DNA of 64,000 nt from Psychroserpens damuponensis. GTDB lineage: Bacteria > Bacteroidota > Bacteroidia > Flavobacteriales > Flavobacteriaceae. Under the pieces are notes generated by a model. That model searched no databases. It was not told the origin of the DNA and saw only the letters and a list, made by a program, of their open reading frames with translations. A program made the position numbers and the translations under genes. The stretch is from the NCBI RefSeq assembly GCF_000826655.1, contig NZ_JXJO01000017.1, forward strand, positions 248,001 to 312,000, written 5' to 3'. Position 1 is the first letter of the stretch, and the number at the start of each line of letters is the position of its first letter. Shown here piece after piece: positions 1 through 64,000 of this stretch.

Positions 1-180
1 TTGCATAGTTGTAGCTCATTAATTGGAAACTGTCACTTAAAACCGTCTTAAAACAAAAAAGCATCCCGATTTTCAATTAAGAAAAAAGGAAAGCTTCTCA
101 TTGGTAAGAACTCAACAACAATGAGTTTCTCACAACTTCTCAGATTTCTCTGAGAACAACACAACGTCTTTAAACTGCTT

Positions 181-208
181 AAAAAAAGCTTCAATTTCTT
201 GAAGCTTT
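181..208 (-). terminator. Rho-independent terminator of tRNA-Asp
   Basis: A perfect 10-bp inverted repeat (185-194 with 199-208, 4-base loop) is followed on the minus strand by a run of seven T. It lies 18 bases past the tRNA 3' end. Bases 1-180 to its left hold no gene, only two weak inverted repeats (CTCATTG/CAATGAG and TCTCAG/CTGAGA). Confidence 0.8.
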
Positions 209-225
209 AGTTGCAATTTTTTTAG

Positions 226-299
226 CGGTCTGGACGGGACTCGAACCCGCGACCTTCGCCGTGACAGGGCGACATTCTAACCAGCTGAACTACCAGACC
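226..299 (-). tRNA. tRNA-Asp (anticodon GTC)
   Basis: The minus strand folds as a full cloverleaf. The acceptor stem GGTCTGG pairs with CCAGACC and the discriminator base is G. The D-arm contains AGCTGGTTAGA. The anticodon stem-loop CGCCCTGTCACGGCG carries GTC, and the T-arm has GGTTCGAGTCC. CCA is not encoded, because the next bases are C, T, A. GTC reads the aspartate codons GAC and GAT. The gene stands alone, with its own terminator, and no other tRNA is adjacent. Confidence 0.97.
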
Positions 300-374
300 G
301 TTGCTTTATTGCGAGGGCAAATATACACTTGATTTTTAATATCACAAACCTTTTTCAAAGATTTTTAAAAAAAA

Positions 375-1304
375 TTAAATAAATTTTTGTCGCTCCACCA
401 TATAGGTTGTCAAAATCTTGTCAAAATATGTGTTAATATCTGCCTCAACATATTTAATTTGATATTGACCACACTTTAATTTTATACTCTTAAAATAATC
501 ATTCACAGCACTTTGATAACCTTCTTTTACGGTGTCAGGATATAAATTTATGAATTCATTGGTTTCAACATCAATAAATCGCTTTGGTGAATTATCAAAA
601 TCAAACTTTAACTCTTTTTTTTTATCAATAACATGAAATAAGACAACTTCGTGTTTATTATGCTTGAGATGTCTTAAGGCTTCAAATAGTTTTATGCTAT
701 CAGTTGACGTTTGAAACATATCTGTAAAAAAGAAAATAAGCGACCGTCTATGAATATTTTCTGCAATTTGGTGCAAGTACGTATACGTTTCAGTTTGCTT
801 ATTAAGAGGTTTAGAAACGACCATTTTACTCAACTCTGCCAATAACATTTGATGATGACGTTCACTTCCCTTTTCTGGAGCGTAATAATCATATGCATCA
901 CTATAAACGCTTAAACCAACGGCATCTCGCTGTTTTTTTAATATATGCATTAATGCTGCGGAAGCTAAAGCAGAAAACCCAATTTTGTTTAAATTACCTA
1001 TGGCAAAGTCTTTAATATCAGGGTAATGCATGGAGCTACTATTATCTACAATAAGATGACAACGCAAATTGGTTTCATCATCATAGCGCTTGGTATACAA
1101 CTTGTCTGTTTTTGCGTAAAGTTTCCAATCAATATGGCGTGTGCTTTCACCTTGATTATAGATTTTATGTTCGGCAAACTCTGCTGAGAACCCGTGAAAC
1201 GGACTTTTATGCATACCTGCAATAAAACCTTCAACCACTTGCTTTGCGAGTAATTCTAGGTTTTTAAAGCCTCCTGCTTTATTGAGTTCTGCTTGTAGGT
1301 TCAT
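375..1304 (-). CDS. DUF58 domain protein (vWA-like fold)
   Basis: A DUF58 family protein of about 309 residues. It has the family hallmarks GMHKSPFHGFSAEFAEH and GESTRHIDWKLYAKTDKLY, followed by a von Willebrand A-like fold with a MIDAS-type DNSSSMH. In Bacteroidetes such proteins usually sit beside a MoxR AAA+ ATPase and Bat proteins and are thought to act in envelope stress or metalloprotein assembly; the exact role is not established. No moxR gene is visible here, so the gene is separated from that context. I chose ATG at 1304 (MNLQAELNKAGGF) because family members begin near this sequence. An in-frame ATG at 1364 would add 20 residues. Confidence 0.85.
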   Translation of the reverse strand: MNLQAELNKAGGFKNLELLAKQVVEGFIAGMHKSPFHGFSAEFAEHKIYNQGESTRHIDWKLYAKTDKLYTKRYDDETNLRCHLIVDNSSSMHYPDIKDFAIGNLNKIGFSALASAALMHILKKQRDAVGLSVYSDAYDYYAPEKGSERHHQMLLAELSKMVVSKPLNKQTETYTYLHQIAENIHRRSLIFFFTDMFQTSTDSIKLFEALRHLKHNKHEVVLFHVIDKKKELKFDFDNSPKRFIDVETNEFINLYPDTVKEGYQSAVNDYFKSIKLKCGQYQIKYVEADINTYFDKILTTYMVERQKFI

Positions 1305-1454
1305 ATTTATTTCCCGTAGAAACGGAAACCTTTTAAGGTCAATTTCTCCATAGAGAAAATCCATTTCTTATTAATTAATACTGCATCTGGCCGGCTTTTT
1401 TATATTCCTGACGCTACTTTGTGAATTTTAAACTTTCCGAAGAAAAAAAACAGT

Positions 1455-1997
1455 TTAGATAATACCGTCTACAATACCGTAGGCTTTAGATTCTTCTGCT
1501 CCCATCCAATGATCACGATTAAAATCTTTCATGACTTTGTCAAAATCTTGACCGCAATTATCTGCTAAAATTTTAGCACTTAATTCTTTCGTTTTTAAAA
1601 TTTCTTGAGCTGTAATTTCAATATCACTGGCTTGACCACGTGCTCCACCACTTGGTTGGTGAATCATTACTCTAGCGTGTGGTTGGATAAAGCGTTTTCC
1701 TTTTGTACCAACAGATAATAATATAGATCCCATTGATGCGGCCAAACCTGTACATATTGTAGAGACATCACTGTTGAGTGATTTAATGCAGTCGTACATT
1801 GCAAAACCAGATGTTACATAACCTCCTGGACTATTTATGTATAAATGGATGTCCTTGGTCTCTAACGAGTCTAAATACATTAAACGGTCTATCACATGTT
1901 TTGCCGATTTATCATCTACCATTCCCCAAAGAAATACTTTGCGCTCTTCTAATAATTTACTGTCAATTAAGTCTTGCGTTTTTGCTTGCTTACTCAT
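1455..1997 (-). CDS. clpP: ClpP family serine protease
   Basis: A 180-residue ClpP-type peptidase. The catalytic triad is visible: Ser88 in GLAASMGSILL, His113 in VMIHQPSGG and Asp162 in FNRDHWMG. The handle region and the INSPGG oxyanion motif are also present. ClpP forms a tetradecameric chamber that degrades proteins fed by ClpX or ClpA ATPases in the cytoplasm. It is shorter than the roughly 200-220 residues of the clpP usually found with tig and clpX, and neither of those genes is here. It may therefore be a second ClpP paralogue, which is an inference from context. Start ATG at 1997 gives MSKQAKTQDL with no propeptide. Confidence 0.9.
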   Translation of the reverse strand: MSKQAKTQDLIDSKLLEERKVFLWGMVDDKSAKHVIDRLMYLDSLETKDIHLYINSPGGYVTSGFAMYDCIKSLNSDVSTICTGLAASMGSILLSVGTKGKRFIQPHARVMIHQPSGGARGQASDIEITAQEILKTKELSAKILADNCGQDFDKVMKDFNRDHWMGAEESKAYGIVDGII

Positions 1998-2164
1998 ATA
2001 TGTTTGTCTTATGTCTTAATATTAAATATACTGCATCTAATTAGCTTTCTTGAGTTTTAAATTTATCTTTCCTTTTTTGGTTTAAAGTTAAAACCATAAA
2101 TAGAGTTGTGCCTAGACAACATAAAGGAGTGAAATTATCCTGAAACCTAATTAGCATGAGTATA

Positions 2165-2201
2165 AAAATAAAAAAAGGTTTGCCATACTGACAAACCTTT
2201 T
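2165..2201 (-). terminator. Terminator of trxA
   Basis: Inverted repeat AAAAGGTTTG (2173-2182) with CAAACCTTTT (2192-2201) and a 9-base loop. It is followed on the minus strand by a T-rich tract, 24 bases beyond the trxA stop codon. Confidence 0.75.
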
Positions 2202-2224
2202 ATCAATTCTTTATGAATTATATT

Positions 2225-2542
2225 TTATAGTAAAGCGTCGATAGCTTCAGAATAAGCATTTTTTGGTGCTACTCCTACTTGACGACCAACTACTTCTCCA
2301 TTTTGGAAAATTAATACTGTTGGGATGTTACGAACACCATATTTGGCAGCAAATTCTTGATTTGCATCAACATCAACTTTACCTACAACAGCTTTACCGT
2401 CATACTCTGTACTAATTTCGTCAATGATTGGTCCAACCATTCTACATGGTCCACACCATGCAGCCCAAAAATCTACCATTACTGGCTTATCGCTCTTTAA
2501 TACTGTTTCTTCAAAATTCGCATCTGTTATTTCTAATGCCAT
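2225..2542 (-). CDS. trxA: Thioredoxin
   Basis: A 105-residue classical thioredoxin. The redox motif WCGPC has Cys30 and Cys33, preceded by VDFWAAW, and the cis-proline is Pro74 in NIPTVLIF. It has no signal peptide, so it is cytoplasmic. It reduces protein disulfides, such as those of ribonucleotide reductase and peroxiredoxins, using electrons from thioredoxin reductase. The length is normal. It has its own promoter box at 2586-2593 and its own terminator, so it is probably monocistronic. Confidence 0.97.
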   Translation of the reverse strand: MALEITDANFEETVLKSDKPVMVDFWAAWCGPCRMVGPIIDEISTEYDGKAVVGKVDVDANQEFAAKYGVRNIPTVLIFQNGEVVGRQVGVAPKNAYSEAIDALL

Positions 2543-2585
2543 AATTATATTGTCTTATTGTTTAACTTCAGTTTTATTTATTACA

Positions 2586-2593
2586 CAAAATTA
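2586..2593 (-). promoter_or_regulatory. Promoter -7 box of trxA
   Basis: The minus strand reads TAATTTTG, a full match to the Bacteroidetes -7 consensus TAnnTTTG. It lies 43 bases before the trxA start codon. Confidence 0.6.
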
Positions 2594-2692
2594 GTCAAAA
2601 ATTTTACCAAACCTTACAGTAGCAGTATTTGTTTTGATTATGAGGCTATTGATTGGATATATTATATAGTTTAATAAAAAACGTCTACATCA

Positions 2693-5600
2693 TTAATTCA
2701 ACTTATAATAAATATGATCTTCATCTAAGGCACTCAACAATTCTTGAGTTACCTTAACTTTTTGCATTCTACTAGACATTTCTAGTTTAATTTTATCTCT
2801 ATTATCATACACTACAAAGTTTAATAAATGGCTTCCAGGATGCATAGACATTAAATCTTTTAACTGTTGAATTTTTTCAGACTCTAACTCCTTTATATTG
2901 AGCTGAATTGAAATTTTTCGAACACTTTTCTCCATTACATCATGTAGCAATTGAAAACTATTAAATTGCAACCTAGGGTCACTCTTTTTCCCAGTATCTC
3001 TGTTTACCCAACCTTCACGAACGAAAGTCTTGACATAAACAAATGTGTTTTTAACCAAAAACATACGGTGTTTTAGATAATCTTCACCAAATATGCGGAA
3101 CTCAAAGGTATCTGTATAATCTTCAATAGTAAACATTGCCCAACCTTTACCTTGTTTGCTTACACGATGTATCACATCTGTGACAACACCACCAAATATG
3201 ATTTCTTTATTAACATGCGTATTTAAATCATTAAAATCGGCAATAGTTCCTGTACAAAAATTATTCATTTCTGTTCTAAAATCATCTAATGGATGACCAG
3301 AGATATAAACACCTACAACTTCCCGTTCTTGGGCTAATTTTTCCATAGTACCCCAAGTTTCACAAGGTGGCACTAAAGGCTCTGCAATTTCAACATTACT
3401 CGCAGCGCCAAATAGACTTACCTGTGCTGAGTTTTCATTTTCTTGATGTTTAGCACCATACTTTATCGCCTTTTCTAAAAAGGTTAAATCACTACCTTCT
3501 TTTTGAAAATATTGTGCACGATGTGTCTCTGCAAAACAATCAAAACCTCCTGCTAACGCCAAGTTTTCAAATGCTTTTTTATTCGCAGCACGTAAGTCAA
3601 TACGCTTTGCAATATCAAAAATAGACTTGTAATTTCCATCTTCTTTTCTGTTATCTACAATGGTCATTACGGCTCCATGACCAACACCTTTAATGGCTCC
3701 CATCCCAAAACGCACTGCATTATCTTTGTTTACAGAAAATTTATAATAACTTTCATTGACATCAGGCCCAAGCACAGGAAGTTTCATGCGTTTACACTCT
3801 TCCATAAAAAAGGTGACTTGCTTGATATCATTCATATTATTAGATAATACTGCTGCCATATATTCTGCAGGATAATGAGCTTTTAAATACGCAGTTTGGT
3901 AAGCGATCCATGCATAACAAGTAGAGTGAGATTTATTAAAGGCATAACTTGCAAAGGCTTCCCAATCTTTCCAAACCTTTTCTAGAACTTTAGCATCATG
4001 ACCTTTTGCACTTGCTTGCTCAATAAATTTTGGTTTCATTTTATCCAAAACTGCAATTTGCTTTTTACCCATAGCCTTTCTCAATACATCGGCTTCACCT
4101 TTGGTAAAATCTGCTAATTTTTGTGACAAGAGCATTACTTGCTCTTGGTAGACTGTAATACCATAGGTTTCTTTGAGGTATTCTTCCATGGCTGGCAAAT
4201 CGTACTCAATATCTTCGTCACCATGTTTACGTCTTGTAAAACTTGGTATATACTCCATTGGACCAGGACGATACAAGGCATTCATTGCAATAAGATCTTC
4301 AAAAACCGTAGGTTTTAATTCTCTAAGGTGTTTTTGCATTCCTGGTGATTCATATTGAAATACACCAACCGTTTCTCCTCTTTGAAATAGCTCATATGTT
4401 TTTTCATCGTCTAATGGGAAATTTTCAGGATCTAATAAAATATCATGTTTTGCCTTAACAATTTTAACGGTATCTTTAATTAAGGTCAAGGTTTTTAATC
4501 CCAAGAAATCCATCTTAAGCAAACCTGCATCTTCTACTACCGAGTTATCAAATTGTGTGACATACAAATCTGAATCTTTTGCCAATGAAACAGGTACGAA
4601 CTTGGTAATATCATCTGGTGTAATAATTACACCACAAGCATGTATTCCTGTATTTCTAACAGAACCCTCCAATGATCTTGCAAGGTTTACTGTTTCGGCA
4701 TCAAGACCTTCACCATCTGCAATATTGAGTAGTTCATTAACTTTTTCTAAATCTTCTGCTCTAAATTTACTTCCCAGTTCTTTTTCCGATAGGCCAAAAA
4801 TCTTATTCAGTTTTGACATGGTAGGAATAAGCTTAGCAATACGATCGGCTTCAAATAATGGCAAATCTAGAACTCGTGCTGTATCACGAATTGATGATTT
4901 TGCAGCCATTGTACCGTAGGTAATAATTTGAGCCACTTGACTAGAGCCATATTTATCTATCACATAATCCATGACACGACTTCTACCTTCATCATCAAAA
5001 TCGATATCAATATCTGGCATACTCACACGATCTGGATTTAAGAAACGCTCAAAAAGTAAATCGTACTTTAAGGGATCAATATTTGTAATCCAAAGGCAGT
5101 AAGCGACTACAGATCCTGCTGCAGATCCACGACCAGGACCTACAGAAACATCCATTTTACGAGCTTCTCTAATAAAATCCTCTACAATTAGAAAGTAACC
5201 TGGATATCCTGTGTTTTCGATTACACTCAGCTCAAAATCTAGTCGTTCAACAACTTCTTCGCTAAGCTCTTCACCATATCTTTTTTTAGCACCTTCAAAA
5301 GTAAGGTGCTTTAGAAATGCATTTTCGCCTCGTTTTCCACCGTCTGCCTCATCTGCAATATCTTTAAACTCTTCAGGAATATCAAAGGCTGGCAATAAAA
5401 CATCTCTAGCTAATTGATATGCCTCAACTTTATCAACAACTTCTTGTATATTAGAAATCGCGTCAGGCACATCCTTAAATAGAGATTTCATCTCATCTGA
5501 AGACTTAAAATAATATTCTTGATTTGGCATTCCGTAGCGATAACCACGACCACGACCAATAGGAGTAGATTGCTTTTCACCATCCTTTACACACAACAAA

Positions 5601-7081
5601 ATATCATGTGCATTGGCATCAGCTTTTTTGCAATAATACGTGTTATTTGATGCAACTAATTTGACATCATGTTTTTTAGAAAACTCAATCAACACAGGAT
5701 TTACTCGATTTTCATCCTCTTGATTGTGACGCATTAATTCAATGTACAAATCATCACCAAACTCCTGTTTCCACCATAATAATGCTTCTTCTGCTTGATT
5801 TTCTCCAACATTTAACACCTTACTTGGTACTTCACCATAAAGGTTTCCTGTTAAGCAAATGAGGTTTTCTTTATATTGTTGTATAAGCTTTTTATCAATT
5901 CGTGGTAAGTAGTAAAATCCATCAACAAAAGCATGCGACGATAATTTGGCAAGATTGTGATATCCTGCTTTATTTTTGGCTATTAAAACAATTTGATAGC
6001 CATTGTCTTTTCTAGATTTATTGGTATGATCTTCACACACAAAAAACTCACAACCTATGATGGGTTTAATTTCTTTTAAAACCGTTGTTTCTCCTCTTTC
6101 TTTGGCCTCGTCAATTTTTGGTTTTACGGCTTTATTATAATTATTTACCGCTTTAACAAAATGAAAAGCACCCATCATATTGGCATGATCTGTCAGTGCC
6201 ACAGCTGGCATATTGTGTGAACCAGCCACGTTAACAAGATCAGAAATACTAATAGTAGACTGTAATACCGAGAATTGCGAATGGTTGTGAAGGTGAACAA
6301 AGTCAACATCTGCTAGACCCGAAATGTTTGCTTTTATTTTCTCTTCGGAAATATCAACTGCTTGTAACTTTTGGAGTCGCTCATTAATTTTAGCACTTTC
6401 CTTTTTAAGATTGATATGCTTTAAACCAATAAGCTGAATCGTTTGTGGATTCGACTCTTTAAAATTTTGAAAATAATCAGGCTGAACGTCTAGTTGCTCC
6501 TGTGTATATTCTTCCAAACGTACCAATTCAAAAAAGCAACGTGTGGTTGCTTCAACATCTGCCGTGGCATTGTGTGCTTCGGAAAATGGCTTATCAAATA
6601 AAAATTGGTGTAATTCGGTAAGGGTTGGTAGTTTAAACTTTCCGTAGCGACCACCAGGAATTTGACATAGCGATGCAGTGTGCTCAGTGCAAGTATCTAA
6701 AACCGGGAGCTCTTGAAGTTGATTATCAAGGCCACCTCTTACAAACTCGGCTCCCATAATATTGAGGTCAAACTTCACATTTTGACCAACAACAAATTTG
6801 GTTTTTGAAAGTGCGGCATTAAATTTCTCTAAAACCTCTTGAAGTGAGACACCTTGCTCTTGGGCTAATTCGGTAGAAATCCCATGAATTTTCTCAGCAT
6901 CATACGGGATATTAAATCCGTCAGGTTTCACCAAATAATCTTGATGTTCGATACATTTACCCATCTCATCATGTAATTGCCAAGCAATTTGAATACATCT
7001 TGGCCAATTATCAATATCTGTAATTGGAGCATCCCAACGTTTTGGTAAACCAGTGGTTTCGGTATCAAAAATTAAATACAT
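2693..7081 (-). CDS. dnaE: DNA polymerase III alpha subunit with N-terminal proofreading exonuclease
   Basis: The replicative polymerase, 1462 residues. Residues 1-180 form a DnaQ-like DEDDh exonuclease: Asp6 and Glu8 in FDTETTG, Asp105 in NVKFD, His170 and Asp175 in HNATAD. A PHP domain follows from about residue 260 (HLHNHS). The polymerase core has PDIDIDF at 689-695 and Asp858 in KMDFLGLKTL. Near the C-terminus an OB-fold begins at IIFGGVVTDVIHRV. E. coli DnaE is about 1160 residues and takes its exonuclease as a separate subunit; the extra length here is the fused exonuclease, an arrangement I recall from other flavobacteria. All catalytic residues are kept, so proofreading is probably supplied in cis. 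Confidence 0.96.
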   Translation of the reverse strand: MYLIFDTETTGLPKRWDAPITDIDNWPRCIQIAWQLHDEMGKCIEHQDYLVKPDGFNIPYDAEKIHGISTELAQEQGVSLQEVLEKFNAALSKTKFVVGQNVKFDLNIMGAEFVRGGLDNQLQELPVLDTCTEHTASLCQIPGGRYGKFKLPTLTELHQFLFDKPFSEAHNATADVEATTRCFFELVRLEEYTQEQLDVQPDYFQNFKESNPQTIQLIGLKHINLKKESAKINERLQKLQAVDISEEKIKANISGLADVDFVHLHNHSQFSVLQSTISISDLVNVAGSHNMPAVALTDHANMMGAFHFVKAVNNYNKAVKPKIDEAKERGETTVLKEIKPIIGCEFFVCEDHTNKSRKDNGYQIVLIAKNKAGYHNLAKLSSHAFVDGFYYLPRIDKKLIQQYKENLICLTGNLYGEVPSKVLNVGENQAEEALLWWKQEFGDDLYIELMRHNQEDENRVNPVLIEFSKKHDVKLVASNNTYYCKKADANAHDILLCVKDGEKQSTPIGRGRGYRYGMPNQEYYFKSSDEMKSLFKDVPDAISNIQEVVDKVEAYQLARDVLLPAFDIPEEFKDIADEADGGKRGENAFLKHLTFEGAKKRYGEELSEEVVERLDFELSVIENTGYPGYFLIVEDFIREARKMDVSVGPGRGSAAGSVVAYCLWITNIDPLKYDLLFERFLNPDRVSMPDIDIDFDDEGRSRVMDYVIDKYGSSQVAQIITYGTMAAKSSIRDTARVLDLPLFEADRIAKLIPTMSKLNKIFGLSEKELGSKFRAEDLEKVNELLNIADGEGLDAETVNLARSLEGSVRNTGIHACGVIITPDDITKFVPVSLAKDSDLYVTQFDNSVVEDAGLLKMDFLGLKTLTLIKDTVKIVKAKHDILLDPENFPLDDEKTYELFQRGETVGVFQYESPGMQKHLRELKPTVFEDLIAMNALYRPGPMEYIPSFTRRKHGDEDIEYDLPAMEEYLKETYGITVYQEQVMLLSQKLADFTKGEADVLRKAMGKKQIAVLDKMKPKFIEQASAKGHDAKVLEKVWKDWEAFASYAFNKSHSTCYAWIAYQTAYLKAHYPAEYMAAVLSNNMNDIKQVTFFMEECKRMKLPVLGPDVNESYYKFSVNKDNAVRFGMGAIKGVGHGAVMTIVDNRKEDGNYKSIFDIAKRIDLRAANKKAFENLALAGGFDCFAETHRAQYFQKEGSDLTFLEKAIKYGAKHQENENSAQVSLFGAASNVEIAEPLVPPCETWGTMEKLAQEREVVGVYISGHPLDDFRTEMNNFCTGTIADFNDLNTHVNKEIIFGGVVTDVIHRVSKQGKGWAMFTIEDYTDTFEFRIFGEDYLKHRMFLVKNTFVYVKTFVREGWVNRDTGKKSDPRLQFNSFQLLHDVMEKSVRKISIQLNIKELESEKIQQLKDLMSMHPGSHLLNFVVYDNRDKIKLEMSSRMQKVKVTQELLSALDEDHIYYKLN

Positions 7082-7250
7082 ACGATTTTGAGCTATTTAT
7101 TATCTCACAAAGCCGCAGAATTGCAAAACTTTGAAAGTATATTTTTGTACAAAAGGGCTTATTCTATTGAATTTTTTCAAAAAAAAGCTAGTGTATAAAA
7201 TTACGAAGAAACTCCTTTTTTATAAAGTGAAGTTATGAACACTTTTGAAC

Positions 7251-7280
7251 AAAAAAAATCAGCTATAAAAGCTGATTTTT
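7251..7280 (-). terminator. Terminator of the DUF2383-like gene
   Basis: A stem of AAAAATCAGC with GCTGATTTTT and a 7-base loop is followed by a T tract on the minus strand, 20 bases past the stop codon at 7301. Confidence 0.8.
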
Positions 7281-7300
7281 CTTACATAAATTAGTATCAA

Positions 7301-7750
7301 TTATGATACTAATTCTTCATGTACTTTTTCGGTATTAATTGCCGATCTAATTGCATTTCTATGTTTTAATAATAATGCATCTATTGTAGGTGGTAAATTT
7401 CGCTCTTTAATAAGCTCGTTATACTCTTCCAAACTAGCTTCCTCGCCTCTAATGGCTTCTTCTAATACTGCCTCTTCATTATTTGACGTGAAGGTCGATT
7501 TTAACGACATCCAATTACGATGCATAGCACCTTTAAAACTTCCTGAATCTTCTGGTATTTCACCGTATTGTAAGATTTCGGTTCTTAATTCTTTAGCAAA
7601 TTCACTGCGCTCTGATGCGCGACGTTTAAAAAACATTTTTAACCTATCGCTATCAACATTATCAATTGAATTTAAATAGCCTTTTTCGGCATCATAATTT
7701 TTTACTAGTAATTCGTTTAACTTGTTTGAAATTTCTTCTGAATACTTCAT
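7301..7750 (-). CDS. PA2169-type four-helix-bundle protein (DUF2383-like)
   Basis: A soluble, all-helical protein of 149 residues. It resembles the DUF2383/PA2169 family: an N-terminal LLVKNYDAEKGYLNSID stretch, FFKRRASERSEFAKEL in the middle, and a C-terminal helical pair with conserved acids (EEAIRGEEASLEEYNEL). The fold is ferritin-like and family members are often stress-induced, but no biochemical role is established. It is monocistronic, with its own terminator. The assignment rests on pattern recognition of the helical and acidic motifs. Confidence 0.8.
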   Translation of the reverse strand: MKYSEEISNKLNELLVKNYDAEKGYLNSIDNVDSDRLKMFFKRRASERSEFAKELRTEILQYGEIPEDSGSFKGAMHRNWMSLKSTFTSNNEEAVLEEAIRGEEASLEEYNELIKERNLPPTIDALLLKHRNAIRSAINTEKVHEELVS

Positions 7751-7888
7751 TATATCTTTTACATTTTAAATTTCAATACTTTATTTTAGGATGCGTATTG
7801 TTTCACATCCAACTGTATTTAATATAAAAGATAAAGTAGGAAAAATCGAACAAATTAACATCTTTAACAAAGACTTAATAATATTTAA

Positions 7889-7917
7889 CAAAAAAGGCAA
7901 CCTCAACAGGTTGCCTT
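7889..7917 (-). terminator. Terminator of the lipoprotein gene
   Basis: AAGGCAACCT (7894-7903) pairs with AGGTTGCCTT (7908-7917) across a 4-base loop. A T tract follows on the minus strand. It lies about 25 bases past the stop codon at 7941. Confidence 0.85.
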
Positions 7918-7940
7918 AAATACTTGATATGTTTTACGCG

Positions 7941-8630
7941 TTATGGGATACAATCTCCTAAATCGTCAATAATAACTTGTTGACTTCCATCAGGATCTCC
8001 ACAAACATCAATTTTGTCTATTAAAGCTGTTTTATAAGCGTTACATGCATCTGTATACTCTGGCATTGTAGTATCAGTCGTATTAAATACAGCTAATGCA
8101 ATGTTAACTTGTTGTGTCGCTTGCAAACAGCTCGTACTATTATCTAAGGCAACTAAACCTCCAACAATTGGTACGTTATGAAATACACCTTCATTAAAAT
8201 TTACGGTTTGCATACCATCATCTGTAAACGCATAAAACCAAAATGTACCTGTCATTGTTTTAGGATTTGTATCTTGAACACTTTCTACAATAATTTGTCC
8301 TTCTACAGGATATAAAGAAAAACCTGGATCAGGATCATTTCCTGTTGAATATACTACACCATTTTGATCTCTAACTACTGCTATACTAGGATTTTCACCT
8401 CCTAATTCATACACACCTGCTGTATCATTACTAGTAATTAATTGTACGGTTTCGATATTATTAGTTCCTTGAACTAAAAACCCTCCAAAATCTATATCTG
8501 CAGCGTAAGACGATGCTTTCCAGAGGTTACCATTATAATTCCCTTGAATAGCAGGAGAATTGAATTGTAGCTCTTCACCACAGCTAAGTATTGTTACTAA
8601 GGCGAAAAGAATTAAGGCTATTTTTTTCAT
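7941..8630 (-). CDS. Secreted lipoprotein, DUF6252-like
   Basis: A lipoprotein of about 229 residues. It starts MKKIALILFALVTILSCGEE, giving a lipobox with the acylated cysteine in ILSC. The ATG at 8630 is preferred over one at 8645, because the lysine-rich signal start then directly precedes the hydrophobic core. The body is beta-rich (NGNLWKASSYAADID, TMTGTFWFYAF) and resembles flavobacterial DUF6252 lipoproteins. The C-terminal part carries four more cysteines, probably forming disulfides. The function is unknown. It is monocistronic, between its own promoter box and terminator. Confidence 0.75.
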   Translation of the reverse strand: MKKIALILFALVTILSCGEELQFNSPAIQGNYNGNLWKASSYAADIDFGGFLVQGTNNIETVQLITSNDTAGVYELGGENPSIAVVRDQNGVVYSTGNDPDPGFSLYPVEGQIIVESVQDTNPKTMTGTFWFYAFTDDGMQTVNFNEGVFHNVPIVGGLVALDNSTSCLQATQQVNIALAVFNTTDTTMPEYTDACNAYKTALIDKIDVCGDPDGSQQVIIDDLGDCIP

Positions 8631-8692
8631 GTGATCAATTTTCAATATACAATAGGTATAAAATATAACGTTTTAGTGTTCCCAAAAGTATA

Positions 8693-8700
8693 ATAATTTT
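8693..8700 (-). promoter_or_regulatory. Promoter -7 box of the lipoprotein gene
   Basis: The minus strand reads TACTTTTG, a full TAnnTTTG match, 62 bases upstream of the start codon at 8630. Confidence 0.55.
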
Positions 8701-8728
8701 TCAATATTACTTAATTACTAATAAAATG

Positions 8729-8757
8729 TTGAGAATTAAATTATTGTATTATCTTTG
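8729..8757 (+). promoter_or_regulatory. Promoter of rpsP
   Basis: A TTG at 8729-8731 and TATCTTTG at 8750-8757 are separated by 18 bases. This fits the Bacteroidetes sigma-ABfr promoter (TTG, about 19 bases, TAnnTTTG). The start codon is 49 bases downstream. Confidence 0.75.
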
Positions 8758-8806
8758 CGCCTCATTAATAATAGAGGTCGCGAACCTTACAAATTAATTA
8801 TAAAAT

Positions 8807-9304
8807 ATGCCTGTAAAAATTAGATTACAAAGACACGGTAAAAAAGGGAAACCTTATTATTGGATCGTTGCAGCAGATGCACGAGCAAAAAGAGATGGTA
8901 AATACTTAGAAAAATTAGGTGCTTACAATCCAAACACTAATCCAGCAACTATAGAATTAAATGTTGATGGTGCAGTACAATGGTTACAGAATGGTGCACA
9001 ACCTACTGACACAGCTAGAGCAATTTTATCTTATAAAGGTGCTATGCTAAAAAATCATTTAGCTGGAGGTGTTTCTAAAGGTGCTTTAACTGAAGAGCAA
9101 GCAGAAGCTAAATTTGATGCTTGGTTACAAGAAAAAGCTGGAAAAGTACAATCTAAAGAAGCTAGCTTATCTGAAGCTCAAGCAAAAGCTAAGGCTGATG
9201 CATTAGCAGCAGAAAAAGCAGTAAATGAAGCTAGAATAGCTGCAGCAGCTCCTGTTGTAGAAGAAGTAGCTGAAGAAGCAGAAGCTTCTAACGAAGAAGA
9301 ATAG
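8807..9304 (+). CDS. rpsP: 30S ribosomal protein S16
   Basis: Residues 1-85 are a canonical bS16 domain ([21 protein letters not shown]), a protein needed for 30S assembly. The total length is 165, against about 80-90 in E. coli. The extra 80 residues are a low-complexity helical tail rich in Ala, Glu and Lys that ends in an acidic stretch. Such tails are usual in Bacteroidetes S16, though their role is unknown. A strong promoter precedes the gene. A strong terminator separates it from rimM, although the two genes are often co-transcribed. Confidence 0.97.
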
Positions 9305-9325
9305 AAAATTATTTTTTATACTTTT

Positions 9326-9355
9326 AAACTCCGATACCTTGTATCGGAGTTTTTT
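9326..9355 (+). terminator. Terminator between rpsP and rimM
   Basis: A 12-bp perfect stem (9326-9337 with 9341-9352, 3-base loop) is followed by TTT. It lies 22 bases after the rpsP stop codon and 95 bases before rimM. It probably ends or attenuates the rpsP transcript. Confidence 0.85.
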
Positions 9356-9449
9356 AGTTTATACTATCAAGCGTAGTAGAAATGATCAAAGTCATTGATA
9401 TTAATACTAGTTCTCGACCACATCCAAACTGACCAAAGTAATTATAATT

Positions 9450-9980
9450 ATGAAAAAAGAAGACTGCTTTTTCCTTGGAAAAATTGTTAAAAAATATAGT
9501 TTTAAAGGTGAATTATTGGTAAAATTAGATACAGATGAACCTGCTCTGTATGAAAACATGGATTCTGTTTTTATAGAAGTTCGTAATAATCTAATTCCGT
9601 TTTTTATTGAATCCTCTCAATTACATAAATCTGAATTATTAAGAGTTAAATTTGAAGATGTAGATACAGAAGACGATGCTGATGCTCTTATGAAATGTGA
9701 ATTGTATTTGCCCTTAGAATTTTTACCTAAGCTAGATGATGATAAATTTTACTTTCATGAAATCATAGGGTTTAAGGTAGAAGATAAAAATTTTGGTCAT
9801 GTTGGAATCATAAAATCAGTTAATGATTCTACAGCACAATCGCTTTTTGAAATAGATAGAGATGGTATTGAAATTTTAATACCAATGAATGATGAGTTTA
9901 TTTCTAAAGTTGATAAACAAAATAAAACGATTTTTGTAACTACTCCCCAAGGCTTAATAGATTTGTATTTGGAAGAATGA
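9450..9980 (+). CDS. rimM: Ribosome maturation factor RimM
   Basis: A 176-residue RimM, which binds S19 and helps process 16S rRNA and mature the 30S head. The N-terminal beta-barrel begins at FLGKIVKKYSFKGELLVKL. The C-terminal PRC-like barrel begins near FYFHEIIGFKV and includes ILIPMNDEFISKVD, where RimM usually has a (V)P motif. The length is normal. It lies downstream of rpsP, as in many bacteria, but behind a terminator. Confidence 0.95.
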   Translation: MKKEDCFFLGKIVKKYSFKGELLVKLDTDEPALYENMDSVFIEVRNNLIPFFIESSQLHKSELLRVKFEDVDTEDDADALMKCELYLPLEFLPKLDDDKFYFHEIIGFKVEDKNFGHVGIIKSVNDSTAQSLFEIDRDGIEILIPMNDEFISKVDKQNKTIFVTTPQGLIDLYLEE

Positions 9981-9981
9981 T

Positions 9982-10057
9982 CCTGTCATTCAAACGAAGG
10001 AATAACTAAAGTAGTTTACATTTTAATAATGAGAATCTTCGCTTTATACTGACTGAC
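9982..10057. repeat. Degenerate palindromic repeat filling the rimM-trmN gap
   Basis: The left arm (about 9982-10003) reads CTGTCATTCAAACGAAGGAAT. The right arm (10031-10057) is roughly its inverse and matches the element found inside leuS at 22 of 27 positions. The two arms face each other like the ends of a small non-coding element. The copy occupies nearly all of the 90-base intergenic gap. Confidence 0.55.
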
Positions 10058-10070
10058 AAAACCTAGTATT

Positions 10071-10784
10071 ATGAACAAACCATTTAGATTTAAACAATTT
10101 TCAGTTCATCAAGATCAATGTGCCATGAAAATTGGTACAGATGGTGTTTTATTAGGAGCTTGGGCTCCTATTGATCATCGTCCGTTTTCTATATTAGATA
10201 TTGGAGCAGGTACAGGCATTTTATCTTTAATGTTGGCTCAACGCTGTGATGCTCAAGTAATAGAAGCACTTGAAATAGACGACAAAGCTTATGAACAGTG
10301 TGTAGAGAATTTTGAACAATCACCATGGAATGATCGTTTATTTTGTTACCACGCATCATTAGAAGAGTTTGCTCTAGAAATTGAGGACAAATATGATTTG
10401 ATTATTTGTAATCCGCCATTTTATTCTGAAGATTATAAAACCGACAATTCGCAGCGCGATCTCGCACGATTTCAAGATGCAATGCCATTTAATCATTTAT
10501 TAGATAGTGTGGCTACTTTACTGTCTAAAGCAGGTTTATTTTCAGTAGTTATTCCTTTTTCCGAAGCAGAAAATTTTATAGCTCTAGCGAGTCAAGTTGG
10601 CCTATTTCCGAAGAAAAAAACCCATATTAAAGGCGCACTTACATCTAAGGTAAAGCGTAGTTTAATTACGTTTTCATTTAGAGAGCAAGATGTTGACATT
10701 TCAGAATTAATAATAGAAACTTCCAGACACAACTACACAGAAGATTACATCAATTTGACGAAGGATTTTTATTTGAAAATGTAG
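10071..10784 (+). CDS. trmN6: tRNA1(Val) A37 N6-methyltransferase
   Basis: A 237-residue class I SAM-dependent methyltransferase of the YfiC/TrmN6 family. It has a SAM-binding ILDIGAGTGILSL (41-53) and the amino-methyltransferase motif NPPFYSE (114-120). The N-terminal FKQFSVHQDQCAMKIGTDG is typical of YfiC. The enzyme adds an N6-methyl group to A37 beside the anticodon of tRNA-Val. The length matches the family. It follows rimM, consistent with a group of translation-related genes. Confidence 0.92.
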   Translation: MNKPFRFKQFSVHQDQCAMKIGTDGVLLGAWAPIDHRPFSILDIGAGTGILSLMLAQRCDAQVIEALEIDDKAYEQCVENFEQSPWNDRLFCYHASLEEFALEIEDKYDLIICNPPFYSEDYKTDNSQRDLARFQDAMPFNHLLDSVATLLSKAGLFSVVIPFSEAENFIALASQVGLFPKKKTHIKGALTSKVKRSLITFSFREQDVDISELIIETSRHNYTEDYINLTKDFYLKM

Positions 10785-10790
10785 TTTTAA

Positions 10791-10802
10791 GAAAACGTTT
10801 TC
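10791..10802. promoter_or_regulatory. Palindrome next to the glutaryl-CoA dehydrogenase promoter
   Basis: A perfect 12-bp palindrome, GAAAACGTTTTC, ends two bases before the TATTTTTG promoter box. Its AACGTT core resembles LacI-family operators, including the one at 60432-60459. A bound protein here would block the promoter. This is inference from sequence and position. Confidence 0.35.
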
Positions 10803-10804
10803 GT

Positions 10805-10812
10805 TATTTTTG
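10805..10812 (+). promoter_or_regulatory. Promoter -7 box of the acyl-CoA dehydrogenase gene
   Basis: TATTTTTG is a full TAnnTTTG match, 78 bases upstream of the ATG at 10891. Confidence 0.6.
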
Positions 10813-10890
10813 TTACCCAAACAAAATACCTTCTAATGTCTCAAGCAAAAGCGACAGCATTTGAACGTTAAAATCTATAAAATTCAACAA

Positions 10891-12069
10891 ATGAAACCAG
10901 ATTTATTTGAAGCTCCTGATTATTATAATCTTGATGAATTACTAACCGAAGAACATAAATTAGTACGCGATGCTGCTAGAGAATGGGTAAAACGTGATGT
11001 TTCACCAATCATTGAAGAGTATGCTCAAAATGCAGAATTTCCTACTCAAATCGTTAATGGTTTAGCTGAAATTGGAGCCTTTGGTCCTTACATCCCAGAA
11101 GAATATGGTGGTGCTGGATTAGATCAAATTTCTTACGGACTAATCATGCAAGAAATTGAACGAGGAGACTCTGGAGTGCGCAGTACTGCTTCGGTACAAT
11201 CGTCGTTAGTAATGTATCCAATTTGGAAATATGGTAATGAAGAACAACGCCAAAAATACTTACCAAAATTAGCGTCTGGAGAATGGATTGGATCTTTTGG
11301 TTTAACAGAACCTGATCATGGTTCTAATCCAGGAGGCATGGTCACCAACTTTAAAGATATGGGAGATCATTATCTTTTAAATGGTGCTAAAATGTGGATT
11401 TCAAATTCACCTTTTTGCCAAGTGGCAGTAGTTTGGGCAAAAAATGAAGAAGGACGTATTCACGGACTTATTGTAGAACGTGGCATGGAAGGTTTCTCTA
11501 CTCCTGAAACCCATAATAAATGGTCATTAAGAGCTTCTGCTACTGGTGAGCTTATATTTGACAATGTTAAAGTACCTAAAGAAAATTTATTACCTAACAA
11601 ATCTGGACTTGGTGCTCCACTTGGATGTCTAGATTCTGCACGTTTTGGTATTGCTTGGGGAGCTATTGGAGCAGCTATGGATTGCTACGATACTGCTTTA
11701 CGTTATAGTAAAGAACGTATGCAATTTGGTAAGCCAATAGGTCAATTTCAATTACAACAAAAAAAGTTAGCTGAAATGATCACCGAAATCACCAAAGCAC
11801 AATTATTAGCTTGGCGTTTAGGTGTTATGCGTGAAAATGGTACTGCAACCTCTGCTCAAATTTCTATGGCTAAACGTAATAATGTAGAGATGGCAATAAA
11901 TATTGCTAGAGAAGCTAGACAGATGCTTGGTGGCATGGGAATTAGTGGAGAATACTCTATAATGCGCCATTCTATGAATTTAGAAAGTGTTATAACATAC
12001 GAAGGCACACACGATATTCATTTACTAATAACTGGTTTAGATGTCACAGGTTTAAATGCCTTTAAATAA
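10891..12069 (+). CDS. Glutaryl-CoA dehydrogenase-type acyl-CoA dehydrogenase
   Basis: A 392-residue FAD-dependent acyl-CoA dehydrogenase. Several stretches are those of glutaryl-CoA dehydrogenase: ERGDSGVRSTASVQSSLVMYPI-like sequence around the substrate arginine, and the C-terminal TYEGTHDIHLLITG with the catalytic base Glu371. The enzyme oxidises and decarboxylates glutaryl-CoA to crotonyl-CoA in lysine and tryptophan breakdown. I start at ATG 10891 (MKPDLFEAPDYYNLD). A TTG at 10861 is in frame but would add an unconserved leader. It is monocistronic, with its own promoter and terminator. Another short-chain acyl-CoA substrate cannot be excluded. Confidence 0.9.
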   Translation: MKPDLFEAPDYYNLDELLTEEHKLVRDAAREWVKRDVSPIIEEYAQNAEFPTQIVNGLAEIGAFGPYIPEEYGGAGLDQISYGLIMQEIERGDSGVRSTASVQSSLVMYPIWKYGNEEQRQKYLPKLASGEWIGSFGLTEPDHGSNPGGMVTNFKDMGDHYLLNGAKMWISNSPFCQVAVVWAKNEEGRIHGLIVERGMEGFSTPETHNKWSLRASATGELIFDNVKVPKENLLPNKSGLGAPLGCLDSARFGIAWGAIGAAMDCYDTALRYSKERMQFGKPIGQFQLQQKKLAEMITEITKAQLLAWRLGVMRENGTATSAQISMAKRNNVEMAINIAREARQMLGGMGISGEYSIMRHSMNLESVITYEGTHDIHLLITGLDVTGLNAFK

Positions 12070-12096
12070 GTAAAGAATAATAAAACTAAAAGTGTT

Positions 12097-12129
12097 AAAA
12101 TGCGTTTCTATGTAGAAACGCATTTTTTA
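12097..12129 (+). terminator. Terminator of the acyl-CoA dehydrogenase gene
   Basis: A 14-bp stem, AAAATGCGTTTCTA with TAGAAACGCATTTT, is followed by TT. The next gene's promoter box (12128-12135) overlaps the end. Confidence 0.8.
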
Positions 12130-12135
12130 TTTTTG
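12128..12135 (+). promoter_or_regulatory. Promoter -7 box of the DUF3050 gene
   Basis: TATTTTTG lies 14 bases before the ATG at 12150, predicting a very short leader containing AAAAAGGAAA. Confidence 0.55.
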
Positions 12136-12149
12136 CAAAAAGGAAATTA

Positions 12150-12935
12150 ATGAGCATAAACCAAGTTAACTCTCAACTTTTAAATTTAAAACAACAATTA
12201 ATAAACCATAATTTATATGGCACTATTGCAACTACTAAGGATTTATCGGTTTTTTTAAAATCACACGTCTTTGCTGTTTGGGATTTTATGTCCTTATTAA
12301 AAGCGTTACAACAAACATTAACGTGCACTACCACGCCTTGGATGCCAAATGGGAATCCAGAAACTCGTTATCTCATAAATGAAATTGTTTTAGCTGAAGA
12401 AACCGATATTACTTTAAAAGGAGAACGCAAAAGTCATTTTGAAATGTATTTAGATGCTATGAAAGAAAGCGATACATCTACTACAGAAATAGATACTTTT
12501 TTATTACATGTTTTAGAATCTAAAAATGTAATTAATGCCATTGAAAACAGTAATTTAAACAATGCTTTAAAAGCCTTTTTAAACTTTACCTTTAAAACCA
12601 TACACCACAAAGAAGCTCATGAAATTGCTGCGGCTTTTACCTTTGGCAGAGAAGAGTTAATACCTAATATGTTTACCGAGATTTTAAGTAAATTGCAAGC
12701 TAATTTTCCTGAAACAAAATTAGATGAACTGATGTATTACTTTAAAAGACATATTGAATTAGATGAAGATGAGCACGGTCCAATGGCTATGAAAATGATG
12801 GAGGAACTTTGTGGTGAAGATGCTCAAAAATGGGAAGAAGTAATAGCTATTTCTAAAGAAGCTTTAACCGTACGAATTAATTTGTGGAATAGTATTGAAG
12901 CCGAAATAATTAAAAGCAAATCGTTTACTATTTAA
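12150..12935 (+). CDS. DUF3050 family protein (haem-oxygenase-like fold)
   Basis: A 261-residue all-helical protein of the DUF3050 family. Recognisable parts are HVFAVWDFMSLLKALQ near the N-terminus, TPWMPNGNPETRYLINEIVLAEE, and HIELDEDEHGPMA near the C-terminus. The family belongs to the haem-oxygenase-like fold. The histidine and acidic residues in EIVLAEETD and ELDEDEHG could bind metal, as in haem-oxygenase-like diiron oxygenases, but this is inference. No substrate is known. The gene stands alone between terminators. Confidence 0.85.
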   Translation: MSINQVNSQLLNLKQQLINHNLYGTIATTKDLSVFLKSHVFAVWDFMSLLKALQQTLTCTTTPWMPNGNPETRYLINEIVLAEETDITLKGERKSHFEMYLDAMKESDTSTTEIDTFLLHVLESKNVINAIENSNLNNALKAFLNFTFKTIHHKEAHEIAAAFTFGREELIPNMFTEILSKLQANFPETKLDELMYYFKRHIELDEDEHGPMAMKMMEELCGEDAQKWEEVIAISKEALTVRINLWNSIEAEIIKSKSFTI

Positions 12936-12980
12936 ATAGAGATCGTTACAACTCTAACCTTATGTGTATAACTTAATACA

Positions 12981-13010
12981 AAATGCTCACCTAATTAGAT
13001 GAGCATTTTT
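12981..13010. terminator. Bidirectional terminator between convergent genes
   Basis: AAATGCTCA (12981-12989) pairs with TGAGCATTT (13000-13008). T runs follow in both directions. It lies between the DUF3050 gene and the convergent FG-GAP protein gene. Confidence 0.75.
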
Positions 13011-13031
13011 GCAATATAGATTACAATAAAT

Positions 13032-14450
13032 TTAATTTTTGATAAACTTTATTGTTTCTTTTCTATTTAAAGCGGTTTCAATGCTTAGCATATATACTCC
13101 ACTTTCTAAGGTATTTACGTTAATTATATCTAATCCATTTGCTTTTAAAACTGTTTGTCCTAATGAATTTTGTATTGAAATTTCACCGGTTGTTTCTAAA
13201 CCTTTTACATGTAAAACAGTATTCGTAGGATTAGGATAAACAGTAATATTTTTCTCTGAAAGTGTAGTTACAGACAAACTCGTAGTTTCATTTCTATACA
13301 CTTTTGTTTTATTATTACCATCATTACCAAAACCTATTAATAATAAGTCTTTATCACCATCATTATCAAAATCTTCCCAATCTGCAGAACTTATCGCTAC
13401 ACCTTCAATAACGCTACTATTGACTTCATCATAAGTAAAACTCCCATTAGCATTATTTAGGTATAATTTAGAAATATAATATCCATTATCATCTTGACCA
13501 GTACTAAAAATATCATCAAACCCATCATTATTAAAATCTACAATTTCTAAATCTCCAAAGTAAACTTGATCAAAGAGTGCTGTAGAATTTGTATCTTTTG
13601 TGAACTCGCCATCCTCATTAATATAAAGTGTAGTCTCTCCTACATAATTACTATTAGTTCCGCTAATAATAATATCATCATCACCATCGTTATCAACATC
13701 TAACACACCAGTTCCCGTAAAATAATAAGCATCAATACTTTGTATCGAAGCTTCAGATAAAACTCCGTTTGTATTTATATATAATTTGGTGTTTGGAGCA
13801 TAAGAACTATCAAACCCTGTTAATATTACATCCATATATGTATCTTTATTTACATCTATTAGTGTAATGTCACCAAAATAATTAGCCATTAAAGACGTCG
13901 AGGATTCAATAAATTCTCCATATTCATTTTGGTAATAAAGTTTTGCTCCATAAGCACTACCCATTAAACCTGTAACAACAACATCCATTAAATCATCCTT
14001 ATTTAAATCTACAGCTCTAATTTTACCAAAAGTGGCTCCAACAATAATTGTTGAAAAATCATTATAAACGCCAAAACCATCATTAATATATAATTTAGTT
14101 ATGGCATTGCCACTACTATCGCTACCTGTAATAATAAAATCTATAAAGCCGTCGTTATTAAAATCTGCTTTATCTGCAGATGCATTAGATAGCGCTAATA
14201 ATGAATTATTAATATCTTCTAAGAATACGTTTTCTTCATACTTTGCAATCGCAGTATACTCTGCATTGGCACTACCAGATCCCGAAACTAAAAACTCATA
14301 AATATTATCGTTAGTGCTATCTAACCATATAGATTCTCCATATATAACATTGTCGATATTGGAATTATCAAGACTAATTTCTGTTATGTTTTGCGCTGTT
14401 GTAGTAAGGCCTATTAAAACCAATGTTACTATAAGTATTTGTTTTTTCAT
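13032..14450 (-). CDS. T9SS-exported FG-GAP repeat protein
   Basis: A secreted protein of about 472 residues. The signal peptide is MKKQILIVTLVLIGLTTTAQ. It has at least six FG-GAP/VCBS-type repeats, each with a calcium-binding loop such as DFNNDGFIDF, DVDNDGDDDI, DFNNDGFDDI and DFDNDGDKDL; they probably form a beta-propeller. The C-terminal 75 residues (VYPNPTNTVLHVKG through GVYMLSIET and KFIKN) are a T9SS type A sorting domain, so the protein should be exported to the surface or medium. I start at 14450, where the signal peptide begins and a promoter box lies just upstream, rather than at 14537. The ligand is unknown. Confidence 0.9.
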   Translation of the reverse strand: MKKQILIVTLVLIGLTTTAQNITEISLDNSNIDNVIYGESIWLDSTNDNIYEFLVSGSGSANAEYTAIAKYEENVFLEDINNSLLALSNASADKADFNNDGFIDFIITGSDSSGNAITKLYINDGFGVYNDFSTIIVGATFGKIRAVDLNKDDLMDVVVTGLMGSAYGAKLYYQNEYGEFIESSTSLMANYFGDITLIDVNKDTYMDVILTGFDSSYAPNTKLYINTNGVLSEASIQSIDAYYFTGTGVLDVDNDGDDDIIISGTNSNYVGETTLYINEDGEFTKDTNSTALFDQVYFGDLEIVDFNNDGFDDIFSTGQDDNGYYISKLYLNNANGSFTYDEVNSSVIEGVAISSADWEDFDNDGDKDLLLIGFGNDGNNKTKVYRNETTSLSVTTLSEKNITVYPNPTNTVLHVKGLETTGEISIQNSLGQTVLKANGLDIINVNTLESGVYMLSIETALNRKETIKFIKN

Positions 14451-14471
14451 GTTATTAATTATTTGTTTCAG

Positions 14472-14479
14472 CAAATATA
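14472..14479 (-). promoter_or_regulatory. Promoter -7 box of the FG-GAP protein gene
   Basis: The minus strand reads TATATTTG, 21 bases upstream of the ATG at 14450. It supports that start over the in-frame ATG at 14537, which lies upstream of the promoter box. Confidence 0.6.
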
Positions 14480-14562
14480 ATTTATTTAGACTAAATAAAA
14501 ATAATAATTTTAAATTAAAAATCCCATTTAAAACCATGAATAAAGAATCCCTACATTTTATG

Positions 14563-14570
14563 TAAATTTG
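14563..14570 (+). promoter_or_regulatory. Promoter -7 box five bases before a start codon
   Basis: TAAATTTG, then CGACT, then the ATG at 14576. The expected transcription start falls on or next to the A of the ATG, predicting a leaderless mRNA. Confidence 0.6.
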
Positions 14571-14575
14571 CGACT

Positions 14576-15475
14576 ATGTTTTCTGCTAAAAAGAGATTAG
14601 ATCGCGCTTACCAAAATGCTCATATTGTCAACTTTGACAATGACAGTAAGTATATTTTATTTAGCGATTGCCATAGAGGTGATAATAGTTTTGCAGATGA
14701 TTTTGCCAATAACCGTAACATTTATTTTCATGCACTCAAACATTATTATGCTGAAGGTTTTAGTTATGCTGAAATTGGAGATGGCGATGAGCTTTGGGAA
14801 AATTTATCATTTGAGTCTATCTTAAACGCTCATAAAAATGTCTATATGCTAATGAAGTTATTTCATGAGCAAGATAGATTGCATATGATTTGGGGCAATC
14901 ATGATATGGTGTATCGTGATCCCAAATATGTTGAAAAGCATTTGTCAACTTATTTTGATGAAAAACTAGGAGAAGACGTTGATTTATTCTGTAATATTAA
15001 ATATCATGAAGGTGTTATTTTAAAACATTCTCAAACTGGTCAAGAATTATTTTTAACCCATGGCCATCAAGCAGATTGGTGGAATTACAACTTTTGGAAA
15101 TGGAGCAGATTTCTAGTTCGCATTCTATGGAAGCCTCTAAACGTTATGGGAATTGCAGATCCTACTAGTCCGGCAAAAAATTACAAAGAGTTAATTAAAG
15201 TTGAGCGACGAACCAAAAATTGGATCACTGAAAACAATAATTTAATTACCATAGTTGGTCATACCCATAGACCTCGTTTTCCAGAACCTGGAGATATTGC
15301 TTTTTTTAATGATGGTAGTTGTGTTCACCCAAGAAGTATCACAGGTATTGAAATTGAAAATGGAGAGATATCACTCATCAAATGGCAAATTGCAACTACT
15401 GATGATGGCACCTTAAAAATTGTTAGGGTTTTATTAGAAGGCCCTAGAAAGTTACTGGATTATAAAACGGAGTGA
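14576..15475 (+). CDS. Calcineurin-like metallophosphoesterase
   Basis: A 299-residue protein with all metallophosphoesterase motifs: Asp31 and His33 in FSDCHRGD, Asp69 in GDGDELW, Asn108-His109-Asp110 in WGNHD, HGH in LTHGHQADWWN, and GHTHRPRF. It should bind two metal ions and hydrolyse a phosphoester in the cytoplasm; it has no signal peptide. It superficially resembles UDP-diacylglucosamine hydrolase (LpxH-type) enzymes, but the spacing and the WWNYNFWKWSRF segment are different, so the substrate is left open. It is divergent from the FG-GAP gene. Confidence 0.88.
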   Translation: MFSAKKRLDRAYQNAHIVNFDNDSKYILFSDCHRGDNSFADDFANNRNIYFHALKHYYAEGFSYAEIGDGDELWENLSFESILNAHKNVYMLMKLFHEQDRLHMIWGNHDMVYRDPKYVEKHLSTYFDEKLGEDVDLFCNIKYHEGVILKHSQTGQELFLTHGHQADWWNYNFWKWSRFLVRILWKPLNVMGIADPTSPAKNYKELIKVERRTKNWITENNNLITIVGHTHRPRFPEPGDIAFFNDGSCVHPRSITGIEIENGEISLIKWQIATTDDGTLKIVRVLLEGPRKLLDYKTE

Positions 15476-15569
15476 ATTAGATCTCACATTGACAGCAATG
15501 CGAAGTATCAAACATTGATAAATTCTTTAGTGGTACATCCTTTTAAAGACCATTGCAATTTTATTAATG

Positions 15570-15905
15570 TTACGATTCGGGAGCGAGTTCAACCTCCAAG
15601 CCTTCCATGTCTGGTGTCATTTGAATTTGACATCCTAAACGCGAATTATCTTTAACGTCAAATGCCTCACTAAGCATCGCCTCTTCATCGTCTTGCATTT
15701 CTGGTAATTTGGTATCACTTAGCACATAACATTGACAAGAAGCACACATTGCCATTCCACCACAAATACCAATGGTTCCTTCAGGAGCAATTTCATACGA
15801 ACGTACTACTTCCATGAGATTCATGGCCATATCAGTTGGTGCTAAAATCTCGTGAATAACGCCTTCTCTATCTGTGATTTTTATGTTTATATCTTGTTCC
15901 ATCAT
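15570..15905 (-). CDS. Adrenodoxin-type 2Fe-2S ferredoxin
   Basis: A 111-residue ferredoxin (110 if the second of two adjacent ATGs is used). The cluster ligands follow the adrenodoxin pattern CX5CX2C...C: Cys48, Cys54, Cys57 and Cys92 in CGGMAMCASC and RLGCQ. The C-terminal QMTPDMEGLEVELAPE is typical. It carries single electrons in the cytoplasm. It lies just downstream of an FNR-like reductase on the same strand, which is its likely electron donor. A small hairpin with a GAAA loop (TCCCAT/ATGGGA, 15910-15925) lies immediately before the start. Confidence 0.93.
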   Translation of the reverse strand: MMEQDINIKITDREGVIHEILAPTDMAMNLMEVVRSYEIAPEGTIGICGGMAMCASCQCYVLSDTKLPEMQDDEEAMLSEAFDVKDNSRLGCQIQMTPDMEGLEVELAPES

Positions 15906-15981
15906 TAGTTCCCATGAAAATGGGACGCTTTTAGTTTATTGTAACTAACACCTACAAGGTTTTAAAAGCCTGTAAGTTAAC

Positions 15982-17049
15982 TTAATCTATCTTTTTAACA
16001 ACCGCTTTTGGTGCTTCTTTACGTGTACCATCAAATCCATCAATTCCAGCAACAGTTGTATATTTCAATACATAACGTTTTCCTGGGTTTATAATTTGAT
16101 ACGCAGATTGGCACATTAATGTTGCTTCATGGAAACCGCAGAGAATTAATTTTAATTTCCCAGGATATGTATTGACATCTCCAATGGCATAAATTCCAGG
16201 AATGTTTGTTTGATAATCTAAGGCATTATTAACTACGATGGCATTTTTTTCTATTTCTAGTCCCCAATTTGCAATGGGTCCTAATTTTGGTGAGAGTCCA
16301 AAAAGTGGAATAAAATGGTCACAGACTATTTCATATTCTTTATGAATATGTTTATCACTAGTTTCCTTAACAACTACCGCATCTACTTTATGATGACCTA
16401 CTACATTAATCACCTCTGCTGGTGTAATTAATTTAATTTTACCTTGATTTTTTAACTCTTGTACTTTTTCTACGGAATCAAGATGTCCACGAAATTCACT
16501 ACGTCTATGAATTAAGGTCACTTCACTAGCAACATCACTTAGAAAAATACTCCAATCTAAGGCAGAATCTCCTCCTCCAGCGATAACTACTTTTTTATCT
16601 CTATAGATTTCGGGATCTTTAATGATGTATTCTACACCTTTATCTTCAAACGATGCTATATTATCAATTAAAGGTTTACGAGGCTCAAAACTCCCTAGAC
16701 CACCAGCGATCGCAACCACAGGAGCATGATGTTTTGTTCCTTTATTCGTGGTCACAATAAATGATCCGTCTTCTTGTTTATCTATAGTTTCTGCACGTTC
16801 TCCAAGTGTAAATCCTGGTTCAAACTGTTTGCATTGTTCTAACAGTTTATGGGTTAAATCGCCAGCTAAAATTTCTGGATAGGCAGGAATATCGTAGATA
16901 GGTTTTTTAGGGTATATTTCCGAACATTGTCCGCCAGCTTGCGGTAAAGCATCAATTAAATGACATTTTAATTTCAATAAACCTGCTTCAAAAACAGTAA
17001 ACAATCCTGTTGGTCCTGCTCCAATTATAAGTATATCTGTTGTAATCAT
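15982..17049 (-). CDS. Thioredoxin-reductase-like ferredoxin-NADP reductase
   Basis: A 355-residue flavoprotein. It has an FAD-binding GAGPTGLFTVFEAGLL near the N-terminus, an NAD(P)H-binding GGGDSALDWSIFL in the middle with HRRSEFRGH just after it, and a C-terminal GIYAIGDVNTYPGKLKLI. It lacks the CXXC pair of true thioredoxin reductases. That places it with the homodimeric bacterial FNRs that exchange electrons between NADPH and ferredoxin. The 2Fe-2S ferredoxin gene follows directly. The start at 17049 (MITTDILIIGAGP) is preferred over the ATG at 17061. Confidence 0.92.
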   Translation of the reverse strand: MITTDILIIGAGPTGLFTVFEAGLLKLKCHLIDALPQAGGQCSEIYPKKPIYDIPAYPEILAGDLTHKLLEQCKQFEPGFTLGERAETIDKQEDGSFIVTTNKGTKHHAPVVAIAGGLGSFEPRKPLIDNIASFEDKGVEYIIKDPEIYRDKKVVIAGGGDSALDWSIFLSDVASEVTLIHRRSEFRGHLDSVEKVQELKNQGKIKLITPAEVINVVGHHKVDAVVVKETSDKHIHKEYEIVCDHFIPLFGLSPKLGPIANWGLEIEKNAIVVNNALDYQTNIPGIYAIGDVNTYPGKLKLILCGFHEATLMCQSAYQIINPGKRYVLKYTTVAGIDGFDGTRKEAPKAVVKKID

Positions 17050-17087
17050 AATAATGCCCACGACAGTGAGTATCTCTTTATATTAAA

Positions 17088-17126
17088 ACCTACTCCCAAA
17101 ACTTCGGGTTATTAAACGTTGTAGGT
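17088..17126 (-). other. Leader hairpin upstream of the FNR-like gene
   Basis: In the predicted mRNA leader, ACCTAC pairs with GTAGGT, and an inner CCCGAAGTTTTGGG forms a second stem. It lies between the promoter box at 17153-17160 and the start codon at 17049. A related but imperfect palindrome (CCTACAAGG with GCCTGTAAG) occurs just downstream of the gene at 15951-15976. A regulatory role is possible but unproven. Confidence 0.4.
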
Positions 17127-17152
17127 TGTATTCTTTTTATTTTAATTAATCA

Positions 17153-17160
17153 CAAAATTA
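17153..17160 (-). promoter_or_regulatory. Promoter -7 box of the FNR-ferredoxin unit
   Basis: The minus strand reads TAATTTTG, 103 bases before the start codon. The leader between them contains the hairpin at 17088-17126. Confidence 0.5.
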
Positions 17161-17199
17161 GATAACACGTTTACAAAATTTTATGATATTTATCAGTTC

Positions 17200-17274
17200 G
17201 CGTGAAGGATTGAATGGCCTGTTTGAGCTCCTCTTAGAGAGCGAGTAGTGAAAGCCTGACCCTTGTGGTCACGC
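17200..17274 (-). repeat. Structured intergenic repeat downstream of the NifU-type gene
   Basis: The minus strand begins GGGCGTGACC four bases after the nifU stop codon. The terminal stem is GCGTGA (17269-17274) with TCACGC (17200-17205). Inside is a TGACC/GGTCA hairpin with loop ACAAG and further short stems. The base composition is clearly richer in G+C than the flanks. It resembles a repeat with GGGCGTnACC...GGGTCnGGCT that I recall being common in Flavobacteriaceae intergenic regions. Only one copy is seen in this window. Confidence 0.5.
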
Positions 17275-17278
17275 CCAA

Positions 17279-17521
17279 CTAAGCTTCAATATTAATAACT
17301 TGTTCAATTTGAGGTGCATATTTTTTAATCGTCATTTCTACACCAGATTTTAGTGTCATTTGATTAACGCTACACCCAACACAGGCACCTAATAATTGTA
17401 CTTTCACAAGTTTATCATCTTCGATAGATAGTAATGAAATATCACCACCATCACTTTGCAAAAACGGACGAATTTCGTCTAATGCTTTTTCGACATTCAG
17501 TCTAAGGTCTTCTGTACTCAT
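17279..17521 (-). CDS. NifU C-terminal domain (Nfu-type) Fe-S scaffold
   Basis: An 80-residue protein consisting of the Nfu domain alone. Cys47 and Cys50 in GACVGCSVNQMTLKSGVE bind a labile cluster between two subunits, which is then passed to target apoproteins. SDGGDISL is the usual N-terminal signature. It is three bases downstream of the Mrp gene on the same strand, so the two form an Fe-S carrier operon. Confidence 0.94.
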   Translation of the reverse strand: MSTEDLRLNVEKALDEIRPFLQSDGGDISLLSIEDDKLVKVQLLGACVGCSVNQMTLKSGVEMTIKKYAPQIEQVINIEA

Positions 17522-17524
17522 ATA

Positions 17525-18661
17525 TTATTTCTTTACTGCTGAACATCCAGCCATAGTCGTTATTTTAATTGCTTCGGTTGCCGGTAAATTTTCATTACGC
17601 TTAACGACCTCTTCAACTACATTTTGAGTTAAGATCTCAAATGCTTTTTCTAATTCTGTAGCAGTTTGTAGTGCTGCTGGTCTACCAACATCACCTGCTT
17701 CTCTTATGCTTTGTACTAAAGGTAATTCACCTAAGAAACGGACACCTAAATCTTCTGCAAGATTTTTAGCCCCTTGTTTCCCAAAGATATAGTATTTATT
17801 GTCTGGAAGCTCCTCTGGTGTAAAATAAGCCATATTTTCTATAATCCCCAAAACTGGTACTTTAATGCTGTCTTGTTGAAACATTGCTACTCCTTTTTTA
17901 GCATCAGCTAAAGCTACATTTTGAGGTGTACTTACAACAACCGATCCTGTGATTGGAAGGGATTGCATAATACTTAAATGAATATCTCCTGTTCCTGGAG
18001 GTAAATCTATGAGCATAAAATCTAATTCTCCCCAATGTGCATCAAAAATCATTTGGTTTAATGCTTTTGCTGCCATTGGACCTCGCCAAACAACAGCTTG
18101 GTCTGGTTTTGTAAAAAAGCCTATGGATAACATTTTAACTCCATAATTTTCTACAGGACGCATTTTAGATTTCCCTTCAATATTTACGGCTAAAGGTCTT
18201 TCTAGTTCTACATCAAACATTATTGGCATTGATGGACCATAAATATCGGCATCTAACACACCTACTTTAAATCCCATTTTTGCTAAAGTCACTGCAAGAT
18301 TTGCAGTCACTGTTGATTTACCAACTCCTCCTTTTCCTGAGGCTACAGCAATTATATTTTTAATACCAGGAATATTTTTTCCTTTAATGACATTTGGTGC
18401 AGATTTAGCCGGAGCATCTACTTTTACATTGACCTTAATTTTAGCTTTTTCATACACCAATTTATGAATGGTTTGCATGATTTCAACTTCGGTTTTTTTC
18501 TTGGCTTGTAAACTCGGGTTTGTAATAGTTATATCAACAATAACCTCATCTGCAAATGTTACAACATTGGTTACTGCTCCACTCTCAACCATATTTTGTC
18601 CTTCGCCAGGAGCAGAAATGGTTTCTAATGCTTTAAGTATATCTTGTTTGTTAAGTTTCAT
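17525..18661 (-). CDS. Mrp/ApbC-type Fe-S carrier ATPase
   Basis: A 378-residue P-loop protein of the Mrp/NBP35 family. An N-terminal MIP18-like (DUF59) domain spans residues 1-80. The deviant Walker A SGKGGVGKS is at 108-116 and the Walker B region is DFMLIDLPPGTGD. It carries Fe-S clusters to apoproteins in the cytoplasm. The CXXC pair that bridges clusters in many Mrp proteins is absent; the matching region reads ENMAYFTPEELPDNKYYIFG. A single cysteine remains near the end (TMAGCSAVKK). Bacteroidetes homologues that I recall share this. It is probably co-transcribed with the Nfu gene. Confidence 0.93.
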   Translation of the reverse strand: MKLNKQDILKALETISAPGEGQNMVESGAVTNVVTFADEVIVDITITNPSLQAKKKTEVEIMQTIHKLVYEKAKIKVNVKVDAPAKSAPNVIKGKNIPGIKNIIAVASGKGGVGKSTVTANLAVTLAKMGFKVGVLDADIYGPSMPIMFDVELERPLAVNIEGKSKMRPVENYGVKMLSIGFFTKPDQAVVWRGPMAAKALNQMIFDAHWGELDFMLIDLPPGTGDIHLSIMQSLPITGSVVVSTPQNVALADAKKGVAMFQQDSIKVPVLGIIENMAYFTPEELPDNKYYIFGKQGAKNLAEDLGVRFLGELPLVQSIREAGDVGRPAALQTATELEKAFEILTQNVVEEVVKRNENLPATEAIKITTMAGCSAVKK

Positions 18662-18754
18662 AAGTTTAATTTAATAGAAAATAGTCTTAAACTAGAATAG
18701 ATTTCGATTGTAATCAATTATGAGGTCTATTCTTATATAGATTTATTCTAAATG

Positions 18755-18762
18755 CAAAGATA
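18755..18762 (-). promoter_or_regulatory. Promoter -7 box of the mrp-nfu operon
   Basis: The minus strand reads TATCTTTG, 93 bases upstream of the start codon at 18661. The rest of 18662-18950 shows no gene; an imperfect inverted repeat (ATTTCC...GGAAAT) lies at about 18849-18880. Confidence 0.55.
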
Positions 18763-18950
18763 CTTAATAAAGGTTGAAGTTTAAAGTGTTGTGATTGCAA
18801 TTTATTATGGGTGGATTTGTATTGATTATGGCACTATGGATTGACTAATATTTCCTAATTTTTAAATAATTGGGAAATACTAGGATAAAACAAAATGAGA
18901 TATAGAATTTTAGATAAACTTTGCTCTATATACGAGTTCATCATAAAGAC

Positions 18951-19280
18951 TTACAACGCTGTCATTGGATCCCAAAACACCGACTCTAAGTCTTGGATTT
19001 GATTGTCTATAACTACAATGCCTTCACTTTCTAAAAGCTGTTGCATAAGATTGGTGCCATCAAAATGATGCTTTCCTGTGAGTAATCCTTTTCTATTGAC
19101 GACACGATGTGCAGGTACATCTTTTCCGTGAGAGCCGTTCATGGCATATCCTACCATTCTAGCACTACGCTTAGCTCCTAAATAATTAGCTATAGAACCG
19201 TAGCTAGTTACTTTTCCGTAGGGAATCAACTTAGCAACCTCATACACGCGATCAAAAAAATTTAGAGTTTCTGGCTTCAT
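18951..19280 (-). CDS. Alkyltransferase-like protein (ATL, MGMT family)
   Basis: A 109-residue protein with the DNA-binding fold of O6-alkylguanine-DNA alkyltransferase (IPYGKVTSYGSIANYLG, RSARMVGYAMNG). The active-site motif PCHRV reads PAHRV, with Ala57 in place of the reactive cysteine. Such proteins cannot remove alkyl groups. Known ATLs bind O6-alkylguanine, flip it out and flag the site for nucleotide excision repair. The length matches ATLs. Its start codon overlaps the end of the LysE gene by 4 bases, so the two are translationally coupled. Confidence 0.93.
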   Translation of the reverse strand: MKPETLNFFDRVYEVAKLIPYGKVTSYGSIANYLGAKRSARMVGYAMNGSHGKDVPAHRVVNRKGLLTGKHHFDGTNLMQQLLESEGIVVIDNQIQDLESVFWDPMTAL

Positions 19281-19912
19281 TTTAATTGATCGATTAAAAT
19301 ATTTATAAGAGTAATTAAGGCTACAATTGCGGTTATTGCTCCTATAATATAGTTCATGTTTTTTTGAGATGTCATTTTTTTATTACTGATTTTATCAAAA
19401 AAGAAAATATAAACATACAACATTACAAAGGTGCCAGTTACAGCTCCAGAGCAATACGTAATAATGCTCATTGCATCAAACGCAAACCAACCAAAACCAG
19501 CAATTGTGATGGTCATATAAGCTTGATACGGAATTGGAAATACATTTATTGCAGATAAAAATAGACCTTGAAAAAACCTACTTTTTTTACTTTTAGCATG
19601 AGGCTCAATATTTGGCTTAGGATTTGGCTTACTTAGAAAAATAAAATAAATAGCTAGCAACACAAAAATCACAAAAGCAACACCTCTTAACACTTCTACA
19701 GTTTGTGGATGGTTACTTAAATATCGTGCAAACATGGCAGCAATATATGTTTGTAAAAAAACAATTAAACAAACACCTATAGAAAATACAAAGCCGCGGT
19801 TATGACCTTCTTTCAAGCTAATTTTTGCAGCTGTCATATTAAGTAAGCCAGGAGGAATCACACCTACGAGTGCAATAACTAATCCTAAAAAAAAAATAAC
19901 AGTGGTACTCAA
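19277..19912 (-). CDS. LysE family translocator
   Basis: A 211-residue inner-membrane protein with about six hydrophobic segments. The N-terminal GLVIALVGVIPPGLLNMTAAKISLKEG corresponds to the conserved PGP-containing segment of LysE/RhtB exporters, here as IPPGLLN. These proteins export amino acids or related small molecules by proton exchange. The substrate cannot be told from sequence. It lies one base after trmB and overlaps the ATL gene by 4 bases, forming a trmB-lysE-ATL operon. Confidence 0.88.
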   Translation of the reverse strand: MSTTVIFFLGLVIALVGVIPPGLLNMTAAKISLKEGHNRGFVFSIGVCLIVFLQTYIAAMFARYLSNHPQTVEVLRGVAFVIFVLLAIYFIFLSKPNPKPNIEPHAKSKKSRFFQGLFLSAINVFPIPYQAYMTITIAGFGWFAFDAMSIITYCSGAVTGTFVMLYVYIFFFDKISNKKMTSQKNMNYIIGAITAIVALITLINILIDQLK

Positions 19913-19913
19913 A

Positions 19914-20588
19914 TTATTTTATTTTAAACCTAATATACGTAATTGGTTTGTTTTGTTCTAAATATTGAGATTCATAGTAGGTTTGAATACTCGTTACCTC
20001 TTTTGGGCTACCTTCTTGCTTGTACACATTGTGGTTGGCATATAAAATCTCATGACCTTCTCCTTGTAAAAGACCTAGAGTATACCCATGCATAAACTCG
20101 CTATCGGTTTTTAAATTTACAAAACCTTCTGGTTTTAAAATGGTTTTATAGCGTTTTAAAAATTGAGAGTTTGTCATTCTATGCTTGGTACGCTTATATT
20201 TTATTTGAGGATCTGGGAAGGTAATCCAAATTTCATCAACTTCGTGCTCTGCAAATACAACATCAACTAATTCAATTTGAGTACGTATAAAAGCGACGTT
20301 AGGTAAATTTTCTTCTATTGCTGTTTTGGCTCCTCTCCAAAAACGTGCGCCTTTGATATCTATGCCTATAAAGTTTTTCTTCGGAAATTTGCGTGCCAAC
20401 TCTACTGAGTATTCACCACGACCACAACCTAATTCTAAAACTAACGGATTATCGTTTTTAAAAACGGAAGATTTCCAATTGCCCTTAAATTTGTATTGTG
20501 CATCTACTAATTCTTCTCTAGTTGGCTGAAACACATTATCAAATGTTTCATTTTCTTTAAATCTTTTGAGTTTATTTTTACTTCCCAC
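19914..20588 (-). CDS. trmB: tRNA (guanine-N7-)-methyltransferase
   Basis: A 224-residue TrmB, which makes m7G46 in tRNA variable loops using SAM. It has motif I LELGCGRGEYSVELA (51-65), GIDIKGARFWRGAK, and the family motif TFPDPQIKYKRTKHRM. An N-terminal basic stretch (MGSKNKLKRFKENETF) is typical for Bacteroidetes TrmB. It is the first gene of a three-gene minus-strand unit. Confidence 0.95.
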   Translation of the reverse strand: MGSKNKLKRFKENETFDNVFQPTREELVDAQYKFKGNWKSSVFKNDNPLVLELGCGRGEYSVELARKFPKKNFIGIDIKGARFWRGAKTAIEENLPNVAFIRTQIELVDVVFAEHEVDEIWITFPDPQIKYKRTKHRMTNSQFLKRYKTILKPEGFVNLKTDSEFMHGYTLGLLQGEGHEILYANHNVYKQEGSPKEVTSIQTYYESQYLEQNKPITYIRFKIK

Positions 20589-20738
20589 TACTTTATTTTA
20601 ACAATTTGTTATTTTTTAATTATGAAGTCGTAAAATTAAGGAAAGATTTTTAGCTTTAACTTTATTTTCACAAATAGACGCATTAAAATTGTGAGAGTTA
20701 TAATCTAAAACAGTTAAGCTTAAACACGTTTTCAGCAT

Positions 20739-21797
20739 ATGCAAGGTCAGCAACATAAACGAATACTCATTGCTCCATTAAATTGGGGTTTGGGTCATGC
20801 GACACGATGTATCCCAATTATTAAAGCTTTAATTAACCATAATTTTAACCCAATTATTGCTAGTGACGGAATTGCTTTGGCTTTATTAAAGCAAGAATTT
20901 CCTGAGTTAACGTGCTTAGAATTGCCATCATACGATATAACTTATCCAAAAAAAGGTAAGCATTTTAAACTAAAAATGCTAAAAAGTTCTCCTAAAATGG
21001 CTAAGGCTATAAAGGCTGAAAAAAAAGCTATTGCTTCAATTGTTAAAGCGTATCAAATTGATGGTATTATTTCTGACAACCGCTTAGGTGTTCATTATAA
21101 AGACTTACCATGTGTGTTCATAACGCATCAACTTCAGGTGTTAAGTGGAAACACTACTTGGCTAAGTACTAAATTACATCAAAAAATAATTAAGCAATTT
21201 AATGAGTGTTGGGTACCAGATAATCTAGGTGATATAAATCTTAGTGGTAAATTAGGTCATACCTCAATTTACGATATACCTATAAAATACATTGGGCCTT
21301 TGAGTCGGTTTTCTAAAAAAGAGCTTCCTATTAAAAATGACGTTATGGTTTTACTCTCTGGACCAGAACCTCAACGTTCACTTTTTGAAAAAAAGTTATT
21401 AAAAGCATTTAAAAGTTTTAACGGCAAAGTTGTATTTGTAAAAGGCATTATTGAGAATGAGCAGCACATTTCCGAAGAAAATAATATGGTCATTTACAAT
21501 TACATGAAGAGTTCGGAATTAGAAACTACCATAAATGAAAGTGCTATGGTGGTTTCTAGATCTGGTTATACCACATTAATGGATTTAACGAAGCTGAGTA
21601 AAAATGCATTTTTTGTACCAACTCCTGGCCAATATGAACAGGAATATTTGGCAAATCGTTTAACAGCTTTAGGTTTTGCTCCTTGCTGTGAACAAGATGA
21701 GTTTAGTATAGAAAAATTAAATGACGTATCTAATTATAAAGGGTTAAGCGCCATGGATTATGAAGTAAATTATAATAGATTATTTAGTCTTTTCTAA
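20739..21797 (+). CDS. Glycosyltransferase of the MurG-like GT-B type
   Basis: A 352-residue protein beginning RILIAPLNWGLGHATRCIPI, the GxGH loop of GT-B glycosyltransferases. The C-terminal half has the nucleotide-sugar region SGYTTLMDLTKLSKNAFFVPTPGQYEQEYLA, which resembles MurG and monogalactosyldiacylglycerol synthases. It probably transfers a sugar to a lipid or envelope acceptor on the cytoplasmic side of the membrane. Donor and acceptor are unknown. The last 18 bases overlap the convergent histidine kinase gene. Confidence 0.85.
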   Translation: MQGQQHKRILIAPLNWGLGHATRCIPIIKALINHNFNPIIASDGIALALLKQEFPELTCLELPSYDITYPKKGKHFKLKMLKSSPKMAKAIKAEKKAIASIVKAYQIDGIISDNRLGVHYKDLPCVFITHQLQVLSGNTTWLSTKLHQKIIKQFNECWVPDNLGDINLSGKLGHTSIYDIPIKYIGPLSRFSKKELPIKNDVMVLLSGPEPQRSLFEKKLLKAFKSFNGKVVFVKGIIENEQHISEENNMVIYNYMKSSELETTINESAMVVSRSGYTTLMDLTKLSKNAFFVPTPGQYEQEYLANRLTALGFAPCCEQDEFSIEKLNDVSNYKGLSAMDYEVNYNRLFSLF

Positions 21798-22829
21798 CGT
21801 AAATGAAAACTCACTTCCTACGCCTAATTCGCTTTCTATATATATTTTTTCATCGTGAGCTTCTATAATATGTTTTACAATAGATAAGCCAAGGCCAGAA
21901 CCACCAACTTTACGGTTACCGCTTTTATCAACACGAAAGAATCGCTCAAACAAACGTGGAATATTAGCTTTAGATATACCCTCACCATTATCTGTCACTC
22001 TTACAATCACTTTATTTTTTATAAGATTTTCAATACTTACTTCAGTTGTTCCTTTATCTTCTCCATATTTAATAGAATTAACGATAAGGTTAGATAACAC
22101 TTGTTGAATTCGTTCTTTATCTGCCCAAACCATTATAGGTTCGTTATAGTCAATATCAAAAATTAAAGAGATTTTTTTCTTAGCAGCTTTCATTTCTAGC
22201 AAATCAAAGACACTCTCAACGAGTTCGACAATATCAAACTCTGCAATATTAAGTTGTAAATCGCCTACTTCTAATTTGGTAATCATATCCAAATCATTAA
22301 CGATATAAATAAGACGTTCTAAACCTTTATTGGCTCTATTTAAGTATTTTTCGCTTACGTTTTCATCATGAATGGCACCATCAAGTAAGGTTTCTAAATA
22401 GCCTTGAACTGTAAATAATGGTGTTTTTAATTCGTGAGATACATTACCTAAAAACTCTTTACGATATTCTTCTCTTACGATGAGCGTTTCTATTTCGAGT
22501 TTTTTGTCTTTAGCATATTTATCTATTTCTTGTGTAAGTGTGGCCATATCTGTTGTGATAGGCTGTTTACGTAAAGAAGCAGATTCTAAGAGTGTTAAAT
22601 CGTCATAGATTTTTTTCACTCTTCTATATATAAAACGCTCTACTCGATATTGAATAATTATAAATGAAAGCACATAAGTTAATATTGCAAATGAAACCAG
22701 ATATACAATATCAATAGAATGCAACACATACAAAAAGACACTCGATAAGAGCGTCAAAAAAATCGTAATATACAAGGATGTTTTAAAGGCAAACTTGTAT
22801 GTTTTTTTTAATTTATTTTGCATTAGCAA
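21780..22829 (-). CDS. PhoR-like sensor histidine kinase
   Basis: A 349-residue kinase. Two membrane segments (about residues 17-37 and 41-60) enclose almost no periplasmic loop. A short linker leads to the HisKA domain with His132 in GNVSHELKTPLFT. The ATPase domain has LSNLIVNSIKYG (N box), DNGEGIS (G1) and GGSGLGLSIVKH (G2). With so little sensor domain outside the membrane, it may sense the membrane itself or a partner protein. The response regulator gene is directly upstream, separated by 5 bases. A second ATG two codons later (MQNKLKK) could also be the start. Confidence 0.93.
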   Translation of the reverse strand: MLMQNKLKKTYKFAFKTSLYITIFLTLLSSVFLYVLHSIDIVYLVSFAILTYVLSFIIIQYRVERFIYRRVKKIYDDLTLLESASLRKQPITTDMATLTQEIDKYAKDKKLEIETLIVREEYRKEFLGNVSHELKTPLFTVQGYLETLLDGAIHDENVSEKYLNRANKGLERLIYIVNDLDMITKLEVGDLQLNIAEFDIVELVESVFDLLEMKAAKKKISLIFDIDYNEPIMVWADKERIQQVLSNLIVNSIKYGEDKGTTEVSIENLIKNKVIVRVTDNGEGISKANIPRLFERFFRVDKSGNRKVGGSGLGLSIVKHIIEAHDEKIYIESELGVGSEFSFTLEKTK

Positions 22830-22834
22830 ATTGT

Positions 22835-23518
22835 TTAATCTACAAACTTATATCCAACACCTTTAATGGTTTTAAACTTTTTGTCTCCTATTTTTTCTCG
22901 AAGTTTTCTAATGTGAACATCTATTGTACGTCCACCAACAATAACTTCATTTCCCCAAACTCTGTCTAGTATTTCTTCTCGTTTAAACACCTTATTTGGC
23001 TTTGTAGCAAGTAAAGATAATAATTCAAACTCTTTTCTAGGTAATATAAGCTCTTCTCCTTTAATTATAATTTTATATTCTTCCCTATTAATAGTTAGGT
23101 TTCCAATTTTTATAATGTCATCGGCTTTTTCATCTTCTTTTAAACGTCTTAAAAGCGCTTTAACTTTACTTACTAAAACTTTTGGTTTAATTGGTTTTGT
23201 AATATAGTCATCTGCTCCAGCATCAAAACCAGCCATTTGGGAATAGTCTTCACCTCTAGCTGTAAGAAATGTTACAATAGTGTTGCTTAAATCTGGTATT
23301 TTTCTAATTTGCTCACAGGCTTCAATGCCGTCCATTTCTGGCATCATTACATCTAAGATAATGAGTTGTGGTTTTTCTTTCTTAGCTTTTTTAACACCTT
23401 GAACACCGTTTTCGGCAGTTATAACTTGATAACCTTCATTAGATAAATTATAGCCAACTATTTCTAAAATATCTGGTTCGTCATCAACTAATAATATTTT
23501 TATATCTTTTTTTTTCAT
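22835..23518 (-). CDS. OmpR/PhoB family response regulator
   Basis: A 227-residue regulator. The receiver domain carries the phosphorylation site Asp56 in LIILDVMMPEMDG, with acidic DDE at 12-14 and Lys in TKPIKPK. The C-terminal winged helix ends with GGRTIDVHIRKLREKIG and IKGVGYKF. It is paired with the downstream kinase gene. The start is placed at 23518 (MKKKDIKILLVDDEPD), because the upstream in-frame ATG at 23566 would add a leader unlike the family. Confidence 0.94.
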   Translation of the reverse strand: MKKKDIKILLVDDEPDILEIVGYNLSNEGYQVITAENGVQGVKKAKKEKPQLIILDVMMPEMDGIEACEQIRKIPDLSNTIVTFLTARGEDYSQMAGFDAGADDYITKPIKPKVLVSKVKALLRRLKEDEKADDIIKIGNLTINREEYKIIIKGEELILPRKEFELLSLLATKPNKVFKREEILDRVWGNEVIVGGRTIDVHIRKLREKIGDKKFKTIKGVGYKFVD

Positions 23519-23716
23519 TTTTATATATTGAAAACCTTTGTGTGGTAAAGATAATATTAATAACAAAAATTTGATAGAGTGTTTAAATTGATAACGTTAA
23601 ATTAACTTAGTTATTTGCTATCAAATTGATTATTAGTACTTTTTAGAGCCAATGTTATACTATTGTTAAATAGCTATATAGCTCAAAAATTATTCGTTTA
23701 AACTCTAAATTCTACC

Positions 23717-23724
23717 TATATTTG
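23717..23724 (+). promoter_or_regulatory. Promoter -7 box of the T9SS protein gene
   Basis: TATATTTG lies 38 bases upstream of the ATG at 23763. Confidence 0.6.
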
Positions 23725-23762
23725 TTTGGTTAATTTTTAAAACATTTTAAAACAAAATAATT

Positions 23763-25514
23763 ATGAAAAAACTTTACTTTTTATGTTTAACTGCCTTAAT
23801 TGGTTTTTCTTCGTTTGCACAAACGACGTTATACCAAGAAAGTTTTGAAACAGACACAAATGGAACAAACTACACAACCTCAATTGCTGAGTTTAGTGAT
23901 GGTGCTGGAGATTTCTTTTTAAGAACAGATGGTAGTGATATTGGATCTTTTTACGAAGTTAATGGTGTTGATGGTCTTTTTACATTCGCTGCACAAGATA
24001 TAGATGGAGAAGGAGCTGCATTACCTGTTTCTTTATCTACAATTGCAATTGATGTTACCGGTTTATCTGATGTTGATTTTGCAATTTTACTTGCTGAAGA
24101 TGATGATGGAACTAACCAAGATTGGGATGATGCAGACTTTGTAAACATTACTTATTCTTTAGATGGTGGAGCAGAACAAAATTTAATCTGGATTAGAAGT
24201 GAAGCTTCAGGAACTAACTTTACACCAAAAATTGATACCGATTTTGATGGTGTTGGTGATGGTGCAGAAATTACATCTACTTTTACTGAGTACGCTCGTA
24301 ACATTGCGCTTTCAGGAAACACGTCTATTACTTTTACAATTGAAATGAGTTTAAACTCTGGTGATGAAGATATCGCTTTTGATAACATTAGAGTTGTAAA
24401 TGGTTTTGTTGCATCACCTAGTGTTGCTATTACATCTCCTTCTAACGGTGCAGAATTAGCTCCAGGTACAACATCTGTTGACGTTACATTTGAAACTACA
24501 AATTTAGCAGGTGGTGAAACTGTAAATATTACAGTAAATGGTACAACTACTAATGGAGTAACTAGCCCATTTAACATTGTAACAGCAGATGGTCAAACTT
24601 ATGATGTCACTGTAGAACTTGTTGATGGTGGTGCAATTGATTCTGACATGATTTCTTTTAGCGTATTATCTTCAAGCACTGTTGCAACAGTAGCTGAGTT
24701 AAGAGCTGGTACTGTTGGTCAAGTTTACTTATTATCAGGAGAAGCTATCATTACATACAATGTAACAGATAACGGAAGAAACCAAAGATACATACAAGAT
24801 GCAACTGGTGGTATTTTAATTGACGATGCGCCAGGAACATTAACTCCTACATTAAATATTGGTGACGGTCTTACTGGTTTAGAAGGTCAATTAGGAGAAT
24901 TTAACGGTGTATTACAATTTGTACCTGTTGCAGATATTACAGGACCTTCATCTACAGGAACAACAATTACTCCAGAAGATGTAACTGTTACTCAATATTT
25001 AGCAGCTGGTGAATCTTACGAAAGTGAGTTAATTAGAATTACAGGAGTAACATTCTCAGATACAGGTGCTTTTGAAGACAACACAAATTACGTTATTACT
25101 GCTGGAGCTGATGCGACAGAAATGAGAGTTACTTTTGGAGATGAAAATTTAGTTGGAGCAAGTATCCCAACAACCATGTCTTCTGTAATTGGTTTAGGTA
25201 GTGAATTTAATGGTTTATACCAAGTATTACCAAGATATGTAACAGATGTTGCAGGATCGTCATTATCTGTTGAAGATGTCGAAAACAATACATTCTCAAT
25301 GTATCCAAACCCAACATCTACAGGATATGTAAATATCTTGGCTACAAATGATAACGCTATTTCTGTATCAGTTTATGATATTTTAGGAAAGCAAGTTATC
25401 AACCAAACATTATCAAACAACCGTGTTGATGTGTCTGCTTTAAATACAGGTCTTTATATCGTAAAGATTTCTCAAAACGGTGCTTCGGTTACTAAAAAAT
25501 TAGTAATCAAGTAA
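23763..25514 (+). CDS. T9SS-exported multidomain surface protein
   Basis: A 583-residue secreted protein. The signal peptide is MKKLYFLCLTALIGFSSFAQ. The first roughly 210 residues form a beta-sandwich-like region (ESFETDTNGTNY, DDADFVNITYSLDGG). An Ig-like domain follows (PSVAITSPSNGAELAPG). Next is an OB-fold or DUF5689-like segment (QVYLLSGEAIITYN, RYIQDATGGILIDD). The C-terminus is a T9SS type A sorting domain (SMYPNPTSTGYVNI, GLYIVKIS, KKLVIK). Similar modules occur in exported nucleases and adhesins, but no catalytic domain is seen. It has its own promoter and terminator. Confidence 0.88.
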   Translation: MKKLYFLCLTALIGFSSFAQTTLYQESFETDTNGTNYTTSIAEFSDGAGDFFLRTDGSDIGSFYEVNGVDGLFTFAAQDIDGEGAALPVSLSTIAIDVTGLSDVDFAILLAEDDDGTNQDWDDADFVNITYSLDGGAEQNLIWIRSEASGTNFTPKIDTDFDGVGDGAEITSTFTEYARNIALSGNTSITFTIEMSLNSGDEDIAFDNIRVVNGFVASPSVAITSPSNGAELAPGTTSVDVTFETTNLAGGETVNITVNGTTTNGVTSPFNIVTADGQTYDVTVELVDGGAIDSDMISFSVLSSSTVATVAELRAGTVGQVYLLSGEAIITYNVTDNGRNQRYIQDATGGILIDDAPGTLTPTLNIGDGLTGLEGQLGEFNGVLQFVPVADITGPSSTGTTITPEDVTVTQYLAAGESYESELIRITGVTFSDTGAFEDNTNYVITAGADATEMRVTFGDENLVGASIPTTMSSVIGLGSEFNGLYQVLPRYVTDVAGSSLSVEDVENNTFSMYPNPTSTGYVNILATNDNAISVSVYDILGKQVINQTLSNNRVDVSALNTGLYIVKISQNGASVTKKLVIK

Positions 25515-25535
25515 TCCTTTTTTACATAAAGTATT

Positions 25536-25568
25536 AAAAAGCGTTGTCATTTTTGACAGCGCTTTTTT
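25536..25568 (+). terminator. Terminator of the T9SS protein gene
   Basis: An AAAAGCG/CGCTTTT stem, extended by TGTCA/TGACA with one wobble pair, is followed by a run of T. The next gene's promoter box begins immediately after it. Confidence 0.75.
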
Positions 25569-25569
25569 T

Positions 25570-25577
25570 TATTTTTG
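25570..25577 (+). promoter_or_regulatory. Promoter -7 box five bases before a start codon
   Basis: TATTTTTG, then TACTT, then the ATG at 25583. It predicts a leaderless transcript and decides the start, because the in-frame ATG at 25544 lies inside the preceding terminator. Confidence 0.6.
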
Positions 25578-25582
25578 TACTT

Positions 25583-26563
25583 ATGATACACACCAATGCT
25601 ATTTTTTCAATGTCTTCAAGACATGAATTTAACACTATGGCTTTAGAAGTTTTCAAATTTCAGTTTGAAAACAATCCTGTGTATCGCTCGTTTTGTGATT
25701 TATTATATAAACACCCAAGTGATGTAAAACGAGTTGAGGAAATCCCTTTTTTACCCATTCAATTCTTTAAAAGTCATCACGTACTTAGTTCAAGTAAAGA
25801 CATTCAAGATACGTTTTCTAGTAGTGGAACAACCGGTTCTATTACGAGCAAGCATTATGTTACAGACATAAGTATTTACGAGCAGAGTTTTAGAAAAGGC
25901 TTTCATAATATCTACGGAAACATTAAAGATTATACCATTCTCGCATTATTACCAAATTATTTAGAGCGTAAAGGCTCTTCATTAATTTATATGGTTAATG
26001 ATATGATCCAACAATCTGAACAACCTGATAGCGGATTTTATCTCAACGATCTCGAAGCTCTAAAAACTAAGTTGTGTGCTTTAGCTTCCGAGGGAAAAAA
26101 AGTGCTACTCATTGGTGTATCTTTTGCGCTTTTAGATTTGGTAGAACGGTATCAATTCAATCTTAAAAACACCATCGTTATGGAAACTGGTGGAATGAAA
26201 GGTCGCAGAAAAGAACTTATAAGAGAAGAGTTACATTCGATTTTAAAATCGGGTTTTGGGGTTTCAAAAATTCATAGCGAATATGGCATGACAGAACTCT
26301 TAAGCCAGGCTTATTCTCTAGGTGATGGCATTTTTGAATGCCCAAATTGGATGCGAATTCTAACGCGTGACCCTGAAGATGCGCTTACCATTCATACCAC
26401 TCAAAAAACGGGTGGAATAAACGTTATAGATTTAGCCAATATTAATTCTTGCTCTTTTATTGCAACACAAGATCTAGGTCGTGTGCACAACGATCACACA
26501 TTTGAAATTATTGGTAGGTTTGATTCTAGTGATATTAGAGGCTGTAATTTGATGGCCTTGTAA
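25583..26563 (+). CDS. LuxE-like acyl-activating protein
   Basis: A 326-residue protein related to LuxE acyl-protein synthetase and the ANL adenylating superfamily. It has a serine/threonine-rich loop FSSSGTTGS, ETGGMKGRRKELIREEL, and HSEYGMTELLSQAY, which matches the adenylate-binding YGxTE motif. LuxE activates fatty acids for bioluminescence, but no lux genes are near. Flavobacterial homologues occur without them, so the true substrate is unknown. The YHS gene follows 30 bases later. Confidence 0.8.
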   Translation: MIHTNAIFSMSSRHEFNTMALEVFKFQFENNPVYRSFCDLLYKHPSDVKRVEEIPFLPIQFFKSHHVLSSSKDIQDTFSSSGTTGSITSKHYVTDISIYEQSFRKGFHNIYGNIKDYTILALLPNYLERKGSSLIYMVNDMIQQSEQPDSGFYLNDLEALKTKLCALASEGKKVLLIGVSFALLDLVERYQFNLKNTIVMETGGMKGRRKELIREELHSILKSGFGVSKIHSEYGMTELLSQAYSLGDGIFECPNWMRILTRDPEDALTIHTTQKTGGINVIDLANINSCSFIATQDLGRVHNDHTFEIIGRFDSSDIRGCNLMAL

Positions 26564-26593
26564 TTATCTACTTTTTTTATCGACTACCAACGT

Positions 26594-27043
26594 ATGAAAA
26601 CAAGACTATTAAGTGTGATTTTTTTCTTCGGAATGTTAATCACAACCGCACAAAACGTAGATTATAATACACAAAAAGGCTATATAGCCAAAGGCTATGA
26701 TGTTGTTGCTTACTTTGACAATCAAGCTATTGAAGGAGAAACCGAATTTACAACCATGCATTATGGCGTTAAGTATAAGTTTTCTTCGGAAGATAATTTG
26801 AAGACATTTAGTAGTAATCCAGAGAAATACATTCCGCAATATGGAGGCTATTGTGCTTATGCTATTGCAGAAAAATCTAAAAAAGTTGACATTAACCCTA
26901 AAACGTTCGAAATCAGAGATGAAAAGCTCTATTTGTTCTATAATTCTTGGGGAAATAACACTTTAAAAACGTGGCGAGAAAATAATGTGAAAGGTTTACA
27001 AATTAAAGCCGACAAAAACTGGGAAGCTATGAATCTAAAATAG
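26594..27043 (+). CDS. Secreted YHS domain protein
   Basis: A 149-residue protein with a signal peptide (MKTRLLSVIFFFGMLITTAQ) and one YHS domain: KGYDVVAYFDNQAIEGE, YKFSSEDNLKTFSSNPEKYIPQYGGYCAYAIA. YHS domains are thought to bind metal; the cysteine of GGYCAYA and nearby residues are candidates. The mature protein should be periplasmic or exported. The function is unknown. It is probably co-transcribed with the LuxE-like gene upstream and ended by the terminator at 27104. Confidence 0.85.
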   Translation: MKTRLLSVIFFFGMLITTAQNVDYNTQKGYIAKGYDVVAYFDNQAIEGETEFTTMHYGVKYKFSSEDNLKTFSSNPEKYIPQYGGYCAYAIAEKSKKVDINPKTFEIRDEKLYLFYNSWGNNTLKTWRENNVKGLQIKADKNWEAMNLK

Positions 27044-27103
27044 TTTAGAGTTCTATGAAAAAGAAAGATTAGCTTCTAATAAATAGTTGATTGGTTAATT
27101 GTT

Positions 27104-27133
27104 AAACGTCCCGTAATTTACGGGACGTTTTTC
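27104..27133 (+). terminator. Terminator after the YHS gene
   Basis: A 12-bp stem, AAACGTCCCGTA with TACGGGACGTTT, and a 3-base loop, followed by TTC. Confidence 0.85.
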
Positions 27134-27160
27134 TATTTAAGCTAACTGTATTTTCTTGTG

Positions 27161-27189
27161 CGTCATACTAAAACAAGTTCAAAATGACG
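27161..27189 (-). repeat. Copy of the palindromic repeat also found in leuS
   Basis: The minus strand matches the 25-base right half of the leuS element (49950-49974 region) at about 20 of 25 positions. The ends CGTCAT and ATGACG are inverted repeats. It lies between the YHS gene and tyrS. Confidence 0.5.
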
Positions 27190-27223
27190 AGATAGTTACA
27201 ATTGAACCGCAACAACCTTTAAT

Positions 27224-28528
27224 TTAAGACACTTTAATAATATAGGTGTTCTTTTTCCCTTTATTTAAAATGATGTACTTGTTATTAATTAAGTCATCTT
27301 CAGAGAGTTGATAATCTTCTTTTACTTTTTCTTTATTGACAGACACTGCATTTTCTTTTAATGCACGACGTGCATCGCTATTAGAAGCTAAGAAGTTTGT
27401 TTGTGCTGCTAAAGCTCCAATCATATTAAGTTGAGAGAGTTCTTCTTTAGATATTTCTGCTTGCGGTACACCTTCAAATACATCTAGAAAGGTTTTTTCG
27501 TCTAGTGTTTTAATATCTGCTTTAAAGCTTTTACTAAATAAAATATTTGAGGCTTTTAACGCATTTTCAAATTCTTCTTTTGAATGCACTAGAGTGGTTA
27601 CTTCTTCTGCCAATCGTTTTTGTAAGAGTCGTGCATGTGGCATTTCTTTATGCTCGGCAGTTAGCGTTTCTATTGTTTTTTTATCTAAAAATGTAAAAAT
27701 CTTTATATACTTTTCGGCGTCTTCATCACTTGTGTTTAACCAAAATTGGTAAAATTTATACACTGAGGTTTTATCTGCATCCAACCAAACATTACCGCCT
27801 TCACTTTTACCAAATTTAGAACCATCTGCTTTTGTGATTAACGGACAAGTCATTGCGTAAGCTTTAGCCTCTTGGCCAACATTCATTCGCCTTACCAATT
27901 CTGTTCCTGTGGTGATATTTCCCCATTGATCGCTTCCTCCCATTTGTAATAAGCAATTGTGAGATTTGTATAAATGATGAAAATCATAACCTTGAATAAG
28001 TTGGTAAGTAAACTCGGTAAATGACATCCCTACATTTCCTTCTTCACCAGAAAGACGTTTTTTTACAGAGTCTTTAGCCATCATATAATTAACCGTAATT
28101 CGCTTACCTACATCACGCGCAAATTCTATAAATGAAAACTCTTTCATCCAATCATAATTATTTACGAGTACTGGAGCATTATTTTCTTCCGAAGAAAAAT
28201 TTAAAAATCGACTTAACGTACTTTTTATGCCTTCAACATTTTTGTTTAAAGTGGCTTCATCTAATAAATTACGCTCATCACTTTTACCTGAAGGATCTCC
28301 AATCATACCTGTTGCACCACCAACTAAGGCAATGGGTTTGTGACCAGATTTCTCTAAATGCATTAATAAAATAATAGGCACCAAACTTCCTATATGCAAC
28401 GAATCTGATGTTGGATCAAAACCAATATAAGCTGTGGTCATTTCCTTTTGTAATTGCTCTTCTGTTCCAGGCATGATATCATGTAACATTCCTCGCCACG
28501 TTAATTCTTCTACTAAGTTATAGTTCAT
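27224..28528 (-). CDS. tyrS: Tyrosyl-tRNA synthetase
   Basis: A 434-residue class I synthetase that charges tRNA-Tyr. It has the HIGH-type motif HIGS at 45-48, the KMSKS-type KFGKSEGG, the tyrosine-binding region [13 protein letters not shown], and a C-terminal S4 RNA-binding domain. The length is normal. The start is at 28528 ([13 protein letters not shown]). An upstream in-frame ATG at 28573 would begin before the promoter box at 28556-28563. Confidence 0.96.
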
Positions 28529-28555
28529 TGGTTTTTGTATTATTCTTAAGTGCAA

Positions 28556-28563
28556 CAAAGATA
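28556..28563 (-). promoter_or_regulatory. Promoter -7 box of tyrS
   Basis: The minus strand reads TATCTTTG, 27 bases before the tyrS start at 28528. It is divergent from the epimerase promoter at 28605. Confidence 0.65.
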
Positions 28564-28604
28564 TGTTTATCAATTAAAAGAGAAAAGCTATTCTCAAAAA
28601 AGAC

Positions 28605-28612
28605 TATTTTTG
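28605..28612 (+). promoter_or_regulatory. Promoter -7 box five bases before a start codon
   Basis: TATTTTTG, then TTTTT, then the ATG at 28618. It predicts a leaderless mRNA. Confidence 0.6.
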
Positions 28613-28617
28613 TTTTT

Positions 28618-29634
28618 ATGATTTTAGTTACAGGTGGTACAGGTTTAGTTGGCTCTCATTTATTGTATAAATTAGTGAGTAATGGTGCTTCTGTTAGAGC
28701 AATGTATAGAAGACCTCATAAGCTAGAATTCGTAAAAAAAGTATTTGCCTATTATACGGATGAAGCGGAAACACTGTATAATAAAATTGAATGGATTGAG
28801 GCTAATATTAATGATATCCCTTCATTAGAAGCTGCATTTACAAGTATCACACACGTCTATCACTGCGCTGCGTTTATAAGTTTTGAACCAAATAAATACC
28901 AAGAGCTTCGAAAAATTAATATTAAAGGTACCGCCAACATTGTTAACCTTTGCATTTCAAATCACATAAAAAAACTATGTTACATAAGTTCTATTGCAGC
29001 TATTGGTCAAGAACCACATGAAGACACTTTAATTACCGAAAAAACTGAATGGAACCCAGAAGCCGACAATAGTGTTTATGCTATTACAAAATATGGCGCA
29101 GAAATGGAAGTTTGGCGTGGGACTCAAGAAGGTTTAGATGCCGTAATAGTAAATCCTGGAATTATATTAGGTCCTGGTTTTTGGAAAGGTAATGGAAGTG
29201 GCAGTTTGTTTAGGCAAATTCATAACGGATTACGATATTTCCCAAAAGGCACATCGGCTTATGTTGACGTTTGGGATGTTGTTGATAGCATGATAGCATT
29301 AATGGACAGCGACTTAAAGAATGAACGTTATATTTTAATTGCTGAAAATTTACCATTAAGAACCTTTCTAGATAAGGTAGCAAAAGCGCTACAAGTAAAA
29401 CCTCCTAGAAAAGCGGCAACTCCAATGTTATTGGCAATAGCATGGCGATTAGATTGGTTGAGTCATACCCTATTTGGTAAACGTCGTAAATTATCTAAAC
29501 AAATGGTGCATTCAATTTCTAGCAAAACAGTTTTTGATAATTCAAAATTAAAAGAAGATTTAGATTTTAATTTTACAGCTATAGATGAGTCTATAGCTCA
29601 AGTTTCAACATACTATTTAGAAGATATTAAATAA
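28618..29634 (+). CDS. NAD-dependent epimerase/dehydratase (extended SDR)
   Basis: A 338-residue extended short-chain dehydrogenase. The nucleotide-binding motif TGGTGLVGSHL is at the N-terminus and the catalytic YAITKYGAE supplies Tyr and Lys. A Ser pair in YISSIAAIG completes the active site. The substrate is probably a nucleotide sugar or a flavonoid- or sterol-like alcohol and cannot be fixed from sequence. The start at 28618 is chosen because the Rossmann strand begins there and the promoter box lies just upstream. It is convergent with the DUF4296 gene, with a 12-base gap. Confidence 0.88.
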   Translation: MILVTGGTGLVGSHLLYKLVSNGASVRAMYRRPHKLEFVKKVFAYYTDEAETLYNKIEWIEANINDIPSLEAAFTSITHVYHCAAFISFEPNKYQELRKINIKGTANIVNLCISNHIKKLCYISSIAAIGQEPHEDTLITEKTEWNPEADNSVYAITKYGAEMEVWRGTQEGLDAVIVNPGIILGPGFWKGNGSGSLFRQIHNGLRYFPKGTSAYVDVWDVVDSMIALMDSDLKNERYILIAENLPLRTFLDKVAKALQVKPPRKAATPMLLAIAWRLDWLSHTLFGKRRKLSKQMVHSISSKTVFDNSKLKEDLDFNFTAIDESIAQVSTYYLEDIK

Positions 29635-29646
29635 TTGAAACTACGT

Positions 29647-30063
29647 TTAATTCTTGTTGTTAAAGGCCTTTTTTGACATACGTAAAGAGTCTTTCTTTTT
29701 TTGTTGACTTAAATTTTCTTTACTAATATTAGACTCAAACATCTCTTTATCTAAATTATATTTCTGTTCTAATTTAGACATGATAATTTCATAGTCTTCT
29801 ATATGATAACTATAATATGAATGACTTGTAGCAAATTGTAAACTATCAATATGATACTTTTTATAAATATAGTTTTCGGGATAAACCCCTTGGTTTTCGA
29901 GACTCGCTTTACTTGTTCCTTTGGCTGCATTAAGAATTAACACATCATATAGAATATCTACCATTTTATCTTTAGAAATAAGATGATCTGGCTCTTTTGG
30001 TTGTACTTGAGAAGAACAACCAAAAGCCAAAATCATTATTAAAAAGACTAGAAAAGGTCTCAT
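29647..30063 (-). CDS. DUF4296 lipoprotein
   Basis: A 138-residue lipoprotein with MRPFLVFLIMILAFGCSS as signal peptide and lipobox. The rest is helical and charged and matches DUF4296 (DKMVDILYDVLILNAAKG, YYSYHIEDYEIIMSKLE), a Bacteroidetes-only family of unknown function. It overlaps the dihydroorotase gene by 4 bases; in flavobacteria the two are commonly adjacent. It is the last gene of the GT2-dihydroorotase-DUF4296 unit. Confidence 0.9.
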   Translation of the reverse strand: MRPFLVFLIMILAFGCSSQVQPKEPDHLISKDKMVDILYDVLILNAAKGTSKASLENQGVYPENYIYKKYHIDSLQFATSHSYYSYHIEDYEIIMSKLEQKYNLDKEMFESNISKENLSQQKKKDSLRMSKKAFNNKN

Positions 30064-31406
30064 CTATTAAACGTTAATCGTTTTCCTGCTTTTACATCTA
30101 AAACCTTGAAATTATTATATACTAAGGTCCCATTTAAAAAGGTGTGTGTTATTCTAGATTTGAATGTTGTGCCTTCAAATGGAGACCAGCCACATTTGTA
30201 TAAAATATTATCTTTATTGACTGTCCATGGGTTATTGATATCAACAATTACCAAATCTGCAAAGTAACCTGGTTTAATATAGCCACGCTTTTCTACTTGA
30301 AATAATATGGCAGGATTATGAGCCATTTTTTGAGCTATCTTAGGTAGTGAAATTTTTTCTTTATGAAACATTTCTATCATTGCAACCAAAGCATGTTGCA
30401 CTAAAGGCCCTCCAGAAGGCGCTTTAGTGTATACATTGTTTTTTTCATCTAAGGTATGAGGAGCGTGATCTGTAGCTATAACATCTATTCTATCGTCTAG
30501 AAGTGCTTTCCAAAGAAGATCTCTATCTTGAGCTGTTTTCACAGCTGGATTCCATTTTATATGTGTGCCTTTTTTCTTATAATCTTCATCGCTAAACCAA
30601 AGATGGTGAATGCATACCTCTGCTGTAATTTTTTTATCTTTTAAAGGTATTTTATTACTGAAAAGTTTAGTTTCCTTACCTGTAGATAAATGAAACACAT
30701 GTAATCTAGCTCCAGTTTTTTTAGCAAGCTCGATGGCTTTAGATGATGATAAGTAACATGCTTCTTCACTCCTGATTATAGGGTGTTTTTCTATAGGTAT
30801 ATCTTCTCCAAACTCATCAATATGTGCTTGTAAATTTTTTCTAATCGTTGCTTCATCCTCACAATGTACAGAAATAACCATATCTGTACTGCTAAATATT
30901 TTCTCAATAACTTGTGGGTCATCAACGAGCATATTCCCTGTAGATGAGCCTAAAAACAATTTTAATCCTGCAACAGATTTAGGATCTACTTTTAATATTT
31001 CAGCTAAATTATCATTAGTCCCACCAAACATAAATGAATAGTTGGCATATGATGTTTTTGAAGCGATTTCAAATTTCTCCTCTAATTTTTCTACGGTTGT
31101 CGTTTGAGGATTGGTATTTGGCATTTCTATAAACGATGTAATTCCACCTGCTATCGCTGCCCTAGACTCAGACTCAATATTTCCTTTGTGTGTTAATCCA
31201 GGTTCTCTAAAATGAACTTGATCATCAATAACACCAGGAAACACATAATTACCTTCTGCATCTACAACAATAACATCGGCAGATTTTGCGCTAATAGAAT
31301 TTGAAACTTCTTTAATATAGTCACCTTCAATTAAAATATCGCCTTCTGTAACCGATCCCTCGTTTACGATTTTAGCATTTTTAATAAGTATGGTTTTGTT
31401 TTGCAT
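30060..31406 (-). CDS. Dihydroorotase (class I amidohydrolase)
   Basis: A 448-residue amidohydrolase-family protein annotated as dihydroorotase, the third step of pyrimidine synthesis. It has PGVIDDQVHFREPGLTHKG, EMPNTNPQTT, and ATDHAPHTLDEK. The metal-binding HxH motif, normally DHVHFR, reads DQVHFR: His is present at 65 but Gln replaces the first His at 63. I recall this in other flavobacterial homologues, so it is probably a subfamily trait. Whether the enzyme is active or a non-catalytic partner of another dihydroorotase is open. It lies one base after the GT2 gene. Confidence 0.85.
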   Translation of the reverse strand: MQNKTILIKNAKIVNEGSVTEGDILIEGDYIKEVSNSISAKSADVIVVDAEGNYVFPGVIDDQVHFREPGLTHKGNIESESRAAIAGGITSFIEMPNTNPQTTTVEKLEEKFEIASKTSYANYSFMFGGTNDNLAEILKVDPKSVAGLKLFLGSSTGNMLVDDPQVIEKIFSSTDMVISVHCEDEATIRKNLQAHIDEFGEDIPIEKHPIIRSEEACYLSSSKAIELAKKTGARLHVFHLSTGKETKLFSNKIPLKDKKITAEVCIHHLWFSDEDYKKKGTHIKWNPAVKTAQDRDLLWKALLDDRIDVIATDHAPHTLDEKNNVYTKAPSGGPLVQHALVAMIEMFHKEKISLPKIAQKMAHNPAILFQVEKRGYIKPGYFADLVIVDINNPWTVNKDNILYKCGWSPFEGTTFKSRITHTFLNGTLVYNNFKVLDVKAGKRLTFNR

Positions 31407-31407
31407 C

Positions 31408-32133
31408 TTATGTTCTAAATAAACTTTTAAATTTCATATTAATTACTCCAAATATGGCTTCAGAAATAATGCCTCCACTCATTTTGGATTTTCCTTTTTT
31501 TCTATCGGTAAAAACAATTGGTACTTCTACAATCTTAAATTTTTTCAAATGCGCATTGAATTTCATTTCAATTTGAAAAGCATAACCAACAAATTTTATT
31601 TTTTCGAGATCAATAGTTTCTAAAACACGTCTGTGATAACACACAAATCCTGCTGTAGTATCATCAATCTTCATTCTTGTGATTAACTTCACGTACTTAG
31701 AAGCAAAATAAGACATGAGTAAGCGTTTCATATCCCAATTAACCACATTAACTCTATTATTAATATAACGCGATCCAATAGACATATCTGCACATTCGCT
31801 CACACAAGCATTGTATAAACGTGTTAAATCACTCGGATTATGAGAGAAATCAGCATCCATTTCAATAATATAGGTATAATCTTTAGACAAACACCATTTA
31901 AAACCTTCAATATACGCAGTTCCTAATCCCGTTTTTTTAGGTCTATTTAATATATGTAATCTTGTATTATATTCCTTTTGCAATGCTTTCACTTGAGTAG
32001 CAGTGCCATCTGGTGAATTATCATCTACAACTAGAACGTCAAAGTTCTTCTCCAGTGTGAAGACTGCTCTTAAAATTGCTTCAATGTTTTCTATTTCATT
32101 GTAAGTTGGTATGATGACAATTGCATCTCTCAT
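31408..32133 (-). CDS. Polyprenol monophosphomannose synthase-like GT2
   Basis: A 241-residue GT-A glycosyltransferase of the Dpm1 type. It begins VIIPTYNEIENIEAIL, then LVVDDNSPDGT and the metal-binding EMDADFSHNP. It has no C-terminal membrane domain. It should transfer mannose or glucose from a nucleotide sugar to a polyprenyl phosphate at the inner membrane. It is the first gene of a three-gene minus-strand unit, with a promoter box at 32169-32176. Confidence 0.9.
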   Translation of the reverse strand: MRDAIVIIPTYNEIENIEAILRAVFTLEKNFDVLVVDDNSPDGTATQVKALQKEYNTRLHILNRPKKTGLGTAYIEGFKWCLSKDYTYIIEMDADFSHNPSDLTRLYNACVSECADMSIGSRYINNRVNVVNWDMKRLLMSYFASKYVKLITRMKIDDTTAGFVCYHRRVLETIDLEKIKFVGYAFQIEMKFNAHLKKFKIVEVPIVFTDRKKGKSKMSGGIISEAIFGVINMKFKSLFRT

Positions 32134-32168
32134 AGAATATTATTCAAGCTTATCGTGTTAGTTACCGA

Positions 32169-32176
32169 CAAAAATA
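32169..32176 (-). promoter_or_regulatory. Promoter -7 box of the GT2-dihydroorotase-DUF4296 unit
   Basis: The minus strand reads TATTTTTG, 35 bases before the start at 32133. Confidence 0.6.
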
Positions 32177-32284
32177 AGTGATTTATCATTTAAAACTTGC
32201 TGTAAAAATCATAAACAATGTTAATCTTAGCGTAATGAAAATTAGTTGAATGAAATAACGTTTACATTCATCAAATATTCTTCA

Positions 32285-32292
32285 TAATTTTG
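32285..32292 (+). promoter_or_regulatory. Promoter -7 box four bases before a start codon
   Basis: TAATTTTG, then TAGT, then the ATG at 32297. It predicts a leaderless mRNA. Confidence 0.55.
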
Positions 32293-32296
32293 TAGT

Positions 32297-32950
32297 ATGC
32301 TTAGAGACGTAATTTCTAATGATTGGTTTACTATTTTTCTAGTATTAGGCTTAGGGTGTATTACTGTATCTAAATTTTTATTTGCTCATAGATTTAAAGA
32401 TTTTTTAGCCGTTATTGGTAATTCAAAATATTTAAAAATATATGCAAGAGACCAAAAATTCATAGATGGATTTGATGCGTTATTCTTTTTTAATGGCATG
32501 TTATCAGTCTCTATTTTCTCATTTATTAGCTATACCACTTTAGTTCATCCTTCAGAATTTAATGTGAATCAATTTTTTAAATTACTTTTTGGAATTGGAG
32601 TTTTATTCTTAATAAAGATATTATTAGAACGTTTGATAGCTAGTCTTTTTGATATTGATGAACTTATTGATTCTTATTTATTTCAAAAAACGACTTTTAA
32701 AAATTATTCAGGATTCTTATTATTTCCTATTAATTGTATCTTAATTTATACCATAGAACCTACTAAAACAATAGTCTATGTAATTATAGGGTTGTTAATT
32801 TTAATTAATCTAATTGGATTTGCTTCTTCATTTAAGAATCATCAAAAATTACTATTAAACAACATATTCTATTTTATTTTGTATCTTTGCGCACTTGAAA
32901 TTGGACCCTATCTGATTTTATATAAGTTAATTAAAGATTTCAACGCTTAA
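32297..32950 (+). CDS. DUF4271 membrane protein
   Basis: A 217-residue inner-membrane protein with about six hydrophobic segments. It matches DUF4271, a Bacteroidetes family (MLRDVISNDWFTIFLVLGLG at the start, FAHRFKDFLAVIGNSKYL). The function is unknown. In flavobacteria it usually precedes the uroporphyrinogen-III synthase gene, as here with a 15-base gap, so a link to haem synthesis or its regulation is possible. Confidence 0.88.
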   Translation: MLRDVISNDWFTIFLVLGLGCITVSKFLFAHRFKDFLAVIGNSKYLKIYARDQKFIDGFDALFFFNGMLSVSIFSFISYTTLVHPSEFNVNQFFKLLFGIGVLFLIKILLERLIASLFDIDELIDSYLFQKTTFKNYSGFLLFPINCILIYTIEPTKTIVYVIIGLLILINLIGFASSFKNHQKLLLNNIFYFILYLCALEIGPYLILYKLIKDFNA

Positions 32951-32965
32951 AACACTTTAAGTAAT

Positions 32966-33718
32966 ATGACGAAAGTGAAAACGATTTTAGTATCTCAACC
33001 AGAGCCTAAAATAGAAAATTCGCCTTACTTTGATCTTCAAGAAAAGCAAAAAGTAAAAATTGATTTCAGACCATTTATCCATGTTGAAGGAGTCGATGCT
33101 AAAGATATAAGACAACAAAAAATTGATCTAGCAAATTATACTGCCATAATTCTTACGAGTAGAAACTCTGTAGACCACTTTTTTAGAGTGGCTGATGAAA
33201 TGCGTTTTAAAGTGCCTGATTCAATGAAGTATTTTTGTCAATCTGAAGCTGTTGCTTACTATCTTCAAAAATATGTAGTTTATAGAAAACGTAAAATATA
33301 TGTTGGCAAGCGTACCTTCTCAGATTTATCTCCTTTGATTAAAAAGTATAAGGATGAATCTTTTTTACTCCCAACTACAGATAAATTAAAACCTGAAGTA
33401 CCTGAAATTTTAGATGGTTTAGGTGTTAAATGGAAACAGTCTGTTTTTTATAAAACTGTGATTAGTGATTTATCTGATCTTGCTAATGTGTACTATGATA
33501 TTTTAGTATTCTTTAGTCCATCAGGAATTGAATCTCTATTTCATAACTTCCCTGAGTTTAAACAAAACGAAACACGTATAGCTGTGTTTGGAAATACGAC
33601 TATCAAAGCCGTAGAATCTCATGGCTTGAGAGTTGATATAGCGGCTCCTACTCCTGAGACACCATCTATGACAATGGCTTTAAAAAAGTATATTGACTTA
33701 GTTAATAAAGGTAAATAA
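32966..33718 (+). CDS. Uroporphyrinogen-III synthase family protein
   Basis: A 250-residue HemD-like protein with two alternating alpha/beta lobes. Recognisable parts are TAIILTSRNSVDHFFR, VYYDILVFFSPSGIESL, and RIAVFGNTTIKAVESHGLRV. HemD closes and inverts ring D of hydroxymethylbilane to give uroporphyrinogen III. HemD is poorly conserved in sequence, so the call rests on these motifs and the DUF4271 neighbour. The gene ends at a strong bidirectional terminator. Confidence 0.85.
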   Translation: MTKVKTILVSQPEPKIENSPYFDLQEKQKVKIDFRPFIHVEGVDAKDIRQQKIDLANYTAIILTSRNSVDHFFRVADEMRFKVPDSMKYFCQSEAVAYYLQKYVVYRKRKIYVGKRTFSDLSPLIKKYKDESFLLPTTDKLKPEVPEILDGLGVKWKQSVFYKTVISDLSDLANVYYDILVFFSPSGIESLFHNFPEFKQNETRIAVFGNTTIKAVESHGLRVDIAAPTPETPSMTMALKKYIDLVNKGK

Positions 33719-33734
33719 GAATAGATTAAAGTAT

Positions 33735-33770
33735 AAAAAAAGCGATTTCAAATTTGAAATCGCTTTTTTT
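33735..33770. terminator. Bidirectional terminator between hemD-like gene and pckA
   Basis: A perfect 36-base palindrome centred at 33752/33753 (AAAGCGATTTC arms) with runs of A and T at the ends serves both converging genes. Confidence 0.9.
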
Positions 33771-33790
33771 ATGTTTTCTAATGAAGGCTT

Positions 33791-35407
33791 TTAATGCGCA
33801 TAACGTTGTGGTCCGCCACGTCGTATATCTTCATTTGTGTCATCTTGAAATTTCTTGAAGTTCTCTCTAAATGCATTAGATAGTTTAAAAGCTGTTTTAT
33901 AGTAAGCTTCGTCATCATTCCATGTTGTTCTTGGGCTTAACACTTCTTTTGGTACACCAGGACAAGATCTTGGTTGTGCTACTCCAAACACTGAGTGAAT
34001 ATGGTAATCTTCATAAGTATAAGCTCCCAAGTCTCCATTAAGCACTGCATTAATCATGGCACGAGTATATTTTAATTTCATACGTGTACCAACACCATAA
34101 GGTCCTCCAGTCCAACCCGTATTAACAAGCCAAACATTAACTCCAGACTCTTTCATCTTTTTGCTTAACATTTCGGCATACTTCGCAGGATGTAATGGCA
34201 TAAAAGGCGCGCCAAAACAAGCTGAAAAACTTGGTACAGGCTCTACAACACCAGCTTCTGTTCCTGCTACTTTAGCAGTATATCCAGAAATAAAATGATA
34301 TGCAGACTGGTTAGGTGTTAATTTTGATATTGGAGGCAATACACCAAAGGCATCTGCCGTTAAAAAGAAAATATTTTTAGGATTTTCTCCTATTGATGGT
34401 TTTCTAATATTATCAATATGATAAATTGGATAACTTACTCTTGTATTTTGGGTAATCGATGTATCTTCAAATTGCACATCTCCATTATCATCCATAATGA
34501 CATTTTCGAGAATAGCTCCTTTTTTAATCGCATCAAAAATTTCTGGTTCTTGCTCTTGTGATAAATTAATCACTTTGGCATAACAGCCACCTTCAAAATT
34601 AAACACAGTATTTTCTTTAGTCCAACCATGCTCATCATCACCAATCAAACTTCTATTTGGATCTGTAGACAATGTCGTTTTACCTGTACCAGATAACCCA
34701 AAAAAGATCGCAGTATCACCATCTTTACCAACATTTGCACTACAGTGCATTGGCAATGTATTTTTAAAGACAGGAAGTATAAAATTAAGAGCAGAGAAAA
34801 TTCCCTTTTTAATTTCTCCCGTATAACCTGTACCACCTATTAAAGCGATTTTACGTGTAAAATCTAAAATGGCAAAATTATGCTGTCTTGTTCCATCAAC
34901 TTCAGCGTCTGCCATAAATCCAGGTGCGTTAACAATAGTCCATTCTGGCGAAAAATCGTTTAATTCTTCTTCCGTAGGGCGTAAAAACATATTATAAGCA
35001 AACATGTTACTCCATGGATATTCGTTAATAACACGAATTTTTAACTTATAATTTTCGTCAGCACAAGCATAACTATCTCTTACAAAAAGCTCTTTATTTG
35101 ATAGGTAGTCTGTAACCTTATCATATAACTTTTGAAATTTATCAGATTCGAAAGGAATATTAATATCTCCCCACCAAACGCGATCTTTTGTTATATCATC
35201 TTTAACAATAAATCTATCCTGTGGAGAACGTCCAGTAAATTCACCAGTGTTTACTGCTAAAGCACCAGAAGATGACTCTACACCTTGACCCTTTTCAATA
35301 GTTGTTCTATGAAGTTCATCAGGAGATAATTGATAGTTGACTTTAGCATTTTTAATGCCATAAGTTTCTAACGCAATCGTTTTCGTATTTTTTGTATGGT
35401 CTACCAT
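33791..35407 (-). CDS. pckA: Phosphoenolpyruvate carboxykinase (ATP)
   Basis: A 538-residue ATP-dependent PEPCK that converts oxaloacetate to phosphoenolpyruvate for gluconeogenesis. It has the kinase-1a P-loop GLSGTGKTT at 237-245, the phosphate-binding IGDDEHGW, and the substrate motif TGRSPQDRFIV near residue 60. The length is normal. It has its own promoter box at 35432-35439. Confidence 0.97.
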   Translation of the reverse strand: MVDHTKNTKTIALETYGIKNAKVNYQLSPDELHRTTIEKGQGVESSSGALAVNTGEFTGRSPQDRFIVKDDITKDRVWWGDINIPFESDKFQKLYDKVTDYLSNKELFVRDSYACADENYKLKIRVINEYPWSNMFAYNMFLRPTEEELNDFSPEWTIVNAPGFMADAEVDGTRQHNFAILDFTRKIALIGGTGYTGEIKKGIFSALNFILPVFKNTLPMHCSANVGKDGDTAIFFGLSGTGKTTLSTDPNRSLIGDDEHGWTKENTVFNFEGGCYAKVINLSQEQEPEIFDAIKKGAILENVIMDDNGDVQFEDTSITQNTRVSYPIYHIDNIRKPSIGENPKNIFFLTADAFGVLPPISKLTPNQSAYHFISGYTAKVAGTEAGVVEPVPSFSACFGAPFMPLHPAKYAEMLSKKMKESGVNVWLVNTGWTGGPYGVGTRMKLKYTRAMINAVLNGDLGAYTYEDYHIHSVFGVAQPRSCPGVPKEVLSPRTTWNDDEAYYKTAFKLSNAFRENFKKFQDDTNEDIRRGGPQRYAH

Positions 35408-35431
35408 AATTTGTTTATGTTGTTTAGACTA

Positions 35432-35439
35432 CAAAATTA
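35432..35439 (-). promoter_or_regulatory. Promoter -7 box of pckA
   Basis: The minus strand reads TAATTTTG, 24 bases before the start codon at 35407. Confidence 0.6.
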
Positions 35440-35467
35440 AACAATATTTTAAAGTAGCGTACTTATT

Positions 35468-35863
35468 TTAAGATTTATCCCTATCTATTTTCAAAAAGCC
35501 TATTAACAATACAATCCAAGCAAATATTAACAATAATCCTCCTATTGGAGTGATAAAACCAATACTTTTAAAATCAAAATTAGTGAGTTCATTTGTTGAT
35601 AACCCATATATAGAACCCGAAAAGAACACTACACCTATCAAAACCAAAAAGAAAATCAAGGTTTTAGACTTATAAGACATCGAGGAAAAACCACCAACAA
35701 ACAGCAATAATATTGCATGGTACATTTGATATCGCACACCTGTTTCAAACGTTTGTATAGACTCTGAAGACACTAACGATTTCAACCCATGAGCTCCAAA
35801 AGCTCCAAGAATTATCGCTATAATACCTAATACGCTTCCTAAAACGAGAATTTTTTTGTTCAT
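35468..35863 (-). CDS. DUF423 small membrane protein
   Basis: A 131-residue inner-membrane protein with four hydrophobic segments. It has the family motif GAFGAHGLKSL near the start and TFETGVRYQMYHAILLL. DUF423 proteins (YgdD-type) are widespread and of unknown function. It lies 60 bases upstream of pckA on the same strand but behind pckA's own promoter. Confidence 0.9.
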   Translation of the reverse strand: MNKKILVLGSVLGIIAIILGAFGAHGLKSLVSSESIQTFETGVRYQMYHAILLLFVGGFSSMSYKSKTLIFFLVLIGVVFFSGSIYGLSTNELTNFDFKSIGFITPIGGLLLIFAWIVLLIGFLKIDRDKS

Positions 35864-35942
35864 AGATAAATTAGATTTAGGTTTTTATAACCCTTTGTAT
35901 TTAGTAATTTCGTAATTACAAATTTACTCAACTCAACCCATT

Positions 35943-37307
35943 ATGCGAAAGATTTTAGTCATTGGTTCAGGAAAATCAACTTCATACCTCATCAAATATT
36001 TATTAGATAAATCTATACAAGAAGAACTCCATATTATTGTTGGAGATATTAATATTAGTAATGCCAAAAAACTCATTGGAGACCATGAAAATGCCAATGC
36101 TATTACATTAGATGTTTTTGATAAGTCTTCACGACAAGCAGCAATTGAAAACGCAGATATCGTCGTATCTATGCTACCAGCTAGATTTCATTTAGAAGTT
36201 GCAAAAGATTGTGTTGCGCTTGGCAAAAACATGGTAACAGCTTCATATGTTAGTGAAGACATGCAAAAACTAAACAAAACTGTAACCGATAAAGGTCTCG
36301 TGTTTATGAACGAGATAGGTGTAGATCCTGGCATTGACCATATGAGTGCCATGAAAGTAATTGATTATATTCGAGAAAAAGGTGGCAAAATGGTACTTTT
36401 TGAATCGTTTACAGGCGGACTAGTTGCTCCAGAGAGTGATAACAACCTATGGAACTACAAATTCACATGGAACCCAAGAAATGTTGTTGTTGCAGGTCAA
36501 GGTAGTGCAGCAAAATTTCTTCAAGAAGATTCCTATAAATATATTCCTTATAATAGATTATTTAGACGAACAGAATTCTTAGAAATTGAAGGTTACGGTC
36601 GTTTTGAAGCATACGCAAACAGAGACTCACTAAAATATCAATCTGTTTACAGTTTAGACTCTATAAAAACCTTATATCGAGGTACAATTCGTCGTGTTGG
36701 TTTTAGTCGTGCATGGAATATGTTTGTACAATTAGGGATGACCGATGACAGTTACACTATAGAAGATAGCGAAAATATGAGCTATCGCGATTATGTTAAT
36801 TCATTTTTACCTTATAGCCCAACAGACTCTGTAGAACTTAAATTTAGGCTTGCCTTAAAAATAGATCAAGATGATATTGTATGGGACAAATTAGAAGAAC
36901 TAGATCTCTTTAATAAAGACAAAATGGTAGATCTCAAAAATGCGTCGCCAGCACAAATTCTTCAAAAAATATTAATGGACAGCTGGACCTTAGAAGAGCA
37001 TGATAAAGACATGATTGTCATGTATCATAAATTTGGTTATGAGCTCAATGGTAAAATGTATCAAATAGATTCAACCATGGTTACTATAGGCGAAGACCAA
37101 ACATATACAGCTATGGCAAAAACCGTGGGATTACCTGTGGCTATAGCGACAATGGCCATTTTAAATGAAAAAATTACTACTCCTGGAGTTCAAATTCCAA
37201 TACAAAAAGAAGTTTACGAACCTATTTTAAATGAGTTGGAAGACTACGGCATTAAATTTACCGAGAAAGAAGTACCTTATTTAGGTTATAACCCTTTAAA
37301 TATATAG
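35943..37307 (+). CDS. Saccharopine dehydrogenase family protein
   Basis: A 454-residue NAD(P)-binding protein. The Rossmann motif is KILVIGSGKSTSYLIKYLL at the start. NADIVVSMLPARFHLEVAKDCV and NEIGVDPGIDHMSAMKVID are typical of saccharopine reductases. It may reduce or oxidise saccharopine in lysine degradation, which would fit the glutaryl-CoA dehydrogenase elsewhere in the window; that link is inference. An Lrp-family regulator gene follows within 45 bases. Confidence 0.88.
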   Translation: MRKILVIGSGKSTSYLIKYLLDKSIQEELHIIVGDINISNAKKLIGDHENANAITLDVFDKSSRQAAIENADIVVSMLPARFHLEVAKDCVALGKNMVTASYVSEDMQKLNKTVTDKGLVFMNEIGVDPGIDHMSAMKVIDYIREKGGKMVLFESFTGGLVAPESDNNLWNYKFTWNPRNVVVAGQGSAAKFLQEDSYKYIPYNRLFRRTEFLEIEGYGRFEAYANRDSLKYQSVYSLDSIKTLYRGTIRRVGFSRAWNMFVQLGMTDDSYTIEDSENMSYRDYVNSFLPYSPTDSVELKFRLALKIDQDDIVWDKLEELDLFNKDKMVDLKNASPAQILQKILMDSWTLEEHDKDMIVMYHKFGYELNGKMYQIDSTMVTIGEDQTYTAMAKTVGLPVAIATMAILNEKITTPGVQIPIQKEVYEPILNELEDYGIKFTEKEVPYLGYNPLNI

Positions 37308-37350
37308 TTTTTCTTCAGAAATGTGCCACGCTCAATACTAAGTCTATATC

Positions 37351-37821
37351 ATGAAAATAGTAAATCACAACATACAAATTGACGGCATCGATAAAAAAAT
37401 TCTTCGGGCTCTTATGGAAGATGCCAGGACACCTATACTAGAAATAGCAAGAGGTGTAGGTATTTCTGGAGCAGCTATTCACCAAAGATTACGAAAGCTA
37501 GAAAAATCTGGATTGATATCAGGTTCAAAATTTGTAATTAACCCTAAAGTTTTAGGCTATACAACTATGGCTTTTATTGGAATTTTTTTAGATAAAGCTA
37601 TTAGCAATCCTGAAGCTGTAAAACAACTAAAAAAAATCCCTGAAGTTTTAGAATGTCATTACACCACAGGTAATTGGAGTATTTTTTGTAAAATATTATG
37701 TAAAGATAATGAACATTTAATGCATGTTTTAAATAGAGATATCCAATCCATAACAGGAGTTTCTAGAACAGAAACCTTTATCTCCTTAGATCAACAAATT
37801 GAGCGACAAATTAAAATTTAA
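37351..37821 (+). CDS. Lrp/AsnC family transcriptional regulator
   Basis: A 156-residue Lrp-type regulator. The N-terminal helix-turn-helix contains DKKILRALMEDARTPILEIA and GISGAAIHQRLRKLEKSGLI. The C-terminal RAM domain is the ligand-sensing and oligomerisation part. Lrp proteins respond to amino acids. Its position 43 bases after a saccharopine-reductase-like gene suggests control of lysine or related amino-acid metabolism. Confidence 0.93.
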   Translation: MKIVNHNIQIDGIDKKILRALMEDARTPILEIARGVGISGAAIHQRLRKLEKSGLISGSKFVINPKVLGYTTMAFIGIFLDKAISNPEAVKQLKKIPEVLECHYTTGNWSIFCKILCKDNEHLMHVLNRDIQSITGVSRTETFISLDQQIERQIKI

Positions 37822-37840
37822 AATAAATCACTAAAATTGA

Positions 37841-37873
37841 AAAAGCTCCTTATGTAATTAAGGAGCTTTTTCT
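37841..37873. terminator. Bidirectional terminator after the Lrp gene
   Basis: AAAAGCTCCTTA (37841-37852) pairs with TAAGGAGCTTTT (37859-37870). It lies between two convergent genes. Confidence 0.85.
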
Positions 37874-37890
37874 TTTACTTACCGTTATAA

Positions 37891-38898
37891 TTAATTTATA
37901 ATGATCTTTTTAACTGTAGAAGCACTTTCCGAAGAAATTGTAACAAAATACATCCCAGAAGACACAACAGATCGCAAATCTAAATCTTTATCCTGCGTCA
38001 TTCCGTTGAGATCAAACGCTTGAATTTGACGACCGTTTAGATCTGATATCACAACCTTATCCAATACAACACCTGCATTTTTAATGGTAATAATACCATT
38101 TGATGGATTTGGATACATTGATAGTTTATTACCAATATCAAATGTATTGGTAGATAGCGTTGATATAAAAAGTTTTTCGGGTATTCCAGCTACTAAAGCA
38201 TTATAAGGTTCCTCAGTAGTAATATTTGCTCCAACATAATTAGCAGGATCAGTAAGTGCAACTTTAGCGTCTTGTACAGTTGCAAATGTATAAGAACCAC
38301 TGTAAACAGCATTATCAAATTCTTGAGAAGGCTCAGGGCCAGAACCTACCGCTACAGCTGTTCTTGGTAAACCTGTATCAATTAAACCATTAAACAAATT
38401 GGTTTGAGTTGTACTTTCACTATCATCTCCAGAAAATGTGGTAGAAGAACCGCTTAACATAAAAATAAATGATGGACTCTCGCCTGTTCCTTGAAATACT
38501 GTAATTGAATCACCTCCTGTTGAAAGTGATACACCAGAAGTACCAAGGATGATAGAGTCTCCTGAATAATCTACAAAATCTGCTGTTGGCGCCAAATCGT
38601 TATGAGTAATAATCTCTCCTAATTCTAGTCCGCCAGCTGGCACAGTGTACACAATTGCTCCTTCTCCACAGCCTGCAGGATCAAATGTACCTGTAGGCAC
38701 AGCTCCACAGTCTGTAAACATGATTTCGGTGCCTGCTTCTAGATCTACAAATGTTGTAAATGCAAAAGAATCTGGAGTGTCAGCTTGATACCATATTATC
38801 GCAATATCTCCTGGTGCCAAAATAGTTTGGGCTTGAGCTTGTTGTATGCTCAGCATTACACTCATCAAACAAATTGTAAAAAGTAATTTTGTTTTCAT
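37891..38898 (-). CDS. T9SS-exported protein with a lamin-tail-like domain
   Basis: A 335-residue secreted protein. The signal peptide is MKTKLLFTICLMSVMLSIQQ plus AQAQ. The N-terminal region (GDIAIIWYQADTPDSFAF, GTEIMFTDCG) looks like the immunoglobulin-like domains found in many exported flavobacterial proteins. The C-terminal 70 residues (SMYPNPSNGIITIKN, SGMYFVTISSE, KKIIIN) are a T9SS type A sorting domain. No catalytic residues are apparent. The sorting domain is similar to that of its upstream neighbour, so the two may have exchanged or duplicated this part. Confidence 0.88.
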   Translation of the reverse strand: MKTKLLFTICLMSVMLSIQQAQAQTILAPGDIAIIWYQADTPDSFAFTTFVDLEAGTEIMFTDCGAVPTGTFDPAGCGEGAIVYTVPAGGLELGEIITHNDLAPTADFVDYSGDSIILGTSGVSLSTGGDSITVFQGTGESPSFIFMLSGSSTTFSGDDSESTTQTNLFNGLIDTGLPRTAVAVGSGPEPSQEFDNAVYSGSYTFATVQDAKVALTDPANYVGANITTEEPYNALVAGIPEKLFISTLSTNTFDIGNKLSMYPNPSNGIITIKNAGVVLDKVVISDLNGRQIQAFDLNGMTQDKDLDLRSVVSSGMYFVTISSESASTVKKIIIN

Positions 38899-38960
38899 AA
38901 TAACTAAATGTTTTGGATTAATTAATAGTGCTATAAATCAATTAGTTAGTTTTGAAAATA

Positions 38961-38994
38961 CCACTTTTAAAACTTATATATGTTTTAAAAGTGG
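38961..38994 (-). terminator. Hairpin between the two T9SS genes
   Basis: A 13-bp perfect stem, CCACTTTTAAAAC with GTTTTAAAAGTGG, and an 8-base loop lies downstream of the 39010 stop codon. On the minus strand ATTTT follows. It may terminate or attenuate. Confidence 0.6.
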
Positions 38995-39009
38995 TTGGTA
39001 TTTATATAT

Positions 39010-39981
39010 TTATTTTATAATTATCTTTTTTACCGTTGAGCCATTTTCCGAAGAAATTATCATGAAATATAAACCTGTTGTCACTACACTGCTTAAATCT
39101 AATTGCTGGTCTTGAGTGATTCGGTTTAAGTCATAATTTGCAACATGACGTCCGTTAATATCAGTAAGCGTAATTTGCGTTAGAGCTACAACTGTATTTT
39201 TAATAGTTACCATACCATTAGATGGATTTGGAACTACTGAAGTAGCCTCATTAACGTTAAGGTTTTCATTTGATAAGGTCATCCCAGACGAGAATGCAAT
39301 CGCATCAAGACCGAGTTCTTCTGCAGCTGAGTTTGACGAAAATTCTATTATTAATTGTGCGTTACAGTCTACGTATGCAGTTAAATCAGCACTTAATGTA
39401 TTCCAAGTATCTTCTATTCCAAGATTGTTAATATCAAAACCAGACGTATCAAGAAGTGTTAAAGTTGGACTAGCGCAATCTGTAAATTCAATTGTGATTT
39501 TTAAGAAGTCAGAAGCTTCCCAACTTGTAGATTCTAAAAGATATTGCATACTAAATTGCGGGTTGCCTGTACCTCCTAAATCTACAACATCAAAACTCAT
39601 AGTTACAGTACCATCTGGATCTTCCATTACAAAAGCTTGTGACCCTTCAGGTGCTGATATATCGAAATCATTAATAAGATGAATAGATGAAGCAACTCCA
39701 AAGGCATCTCCATCTGTAAAACCATTTGGTCCGTTTGGGGTACTTGGATCTAAAACAATGCTATATCCTAGCGTGCTTCCAGAACTATCTTCTTTAACAA
39801 AAATCACACCACAAGGTGCTGTATAATTTTGTAGTTCATGAGTTGTAGTATTATCTGCATCATAATACCTACAAACTCCACCGTCAAAGGTAATACCGGT
39901 TAAATTCTCAAAACCATTACCAACTTGAGCGTAGGTCATGGCTGATACTAAAAAAGTAAATAAAAGTAGTTGTTTTTTCAT
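39010..39981 (-). CDS. T9SS-exported protein of unknown function
   Basis: A 323-residue secreted protein with signal peptide MKKQLLLFTFLVSAMTYAQ. The beta-rich N-terminal domain (FENLTGITFDGGVCRYYD, GSQAFVMEDPDGTVTMSFDV) has the look of a jelly-roll or carbohydrate-binding-like fold. The C-terminal domain (VVPNPSNGMVTIKN, GLYFMIISSENGS, KKIIIK) is a T9SS type A sorting domain. It is 111 bases upstream of a second T9SS gene on the same strand. Confidence 0.85.
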   Translation of the reverse strand: MKKQLLLFTFLVSAMTYAQVGNGFENLTGITFDGGVCRYYDADNTTTHELQNYTAPCGVIFVKEDSSGSTLGYSIVLDPSTPNGPNGFTDGDAFGVASSIHLINDFDISAPEGSQAFVMEDPDGTVTMSFDVVDLGGTGNPQFSMQYLLESTSWEASDFLKITIEFTDCASPTLTLLDTSGFDINNLGIEDTWNTLSADLTAYVDCNAQLIIEFSSNSAAEELGLDAIAFSSGMTLSNENLNVNEATSVVPNPSNGMVTIKNTVVALTQITLTDINGRHVANYDLNRITQDQQLDLSSVVTTGLYFMIISSENGSTVKKIIIK

Positions 39982-40072
39982 ATTTTTTGTTGTTAATTAA
40001 TATAGAAGCCCAAAGTACTAAATTCATATTCAGTACTTTAGGTTTTTAAATGATTTTCGATGAATAACAGGT

Positions 40073-40624
40073 TTAGCTTCTTGGCGGATAAAGCCCCATC
40101 ATACAAATAATATAGTTTGTCCCTAAAAACGGGTTTTGAATATCAAAGGGTTGGTTGCCGCCTTGCAAGCCTGTATTTCCTGATACTGAGCCACTTCCAA
40201 ATGTTGCATCATTATTAGACGAGTTATAGGGTTTACCAGATTCTGCAATACCAAAATTATTTCCAGATGGCTCATTATTATCTCCATCATCTTCATTACA
40301 TGATAACGTAGCTGCTAATGTACTACCATCGTGGCTATGAGATGGCAATTGACCTGTAGTAAGTGTTACATGCTCTCGTCCTGCTCTCTCTCCTAAAGTC
40401 ACAGGTTGAAGTCCTGGTCCATTTCCAGGATGCTTTGGCACACGCCCTCTTAAATCTGGTAAGGCAAAGGTAGTTCTACCATCTCCTCCATAAGTGGTTC
40501 CTAGAATTGAAAACAAAGCCGAATTAGTTGAGATTGGCAGTAATTGTCCGTTACAAAATGCCCAATTTCTTGGAGCAAAATTACCTCCAAACATCATTAC
40601 TGTTCCTATATATGCATCATCCAT
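40073..40624 (-). CDS. Tail-collar domain protein, copy 1
   Basis: A 183-residue protein of the phage tail collar/microcystin-dependent protein (MdpB) type. It has YIGTVMMFGGNFAPRNWAFC, NGQLLPISTNSALFSILG, TTYGGDGRTTFALPDLRGR, a middle LPSHSHDG and a C-terminal NPFLGTNYIICMMGLYPPRS. Such proteins are phage tail fibre modules, but they also occur as chromosomal genes without phage, as here. It has no signal peptide. It is a tandem paralogue of the next gene (182 residues), 48 bases apart. Confidence 0.88.
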   Translation of the reverse strand: MDDAYIGTVMMFGGNFAPRNWAFCNGQLLPISTNSALFSILGTTYGGDGRTTFALPDLRGRVPKHPGNGPGLQPVTLGERAGREHVTLTTGQLPSHSHDGSTLAATLSCNEDDGDNNEPSGNNFGIAESGKPYNSSNNDATFGSGSVSGNTGLQGGNQPFDIQNPFLGTNYIICMMGLYPPRS

Positions 40625-40672
40625 AATATTATATTTTTAAAAGTTGATTAATAATTTTTAATTTGTTATAAT

Positions 40673-41221
40673 TTAGCTTCTTGGAGGAAAAACACCCTGA
40701 AGCGCTATAATGTAATTAATACCTAAAAAAGGGTTTTGTATGTCAAGTGATTGACCATTTCCTTGGTTAGCTGTACTACCAGAGATGGTTGCTCCTCCAA
40801 AAGTAGCATCATTAGATGACGAGTTATATGGTGACCCTGAGCCTGCAATACCAAAATTATTACCAGAAGGCTCATTACTATCACCATCATCTTCATTACA
40901 TGCTAATGACACACTTAAACCGCTACCATCATGACTATGTGATGGCATATTGGCTACAGTTAAAATCGTATTTTCTTTACCTCCTCTTTCTCCCCAAGTC
41001 ACATTTTGAAGTCCTGCTCCAAGTCCAATACCTTTAGGTGTTCTACCTCTTAAATCTGGTAAGGCAAATGTTGTCCTTCCATCTCCACCATAAGTAGTTC
41101 CAATAAGTGAGAATAATGCAGAGTAGCTATTAATGTTTAATAATTGACCATTGCAAAATGCCCAACCTCTAGGAGCAAAATTGCCAGCAAACATGATAAT
41201 TTGAGCCATGTATGGATTCAT
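40673..41221 (-). CDS. Tail-collar domain protein, copy 2
   Basis: A 182-residue paralogue of the 40073 protein. The two share the same start, the TTYGGDGRTTFALPDLRGR core, the ACNEDDGDSNEPSGNNFGIA-type acidic insert and the PPRS end. They differ mostly in the centre and near the C-terminus. The pair looks like a recent tandem duplication. There are no other phage genes nearby, so a host function or an orphan surface or tail-like structure is likelier than a prophage. Confidence 0.88.
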   Translation of the reverse strand: MNPYMAQIIMFAGNFAPRGWAFCNGQLLNINSYSALFSLIGTTYGGDGRTTFALPDLRGRTPKGIGLGAGLQNVTWGERGGKENTILTVANMPSHSHDGSGLSVSLACNEDDGDSNEPSGNNFGIAGSGSPYNSSSNDATFGGATISGSTANQGNGQSLDIQNPFLGINYIIALQGVFPPRS

Positions 41222-41400
41222 AATCTATAATTTAATTGGTTAATAATTATGTCAAATTTCAATAGAATGTTATAAATATTTTAGCGCAAAAGCACTACAA
41301 TGAAAAATCAGGTAGAAATACCTATTTTTATAATTGTGGCTTTTTAATTAAATCTATTTGAGTAGTTTTAGGGTATATTAATCAATTTAAATTAGAAATT

Positions 41401-41817
41401 ATGAGTGCAACAACACCACAAACAAGACCCTTAGCTGATGCCATTACTTGGACAAATAATTGGCAACAAAACAATAAAAGTCATGCTAAAGCATTTTTAA
41501 TCCCAATGGGTGATATACTTGCATGTTTAAATGAATTGGGTGCAAAATTTACAATTGATAGTTCTGGGAAAATTCAAGCGTCTACAGGCGATTTCGACTT
41601 AAACATTAGAGCTTATATGGGAACTGATGACAGCTCACCAGCAGAAGACCATCTTTTATTAGTTGGCACCACAACTACTGATGGTAAAAAATATAAAGAC
41701 ATCGTAGAAACACCAGGTGGTGAAAGCTTAGTTTATGATTTCACAAAACCTTGTCCTAACAACTGCGATGAACACAGTAAACTTTACCATAAAATTGCGA
41801 TTGAGTATTCGAAATAA
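41401..41817 (+). CDS. Conserved hypothetical protein
   Basis: A 138-residue soluble protein. It resembles a flavobacterial family of unknown function with an ITWTNNWQQNN start, KAFLIPMGDILACLNELG and LNIRAYMGTDD. Cysteines appear in CPNNCDEHSKLYH near the end, a possible metal or disulfide site. It has no signal peptide. It is the first gene of a four-gene plus-strand unit: this gene, a membrane protein, a kinase and a regulator. Confidence 0.7.
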   Translation: MSATTPQTRPLADAITWTNNWQQNNKSHAKAFLIPMGDILACLNELGAKFTIDSSGKIQASTGDFDLNIRAYMGTDDSSPAEDHLLLVGTTTTDGKKYKDIVETPGGESLVYDFTKPCPNNCDEHSKLYHKIAIEYSK

Positions 41818-41826
41818 ATATATTAA

Positions 41827-42474
41827 ATGAATAAGATTGATAACTTTTTTCAATACTTAGGATTAATCTTAATTATTACAAATGCCTTTTTATATACTAA
41901 GAGTTACATATCAAACAAAAGGAATGTAACTCTTTTATATCTTTTTTTGTATTTGTTTTTTGGAGTAATCATAATGATTAGCAGCTCCTATTTAGCACAT
42001 TACAAAACAAACAATTTACACTTAGCACATTTATACTTTATATTTCAGTTTGTATTTTTATCCTTGTTTTATAGAACACTTTTTAATTCATTTCAAAAAA
42101 AAGTAGTGACTTCAATTTTAGTAATAGTCCTTAGCATATTAGCGCTACAATACTATAACAATATAAACTTAATAGAACGTTTCAATCTTTTTGAAATATT
42201 TATAACCTCATTTCCATTGGTTATTTATTCAATTGTTCACTTATATAATTCATTAAGCAAAAAAGGAGAATATATGTTTGTAAACGCTGGTGTTCTTATA
42301 TATATAACGTCTAGTACTTTAATCTTTATACTTGGCAACTATTTACATACATCAATAGACAAAGAGACTGGTGTTTATATATGGTTTATTAATAAAGTAT
42401 TATATGTTATTTATTTATTATTAATTTTAGCAGAATGGAAGACAAGCATCTGGCCTCTCAAAGTGAAATCATAG
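41827..42474 (+). CDS. Multi-pass membrane protein upstream of a sensor kinase
   Basis: A 215-residue integral membrane protein with about seven hydrophobic segments and no recognisable enzyme motif. It overlaps the start of the histidine kinase gene by 40 bases, so the two are translationally coupled. A role as the membrane sensor that informs the kinase is a reasonable inference, because the kinase itself has only one membrane segment. Confidence 0.75.
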   Translation: MNKIDNFFQYLGLILIITNAFLYTKSYISNKRNVTLLYLFLYLFFGVIIMISSSYLAHYKTNNLHLAHLYFIFQFVFLSLFYRTLFNSFQKKVVTSILVIVLSILALQYYNNINLIERFNLFEIFITSFPLVIYSIVHLYNSLSKKGEYMFVNAGVLIYITSSTLIFILGNYLHTSIDKETGVYIWFINKVLYVIYLLLILAEWKTSIWPLKVKS

Positions 42475-43241
42475 GAGCCTTAGCGTATAGCATCATTTTT
42501 TTAGTGTTAGTTACACTAGGATTGATTTTGTTTTTCTATTACTCAAGAAAAAAAATAATTGAAAAGGAAGTTGAGAAAGTTAACATTAAACTAGACCACC
42601 AAAAAAAGATACTACAAACCACCATTAAAGTTCAAGAAAAGGAACGCAATCGTATCGCACAGGATTTACATGATGCTATTAGTTCTAAATTAAACGTTGT
42701 GAGTTTAACTACCAATGTATTATTAGACGATGACTCCATGAATACTGAACAGAAAGATGCACTCAACCATATTTTAGATATTACAACACGTACTTTAGAA
42801 AGTGCTCGTAAAATTGCTCATGAGCTAATGCCTCCTATTTTAGATAAATTTGGATTAAAAGTCGCTTTAGAAGAATTGTTTGATGAATTTACATCTAATA
42901 CTTCTATTAAAATAAAACATCATATTGAAACCCTAGAGCAATTAGAAAAAAGCAATGAATTACATGTTTTTAGAATAGCACAAGAACTTATAAATAATGC
43001 CTTAAGACACGGCAAAGCAGATTGCTTACAAATGGAATTGAAAAAAAACAAAGAAGGATTTGAGCTCGTTTTTAAAGATAATGGTGTAGGATTTGATATC
43101 AATGAATACAAAAAAAAGACAGGAATAGGATTACAAAACATTAAGAGTAGAGTTGCCATTTTAAATGGACAGCTTTTTGTTGAGAGCTCTAAAAATGAAG
43201 GCAGCACATTTACCATTAATTTTCACTCTTATGGATACTAA
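42435..43241 (+). CDS. NarL-type sensor histidine kinase
   Basis: A 268-residue kinase. One membrane segment (about 14-36) leads to a coiled-coil, then a HisKA_3 domain with His79 in ERNRIAQDLHDAISSKLN. A HATPase domain follows with N box ELINNALRHGKAD, DNGVGFD and GIGLQNIKSRV. It has no extracellular sensor domain. The 11-base overlap with the response-regulator gene shows coupled expression. Confidence 0.92.
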   Translation: MEDKHLASQSEIIGALAYSIIFLVLVTLGLILFFYYSRKKIIEKEVEKVNIKLDHQKKILQTTIKVQEKERNRIAQDLHDAISSKLNVVSLTTNVLLDDDSMNTEQKDALNHILDITTRTLESARKIAHELMPPILDKFGLKVALEELFDEFTSNTSIKIKHHIETLEQLEKSNELHVFRIAQELINNALRHGKADCLQMELKKNKEGFELVFKDNGVGFDINEYKKKTGIGLQNIKSRVAILNGQLFVESSKNEGSTFTINFHSYGY

Positions 43242-43908
43242 AATTACCCTTGCAATTGCAGATGACGAATTACTATTTAGACAAGGACTTATGTCTATTT
43301 TAAGTAAGGAAAAAAATCTAGAAATTATTTTTGATGCCGAAGATGGTAATGACCTCATGGCTCAATTAAGAGCTACAAAACAGATACCAGAAATTGTTAT
43401 CACAGATTTAAAAATGCCAGGACTTAATGGTGTAGAAACTACCAAATTAATTCGGAAAGAATTTCCTGACATTAAAATTATAGCTTTAACAAGTTACTTT
43501 AGTAAACCATTTATTATTAATATGATTTCTATTGGTGCTGTTGCATATTTAGCAAAAAATAGCACACCTAAATTAATGTTAACCACCATTAATGAAGTAG
43601 CAGATAAGGGGTTTTATTATGACACACAAGTGATGAAATTTATTCATGAAGGACTGTTAAACACGAATGATCAAGCTAAAAAATCAAACTTTGACACGAC
43701 CTATTTCACCAAACGTGAAAAGGAAGTATTAGAGCTTATTTGCCAACAATTTACAACTAATGAAATTGGAGAAAAACTCTTCATTAGCCCAAGAACCGTA
43801 GATGGTCATCGTAATAACTTATTGTTAAAAACCGAATCTAAAAACCTAGCTGGCTTAGTCGTGTATGCCATTCAGAATAAAATAGTAAATCTAGAAGAAG
43901 AATTCTAA
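43231..43908 (+). CDS. LuxR/NarL family response regulator
   Basis: A 225-residue regulator. The receiver domain has Asp59 in EIVITDLKMPGLNG. The C-terminal LuxR helix-turn-helix includes FTKREKEVLELICQQFTTNE and SPRTVDGHRNNLL. It pairs with the upstream kinase. The start is taken at 43231 (MDTKITLAIADDELL); an in-frame ATG at 43165 lies deep inside the kinase gene and would add a non-homologous leader. Confidence 0.93.
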   Translation: MDTKITLAIADDELLFRQGLMSILSKEKNLEIIFDAEDGNDLMAQLRATKQIPEIVITDLKMPGLNGVETTKLIRKEFPDIKIIALTSYFSKPFIINMISIGAVAYLAKNSTPKLMLTTINEVADKGFYYDTQVMKFIHEGLLNTNDQAKKSNFDTTYFTKREKEVLELICQQFTTNEIGEKLFISPRTVDGHRNNLLLKTESKNLAGLVVYAIQNKIVNLEEEF

Positions 43909-43911
43909 GTA

Positions 43912-43944
43912 TAAAAAAAGCATCCTATTTTAGAATGCTTTTAA
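43912..43944. terminator. Weak bidirectional terminator
   Basis: AAAAGCAT pairs with ATGCTTTT, with two further inner pairs and one mismatch. It lies between the regulator gene and the convergent BI-1 gene. Confidence 0.5.
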
Positions 43945-43978
43945 CGATGTATGTTGTTTATAATATTTCCGCAGAAAA

Positions 43979-44704
43979 CTAATCTCTAGACATAAAAATC
44001 TGTAATACATACCAAAAAAGGAGCATTAATGATGCAAATAGACCTAATGAGGCAGGTATGTAGTCATCTTCGGTATATTTATGAATTAAGTTAGACGTTT
44101 GATATAAAATGGATCCTCCTGCTAATAAGCACATCCCAACAGAGAACCAAAGCCCTAAGTTAAAACCAAACAATGAACCAGCGATAATTAATCCTAAAGC
44201 GATAAAAAAACCAATGGTTAATCCTGTTTTTAGAAAAGAAAAATCTTTTTTAGTGACAAAGACTACTGCTGTTAATCCTGTAAATAATGATAAGGTTACA
44301 ATGGCTGCTTGGTTTAATATTTCTGGTCCAGAATCCATAAAATTTGCAGCGATATAAATTAAAGGCACAAAAATGAAAGCTTCTGCCAAAATATAAAGTC
44401 CGTAGGCTAAGTATTGCTTATTCTTATCTTTTGTTTTAAGAGCCATACCTTCGGCATAATTGGTAATAAACATAAAACCGCCAAGCAGGATTAACCAACG
44501 CCAACCTTGCGTCATTGACATTGCAAAATTGACAATAGTTTCGCTTTGTAAGAGCAACCACTCAAACAAAATAAACACGAGAACACCTCCAGCAACATGT
44601 GCATAGGTCTTTTTATAAAATGCCGTACGATCTGATACTGCAAGTCTGCTAAGTACCATTTTATCATCGTTTATACCGAAACGATCTTGATTTAAATTTT
44701 CCAT
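43979..44704 (-). CDS. Bax inhibitor-1/YccA family membrane protein
   Basis: A 241-residue inner-membrane protein with about seven hydrophobic segments. It has AVSDRTAFYKKTYAHVAGGVLVF near the start and matches the BI-1/YccA family. Bacterial members can act as pH-dependent calcium leak channels or modulate FtsH proteolysis. The start at 44704 (MENLNQDRFGIND) is preferred over an ATG at 44755 that would add an unrelated leader. Confidence 0.9.
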   Translation of the reverse strand: MENLNQDRFGINDDKMVLSRLAVSDRTAFYKKTYAHVAGGVLVFILFEWLLLQSETIVNFAMSMTQGWRWLILLGGFMFITNYAEGMALKTKDKNKQYLAYGLYILAEAFIFVPLIYIAANFMDSGPEILNQAAIVTLSLFTGLTAVVFVTKKDFSFLKTGLTIGFFIALGLIIAGSLFGFNLGLWFSVGMCLLAGGSILYQTSNLIHKYTEDDYIPASLGLFASLMLLFWYVLQIFMSRD

Positions 44705-44799
44705 AAGTTTAAAATAATTTAGCTCTAACAAAATACTAAAACAAAACCGAACCACGCATAAAAAACGTCATTCGGTTTATTCTTTTTTCTTCGGAAGCA

Positions 44800-45504
44800 T
44801 TAATCGCGTCCACCAAATACTTGCATAGCCCAATATAAAAGTGATGCTAAAGCTCCAATTGCAGCTACTAAATAAGTTCTTGCTGCCCATTTTAGTGCAT
44901 CCTCAGAACCTGCATATTCTTCTGGAGTCACCATGTTTTTATTTTTTAACCAAGCTAAAGCTCTATTACTAGCATCGTACTCTACTGGTAGTGTGATAAA
45001 ACTAAACAACGTAGCAAATCCCATGAACACTAATCCGGCAACCGAGACCCAATAGCCTAATCCCACACCTGCAGCAGCTCCAAGAAGCAAACCACCAATA
45101 ACAAGCCATTGCGACATTCCTGAAGTAACACTTACGATTGGCACCAATGCAGAGCGCATACCTAAAGCACTATAAGCTTGTGCGTGTTGTACAGCGTGAC
45201 CAACTTCATGTGCTGCAACTGCTGCTGCAGCTGCATTTCGTTGATTATAAACCACTTCACTTAAGTTTACCGTTTTATTTTTTGGATTGTAATGATCTGT
45301 TAATTGCCCAGCAACCGATATCACCTCTACATCGGTAATTCCATTATCGGCTAACATTTTCTCTGCAATTTCTCGTCCGCTTAGCCCATTGCGCAATTGT
45401 ATTTTAGAGTATTTTGCAAATTTTCGTTTTAATTGACCACTTACTAACGAGCTCACCAATGCTATAGCACCAATTAGTATGTAATATCCTATCATTCCAT
45501 TCAT
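44800..45504 (-). CDS. Zinc metallopeptidase of the YugP family
   Basis: A 234-residue membrane-bound protease. The zinc motif HEVGH has His99, Glu100 and His103, in AAAVAAHEVGHAVQHAQAY. A hydrophobic N-terminal anchor and two C-terminal membrane segments flank it. YugP proteins are widespread and their targets are unknown. An alternative start three codons in (ATG at 45495) is possible. Confidence 0.92.
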   Translation of the reverse strand: MNGMIGYYILIGAIALVSSLVSGQLKRKFAKYSKIQLRNGLSGREIAEKMLADNGITDVEVISVAGQLTDHYNPKNKTVNLSEVVYNQRNAAAAAVAAHEVGHAVQHAQAYSALGMRSALVPIVSVTSGMSQWLVIGGLLLGAAAGVGLGYWVSVAGLVFMGFATLFSFITLPVEYDASNRALAWLKNKNMVTPEEYAGSEDALKWAARTYLVAAIGALASLLYWAMQVFGGRD

Positions 45505-45594
45505 ATTTTTTTGACTTAAATTGTTATGCTAAAGATAGCAAAAAGCAAGCCATTTTGGATATCAGAAAATTTGTCAGTTGTATTTAACTTTTTA

Positions 45595-46680
45595 TTACCA
45601 ATTAAAAGCCTCTGCAATACCTTCACAAACAATTTCTCCATTGAGGATATTGATACCTTTGGCTAAAACAACATCATCTTTACAGGCTTTTTTCCAACCT
45701 TTATTTGCTAATTTTAAAACGTAAGGCAAGGTCACATTTGTCAAGGCAATTGTAGATGTATAAGGAACTGCGCCTGGCATATTTGCAACGCAGTAATGTA
45801 CAACATCATTGATAATATACGTAGGATCTTGATGAGTAGTAGGCTTTGTTGTTTCAAAACAGCCACCTTGATCTACTGCCACATCAACCACAACAGTTCC
45901 TGGACGCATTAATTTCAACATATCTTTTGTAATCAATTTTGGAGCTTTTGCACCTTTTAAAAGAACACCTCCAATAACTAAATCATGAGTTTGTATATGC
46001 TTTCTAATATTATATTCGCTTGAAAACTCTGTAATTACATGACTTGGCATAATATCATTAACATACCTAAGACGTTTCATATTAACATCCATAATCGTCA
46101 CATGTGCTCCCAAACCTGCAGCCATTTTAGCAGCTTGCACTCCAACAACACCAGCACCTAGAATTAAAACTTTTCCTGGAGCAACACCAGGAACACCTCC
46201 TAATAAAATACCACGTCCTTTTATGGGTTTTTCTAAATATTTTGCACCTTGTTGTATAGCCATACGTCCTGCAACTTCAGACATTGGTGTAAGCAATGGC
46301 AAACTGCCATCATGATCTTCTACAGTTTCATAAGCAATACAAATAGCATTGCTTTTCATCATTGCCATGGTTAATGCTTCCGAAGAAGCAAAATGAAAAT
46401 AAGTAAATACTATTTGATGAGATTTTATCAAAGGATATTCATAAGCAATAGGCTCTTTAACCTTAATGATCATATCACTTTTAGCGTACACATCTTCAAT
46501 TGTATCTACAATTGTGGCATCAACGTCTCGATAATCTTTATCTGAAAACCCACTACCAAAACCAGCCATAGATTGCACATAAACTGTATGATTGTTTTTT
46601 GTGAGTTCATAAACACCTGAAGGCGTCATACCTACTCTGCTTTCATTATTTTTAATTTCTTTAGGAATCCCAATAACCAT
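45595..46680 (-). CDS. ald: Alanine dehydrogenase
   Basis: A 361-residue alanine dehydrogenase, which interconverts L-alanine and pyruvate plus ammonia with NAD. It has MVIGIPKEIKNNESRVGMTP at the start, PLLTPMSEVAGRMA in the substrate region, and a nucleotide-binding LILGAGVVGVQAAKMAAGLG. The C-terminal region NMPGAVPYTSTIALTNVTLP is typical. The length is normal. It is monocistronic, with 240 non-coding bases on its upstream side and no clear promoter match. Confidence 0.93.
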   Translation of the reverse strand: MVIGIPKEIKNNESRVGMTPSGVYELTKNNHTVYVQSMAGFGSGFSDKDYRDVDATIVDTIEDVYAKSDMIIKVKEPIAYEYPLIKSHQIVFTYFHFASSEALTMAMMKSNAICIAYETVEDHDGSLPLLTPMSEVAGRMAIQQGAKYLEKPIKGRGILLGGVPGVAPGKVLILGAGVVGVQAAKMAAGLGAHVTIMDVNMKRLRYVNDIMPSHVITEFSSEYNIRKHIQTHDLVIGGVLLKGAKAPKLITKDMLKLMRPGTVVVDVAVDQGGCFETTKPTTHQDPTYIINDVVHYCVANMPGAVPYTSTIALTNVTLPYVLKLANKGWKKACKDDVVLAKGINILNGEIVCEGIAEAFNW

Positions 46681-46921
46681 AATTTGTCGTGTTACATTTA
46701 TCCTAAATTTACTTTGAAAACTTGGGTTCTTACGACTTAAATGTAGATCAAAATATATTTTTGAGAATATTGAAATTTGACTTTATGTATTTTATGAAAA
46801 CGAAATTTGAAATTCATTTTTTTGACGATTCTGAAATTGGAACCTTGTAAAATTGGTCTAAAAAAGCAGGTGATTTGTTTTTAAAATAGCTTCGAACTTA
46901 AACTCATTTAAGGGTATAAAA

Positions 46922-47290
46922 TTACTCTTCCATTCTTACCCGAAAGGCTTCGGTAGCAACATCGTTTTCAAAGATTATAATGAGCTCTTCTCGCTTAAGC
47001 TCCTTAAAGCTTGGAGGTGTACCAATTTTATAATTTAAAAGGTCTTTTTTAGAAATTAAAGGATCAACAGGTGTGCCTAAAATTTTAATAATATCGGCTT
47101 TAGATTTCCCGATAAATATCTCGTCATTAATAAAATCATCTACAATTTTATAACGTTTTGACGGACGAGCATGCCATTCTTTTGCATTAAATTGCTCTTC
47201 AAACACCCAAGAATAAAGAGCGCCAAGGGAGAATATTACGAAAAAAAACAAGACAACAATATCGTATTTTCCTGGTATAAGACGCTTCAT
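46922..47290 (-). CDS. Small membrane-anchored protein with BamE-like domain, copy 1
   Basis: A 122-residue protein. One N-terminal membrane segment (about 11-28) precedes a soluble part. The motif EIFIGKSKADIIKILGTPVD resembles the SmpA/BamE (OmlA) repeat, in which a glycine-lysine/serine turn leads into a helix and LGxP. It is 4 bases overlapped with its paralogue upstream (47287-47646). The function is unknown; an envelope role is likely. Confidence 0.7.
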   Translation of the reverse strand: MKRLIPGKYDIVVLFFFVIFSLGALYSWVFEEQFNAKEWHARPSKRYKIVDDFINDEIFIGKSKADIIKILGTPVDPLISKKDLLNYKIGTPPSFKELKREELIIIFENDVATEAFRVRMEE

Positions 47291-47646
47291 TCAAAATCTT
47301 GTATTACTTTAGCAACACTATCATATTTAAAATCAACTATTAAGATGGTGCGTTTAGATTCAGAAAAACTTGGTGGCCTTCCTAATCGATATGCTATATT
47401 ATCTTTATCGTAGAGATTAGATTTATATGGCAAACCTAATAATTGGATGATATCTTCTCTAGATTTACCAACAAGCATATTGCTATTAATGATATGATCT
47501 GCCATTTGATATCGCTTTTCTGGTTTCGTTTGCCAATCATTTTGATCAAAACGCTCCTCAAAAGTCCAAATTAAAAAAGAACCAATTAGTGCTGCTCCAA
47601 AAAACACAAGAAGAACCTTATCATATTTTTTGAGATGTAAAAGCAT
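47287..47646 (-). CDS. Small membrane-anchored protein with BamE-like domain, copy 2
   Basis: A 119-residue paralogue of the 46922 protein. It shares the layout: membrane anchor, FEERFDQNDWQTKPEKRYQM, MLVGKSREDIIQLLGLP and GRPPSFSESKRTILIV. Overlaps at both ends (4 bases with copy 1, 1 base with the lipoprotein gene) indicate co-translation. Together with the lipoprotein gene and leuS they form a compact minus-strand unit. Confidence 0.7.
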   Translation of the reverse strand: MLLHLKKYDKVLLVFFGAALIGSFLIWTFEERFDQNDWQTKPEKRYQMADHIINSNMLVGKSREDIIQLLGLPYKSNLYDKDNIAYRLGRPPSFSESKRTILIVDFKYDSVAKVIQDFE

Positions 47647-47945
47647 TAGTCTTTAAGTGTTATGGTGTTTACTTTAAAACGATCATCAATCACTTCTCCA
47701 GACACCTCAGCAGTTCTAATAACTTCACAAAAACCAGTATGTTTATCATGAGCATCACCAAAATCATCAATATGCGCACCATCAACAAAATAGGCTTTAT
47801 CGTCAATTTTAACGGCTAGATCGCATCCCTTTTGGGTTGTGAGACCAAATTGACATTGACCGCAAGACAATTGAACCGTTTGAGTTTCCGAAGAAGAGCA
47901 AGCTGCGCTTAAAACTAGAACAAAAACAAGTATTACTTTTCTCAT
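47646..47945 (-). CDS. Cysteine-containing lipoprotein (DUF6370-like)
   Basis: A 99-residue lipoprotein with signal MRKVILVFVLVLSAACSS. The mature part has LSCGQCQFGLTTQKGCDLAV and HTGFCEV, four cysteines that could bind a metal or form disulfides. It resembles the DUF6370 family. It lies 3 bases after leuS and 1 base before the BamE-like genes. The function is unknown. Confidence 0.75.
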   Translation of the reverse strand: MRKVILVFVLVLSAACSSSETQTVQLSCGQCQFGLTTQKGCDLAVKIDDKAYFVDGAHIDDFGDAHDKHTGFCEVIRTAEVSGEVIDDRFKVNTITLKD

Positions 47946-47948
47946 AAT

Positions 47949-50864
47949 TTAACCCACTATATTCACAATTTTACCAGGAACCACAATCACTTTTTTGGGT
48001 GTACGACCGTCTAACTGCGCTATGGTTTTTTCATGAGCCATAACCGTTTTTTCAATATCATCTTTACTCATATCCATAGGTAACTCAAGTGTAAAACGCA
48101 TTTTACCGTTAAATGAAATTGGATAATTTTTACTGCTTTCTACTAAATATTTGCCTTCAAACTCAGGGAATGTTGCTGTTGAGATAGAGGTTGCATTTCC
48201 AAGTTTATGCCATAATTCTTCAGCAATATGAGGTGCGTAAGGCGATAATAGAATTAAAAATGGTTCTAGAATAGCTTTACTCGTACATTTTTGAGCCGTA
48301 AACTCATTAACAGCAATCATAAAAGTTGAAACCGATGTGTTGAACGAGAAATTCTCGATATCATCTTCTACTTTTTTGATGGTTTTATGAAGCGTTTTCA
48401 AGTTATCTGCTGTTGGCTCTGCGTCATTAACTTTTAAACCGTTGTCATCAATATAGAGTTTCCAAAGTTTTTTAAGAAAACCATGAACACCAGTGATTCC
48501 TGCAGTATTCCAAGGCTTTGCTTGTTCTAAAGGACCAAGAAACATTTCGTATAAACGTAAACTGTCTGCTCCATATTGCTCACAAATGGCATCAGGATTT
48601 ACGACGTTATATTTAGATTTAGACATTTTTTCGACTTCGCGACCTACTTTATATACGCCATCTTCTAAAATAAATTCGGCATCCTTAAAGTCTTCACCAA
48701 ATTCTCCATCTTGCTTTAATCCTTCGATATCTAATTCATCTGAAGCATTAACGTACTGAACTTTTACATGAATAGCGACTACATTTTTATCTTTAATTAA
48801 TCCTTCTGAAATATAAGTATTCGTACCATCTTGTCTATAAACAAAAGCACTAGTTCCAAGTATCATCCCTTGATTAATTAACTTTTTAAAAGGCTCTTCT
48901 ACATTTACAAAACCACGATCTTTCATAAACTTCACCCAAAAACGTGAGTAGAGTAAATGTCCTGTGGCATGCTCGCTACCTCCAATGTATAAATCGACGT
49001 TTTCCCAATAGTTAAGCGCCTCTTCACTGGCAAAGTCTTCGCCTCTATTGGCAGCTTCTTCCATATATCTAAAGAAATACCATGAGCTTCCTGCCCAACC
49101 AGGCATTGTGTTGAGCTCTAGAGGGTAAACTCCATTATGAGATTCTTCGCTGCGCTCTGAATGACATAGGTCGTTGGAGACTACTTTGTTATTTTTTGTG
49201 TCCCAAGCCCAAACATCGGCACGACCTAAAGGTGGCTCTCCTGTTTCGGTTGGTAAATATTTTTCTACTTCTGGCAAACGTATTGGTAAGTGCTCTTTAG
49301 CAATCATTTGTGGTGCACCGTTTACATAATACACTGGGAATGGTTCTCCCCAATATCGTTGTCTAGAAAAGACAGCATCACGCAATCTGTAATTAGTTTT
49401 ACCGACACCTTGACCTAGTTTTTCTAATTCGTAAATAGCCGTTTTACTTGCTTTTTTATAGTTTAAACCGTTAAGAAAATCACTGTTTGAAATTTTTACA
49501 TTGTCTTTAGATGCAAATGCTTCTTCGGAAATATCTACGCCTTCAAATATGTTAGGAATTTGGATATTAAAGTGCTTGGCAAAATCATAATCGCGTTGAT
49601 CTCCACATGGTACAGACATAACTGCTCCTGTACCATAACCAGCTAATACGTAATCACCAATCCAGATTGGAATAGGCTCTTTTGTAAATGGATGCTCTGC
49701 ATAAGCACCTGTAAATGCTCCCGAAATGGTTTTTACATCTGCCATACGATCACGTTCACTACGTTTTGCTGTAGCTGTGATGTAGGCTTCAACTGCTTCT
49801 TTTTGATCTGGTGTTGTAATTTTTGAGACGAGTTCGTGCTCTGGTGCTAAGGTCATGAATGACACTCCGAAGATGGTATCAGGACGTGTTGTGAAAACCT
49901 CAATTTGATGAGATTCTTCGCTTTGCTCTGAATGACATTCCTCATTGTCGTCATGCTGAACTTGCTTCAGCATCTCACTCGTCATTTTTACCTTAAAAGT
50001 CACAGAAGCACCAACCGATTTTCCAATCCAGTTACGCTGACTTTCCTTTAAGGAATCTGTCCAATCAATCGTGTCTAATCCTTGAAGTAAGCGCTCGGCA
50101 TAAGCAGAAATTCTCATACTCCATTGTGTCATTTTTTTACGCATTACAGGATGTCCTCCACGCTCAGACACACCATTTACAATTTCATCATTTGCTAAAA
50201 CGGTTCCTAGTGTTGGGCACCAGTTAACTTCTGTTTCGGCTAAATAGGCTAATCTGTATTGTAATAAGATGTCTTGTTGTTCTTTAGAAGAAAACCCATT
50301 CCATTCTTCCGAAGAAAACATAGTTATATCATCGTCACAAGCTGCGTTGATGTGCGCATTACCTTCCGAAGAAAACTTTAAAATTAAGGTCTCGATAGCT
50401 TCTGCTTGGTTGGTATCATTATTATACCAAGATTCGAAAAGCTGAATAAAAATCCATTGTGTCCATTTGTAATACTCTGGATTTGATGTACGCACCTCTC
50501 TACTCCAATCAAATGAAAAACCGATTTGATCTAATTGACGACGGTATGTTTTTATATTGGTTTCTGTTGTAATTGCTGGATGTTGACCTGTTTGAATAGC
50601 GTATTGCTCTGCAGGCAAACCAAAACTATCATACCCTTGAGGATGCAACACATTAAAGCCTTTATGACGTTTATAACGTGCATAAATATCACTTGCAATA
50701 TAACCTAAGGGATGACCAACGTGTAGTCCTGCACCACTTGGGTAAGGGAACATATCTAATACATAATATTTAGGCTTTTTACTGTTATTTGCAGCTTTAA
50801 ATGTTTGGTTGTCTGCCCAATATTTTTGCCATTTGGCTTCAATCTCATTAAAATGATAACTCAT
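47949..50864 (-). CDS. leuS: Leucyl-tRNA synthetase with two in-frame repeat insertions
   Basis: A 971-residue class I synthetase that charges tRNA-Leu and edits mischarged tRNA. It has HVGH at 48-51, KMSKS in EVEKMSKSKYNVVNP, and the editing domain with TTRPDTIFGVSF. Two stretches look foreign. One is at about residues 294-320 (SEMLKQVQHDD then CHSEQSEESHQ), just before the editing domain. The other is at about 565-577 (LCHSERSEESHN), before PLELNTMPGWAGSSWYF. They are translations of the nucleotide repeats at 49909-49985 and 49138-49167. All core motifs and the frame are intact, so the enzyme should work. Confidence 0.96.
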   Translation of the reverse strand: MSYHFNEIEAKWQKYWADNQTFKAANNSKKPKYYVLDMFPYPSGAGLHVGHPLGYIASDIYARYKRHKGFNVLHPQGYDSFGLPAEQYAIQTGQHPAITTETNIKTYRRQLDQIGFSFDWSREVRTSNPEYYKWTQWIFIQLFESWYNNDTNQAEAIETLILKFSSEGNAHINAACDDDITMFSSEEWNGFSSKEQQDILLQYRLAYLAETEVNWCPTLGTVLANDEIVNGVSERGGHPVMRKKMTQWSMRISAYAERLLQGLDTIDWTDSLKESQRNWIGKSVGASVTFKVKMTSEMLKQVQHDDNEECHSEQSEESHQIEVFTTRPDTIFGVSFMTLAPEHELVSKITTPDQKEAVEAYITATAKRSERDRMADVKTISGAFTGAYAEHPFTKEPIPIWIGDYVLAGYGTGAVMSVPCGDQRDYDFAKHFNIQIPNIFEGVDISEEAFASKDNVKISNSDFLNGLNYKKASKTAIYELEKLGQGVGKTNYRLRDAVFSRQRYWGEPFPVYYVNGAPQMIAKEHLPIRLPEVEKYLPTETGEPPLGRADVWAWDTKNNKVVSNDLCHSERSEESHNGVYPLELNTMPGWAGSSWYFFRYMEEAANRGEDFASEEALNYWENVDLYIGGSEHATGHLLYSRFWVKFMKDRGFVNVEEPFKKLINQGMILGTSAFVYRQDGTNTYISEGLIKDKNVVAIHVKVQYVNASDELDIEGLKQDGEFGEDFKDAEFILEDGVYKVGREVEKMSKSKYNVVNPDAICEQYGADSLRLYEMFLGPLEQAKPWNTAGITGVHGFLKKLWKLYIDDNGLKVNDAEPTADNLKTLHKTIKKVEDDIENFSFNTSVSTFMIAVNEFTAQKCTSKAILEPFLILLSPYAPHIAEELWHKLGNATSISTATFPEFEGKYLVESSKNYPISFNGKMRFTLELPMDMSKDDIEKTVMAHEKTIAQLDGRTPKKVIVVPGKIVNIVG
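49138..49167. repeat. Palindromic repeat inside leuS, copy 1
   Basis: A 30-base element, 28 of 30 identical to 49909-49938. On the minus strand it begins ATGTCATTCAGAGCGCAGCG and encodes CHSERSEESH in frame. The same family occurs at 9982-10057 and 27161-27189. Confidence 0.8.
49909..49985. repeat. Palindromic repeat inside leuS, copy 2
   Basis: A longer copy. The left 30 bases match copy 1. The right half contains a perfect hairpin, ATGCTGAA (49953-49960) with TTCAGCAT (49966-49973). On the minus strand the whole encodes about 26 residues in frame. The right half matches 27161-27189 at about 20 of 25 positions. Confidence 0.8.
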
Positions 50865-50887
50865 GATATAATTGCAAGTTTAGACCG

Positions 50888-50895
50888 CAAATTTA
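50888..50895 (-). promoter_or_regulatory. Promoter -7 box of leuS
   Basis: The minus strand reads TAAATTTG, 23 bases before the start codon at 50864. Nothing else is seen in 50896-51099. Confidence 0.6.
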
Positions 50896-51099
50896 AAGGT
50901 AATACAACACATTTAAAAGTTTAAGTCATGTAATTGTATATTTAAATTTCACGTCTTGAGGTTCTTAAAAATTATACTATTTTTAAAGCAATTCTCGTTA
51001 ACAATAGAAAGACAAATAAATTGAAAACAAAAGACTTAAATCTTTTGAAGTATTTGTTCTTATTCTTTTATATTTTTACAGCATTAATCTATACATTTT

Positions 51100-51978
51100 A
51101 TGGCATCATCTTTTGACCAATATCAAAAACGAAAGTTAATTTCATCTTATTTTTCTGTAGTAATTAGTATTGCTTTGGTACTATTTTTATTGGGATGTTT
51201 AGGGTTATTGGTTTTAAACGCTAAAAAATTGGCAGATCATTTTAGAGAACAGGTGGTTGTGACTATCTATTTAAATGACTCTGCAAAAGAGGTTGAAGTT
51301 AACCAGCTTCAAAAAAGTTTAGCCATGGCAGATTATACCAAAGAAGCCAAATATGTGTCTAAAGAAGAAGCTGCTCAAATTGTAAAGTCTGATCTTGGTG
51401 AAGATTTTATGGAGTTTCTAGGAACAAACCCATTACAAAACTCGATTGATGTTTACCTTAAAGCCGATTTTGTTACTAATGAAACTCTAGATGGCATCAC
51501 TACCGAGTTATCAAACAAAGCCTTTATTGAAGATATCAAATACGATAATGATTTGGTTGAAATCATGAATGATAATGTTAAAAAAATCACGTTTTGGGTG
51601 CTTATTTTGAGTGCTATTTTTACATTAATTGCTGTGTTGTTAATTAATAGCTCAATTAGATTAGCCGTTTACTCCAAACGATTTATTATTAAAACCATGC
51701 AAATGGTTGGAGCAACTAAACGCTTTATTAGAAGACCTTTTGTTTCTAAAAGTATTCAATTAGGCATTATTGGAGCTATTGTAGCATTAATTGGCATGGG
51801 AATCGTTTTGTATTATTTGGATATTAATTTTCCAGAATTAGAGCTCCTACAAAACCCAATACTTATTGGTGTTTTATTTGGTGGCATTTTCTTACTTGGA
51901 ATTCTCATCACTTGGATTAGTACGTTTATTGCAACGCAACGCTTCTTGAATTTAAAAACCGATCAACTGTATTACTAA
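51100..51978 (+). CDS. ftsX: Cell division protein FtsX
   Basis: A 292-residue permease-like protein with four membrane segments: one near the start (about 18-38) and three in the C-terminal half. A periplasmic domain lies between (REQVVVTIYLNDSAKEVE). FtsX with the ATPase FtsE recruits or activates peptidoglycan hydrolases at the septum. No ftsE is adjacent, which is usual in Bacteroidetes. DUF3098, uppP and truB genes normally follow; here two small genes and a catabolic locus intervene. Confidence 0.93.
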   Translation: MASSFDQYQKRKLISSYFSVVISIALVLFLLGCLGLLVLNAKKLADHFREQVVVTIYLNDSAKEVEVNQLQKSLAMADYTKEAKYVSKEEAAQIVKSDLGEDFMEFLGTNPLQNSIDVYLKADFVTNETLDGITTELSNKAFIEDIKYDNDLVEIMNDNVKKITFWVLILSAIFTLIAVLLINSSIRLAVYSKRFIIKTMQMVGATKRFIRRPFVSKSIQLGIIGAIVALIGMGIVLYYLDINFPELELLQNPILIGVLFGGIFLLGILITWISTFIATQRFLNLKTDQLYY

Positions 51979-51988
51979 ATCACTTTCT

Positions 51989-52651
51989 ATGATTAAAAAA
52001 CTCATACTATTTGTTGTAGTAACGTCATTTTTTACTTGTAACACCGAACAAAAAATGCCAGAAGATTTTGACTACGGAAGCATAGAAAACGGCATTTACA
52101 CGAACGATTTCTTTAAAATGACCATTCCGTTTAATACAGATTGGGACGTTCAATCTCGAGATCAAATGGATGCTTTATCAAAATCTGGCACAGAATTACT
52201 GACCAACGAAAGTACCAAACAAGCTGTTAAAGCCTCTGAAATTAATAATGCAAACCTATTTACAGCTTTTAAATACAAACCTGGATTTGAGGAAGCTTAC
52301 AATTACTCCATAGCCATAGTTGCCGAAAACACGAAGCTAGCACCTCATGTTCAACGTGGGAGTGATTATTTAATAGAAGCAAAAAAAATAATGTCTCAAA
52401 CTATGATTGATTATGAGTTTGAAGAGACCTTTACAACAAAAACTATTGACAACCAAACATTTGATATCATGAATGTTAGCGGCAATTATATGGGAGCTTT
52501 TTTTAACCAACAATACATGACTACAGTTATTAATGGTTTTAGCCTCTCTATAATCATTTCTTACAATACAGATGAGCAACTTAAAGAGCTCGAACACCTT
52601 GTAAACGGCATTTCATTTTACGACGGAAAATCGAAGAAAAAAGCATCATAA
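51989..52651 (+). CDS. Putative lipoprotein of unknown function
   Basis: A 220-residue protein with N-terminal MIKKLILFVVVTSFFTCNTE, a likely lipobox. No family is recognised. The soluble part is mixed alpha/beta (DFFKMTIPFNTDWDVQSRDQ, MNVSGNYMGAFFNQQYMTTV) and resembles proteins of the stress- or lipid-binding type. It is 10 bases after ftsX, so they are probably co-transcribed. Confidence 0.75.
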   Translation: MIKKLILFVVVTSFFTCNTEQKMPEDFDYGSIENGIYTNDFFKMTIPFNTDWDVQSRDQMDALSKSGTELLTNESTKQAVKASEINNANLFTAFKYKPGFEEAYNYSIAIVAENTKLAPHVQRGSDYLIEAKKIMSQTMIDYEFEETFTTKTIDNQTFDIMNVSGNYMGAFFNQQYMTTVINGFSLSIIISYNTDEQLKELEHLVNGISFYDGKSKKKAS

Positions 52652-52742
52652 GCAAACATATTTATGTCTTAAAGATTCCACAACATAAGGCAATATTTTA
52701 TGATTTTCTTCGTTATGGTTGTAATCAACCAATAACCTGGTC

Positions 52743-53102
52743 ATGACAAAGCGAAAACTTTATCTTGCTCTAGCACTAAGCATTATTTTTATTATTTGTG
52801 TATCACTTTTTTCCTGTGGTATTCAAAACCCAAAATTAGAAGAATGTGATATTGTAACAGCTCAAATCACCAAAATAACTGAAGGGTCCACCTATGATAT
52901 CGTCTTTCATGTTGATGAGACACACTCCTTTTACATCAATAGAGGGATTGAGTACGGATTAAATTTAGATTCTCTTAACGTAAAAGTTTTAAATAAAACT
53001 GTTACTTTGCACCTACCAATATTAATTTATGGTACCTCAAAACATATTGCGCAATTAGCAGTTGATGATGAGATTATTTTTACAGAATTTTCCTCTATAT
53101 AA
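52743..53102 (+). CDS. Small putative lipoprotein
   Basis: A 119-residue protein. The N-terminus MTKRKLYLALALSIIFIICV followed by SLFSCG gives a signal peptide and lipobox-like LFSC. The remainder is beta-rich (YDIVFHVDETHSFYINRGIE, VTLHLPILIYG). No family is recognised. It lies 91 bases after the 51989 gene and 27 bases before the DUF3098 gene, on the same strand. Confidence 0.65.
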   Translation: MTKRKLYLALALSIIFIICVSLFSCGIQNPKLEECDIVTAQITKITEGSTYDIVFHVDETHSFYINRGIEYGLNLDSLNVKVLNKTVTLHLPILIYGTSKHIAQLAVDDEIIFTEFSSI

Positions 53103-53129
53103 AATAACATAGAGGATTAATATATTATC

Positions 53130-53384
53130 ATGGGAGAACAGAAACGTAAAGACACCTCTAAAAACGAGTTTATCTTCGGAAAAAAGAATTATAAGTTTAT
53201 GCTTATAGGTTTAGCATCAATCGTTCTTGGTTTTATTTTTATGTCTGGAGGCGGAAGCGATGACCCTAATGTATTTGATCCTTCTATATTTAGTTGGACT
53301 CGTATTAGACTTGCTCCTACTTTGGTATTATTAGGTTTTGGGATTCAGGTTTATGCTATTTTATTAAATCCTAATAAGAAATAG
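53130..53384 (+). CDS. DUF3098 membrane protein
   Basis: An 84-residue protein with two membrane segments, KFMLIGLASIVLGFIFMSGG and LAPTLVLLGFGIQVYAILL, and the family motif FDPSIFSWTRIRLAP. DUF3098 is a Bacteroidetes family of unknown function that normally sits between ftsX and uppP, suggesting a role in cell-wall synthesis or division. Here uppP is 8 kb away. Confidence 0.9.
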   Translation: MGEQKRKDTSKNEFIFGKKNYKFMLIGLASIVLGFIFMSGGGSDDPNVFDPSIFSWTRIRLAPTLVLLGFGIQVYAILLNPNKK

Positions 53385-53391
53385 CTTCTAC

Positions 53392-54513
53392 TTAGAGTTC
53401 TTTAGCGAACTTTTTTGCCATCATTTTTACGTAGTATGTACTATTTTTCATAGCATCGTCCATACCTTTTGAATAATTCATTACGGTATCTACGTAATCA
53501 ATTCCACTTGCTTTTGCACTCTTATTAGATAATTCTGATGTACCGCAAAGAGCAGCTACTTTAATTTGTTTTTCTTTAGCTGAAGTTAATACTCCATTTA
53601 TAGTTTTTCCTGAAAATGTTTGTTCATCAAGGCTACCTTCACCTGTGATTATCCAATCTGCGTTTTCAATTTTAGAATCAAAATTTGCGAGAGATTTTAT
53701 AAGTTCAATTCCTGGTTTTAATAGGCCACTTAAAAACAGTTTTGAAGCTATTCCCATTCCACCTGCTGCTCCAGCACCTTTAATTGTTTGTGGATCAATA
53801 CTAAATTTTTTAGACAGCACTTTTGAAAAATCCTTTAACCCTTGGTCTAAAAACGCTATATCTTCAATTGATGCTCCTTTTTGTTGAGCATAAACATAAG
53901 CCGCTCCTTCGCTACCATACAAAGGGTTTGAAACATCACAGGCAATATTAAAGCTAACACCTTTGAGTTTTTGGTTCACTTTACTATCATCAATGGTGGT
54001 TATTATTGATAAATTTCTACCTATAGGTTTCACCTCATGTCCTTCATCATCTAAAAATTTATAGCCTAATGCAGTAGCCATACCTATTCCACAGTCATTA
54101 GTTGCACTACCACCAATACCTAGAATAATTGTTTTAGCACCTTTATTTAAAGCATCTACAATCATTTCACCTGTACCTAATGTGGTTGCATGAACACAAT
54201 CAAACTGTGCTTTCTGTAAGAGTTTAACTCCAGATGCTTCTGCCATTTCTATAAATGCAATTTTAGATATTTCAGAATATAAATACGATGCTACTACAGG
54301 TTTAAAAAAAGGATTATTAACTTCAATTTTAATGACGTTACCTTGGAGATAATAATTCACAACTTCAATAGTACCATCTCCACCATCTGCTAGTGGTAAT
54401 TTCACCATATCAACGTTTCTATGCTCGGCTTTAAAACCTTCTTCAACTGCATCACAAAACTCCATTCCTGTTAGAGAATTTTTAAACTTATCTGGAGCAA
54501 GAACTATTTTCAT
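53392..54513 (-). CDS. Glycerate kinase
   Basis: A 373-residue glycerate kinase of the GarK/GlxK family, which phosphorylates D-glycerate, usually to 2-phosphoglycerate. It has MKIVLAPDKFKNSLTGMEFC at the start, PLADGGDGTIEVV, and the nucleotide-binding GIGGSATNDCGIGMATALG. The length is normal. It is 11 bases after the symporter gene, the last of four co-oriented genes. The neighbouring glycoside hydrolase would release glycerate, so this enzyme would feed it into lower glycolysis. Confidence 0.94.
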   Translation of the reverse strand: MKIVLAPDKFKNSLTGMEFCDAVEEGFKAEHRNVDMVKLPLADGGDGTIEVVNYYLQGNVIKIEVNNPFFKPVVASYLYSEISKIAFIEMAEASGVKLLQKAQFDCVHATTLGTGEMIVDALNKGAKTIILGIGGSATNDCGIGMATALGYKFLDDEGHEVKPIGRNLSIITTIDDSKVNQKLKGVSFNIACDVSNPLYGSEGAAYVYAQQKGASIEDIAFLDQGLKDFSKVLSKKFSIDPQTIKGAGAAGGMGIASKLFLSGLLKPGIELIKSLANFDSKIENADWIITGEGSLDEQTFSGKTINGVLTSAKEKQIKVAALCGTSELSNKSAKASGIDYVDTVMNYSKGMDDAMKNSTYYVKMMAKKFAKEL

Positions 54514-54524
54514 TGAAATGAGAA

Positions 54525-56231
54525 TTAATTTAATATACTAGGCAATACATAACTCACTAAAAGAATTAAGATAAAAAATGAGATTAATATCACACTCTCT
54601 TTTTGTAGTAAATCTTTTTTATTAAACGTATAACTCACTTCTAGTTGTTTAGCTGGAGTTTTAGAGGTCAATTTACTCACTATAACTGCCACCATAACTG
54701 CAATGATAAAACCAGTTAAATTATACCAAATCCAGAATAGATCTAGAATATTATGAATTCCAATTTCTGCTAAAGCATTATGAATTGAAACATCACCAGA
54801 ATAAAAATGACCTTGACTAAAAAAGTAAACCAATTCTGGCAAATACTTAAATATGAGGTTTACAGCTACAGCAGTTATTATGGCTGAATTCATACCTACA
54901 TGATTGACATTCTTAAAAAATATAGCAATCACAAAGGCCGCTAATATTGGTCCGTAAAATAGTGAAGAAATCGCATTAATCAATTCTATCACTGTACTTT
55001 CACTATTCCCAAAAAGATAAGCAGCCAAAATACAAACCGTTCCCCAAAATATAACGAGGCCTTTAGACAAGAACATATATTTCTTTTCAGACAGTTTCTT
55101 TTCACCACTATTAAAAAAGTCTTCTATAGTAACAGCACTTAATGAATTGATTGTTGAACTAAGAGAAGACATTGCTGCAGACATGATTCCAACCATTAAA
55201 ATACCTATAAGTCCGTTGGGTAAATAATTAGTAATAAAAACAGGCATCATTAAATCGGGTTTAATACCAGACTTTGCATACTCGACCGGATAATGTATTC
55301 GAGTGGTTTCTTTAATACTTTCATAAAACTCAGGAATATTAGTCACTAAATAGCCTATGACCAATCCCATAATACAATACACAAAAACCACAGGAAAACG
55401 CAATAAGCCATTAGCCATTAATAACTTTTTTATTGTGCCTTCATTTTTTGCCGACAATAAACGTTGAGCTTGAGTTTGATCTGTTCCATAATATGATAAA
55501 TACAAGAATAAGCCACCTAAAAGCATTGGCCAAAACCCATACTCTTCTCCATTAAAAAAACCAAGATTGGAAACATCTATAACCTGAAGTCGCTCTGCAT
55601 CAAAACCAGTAAAAGTTCCAGTATCTTTCATTAAAGAATAGCCTACAACTAAACATATGATGAGCCCAAAAAATAAAATTATCATTTGAATAGCATCTCC
55701 CCAAACAACAGCTTTCATGCCACCTTGATAAGAATAAACGAGTGTTACCACGCTTATAATGAGTAGCGTCCAATGAAAACTTATACCTGCCACAGCTTGA
55801 ATAATTAGTGCCATTGTAAACACCATAACTCCTGTACCTAATGCTCTACTAATTTGAAAAACAACACTAATTAACTTTCGAGTTGAAGGCGAAAAACGAC
55901 GTTCTAAATATTCGTAAATACTCACAATACCCGATTTATATAAAGGTGGTATTATGAAAAACATAATACCAATCATTGCTAGAGGCACGCCAAATTCAAA
56001 TGTTAGCCATTTCATGCCTCCATTAGCCTTTAAACCAACAAATGCTGGAGCCGAAATAAAACTTATGGCAGATAATTGAGTTGCCATAGTTGATAAACTC
56101 AACGGAAACCAACCTAGACTTTTTCCACCTAAAAAATAATCTTTTGAATTTTTATTTTCTTTAAAGAAATAACCCATGGCCATAAAACCAATGAGGTAAA
56201 CACCAATTATTGTATAGTCTAGCCAATTCAT
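54525..56231 (-). CDS. Sodium:solute symporter (SSS family)
   Basis: A 568-residue transporter with about 14 membrane segments. It has GVYLIGFMAMGYFFKENKNS, YFLGGKSLGWFPLSLSTMAT and GMKAVVWGDAIQMIILFFG, typical of the SSS family. It imports a small solute into the cytoplasm with sodium. Its place between a GH63 hydrolase and a glycerate kinase suggests a sugar-glycerate as substrate. The actual substrate is not fixed by sequence; hexose or inositol transporters are close relatives. Confidence 0.9.
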   Translation of the reverse strand: MNWLDYTIIGVYLIGFMAMGYFFKENKNSKDYFLGGKSLGWFPLSLSTMATQLSAISFISAPAFVGLKANGGMKWLTFEFGVPLAMIGIMFFIIPPLYKSGIVSIYEYLERRFSPSTRKLISVVFQISRALGTGVMVFTMALIIQAVAGISFHWTLLIISVVTLVYSYQGGMKAVVWGDAIQMIILFFGLIICLVVGYSLMKDTGTFTGFDAERLQVIDVSNLGFFNGEEYGFWPMLLGGLFLYLSYYGTDQTQAQRLLSAKNEGTIKKLLMANGLLRFPVVFVYCIMGLVIGYLVTNIPEFYESIKETTRIHYPVEYAKSGIKPDLMMPVFITNYLPNGLIGILMVGIMSAAMSSLSSTINSLSAVTIEDFFNSGEKKLSEKKYMFLSKGLVIFWGTVCILAAYLFGNSESTVIELINAISSLFYGPILAAFVIAIFFKNVNHVGMNSAIITAVAVNLIFKYLPELVYFFSQGHFYSGDVSIHNALAEIGIHNILDLFWIWYNLTGFIIAVMVAVIVSKLTSKTPAKQLEVSYTFNKKDLLQKESVILISFFILILLVSYVLPSILN

Positions 56232-56363
56232 ATTAATTATCGTTTAATTCTAGGTTAGTGAAATCATTGTACTTACTAATGATGTAGGTTTTAATTTAGC
56301 TTTAAATCTAACAAATAAGCTATATCTAATTCCTTAGAAAAACATTACTCATTTAGTTTTACG

Positions 56364-57677
56364 TTAATCATTTAATAAATCTATTAACAAAGCTGCTGTC
56401 CATGAAAAATTATTCCCTCCATAACCAGCATCATTGTTATGATGCATTTCTTTTCTAGAATCAAAATACTCATAAAATCCATTGTTTTCAATCATAGTGA
56501 CAGTATCTTCTTTAACTCGCTGAGCAATCGTATCAAATCCATACTGTTTTAACCCATTATATAACATCCAATTGAGGTTAATCCAAACAGGACCTCTCCA
56601 ATATTTTTTTGGATTAAATCGATCACTAGTAGGATCAAAGGAAGCGCATAAATATTGATTTTCATTACCAAATTTTTCCATCATTACATTAACCATTATT
56701 TCTGCTTTTTCGGGATCTGGAATGTTTGCAAATAATGGAGCAAATGATGATGATGACACATATCTTAAAGGCCTTTCATTTCTTAAATCATAATGAACAT
56801 AAGCCCCTAATTCTTCATCAAATAATTTATCATTAAACGAAGTAATACTTTTTTGTTGCCATTTTTTTAATTGTTTAATTTTATTTTCATTGCCACCAAT
56901 AAGCTCATACAACTCAATTAAAGCTTCGTTAGATTTAATCAACATGGCATTAAAAAGAGGATCTTGTACTAAAAAAGGAGATAACTCTGCTATTTTTTCA
57001 TCATCATAATTATTTGCTTTAGCAATTTCTATAATATGTAAATAATGATCATATTCTCTCTTACTTGGTCGTTCTTCAGGATCAACATGTGTAGTGTCAC
57101 GTCTTTCAAAATCATACTCTGGCGGATTCATAGTTTCCCAAATATCATCCCAAATAGGCGAATTATCTGTTCCTGATTCCCAATTATGATAGATATAAAC
57201 TAAGCCTTCATTTTGTGGATCTCTGTTGTCGTAAAAATACTTATGATTATTATAAACTTTGTCAATTTGTGTTTCAATAAATTCTAATGTTGCTGTTTTA
57301 TCCTGACTTATTCTATACAATTCTTTTAACACAAAACCAGTCACTGGAGGTTGAGTCATTCCTGTTGATTTAAACTTAGGGTTTGACTCTGGATGTAAAT
57401 CTGAGCGATGAAAGTTTGCTCCAGGAAAATAACTATCAGTTTCAGTATGAAAAATAATATGTGGTATAAACCCATTTCCCCATTGTGATTTAAGTAAGGT
57501 TTTTATTTCCATTTCAGCCTTTTGCATGTCATAATGCGCAAAGCCAATAGCAATAAGACCTGAATCCCAAAACCATTGAAAAGGATATAAATTTTCACAA
57601 GGAATGGTAAACTCTCCTTCAGATTTGAAGTTTGAGTTTAGAATATGTTCTGCTTTTTGTTGTAATGTTTTTTTCAT
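56364..57677 (-). CDS. GH63-type glucosylglycerate/mannosylglycerate hydrolase homologue
   Basis: A 437-residue (alpha/alpha)6-barrel hydrolase. It has YPFQWFWDSG (31-40), WGNGFIPHIIF (66-76), MTQPP (107-111), NWESGTDNSPIWDD (165-178) and YWRGPVWINLNW (359-370). These match the bacterial MgH/GgH hydrolases, which split mannosylglycerate or glucosylglycerate into hexose and glycerate. The known catalytic pair is an Asp in the ESGxDNSP motif and a Glu near the C-terminus; candidates here are Asp171 and Glu403. It has no signal peptide, so it is cytoplasmic. The start at 57677 (MKKTLQQKAEHIL) is preferred over 57725. Trehalase-like activity is an alternative. Confidence 0.85.
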   Translation of the reverse strand: MKKTLQQKAEHILNSNFKSEGEFTIPCENLYPFQWFWDSGLIAIGFAHYDMQKAEMEIKTLLKSQWGNGFIPHIIFHTETDSYFPGANFHRSDLHPESNPKFKSTGMTQPPVTGFVLKELYRISQDKTATLEFIETQIDKVYNNHKYFYDNRDPQNEGLVYIYHNWESGTDNSPIWDDIWETMNPPEYDFERRDTTHVDPEERPSKREYDHYLHIIEIAKANNYDDEKIAELSPFLVQDPLFNAMLIKSNEALIELYELIGGNENKIKQLKKWQQKSITSFNDKLFDEELGAYVHYDLRNERPLRYVSSSSFAPLFANIPDPEKAEIMVNVMMEKFGNENQYLCASFDPTSDRFNPKKYWRGPVWINLNWMLYNGLKQYGFDTIAQRVKEDTVTMIENNGFYEYFDSRKEMHHNNDAGYGGNNFSWTAALLIDLLND

Positions 57678-57700
57678 TGAGGAAAAATAAATAAGAAATA

Positions 57701-57727
57701 CATTGATATCTATTGATGATATCAATG
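57701..57727. other. Intergenic hairpin between the TonB receptor and GH63 genes
   Basis: A perfect 10-bp inverted repeat, CATTGATATC with GATATCAATG, and a 7-base loop lies 31 bases past the receptor stop codon and 23 bases before the hydrolase start. On the minus strand it is followed by a T-rich tract. It could be a partial terminator or an RNA end-protecting hairpin that sets the receptor-to-enzyme ratio. Confidence 0.5.
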
Positions 57728-57757
57728 CATTCTAGTGAAACTAAATCAAATTAAAAC

Positions 57758-60352
57758 TTAAAAATTAAATGTTGCATTCAAGAAAACTCTTGTTGGAAGT
57801 ACTGGTCTTCCTACGAAAAATTCTTCTTCTGTTTGATTATTACCTAATCTTGGTGATCCTTCGGTAACACCCTCAGAATTAAACAGGTTAAATACTTGGG
57901 CTCCTAAACGCAATGTTTCATCATCTTCGCTTAGAGAAAACGTATACCCTAGATTTAAGTTTGCTAATCCAATAGCATCTAATTCTATAGTATTTGCGTC
58001 ATTAGCAAACTTTTTACCTGTATAGTTATAAACCACACCAGCGTCAAATTTAGAGGACACATAATCTAAAGAGAGTGTTGTTAGTAAATTTGGTTGTCTT
58101 CGTAACTCGTTGCCTTCTAGTTCTGGATCAGCTTCAGATTTTGAAATTTCGTGATCTTGATAAGTAAGTGAACCTCCAAAATTAAAATTATCTGAAAATT
58201 CCCAGTTCCAAGTTCCTTCAAATCCAAATGTACTAGTGTCTTGTGTATCTACTTCTTCGACAAACCCACCTCCAGGTGCATTAACAAAACTAATTGAGCG
58301 TCTATCTTTAAGTCCTACGGAATAAAGCGCAGCTGTACCTGAAAACGAATTTTTAGCATATTTTACACCTAACTCACCTTGTAGTATTTTTTCAGTATCA
58401 TATGAAGAAGGGTTGCCTAAATCATCAAATTGTGTACCTCTAAGCTCAGGAAAAAAGTAACCTCTTGAGAAGTTACCATAAGCACTTAAGTCATCATTAA
58501 TTTTGTACAATCCAGCAACAACAACTGCAAAATCATCTGCAGACACATGACCTCTTGTATAACTTCCATTACCCCAAGTTACATTGTCTAAATTTGCTAT
58601 ACCTGTATTATCAACCACATAAGATTGCACTCCTTCTACTTCAATATCTCCCGAAGCCCTTTCATATCTTACACCAAAATCCAAATTCCATCGATCAAGC
58701 TTTAATTCATCTGCTACAAAAACAGCAATTTTATTACTCGAAATATTTCTATTTGTATATGACGTACCTCTATTAGTAACACCATTTACGGTATATCCAG
58801 AAACATTTATTAACTCTGGTCTATCATTATATTCACCAAGATAATTAGTAATGACATTAAAATCACCTCCTTCAGATCTAGACATGAAGGTTCCAAAAGT
58901 GATATTGTGATTTCCAGCGGTTTTAGTAAACTTTATATCTGCCATTAACTCTTGTAACGGTCTACTCCGATCTAATATTCTGTTTTCAAACAGCAAGGCG
59001 TCTGAAGCCAAAGGCTGTCCATTTAAGTATGTAAATTCTCCAGAAGTTAACCCTCTTGCTTCTAAAAACTCTTGTTGTGTTTCTACTGCTTTAGCTCCAC
59101 TTACTCCACTTCCATCAAGAAAAAGATTAAATTGATGTTTATATTTAGAATATCTAAATTTTGCATCTAATTTTAAATCTTCGGAAAAGCGATGCTTAAA
59201 GTTTGTCAAAAGATATCCACCTAAAGTGGCAACTCCATCTTCAATAGGTGAATTATAAATACCATCTGGTGTGGCATAAGAAATATCAGAAGCTGCAGCA
59301 GTTTGCAATGTAAATATCTCTTCTCCGTCATTACCTGTAGGACGTTTTCGAGATCCGCCTTCTAAAGGATATGGCAAAAAGAATTGTACTGTATCATCAA
59401 TCCATTGTCCTGAGAATGTGATTGATCCTTTATCGGTTACATGTTTTATATTTCCTCGTAGTTGAAAACCTTCAGTTGGCAAACCTGTTTTTATAGGTCC
59501 TTCATCATATCTATAAAATCCAGATAATGCATAAAACGTATTAGAATTTTCTCCTCCTAATGGACCACTAGTAACAAAATCTGCTTTGTATCTAGAATTT
59601 GAAGCTACTTCAGTTTTGATTGTTGTTTTTGATTGTTGAGAACCAGTCACACTAGTATAATTAATTATTCCAGCAACAGAACCTACACCATAAAGAATAG
59701 AAGAACCTCCTCGAACAAATTCTAAACTTCTCATTCCTATGTCATTTCTAAAATAAACATCATGAGCAGAAGAATTGAGTCCAAACGTACTAAGCACTGG
59801 CATGCCATCAATTTGTAAGGGATTAAATTGATATTGTCCGCCTGAAGGCAAACCTCTTACAAATATATTTGAAGCCACTTCTCCACCACCACCTTCGGCC
59901 GTAATTCCAGGAATACTTCTTAACACATCAGCCTGACTACTTGTATTAACCGAAGCTAATTGTTTAGCTCCAATAGAGGTAATTGACATAGGTGTTTCCT
60001 TTTGGGATCTTTTTGTTGATGTTGCGGTTAATACTACAGCATCTAAAGCACTTCCTCCTTCTTCTAAGGTGAAGTTTAATGTTAGCACTGCTCCTTCTAA
60101 AGTAATTTGTTGTTCAAAGGTTAAATAACCTAAATAAGAAACTTGAACTACATGACTGCCAGTTAAAGTTGTAGAAAAACTATAGTTTCCATCAAAATCT
60201 GAATTTGTTCCAGATGTACTTTCTTTGATAATTATATTAGCACCTATAATAGGAACTCCAGAATCATCAGTTACTTTTCCTTTAATTTCGGTTTGCGAAA
60301 AAACAGCGATAGTGCCTGTAAAAAATGCAAACATTAGTAAAATTCTCTTCAT
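57758..60352 (-). CDS. TonB-dependent outer-membrane receptor
   Basis: An 864-residue receptor. The signal peptide is MKRILLMFAFFTGTIAVFSQ. A carboxypeptidase-like regulatory domain (IKGKVTDDSGVPIIGANIII) is followed by a plug domain (VLRSIPGITAEGGGGEVASN, IFVRGLPSGG, SSILYGVGSVAGIINY) and a 22-strand barrel ending in a phenylalanine (VFLNATFNF). It imports a ligand through the outer membrane using ExbBD-TonB energy. It lacks the SusD-type lipoprotein partner that accompanies glycan receptors, which suits a small ligand. It is the first gene of the operon facing lacI. Confidence 0.93.
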   Translation of the reverse strand: MKRILLMFAFFTGTIAVFSQTEIKGKVTDDSGVPIIGANIIIKESTSGTNSDFDGNYSFSTTLTGSHVVQVSYLGYLTFEQQITLEGAVLTLNFTLEEGGSALDAVVLTATSTKRSQKETPMSITSIGAKQLASVNTSSQADVLRSIPGITAEGGGGEVASNIFVRGLPSGGQYQFNPLQIDGMPVLSTFGLNSSAHDVYFRNDIGMRSLEFVRGGSSILYGVGSVAGIINYTSVTGSQQSKTTIKTEVASNSRYKADFVTSGPLGGENSNTFYALSGFYRYDEGPIKTGLPTEGFQLRGNIKHVTDKGSITFSGQWIDDTVQFFLPYPLEGGSRKRPTGNDGEEIFTLQTAAASDISYATPDGIYNSPIEDGVATLGGYLLTNFKHRFSEDLKLDAKFRYSKYKHQFNLFLDGSGVSGAKAVETQQEFLEARGLTSGEFTYLNGQPLASDALLFENRILDRSRPLQELMADIKFTKTAGNHNITFGTFMSRSEGGDFNVITNYLGEYNDRPELINVSGYTVNGVTNRGTSYTNRNISSNKIAVFVADELKLDRWNLDFGVRYERASGDIEVEGVQSYVVDNTGIANLDNVTWGNGSYTRGHVSADDFAVVVAGLYKINDDLSAYGNFSRGYFFPELRGTQFDDLGNPSSYDTEKILQGELGVKYAKNSFSGTAALYSVGLKDRRSISFVNAPGGGFVEEVDTQDTSTFGFEGTWNWEFSDNFNFGGSLTYQDHEISKSEADPELEGNELRRQPNLLTTLSLDYVSSKFDAGVVYNYTGKKFANDANTIELDAIGLANLNLGYTFSLSEDDETLRLGAQVFNLFNSEGVTEGSPRLGNNQTEEEFFVGRPVLPTRVFLNATFNF

Positions 60353-60431
60353 TGGATTGTTAATTAGTTAATATTTGTATAAACTTATTATCATTTTGTT
60401 AAATTTATATCTCAAATATTAATAAATAATT

Positions 60432-60459
60432 ATGCAAACGTTTGCGAAAACGTTTGCAT
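60432..60459. promoter_or_regulatory. LacI-type operator between the receptor and regulator genes
   Basis: A perfect inverted repeat: ATGCAAACGTTT (60432-60443), spacer GCGA, AAACGTTTGCAT (60448-60459). It contains two AAACGTTT-type cores whose centres are 12 bp apart. The first, GCAAACGTTTGC, is itself palindromic. It lies 14 bases before the lacI start and 79 before the receptor start, placed to control both. The consensus matches LacI/CcpA-family sites. Confidence 0.75.
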
Positions 60460-60473
60460 TTTAAAAAAATACT

Positions 60474-61496
60474 GTGAAAAAGAAAATAACCACCCTTAAA
60501 GAGATTGCTCAACAACTTAATTTATCGATTTCAACAGTATCAAGAGCATTAAATGGTCATCCTGACATTAGTGAATCAACGAAGAACAAAGTAGAACGTT
60601 TAGCAAACGAACTCAGTTATGTACCAAATATCTTCGCAAAAGGTTTCAGATCTCATAAATCTAATATTATTGGTGTGATTGTTCCCAGTATTACTCATTA
60701 TTTCACATCTACAATACTTAAAGGTATTTTGGATGAAGCAGCCACAAAAGGTTATAGGATTATTATTTCAGAATCTGATAATGATATTATTAAACAAACG
60801 GAAATGCTCAAAACTATGGTGCAATTTGGAGTAGACGGCATCTTAATGTCACTCACAAAAAGAACAAAAAACATAGAGAATATTATTAAAACAATGAATA
60901 CTGTGCCTATGATTTTATTTGATAAAGTGTCTAGTAAAATTCCTTGTACACAAATTGTTATTAATGAGGAGGAAGCTGCTTTTGATGCTATTGAACACCT
61001 CATAAATATTGGAAAAAAAAGAATAGCCATAATCAAAGAAACCGAACTTTCCTACAATTCAGAAAAAAGATACGCTGGCTATTTAAGAGCGCTAAAAGAG
61101 CACAATATCACTTTTGACGAAAAAATAGTTTTAAGTGTAGAAGATATCACATTAAAACAAGGCAGACGTATGACAAATATATTATTGAGCTTAAAAAATA
61201 GACCTGATGCAATATTTGCAATAACAGATAGCGCTGCAATTGGAGTTGTACAAACATTGAAAAAATTCAAAATTAAAATCCCAGAAGACATCGCAGTTAT
61301 TGGCTTTAGCAATTCAATACATTCAACGATTATTGAACCAATGCTTACCACAATAGACCAACCTGGTGAACGAATAGGAGCTACTGCCATTAAATATCTT
61401 ATTGAAGAAATTGATAATCCTAGTGAATTTAATGGTATCAAAACAGTAGAAATCAAAAGCACCTTAATTATTAGAGATTCTACTTTTTCGAATTAA
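60474..61496 (+). CDS. LacI family transcriptional regulator
   Basis: A 340-residue regulator. The N-terminal helix-turn-helix has TLKEIAQQLNLSISTVSRAL and the hinge helix YVPNIFAKGFRSHKS. A periplasmic-binding-protein-like effector domain follows, from SNIIGVIVPSITHYFTSTIL. The start codon is GTG at 60474. It is divergent from the receptor-hydrolase-symporter-kinase operon and probably represses it, relieved by a substrate or product such as the sugar-glycerate. The palindrome just before its start may also allow self-control. Confidence 0.93.
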   Translation: MKKKITTLKEIAQQLNLSISTVSRALNGHPDISESTKNKVERLANELSYVPNIFAKGFRSHKSNIIGVIVPSITHYFTSTILKGILDEAATKGYRIIISESDNDIIKQTEMLKTMVQFGVDGILMSLTKRTKNIENIIKTMNTVPMILFDKVSSKIPCTQIVINEEEAAFDAIEHLINIGKKRIAIIKETELSYNSEKRYAGYLRALKEHNITFDEKIVLSVEDITLKQGRRMTNILLSLKNRPDAIFAITDSAAIGVVQTLKKFKIKIPEDIAVIGFSNSIHSTIIEPMLTTIDQPGERIGATAIKYLIEEIDNPSEFNGIKTVEIKSTLIIRDSTFSN

Positions 61497-61526
61497 ATCT
61501 GTCTCTTTTAAAAGACTTTATAACTG

Positions 61527-61543
61527 TAATTTTGATATTTTTG
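61527..61543 (+). promoter_or_regulatory. Two -7 boxes directly before uppP
   Basis: TAATTTTG (61527-61534) and TATTTTTG (61536-61543). The second is four bases before the ATG at 61548 and predicts a leaderless uppP transcript. This shows uppP can be transcribed independently of ftsX despite the insertion between them. Confidence 0.6.
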
Positions 61544-61547
61544 CTCC

Positions 61548-62345
61548 ATGGATATCATCGATTCAATTATATTAGGAATTATACAAGGTCTAACTGAGTT
61601 TTTACCTGTATCATCAAGTGGTCATTTAGAATTAGGAAAAGCTATTTTAGGTGACGAATCCTTACCCAAAGAAAGTCTTTTATTTACCGTTGTACTTCAC
61701 TTCGCTACAGCTTTAAGTACCATTGTTATTTTTAGAAAAGATATTCTTGACATCATTAAAGGAATTTTAAAATTAGAATGGAACGACGATTTACAATTTG
61801 TATCTAAAATTGCATTATCTATGATTCCTGCTGTTATTGTTGGTCTCTTTTTTGAAGAGCAATTAGAGCAATTATTTGGTGGTAATATTCTACTTGTAGG
61901 TTGCATGCTTTTAGTGACTGCAGCTTTATTATTTTTAGCAGATAGAGCAAAAGACACCAATAAAAAAGTAACATTCTCAAATGCATTTGTGATTGGAATT
62001 TCTCAAGCGATTGCAATGCTTCCTGGAATTTCTCGTTCTGGAGCAACAATTTCTACTTCTGTGTTATTAGGAAATGATAAAACTAAAGCCGCTCGCTTTT
62101 CATTTTTAATGGTTGTACCCTTAATTTTCGGAAAGATCGCTAAAGATATTTTAAGTGGAGAAATATCATATGAAAGTGCCAACTTCACAAGTCTTGGTGC
62201 TGGTTTTATTGCAGCATTTGTTGCAGGTTTATTTGCATGTACATGGATGATTGCATTAGTGAAAAAGAGTAAGCTTTCATATTTTGCTATATACTGCGTT
62301 GTTGTTGGTGTTATTGCCATAATCTTTGCGCTTTTAAACCGATAA
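61548..62345 (+). CDS. uppP: Undecaprenyl-diphosphate phosphatase
   Basis: A 265-residue inner-membrane enzyme with about eight membrane segments. It regenerates the lipid carrier for peptidoglycan and other polymers by removing a phosphate. It has the two family motifs QGLTEFLPVSSSGHLEL near the start and LPGISRSGATIS in the second half. The length is normal. truB follows after 4 bases, so they are co-transcribed. Confidence 0.96.
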   Translation: MDIIDSIILGIIQGLTEFLPVSSSGHLELGKAILGDESLPKESLLFTVVLHFATALSTIVIFRKDILDIIKGILKLEWNDDLQFVSKIALSMIPAVIVGLFFEEQLEQLFGGNILLVGCMLLVTAALLFLADRAKDTNKKVTFSNAFVIGISQAIAMLPGISRSGATISTSVLLGNDKTKAARFSFLMVVPLIFGKIAKDILSGEISYESANFTSLGAGFIAAFVAGLFACTWMIALVKKSKLSYFAIYCVVVGVIAIIFALLNR

Positions 62346-62349
62346 CCTT

Positions 62350-63042
62350 ATGACTGCAGAAGACTTTCAAGCTGGTCAAGTTTTACTTATAGACAAGCCC
62401 TTAACTTGGACATCCTTTCAGGCTGTCAACAAACTACGTTGGGAAATTAGACAAGCCTATAACATCAAAAAAATAAAGGTTGGTCATGCTGGCACGCTAG
62501 ATCCTTTAGCCACAGGATTATTGATTATATGCACTGGTAAAATGACCAAGCAAATCAATACATTTCAAGGTCAGGATAAAGAATATACAGGTACATTCGT
62601 TTTAGGAAGTACAACACCTTCTTACGATTTAGAATCTGAAATAGACCAAAGGTTTCCTACTGAGCACATTTCCGAAGAGAATATTCATAATGCTACTCAA
62701 TCATTTATTGGAGAGATTGATCAATTTCCACCAGTGTTTTCGGCATTAAAAAAAGACGGAAAACGTTTGTACGAGTACGCTCGCGCAGGAGAAGAGGTTG
62801 AAATTAAATCTAGACAAGTGCGCATTTCTACTTTTGAAATCACCAAAATTGATGGCTTAAATATTGATTTTAGAGTGGTTTGTAGCAAAGGGACTTACAT
62901 TAGGTCGTTGGCTCATGATTTTGGAAAAGCCCTCAACTCTGGCGCACATCTTTCTGTACTTCGTCGTACAAAAATTGGAGACTATGATGTTGCAAATGCA
63001 GTGTCTCCAGAAGATTTTATTAGTTCGCTTTCTTCGGAATAG
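62350..63042 (+). CDS. truB: tRNA pseudouridine-55 synthase
   Basis: A 230-residue TruB that makes pseudouridine 55 in the T-loop of tRNAs. The catalytic Asp51 lies in HAGTLDPLATGLL. GKDKEYTG-type sequence (GQDKEYTGTFVLG) and VCSKGTYIRSLAHD are conserved. It lacks the C-terminal PUA extension of longer TruB forms, which is usual in this phylum. Confidence 0.96.
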   Translation: MTAEDFQAGQVLLIDKPLTWTSFQAVNKLRWEIRQAYNIKKIKVGHAGTLDPLATGLLIICTGKMTKQINTFQGQDKEYTGTFVLGSTTPSYDLESEIDQRFPTEHISEENIHNATQSFIGEIDQFPPVFSALKKDGKRLYEYARAGEEVEIKSRQVRISTFEITKIDGLNIDFRVVCSKGTYIRSLAHDFGKALNSGAHLSVLRRTKIGDYDVANAVSPEDFISSLSSE

Positions 63043-63078
63043 TTCTTGATGCTTGTTTTGCTTCTAAACGCATCACTT

Positions 63079-63618
63079 ATGAAGTCTTTTCTAACTTGTC
63101 TCGTGCTATTGTTTTTTGTAACACTTTCTGCTCAATCTGAAGACAAAATTAACGGTCTTTTTTATAAAATAGCTGTATCTGCGACATTAACAACCAATGA
63201 AGATTATACAATTGCCAACGATTATGGTGATACTTTTATAAATCTCAACGGCATTTTTATCAACAATACAATTGGTTATCAATTTGATTCTAGATCAAGT
63301 ATTGGTCTCAACTTAGAGTATGATCACTATTTAGATCAAAACTTAAACTTTTTTCCTGCCTATTTAGATTTTACATATAATATTTTAGATTTTGACGACC
63401 AAGTATTTATTCGTGGTGGCTACGGCAAACTATTAGATCTAGGAAAATCTTTTGAAAACGGGACTTTATATAAAGCTGGAGTTGGTTATCGCATCTATGA
63501 TGATGACTTTAAAAGCTCTTGTTTAATAGGATTCGATTTTAGCCGAAAACGGTTTGGTTATAGGCAAAATGATAAACTTTCTAGCTTTGCTATTTTTTTA
63601 GAGTTTATGTTTTTTTAA
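63079..63618 (+). CDS. Putative outer-membrane beta-barrel protein
   Basis: A 179-residue protein with a signal peptide (MKSFLTCLVLLFFVTLSAQ). Alternating hydrophobic and polar strands and a C-terminal phenylalanine pair (FAIFLEFMFF) suggest a small outer-membrane barrel. SIGLNLEYDHYLDQNLNFFP and GYGKLLDLGKSFENG are other features. No family is recognised. The start at 63079 is chosen because the signal peptide begins there; an in-frame ATG at 63046 would add a leader. It lies 36 bases after truB. Confidence 0.7.
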   Translation: MKSFLTCLVLLFFVTLSAQSEDKINGLFYKIAVSATLTTNEDYTIANDYGDTFINLNGIFINNTIGYQFDSRSSIGLNLEYDHYLDQNLNFFPAYLDFTYNILDFDDQVFIRGGYGKLLDLGKSFENGTLYKAGVGYRIYDDDFKSSCLIGFDFSRKRFGYRQNDKLSSFAIFLEFMFF

Positions 63619-63672
63619 TCCAATTTAGTATATTGAACGTATATAGTTTATCACATCAAACTTACTTTAATA

Positions 63673-63680
63673 TAAATTCG
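63673..63680 (+). promoter_or_regulatory. Near-consensus -7 box before a TTG start
   Basis: TAAATTCG (one mismatch to TAnnTTTG), then CCTAC, then TTG at 63686. The 5-base spacing equals that of the other predicted leaderless promoters. Confidence 0.4.
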
Positions 63681-63685
63681 CCTAC

Positions 63686-64000
63686 TTGAACTTTGTTGAA
63701 AAACATAAAGCACTCCTTTTTACGTCCTTAATTACAGGTACGCTTATTATTGGTATGTTTAGTTTTAACTTAACTCAGCATTCAGAATTAATTACAGAAA
63801 GTTATTACGAAATTGAGCCTCAAACCGAAGAAGAATTAAAAGAATTAGAAGAACTTAGTGACCTTGAAAATAGCAAACAAGCTAATACTAATGAAGCGTT
63901 TAACGAAGACGAAGCGTTTAAAGAAATGATGCGAAACTTCAAAACAATGCATAACGCACCAACCCATAAAGAGCAAACTCAAGACGATAATTTAAATGAA
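63686..64000 (+). CDS. Partial membrane-anchored hypothetical protein
   Basis: An open reading frame running off the window end, with 105 codons visible. With a TTG start it reads MNFVEKHKALLFTSLITG, one membrane segment, then YYEIEPQTEEELKELEELSD and a long acidic, Glu- and Asn-rich tail. It resembles the hypothetical protein often found after truB in flavobacteria. No domain is recognised. The next in-frame ATG (63755) would cut into the membrane segment, so TTG is favoured. Confidence 0.6.
   Translation, partial: MNFVEKHKALLFTSLITGTLIIGMFSFNLTQHSELITESYYEIEPQTEEELKELEELSDLENSKQANTNEAFNEDEAFKEMMRNFKTMHNAPTHKEQTQDDNLNE

Follow-up and report, generated by a model that had tools for sequence, protein, structure and literature searches.

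Described systems and layout of the locus

In the available portion of one report (PMC8072126), which refers to Barbeyron et al. 2016, the digeneaside degradation genes of Maribacter dokdonensis are described as homologous to genes of Zobellia galactanivorans; an excerpt of another (PMC6298971) names digeneaside among the additional substrates that Flavobacteriia of the North Sea may use. At the enzyme level, PMC6608630 reports that the mannosylglycerate hydrolase (MgH) of Thermus splits mannosylglycerate and glucosylglycerate at similar efficiency, and that the glucosylglycerate hydrolase (GgH) of M. hassiacum, for which the glycerate contacts of subsite +1 have been defined, recycles solute made by the cell itself.

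We analysed a window of 64,000 nucleotides from Psychroserpens damuponensis, in which five neighbouring genes very probably enable this flavobacterium to take up and degrade glyceric-acid sugars, for instance the digeneaside of red algae, as judged from sequence. The Zobellia and Maribacter genes share the proposed substrate and the bacterial family, a likeness drawn from their partial description and not gene by gene. The first-pass annotation of this DNA knew of no described Bacteroidetes locus of this composition, a statement overtaken by the digeneaside genes already in print, as far as the available text of PMC8072126 goes.

All five genes lie where they were first proposed and on the same strands, and their family profiles match (ORF list and Pfam). 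Four are on the minus strand: a TonB-dependent receptor (57758-60352; barrel, plug and CarboxypepD_reg-like domains PF00593, PF07715 and PF13715), the proposed outer-membrane importer; an MgH/GgH-family hydrolase (56364-57677; PF22422, MGH1-like_GH, 297.6 bits), proposed to be cytoplasmic and inverting; an SSS-family sodium:solute symporter (54525-56231; PF00474, 144.7 bits; TIGR00813, 228.5 bits, above cut-off), the proposed inner-membrane importer; and a glycerate kinase of the PF02595 family (53392-54513; PF02595, 429.8 bits; TIGR00045, 403.8 bits, above cut-off), whose nearest solved chains are 3cwc ("putative glycerate kinase 2") and 1to6 ("glycerate kinase"). A LacI-family regulator with a GTG start diverges from them on the plus strand (60474-61496; HTH and sugar-binding domains PF00356, PF13377 and PF00532). 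The hydrolase gene also has a longer, TTG-started frame from 57725, but the start methionine of the short form (M1) is invariant in an alignment of 14 relatives. Beyond the five genes, the only ORF of at least 100 residues in 53392-61496 is antisense to LacI.

The locus has in common with SusCD polysaccharide utilisation loci a TonB receptor with a CarboxypepD_reg-like domain, a glycoside hydrolase and a regulator. It differs from them in that no SusD-like ORF adjoins the receptor or lies elsewhere in the locus (ORF list), the receptor reaches 95.3 bits against the SusC/RagA model TIGR04056, below the cut-off of 368.25, the hydrolase has no signal peptide as judged by eye, and the substrate proposed is a small solute. 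By these profiles, the SusC-like receptor with adjacent SusD that marks such loci is missing here.

The hydrolase and its active site

The hydrolase matches PF22422 over its full length (model positions 1-356 of 356). In a search of solved chains, Thermus MgH (2z07) scored 317 bits (E 2.3e-93), GgH chains 213-221, YgjK around 40 and trehalases around 23-24, in such a way that the enzyme is placed by sequence in the MgH/GgH family and far from trehalases, the grouping that would have spoken against the original assignment. Identity is 40.4% over 408 aligned residues with Thermus thermophilus MgH, and 31.2% over 417 with M. hassiacum GgH (5ohc). The "GH63-type" label first given to the protein holds through the MGH branch alone (PF22422), and the Pfam GH63 C-terminal model matches just 30 residues, at 28 bits. 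The nearest NCBIfam model, glucosylglycerate hydrolase NF047898, gives 317.1 bits, below its cut-off of 550, so the protein is not filed as a GgH equivalog in the narrow sense. Scanned with PADLOC, the hydrolase gave no match.

Asp171 and Glu403, the residues singled out in the first-pass annotation, align with the catalytic residues of M. hassiacum GgH, Asp182 and Glu419, and both acid and base are thus present. All 18 active-site positions compared are identical to those of Thermus thermophilus MgH (2z07; 4wva-c), a likeness of the enzyme alone, and 17 of the 18 to those of M. hassiacum GgH, whose Gln434 corresponds to Phe424 here. All 41 relatives retain the catalytic pair and the glycerate contacts of subsite +1 (Y31, W35, Y83, W166, R203 and Y359) without change. 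The more distant homologue L073 (27% identity) has the same catalytic pair and altered equivalents of W35, Y83, W166, Y209 and Y359; its residue at the Arg216 position is Q in one alignment and R in another. In a tree, the window hydrolase falls with rows of its own family, Emticicia lies further out, and Thermus MgH groups with two alphaproteobacterial rows. M. hassiacum GgH and L073 form long branches, so the tree gives no decision between mannosylglycerate and glucosylglycerate.

Conservation of the gene set and of its candidate operator

Among 299 genomes sampled from the family, 44 had a hydrolase match, and 41 neighbourhoods were fetched, these being the 44 minus the window's own, a cut fragment (G281) and the distant homologue L073 (G266). 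The SSS symporter adjoins the hydrolase in all 41 (split into three frames in L055), and glycerate kinase is present in 36. A TonB receptor is the same-strand neighbour in 21, with no same-strand receptor next door in the other 20, and LacI is found in 23 and missing in 18, so neither is indispensable. The complete five-gene set, which the first-pass annotation proposed to look for in other marine flavobacteria, occurs in 20 of the 41. A second set of named loci comprises the best 80 of at least 571 confirmed candidates; in these, a single same-strand run includes SSS in 77, glycerate kinase in 75 and the receptor in 72. Both sets overlap, with at least three isomerase loci (see below) on the same contigs (L084/L032, L091/L039, L148/L035). 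The repetition of the gene order in most fetched neighbourhoods is more than chance would give.

All five genes are found in Zobellia uliginosa, Z. barbeyronii and Z. amurskyensis (L115, L120, L126), and 11 of the best 80 of at least 571 loci are titled Maribacter; Z. galactanivorans and M. dokdonensis themselves are outside the loci compared. The same five genes are carried by a plasmid of Emticicia, whose source was warm spring water. In 14 loci compared from 12 genomes that lie outside the family, the SSS gene adjoins in 3, the receptor in 2 and glycerate kinase in none (BLAST). In Rhizobium and Marinovum loci (L181, L180), too, the gene of an MgH-like enzyme follows that of a sugar importer, with a LacI-type or transcriptional regulator nearby, but an ABC transporter replaces receptor and SSS symporter, and no glycerate kinase is among the genes tabulated, incompletely, for the stretches shown. 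As to other neighbours, L182 has a 454-residue gene without Pfam match after SSS; a lipoprotein-like gene without Pfam match, murQ and a GNAT gene seen at other loci led nowhere. A neighbour in L161 and L162 is what we take to be an S66-type gene, and one in L138 presumably a GH97-like gene; these led no further either.

Between the LacI and receptor genes lies a tandem, overlapping LacI-type candidate operator (60432-60459), formed by palindromes at 60433-60446 and 60445-60458, an exact and a one-mismatch match of YGCAAACGTTTGCR; a palindromic candidate operator with central CG thus stands beside the regulator gene. Allowing at most one mismatch, its 12-base core recurs in 62 of the 69 intergenic regions scanned between LacI and receptor (the window and those 68 named loci, among the best 80 of at least 571, that have LacI together with a receptor of full length), against 1 of 1380 shuffles. 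All 4 loci in which LacI and the hydrolase face each other also have it. The site is absent in three of the 69 regions (L143, L146, L147). Where LacI is missing, none of 19 fetched loci came within two mismatches of the core in the 400 bases upstream of the hydrolase, and the stretch before the hydrolase likewise lacked such a site in 7 more named loci with no LacI in view; L105, with a split receptor, was scanned before the hydrolase only and is outside the operator count.

The spacer between the receptor and hydrolase genes contains a hairpin with a 15-pair stem (57696-57732, minus strand; hairpin scan), and the spacer has a z of about -4.2 against simple shuffles. Stems of at least 12 pairs occur in 55 of 73 such spacers versus 86 of 730 shuffles, which were simple or block and not truly dinucleotide-preserving, and in 3 of 24 control spacers between hydrolase and SSS genes.

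Proposed substrate, sugar and place in the biology of the family

We are confident that this is a LacI-controlled operon for feeding on an external 2-O-alpha-glycosyl-D-glycerate, most likely mannosylglycerate (digeneaside). Active-site identity and the conservation of gene order and operator lend strong support, at the sequence level, to the core of the original reading, in which a glycosyl-glycerate is imported and hydrolysed and a glycerate kinase acts on the aglycone. The receptor would take the charged solute across the outer membrane and the symporter would carry it with sodium across the inner one. The cytoplasmic enzyme would then split it with inversion (Asp171 as acid, Glu403 as base) into hexose and D-glycerate, and phosphorylation by the kinase would send the glycerate to glycolysis. 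When substrate is lacking, LacI would sit on the tandem operator and hold transcription down. Mannose would be phosphorylated and isomerised by enzymes encoded outside the locus.

It is in this last step that the "complete route" to glycolysis first claimed falls short. The locus itself encodes no hexose kinase, and searches of the genome found neither a ROK nor a Glk kinase, which leaves the sugar half of the route unexplained. PfkB gave six matches in five genome frames (one frame below cut-off, one beside a mannitol dehydrogenase gene) and the BadF/BadG type one match of 32.4 bits; these were set aside as hexose kinases, and none lies on the window's contig. Two mannose-6-phosphate isomerase genes are present in the genome.

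As to the sugar, the balance leans to mannose over glucose. A mannose-6-phosphate isomerase gene is last in the operon, after the kinase, in 5 of the 41 fetched loci, and follows the kinase by -20 to 15 bases in 10 of the best 80 of at least 571 named ones (called by family library in L035 and L052, and in the remaining loci by BLAST to these). This favours mannosylglycerate, since such a gene would be superfluous for a glucose product; the other 36 fetched loci and the window locus are without it. The same operon serving for glucosylglycerate of marine cyanobacteria or other bacteria, with mannose handling as an add-on in some relatives, is a rather unlikely alternative that still deserves weight. 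Thermus MgH has similar efficiency on both solutes (PMC6608630), so the sequence does not choose the sugar, and NF047898 is the nearest NCBIfam model, though its cut-off is missed. Glucosylglycerate, originally discovered in a marine cyanobacterium, is called common among marine cyanobacteria, and the GH13_18 subfamily is linked to its synthesis and phosphorolysis, according to the available part of PMC11009771; a GH13_18 sucrose-phosphorylase-like gene within the operon points to glucose in L051 and L157. Against this, the hydrolase is more similar to Thermus MgH than to GgH. Phe424 was rejected as a mannose marker: all 20 other aligned relatives (L179-L198) likewise have Phe, so this position marks the mycobacterial enzyme and not the sugar.

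Two further explanations are far less probable. Relatives carry the public labels "trehalase family glycosidase" or "neutral trehalase", and the Pfam Trehalase model gives 62.9 bits, which would suit a hydrolase acting on another alpha-glycoside (trehalose, kojibiose, floridoside or glucosylglycerol) beside a kinase for something else. This we regard as very improbable, because every glycerate contact compared is kept in the relatives, glycerate kinase accompanies most of the fetched loci, and glucosylglycerol was not cleaved by M. hassiacum GgH, which shares this +1 site (PMC6608630); the profile and chain scores and the subsite +1 residues led us to reject a trehalase or general glucosidase identity. 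Hardly more probable is turnover of the cell's own solute, as with mycobacterial GgH (PMC6608630), the transporters merely recovering leakage. The search for synthesis genes covered two families: no mannosyl-3-phosphoglycerate synthase match was found in the genome, and GpgS has none above cut-off; the 14 places matching it below cut-off have counterparts in 13 of 14 control genomes, and one control passes the cut-off. Receptor, symporter and a regulator of sugar-sensing type also form one block, which two congeners lack at the same genomic site.

Feeding on an external glycosyl-glycerate is therefore the reading we retain and, with the same set in many relatives and the idea already in print, the locus is a well-supported new example and not a new kind of system. 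More tentatively, and with somewhat less than even confidence, such loci may represent a SusD-free, dedicated nutrient route for charged osmolytes that brings mannosylglycerate or glucosylglycerate of algae and cyanobacteria to glycolysis; in about half of the fetched loci, the hydrolase would share a single LacI regulon with a TonB receptor of its own. The glycerate half would be constant, while the sugar half would differ between lineages, with an isomerase where mannose is used and a GH13_18 phosphorylase where glucose is, and the conserved hairpin would set receptor above enzyme levels. Public labels calling such hydrolases trehalases would be corrected, and a gene marker combined with the operator and the add-on genes could trace which bacteria eat glycosyl-glycerate solutes. 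If such a nutrient route exists, flavobacteria would regularly feed on glycosyl-glycerates, and the add-on gene would reveal which one they use.

The five-gene cluster and its hydrolase

The five genes lie where the first-pass annotation had placed them, and both Pfam and NCBIfam support every name. The glycerate kinase (53392-54513), the SSS symporter (54525-56231), the MGH-type hydrolase (56364-57677) and the TonB-dependent receptor (57758-60352) are encoded on the minus strand, and the LacI gene (60474-61496) is divergent from them, on the plus strand.

The earlier assignment of the hydrolase to the mannosylglycerate hydrolases (MgH) and glucosylglycerate hydrolases (GgH) was also studied. 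The protein covers the whole MGH1-like model of Pfam with 297.6 bits, and in a ranking of solved structures Thermus MgH came on top (317 bits), the M. hassiacum GgH chains second (213-221 bits), and YgjK (around 40 bits) and the trehalases (around 23-24 bits) only after them. For the active site, 18 positions described in the accessible text of PMC6608630 were placed by alignment. The window hydrolase has the residue of Thermus MgH at every one of the 18; with M. hassiacum GgH it agrees at 17, the exception being Gln434 of GgH, which is Phe424 in the window. The alignment with these characterised enzymes confirmed Asp171 and Glu403 as acid and base, in such a way that both scores and active site favour MgH/GgH over a grouping with trehalases or glucosidases. 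Seventeen of these positions are invariant in 41/41 relatives; at the remaining one (F89 of GgH), 34 relatives have Phe and 7 have Tyr. In a distant homologue (L073, 27%) the catalytic pair is kept and the equivalents of W40, Y88, W177, Y222 and Y375 are changed, so these contacts are not mere fold residues.

Distribution, gene order and genomic site

With a threshold of E 1e-20 or better, the hydrolase was found in 44 of the 299 Flavobacteriaceae genomes sampled (36/249 in the good-quality subset), and in 19 of 395 genomes of a phylum-wide draw, 12 of them outside the family. When the five-gene set was searched for in other flavobacteria, all five genes appeared in 20 of the 41 neighbourhoods fetched; the SSS gene adjoins the hydrolase in every one, and the kinase, LacI and receptor genes are present in 36, 23 and 21, respectively. 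Among the best 80 of at least 571 confirmed candidate loci, which take in three Zobellia species and 11 Maribacter records, the hydrolase shares its run of genes with SSS in 77 loci, with the kinase in 75 and with the receptor in 72. An identical five-gene content is found on plasmid pEMTOL04 of the warm-spring bacterium Emticicia oligotrophica (Cytophagales), where the enzyme carries the public label "trehalase family glycosidase". By contrast with this SSS/receptor arrangement, in Rhizobium and Marinovum the MgH-like gene is placed after an ABC importer. The window cluster is a real, conserved and coherent operon.

The cluster sits between two genes that we take, from their sequence, to be ftsX and uppP, as it does in 7 of the 41 fetched loci. 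The hydrolase is absent from two congeners (G045 and G267), where the gap between these genes is 0.4 and 1.2 kb and where none of the five genes was matched in the 13 kb fetched around them. Judged from these sequences, the cluster appears to be a block gained or lost at the ftsX/uppP site.

Other features were seen in the relatives. Across loci L032-L054, receptor and SSS identities are out of step with that of the hydrolase (receptors at 46-50% in some loci and 66-79% in others; in L048, SSS at 86% and hydrolase at 71%), which suggests exchange of operon parts. A GNAT acetyltransferase gene (PF13302 at L035:8273-8884; named examples L083, L085 and L097) lies between the hydrolase and SSS genes in 19 of the best 80 named loci, and an RtcB gene with an intein-splicing domain (L186:10690-13653) stands beside an MGH homologue in a genome from a remote part of the phylum. 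Elsewhere in the window, a frame that is presumably leucyl-tRNA synthetase (47949-50864) contains the stretches ECHSEQSEESH and LCHSERSEESH, which by eye resemble a small in-frame inserted repeat.

Predicted operator and intercistronic hairpin

The LacI/receptor intergenic region contains two overlapping palindromes (60432-60459), the predicted LacI operator. In 69 such regions (the window and 68 named loci with LacI and a full-length receptor), the 12-base core GCAAACGTTTGC was exact in 46, had one mismatch in 16 and two in 4, and was absent from 3, while among 1380 shuffles one reached one mismatch and four reached two. The site was found at 0-1 mismatch in all four loci where LacI directly faces the hydrolase (L104, L145, L150, L155), and in 19 fetched loci without LacI no site within two mismatches was detected in the 400 bases before the hydrolase. 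In its own whole genome, YGCAAACGTTTGCR is exact at the window operator only; at one mismatch it gives this operator again and two further places, compared with one place for the reversed control pattern. One of the two, on contig C10 (L200:1501-1514), precedes a phosphoglycerate kinase gene by around 150 bases and is perhaps a second target or the site of another LacI protein; the other lies between two other genes.

Between the receptor and hydrolase genes, a hairpin with a 15-pair stem was found (57696-57732). The spacers of relatives diverge greatly in sequence and retain a long stem: stems of at least 12 pairs occur in 55/73 receptor-hydrolase spacers versus 86/730 simple or block shuffles, the values for the control hydrolase-symporter spacers being 3/24 versus 28/240. 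A stem of at least 9 pairs with at least 5 T within the following 10 bases was detected in 26/73 versus 117/730 shuffles, and the folding z was below -2 in 50/66 spacers. Such a hairpin may act as a partial terminator or as a stabiliser of the receptor message.

The sugar, its phosphorylation and previous reports

Thermus MgH is reported, in the accessible text of PMC6608630, to be active on both mannosyl- and glucosylglycerate. Because of this, and because Phe424 is widespread among relatives and was dropped as a sugar discriminator, the hydrolase sequence cannot pick between the two substrates. Five of the 41 fetched loci (L032, L035, L038, L039 and L052) and 10 of the best 80 named loci have a mannose-6-phosphate isomerase gene after the kinase, the spacing in the named loci being -20 to 15 bases. 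This enzyme would be needed for mannose released inside the cell, not for glucose. Against the mannose reading from the isomerase counts a GH13_18-like gene that separates the symporter and kinase genes in L051 (5119-6813) and in L157, from Lutibacter sp. B1. Its closest relatives are glucosylglycerol and sucrose phosphorylases, and it scores 202 bits with the model for the latter (below the cut-off of 334). The subfamily includes, according to the part of PMC11009771 available, enzymes used for glucosylglycerate synthesis, and this gene is a candidate glucosylglycerate phosphorylase. A 305-residue gene that was grouped with it lies 4.7 kb off on the opposite strand in L055 (4342-5259). We read these loci as having a constant glycerate half and a variable sugar half, mannose more often; the window operon has neither isomerase nor GH13_18-like gene.

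The locus had been proposed as a complete route to glycolysis, which does not hold within the locus itself. Free hexose must be phosphorylated, and the locus has no hexose kinase gene, so the route is incomplete there. No ROK or Glk match was found in the genome (given as 99.54% complete), while in 14 control genomes ROK matched in 12 and Glk in 4. PfkB and BadF-type kinase candidates are present, all off the window contig, as are two mannose-6-phosphate isomerase genes elsewhere than the locus, the nearer being 52-57% identical to the operon type.

The first-pass annotation knew of no described Bacteroidetes locus of this composition. Among the papers listed, titles and abstract beginnings yielded no account of a window-type operon, weak evidence of absence given that most subscription papers fall outside the coverage. 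The view that no such locus is described does not hold as it stands, since homologues of the digeneaside-degradation genes of Zobellia galactanivorans are stated for Maribacter dokdonensis in the accessible text of PMC8072126, with reference to Barbeyron et al. 2016; that of PMC6298971 lists digeneaside among further possible substrates in flavobacterial genomes. The window operon is a new member of a type that earlier work on marine flavobacteria had noted. The present analysis contributes the comparison of active sites, the operator, the add-on genes found in particular lineages, the empty site in the congeners, and the hairpin.
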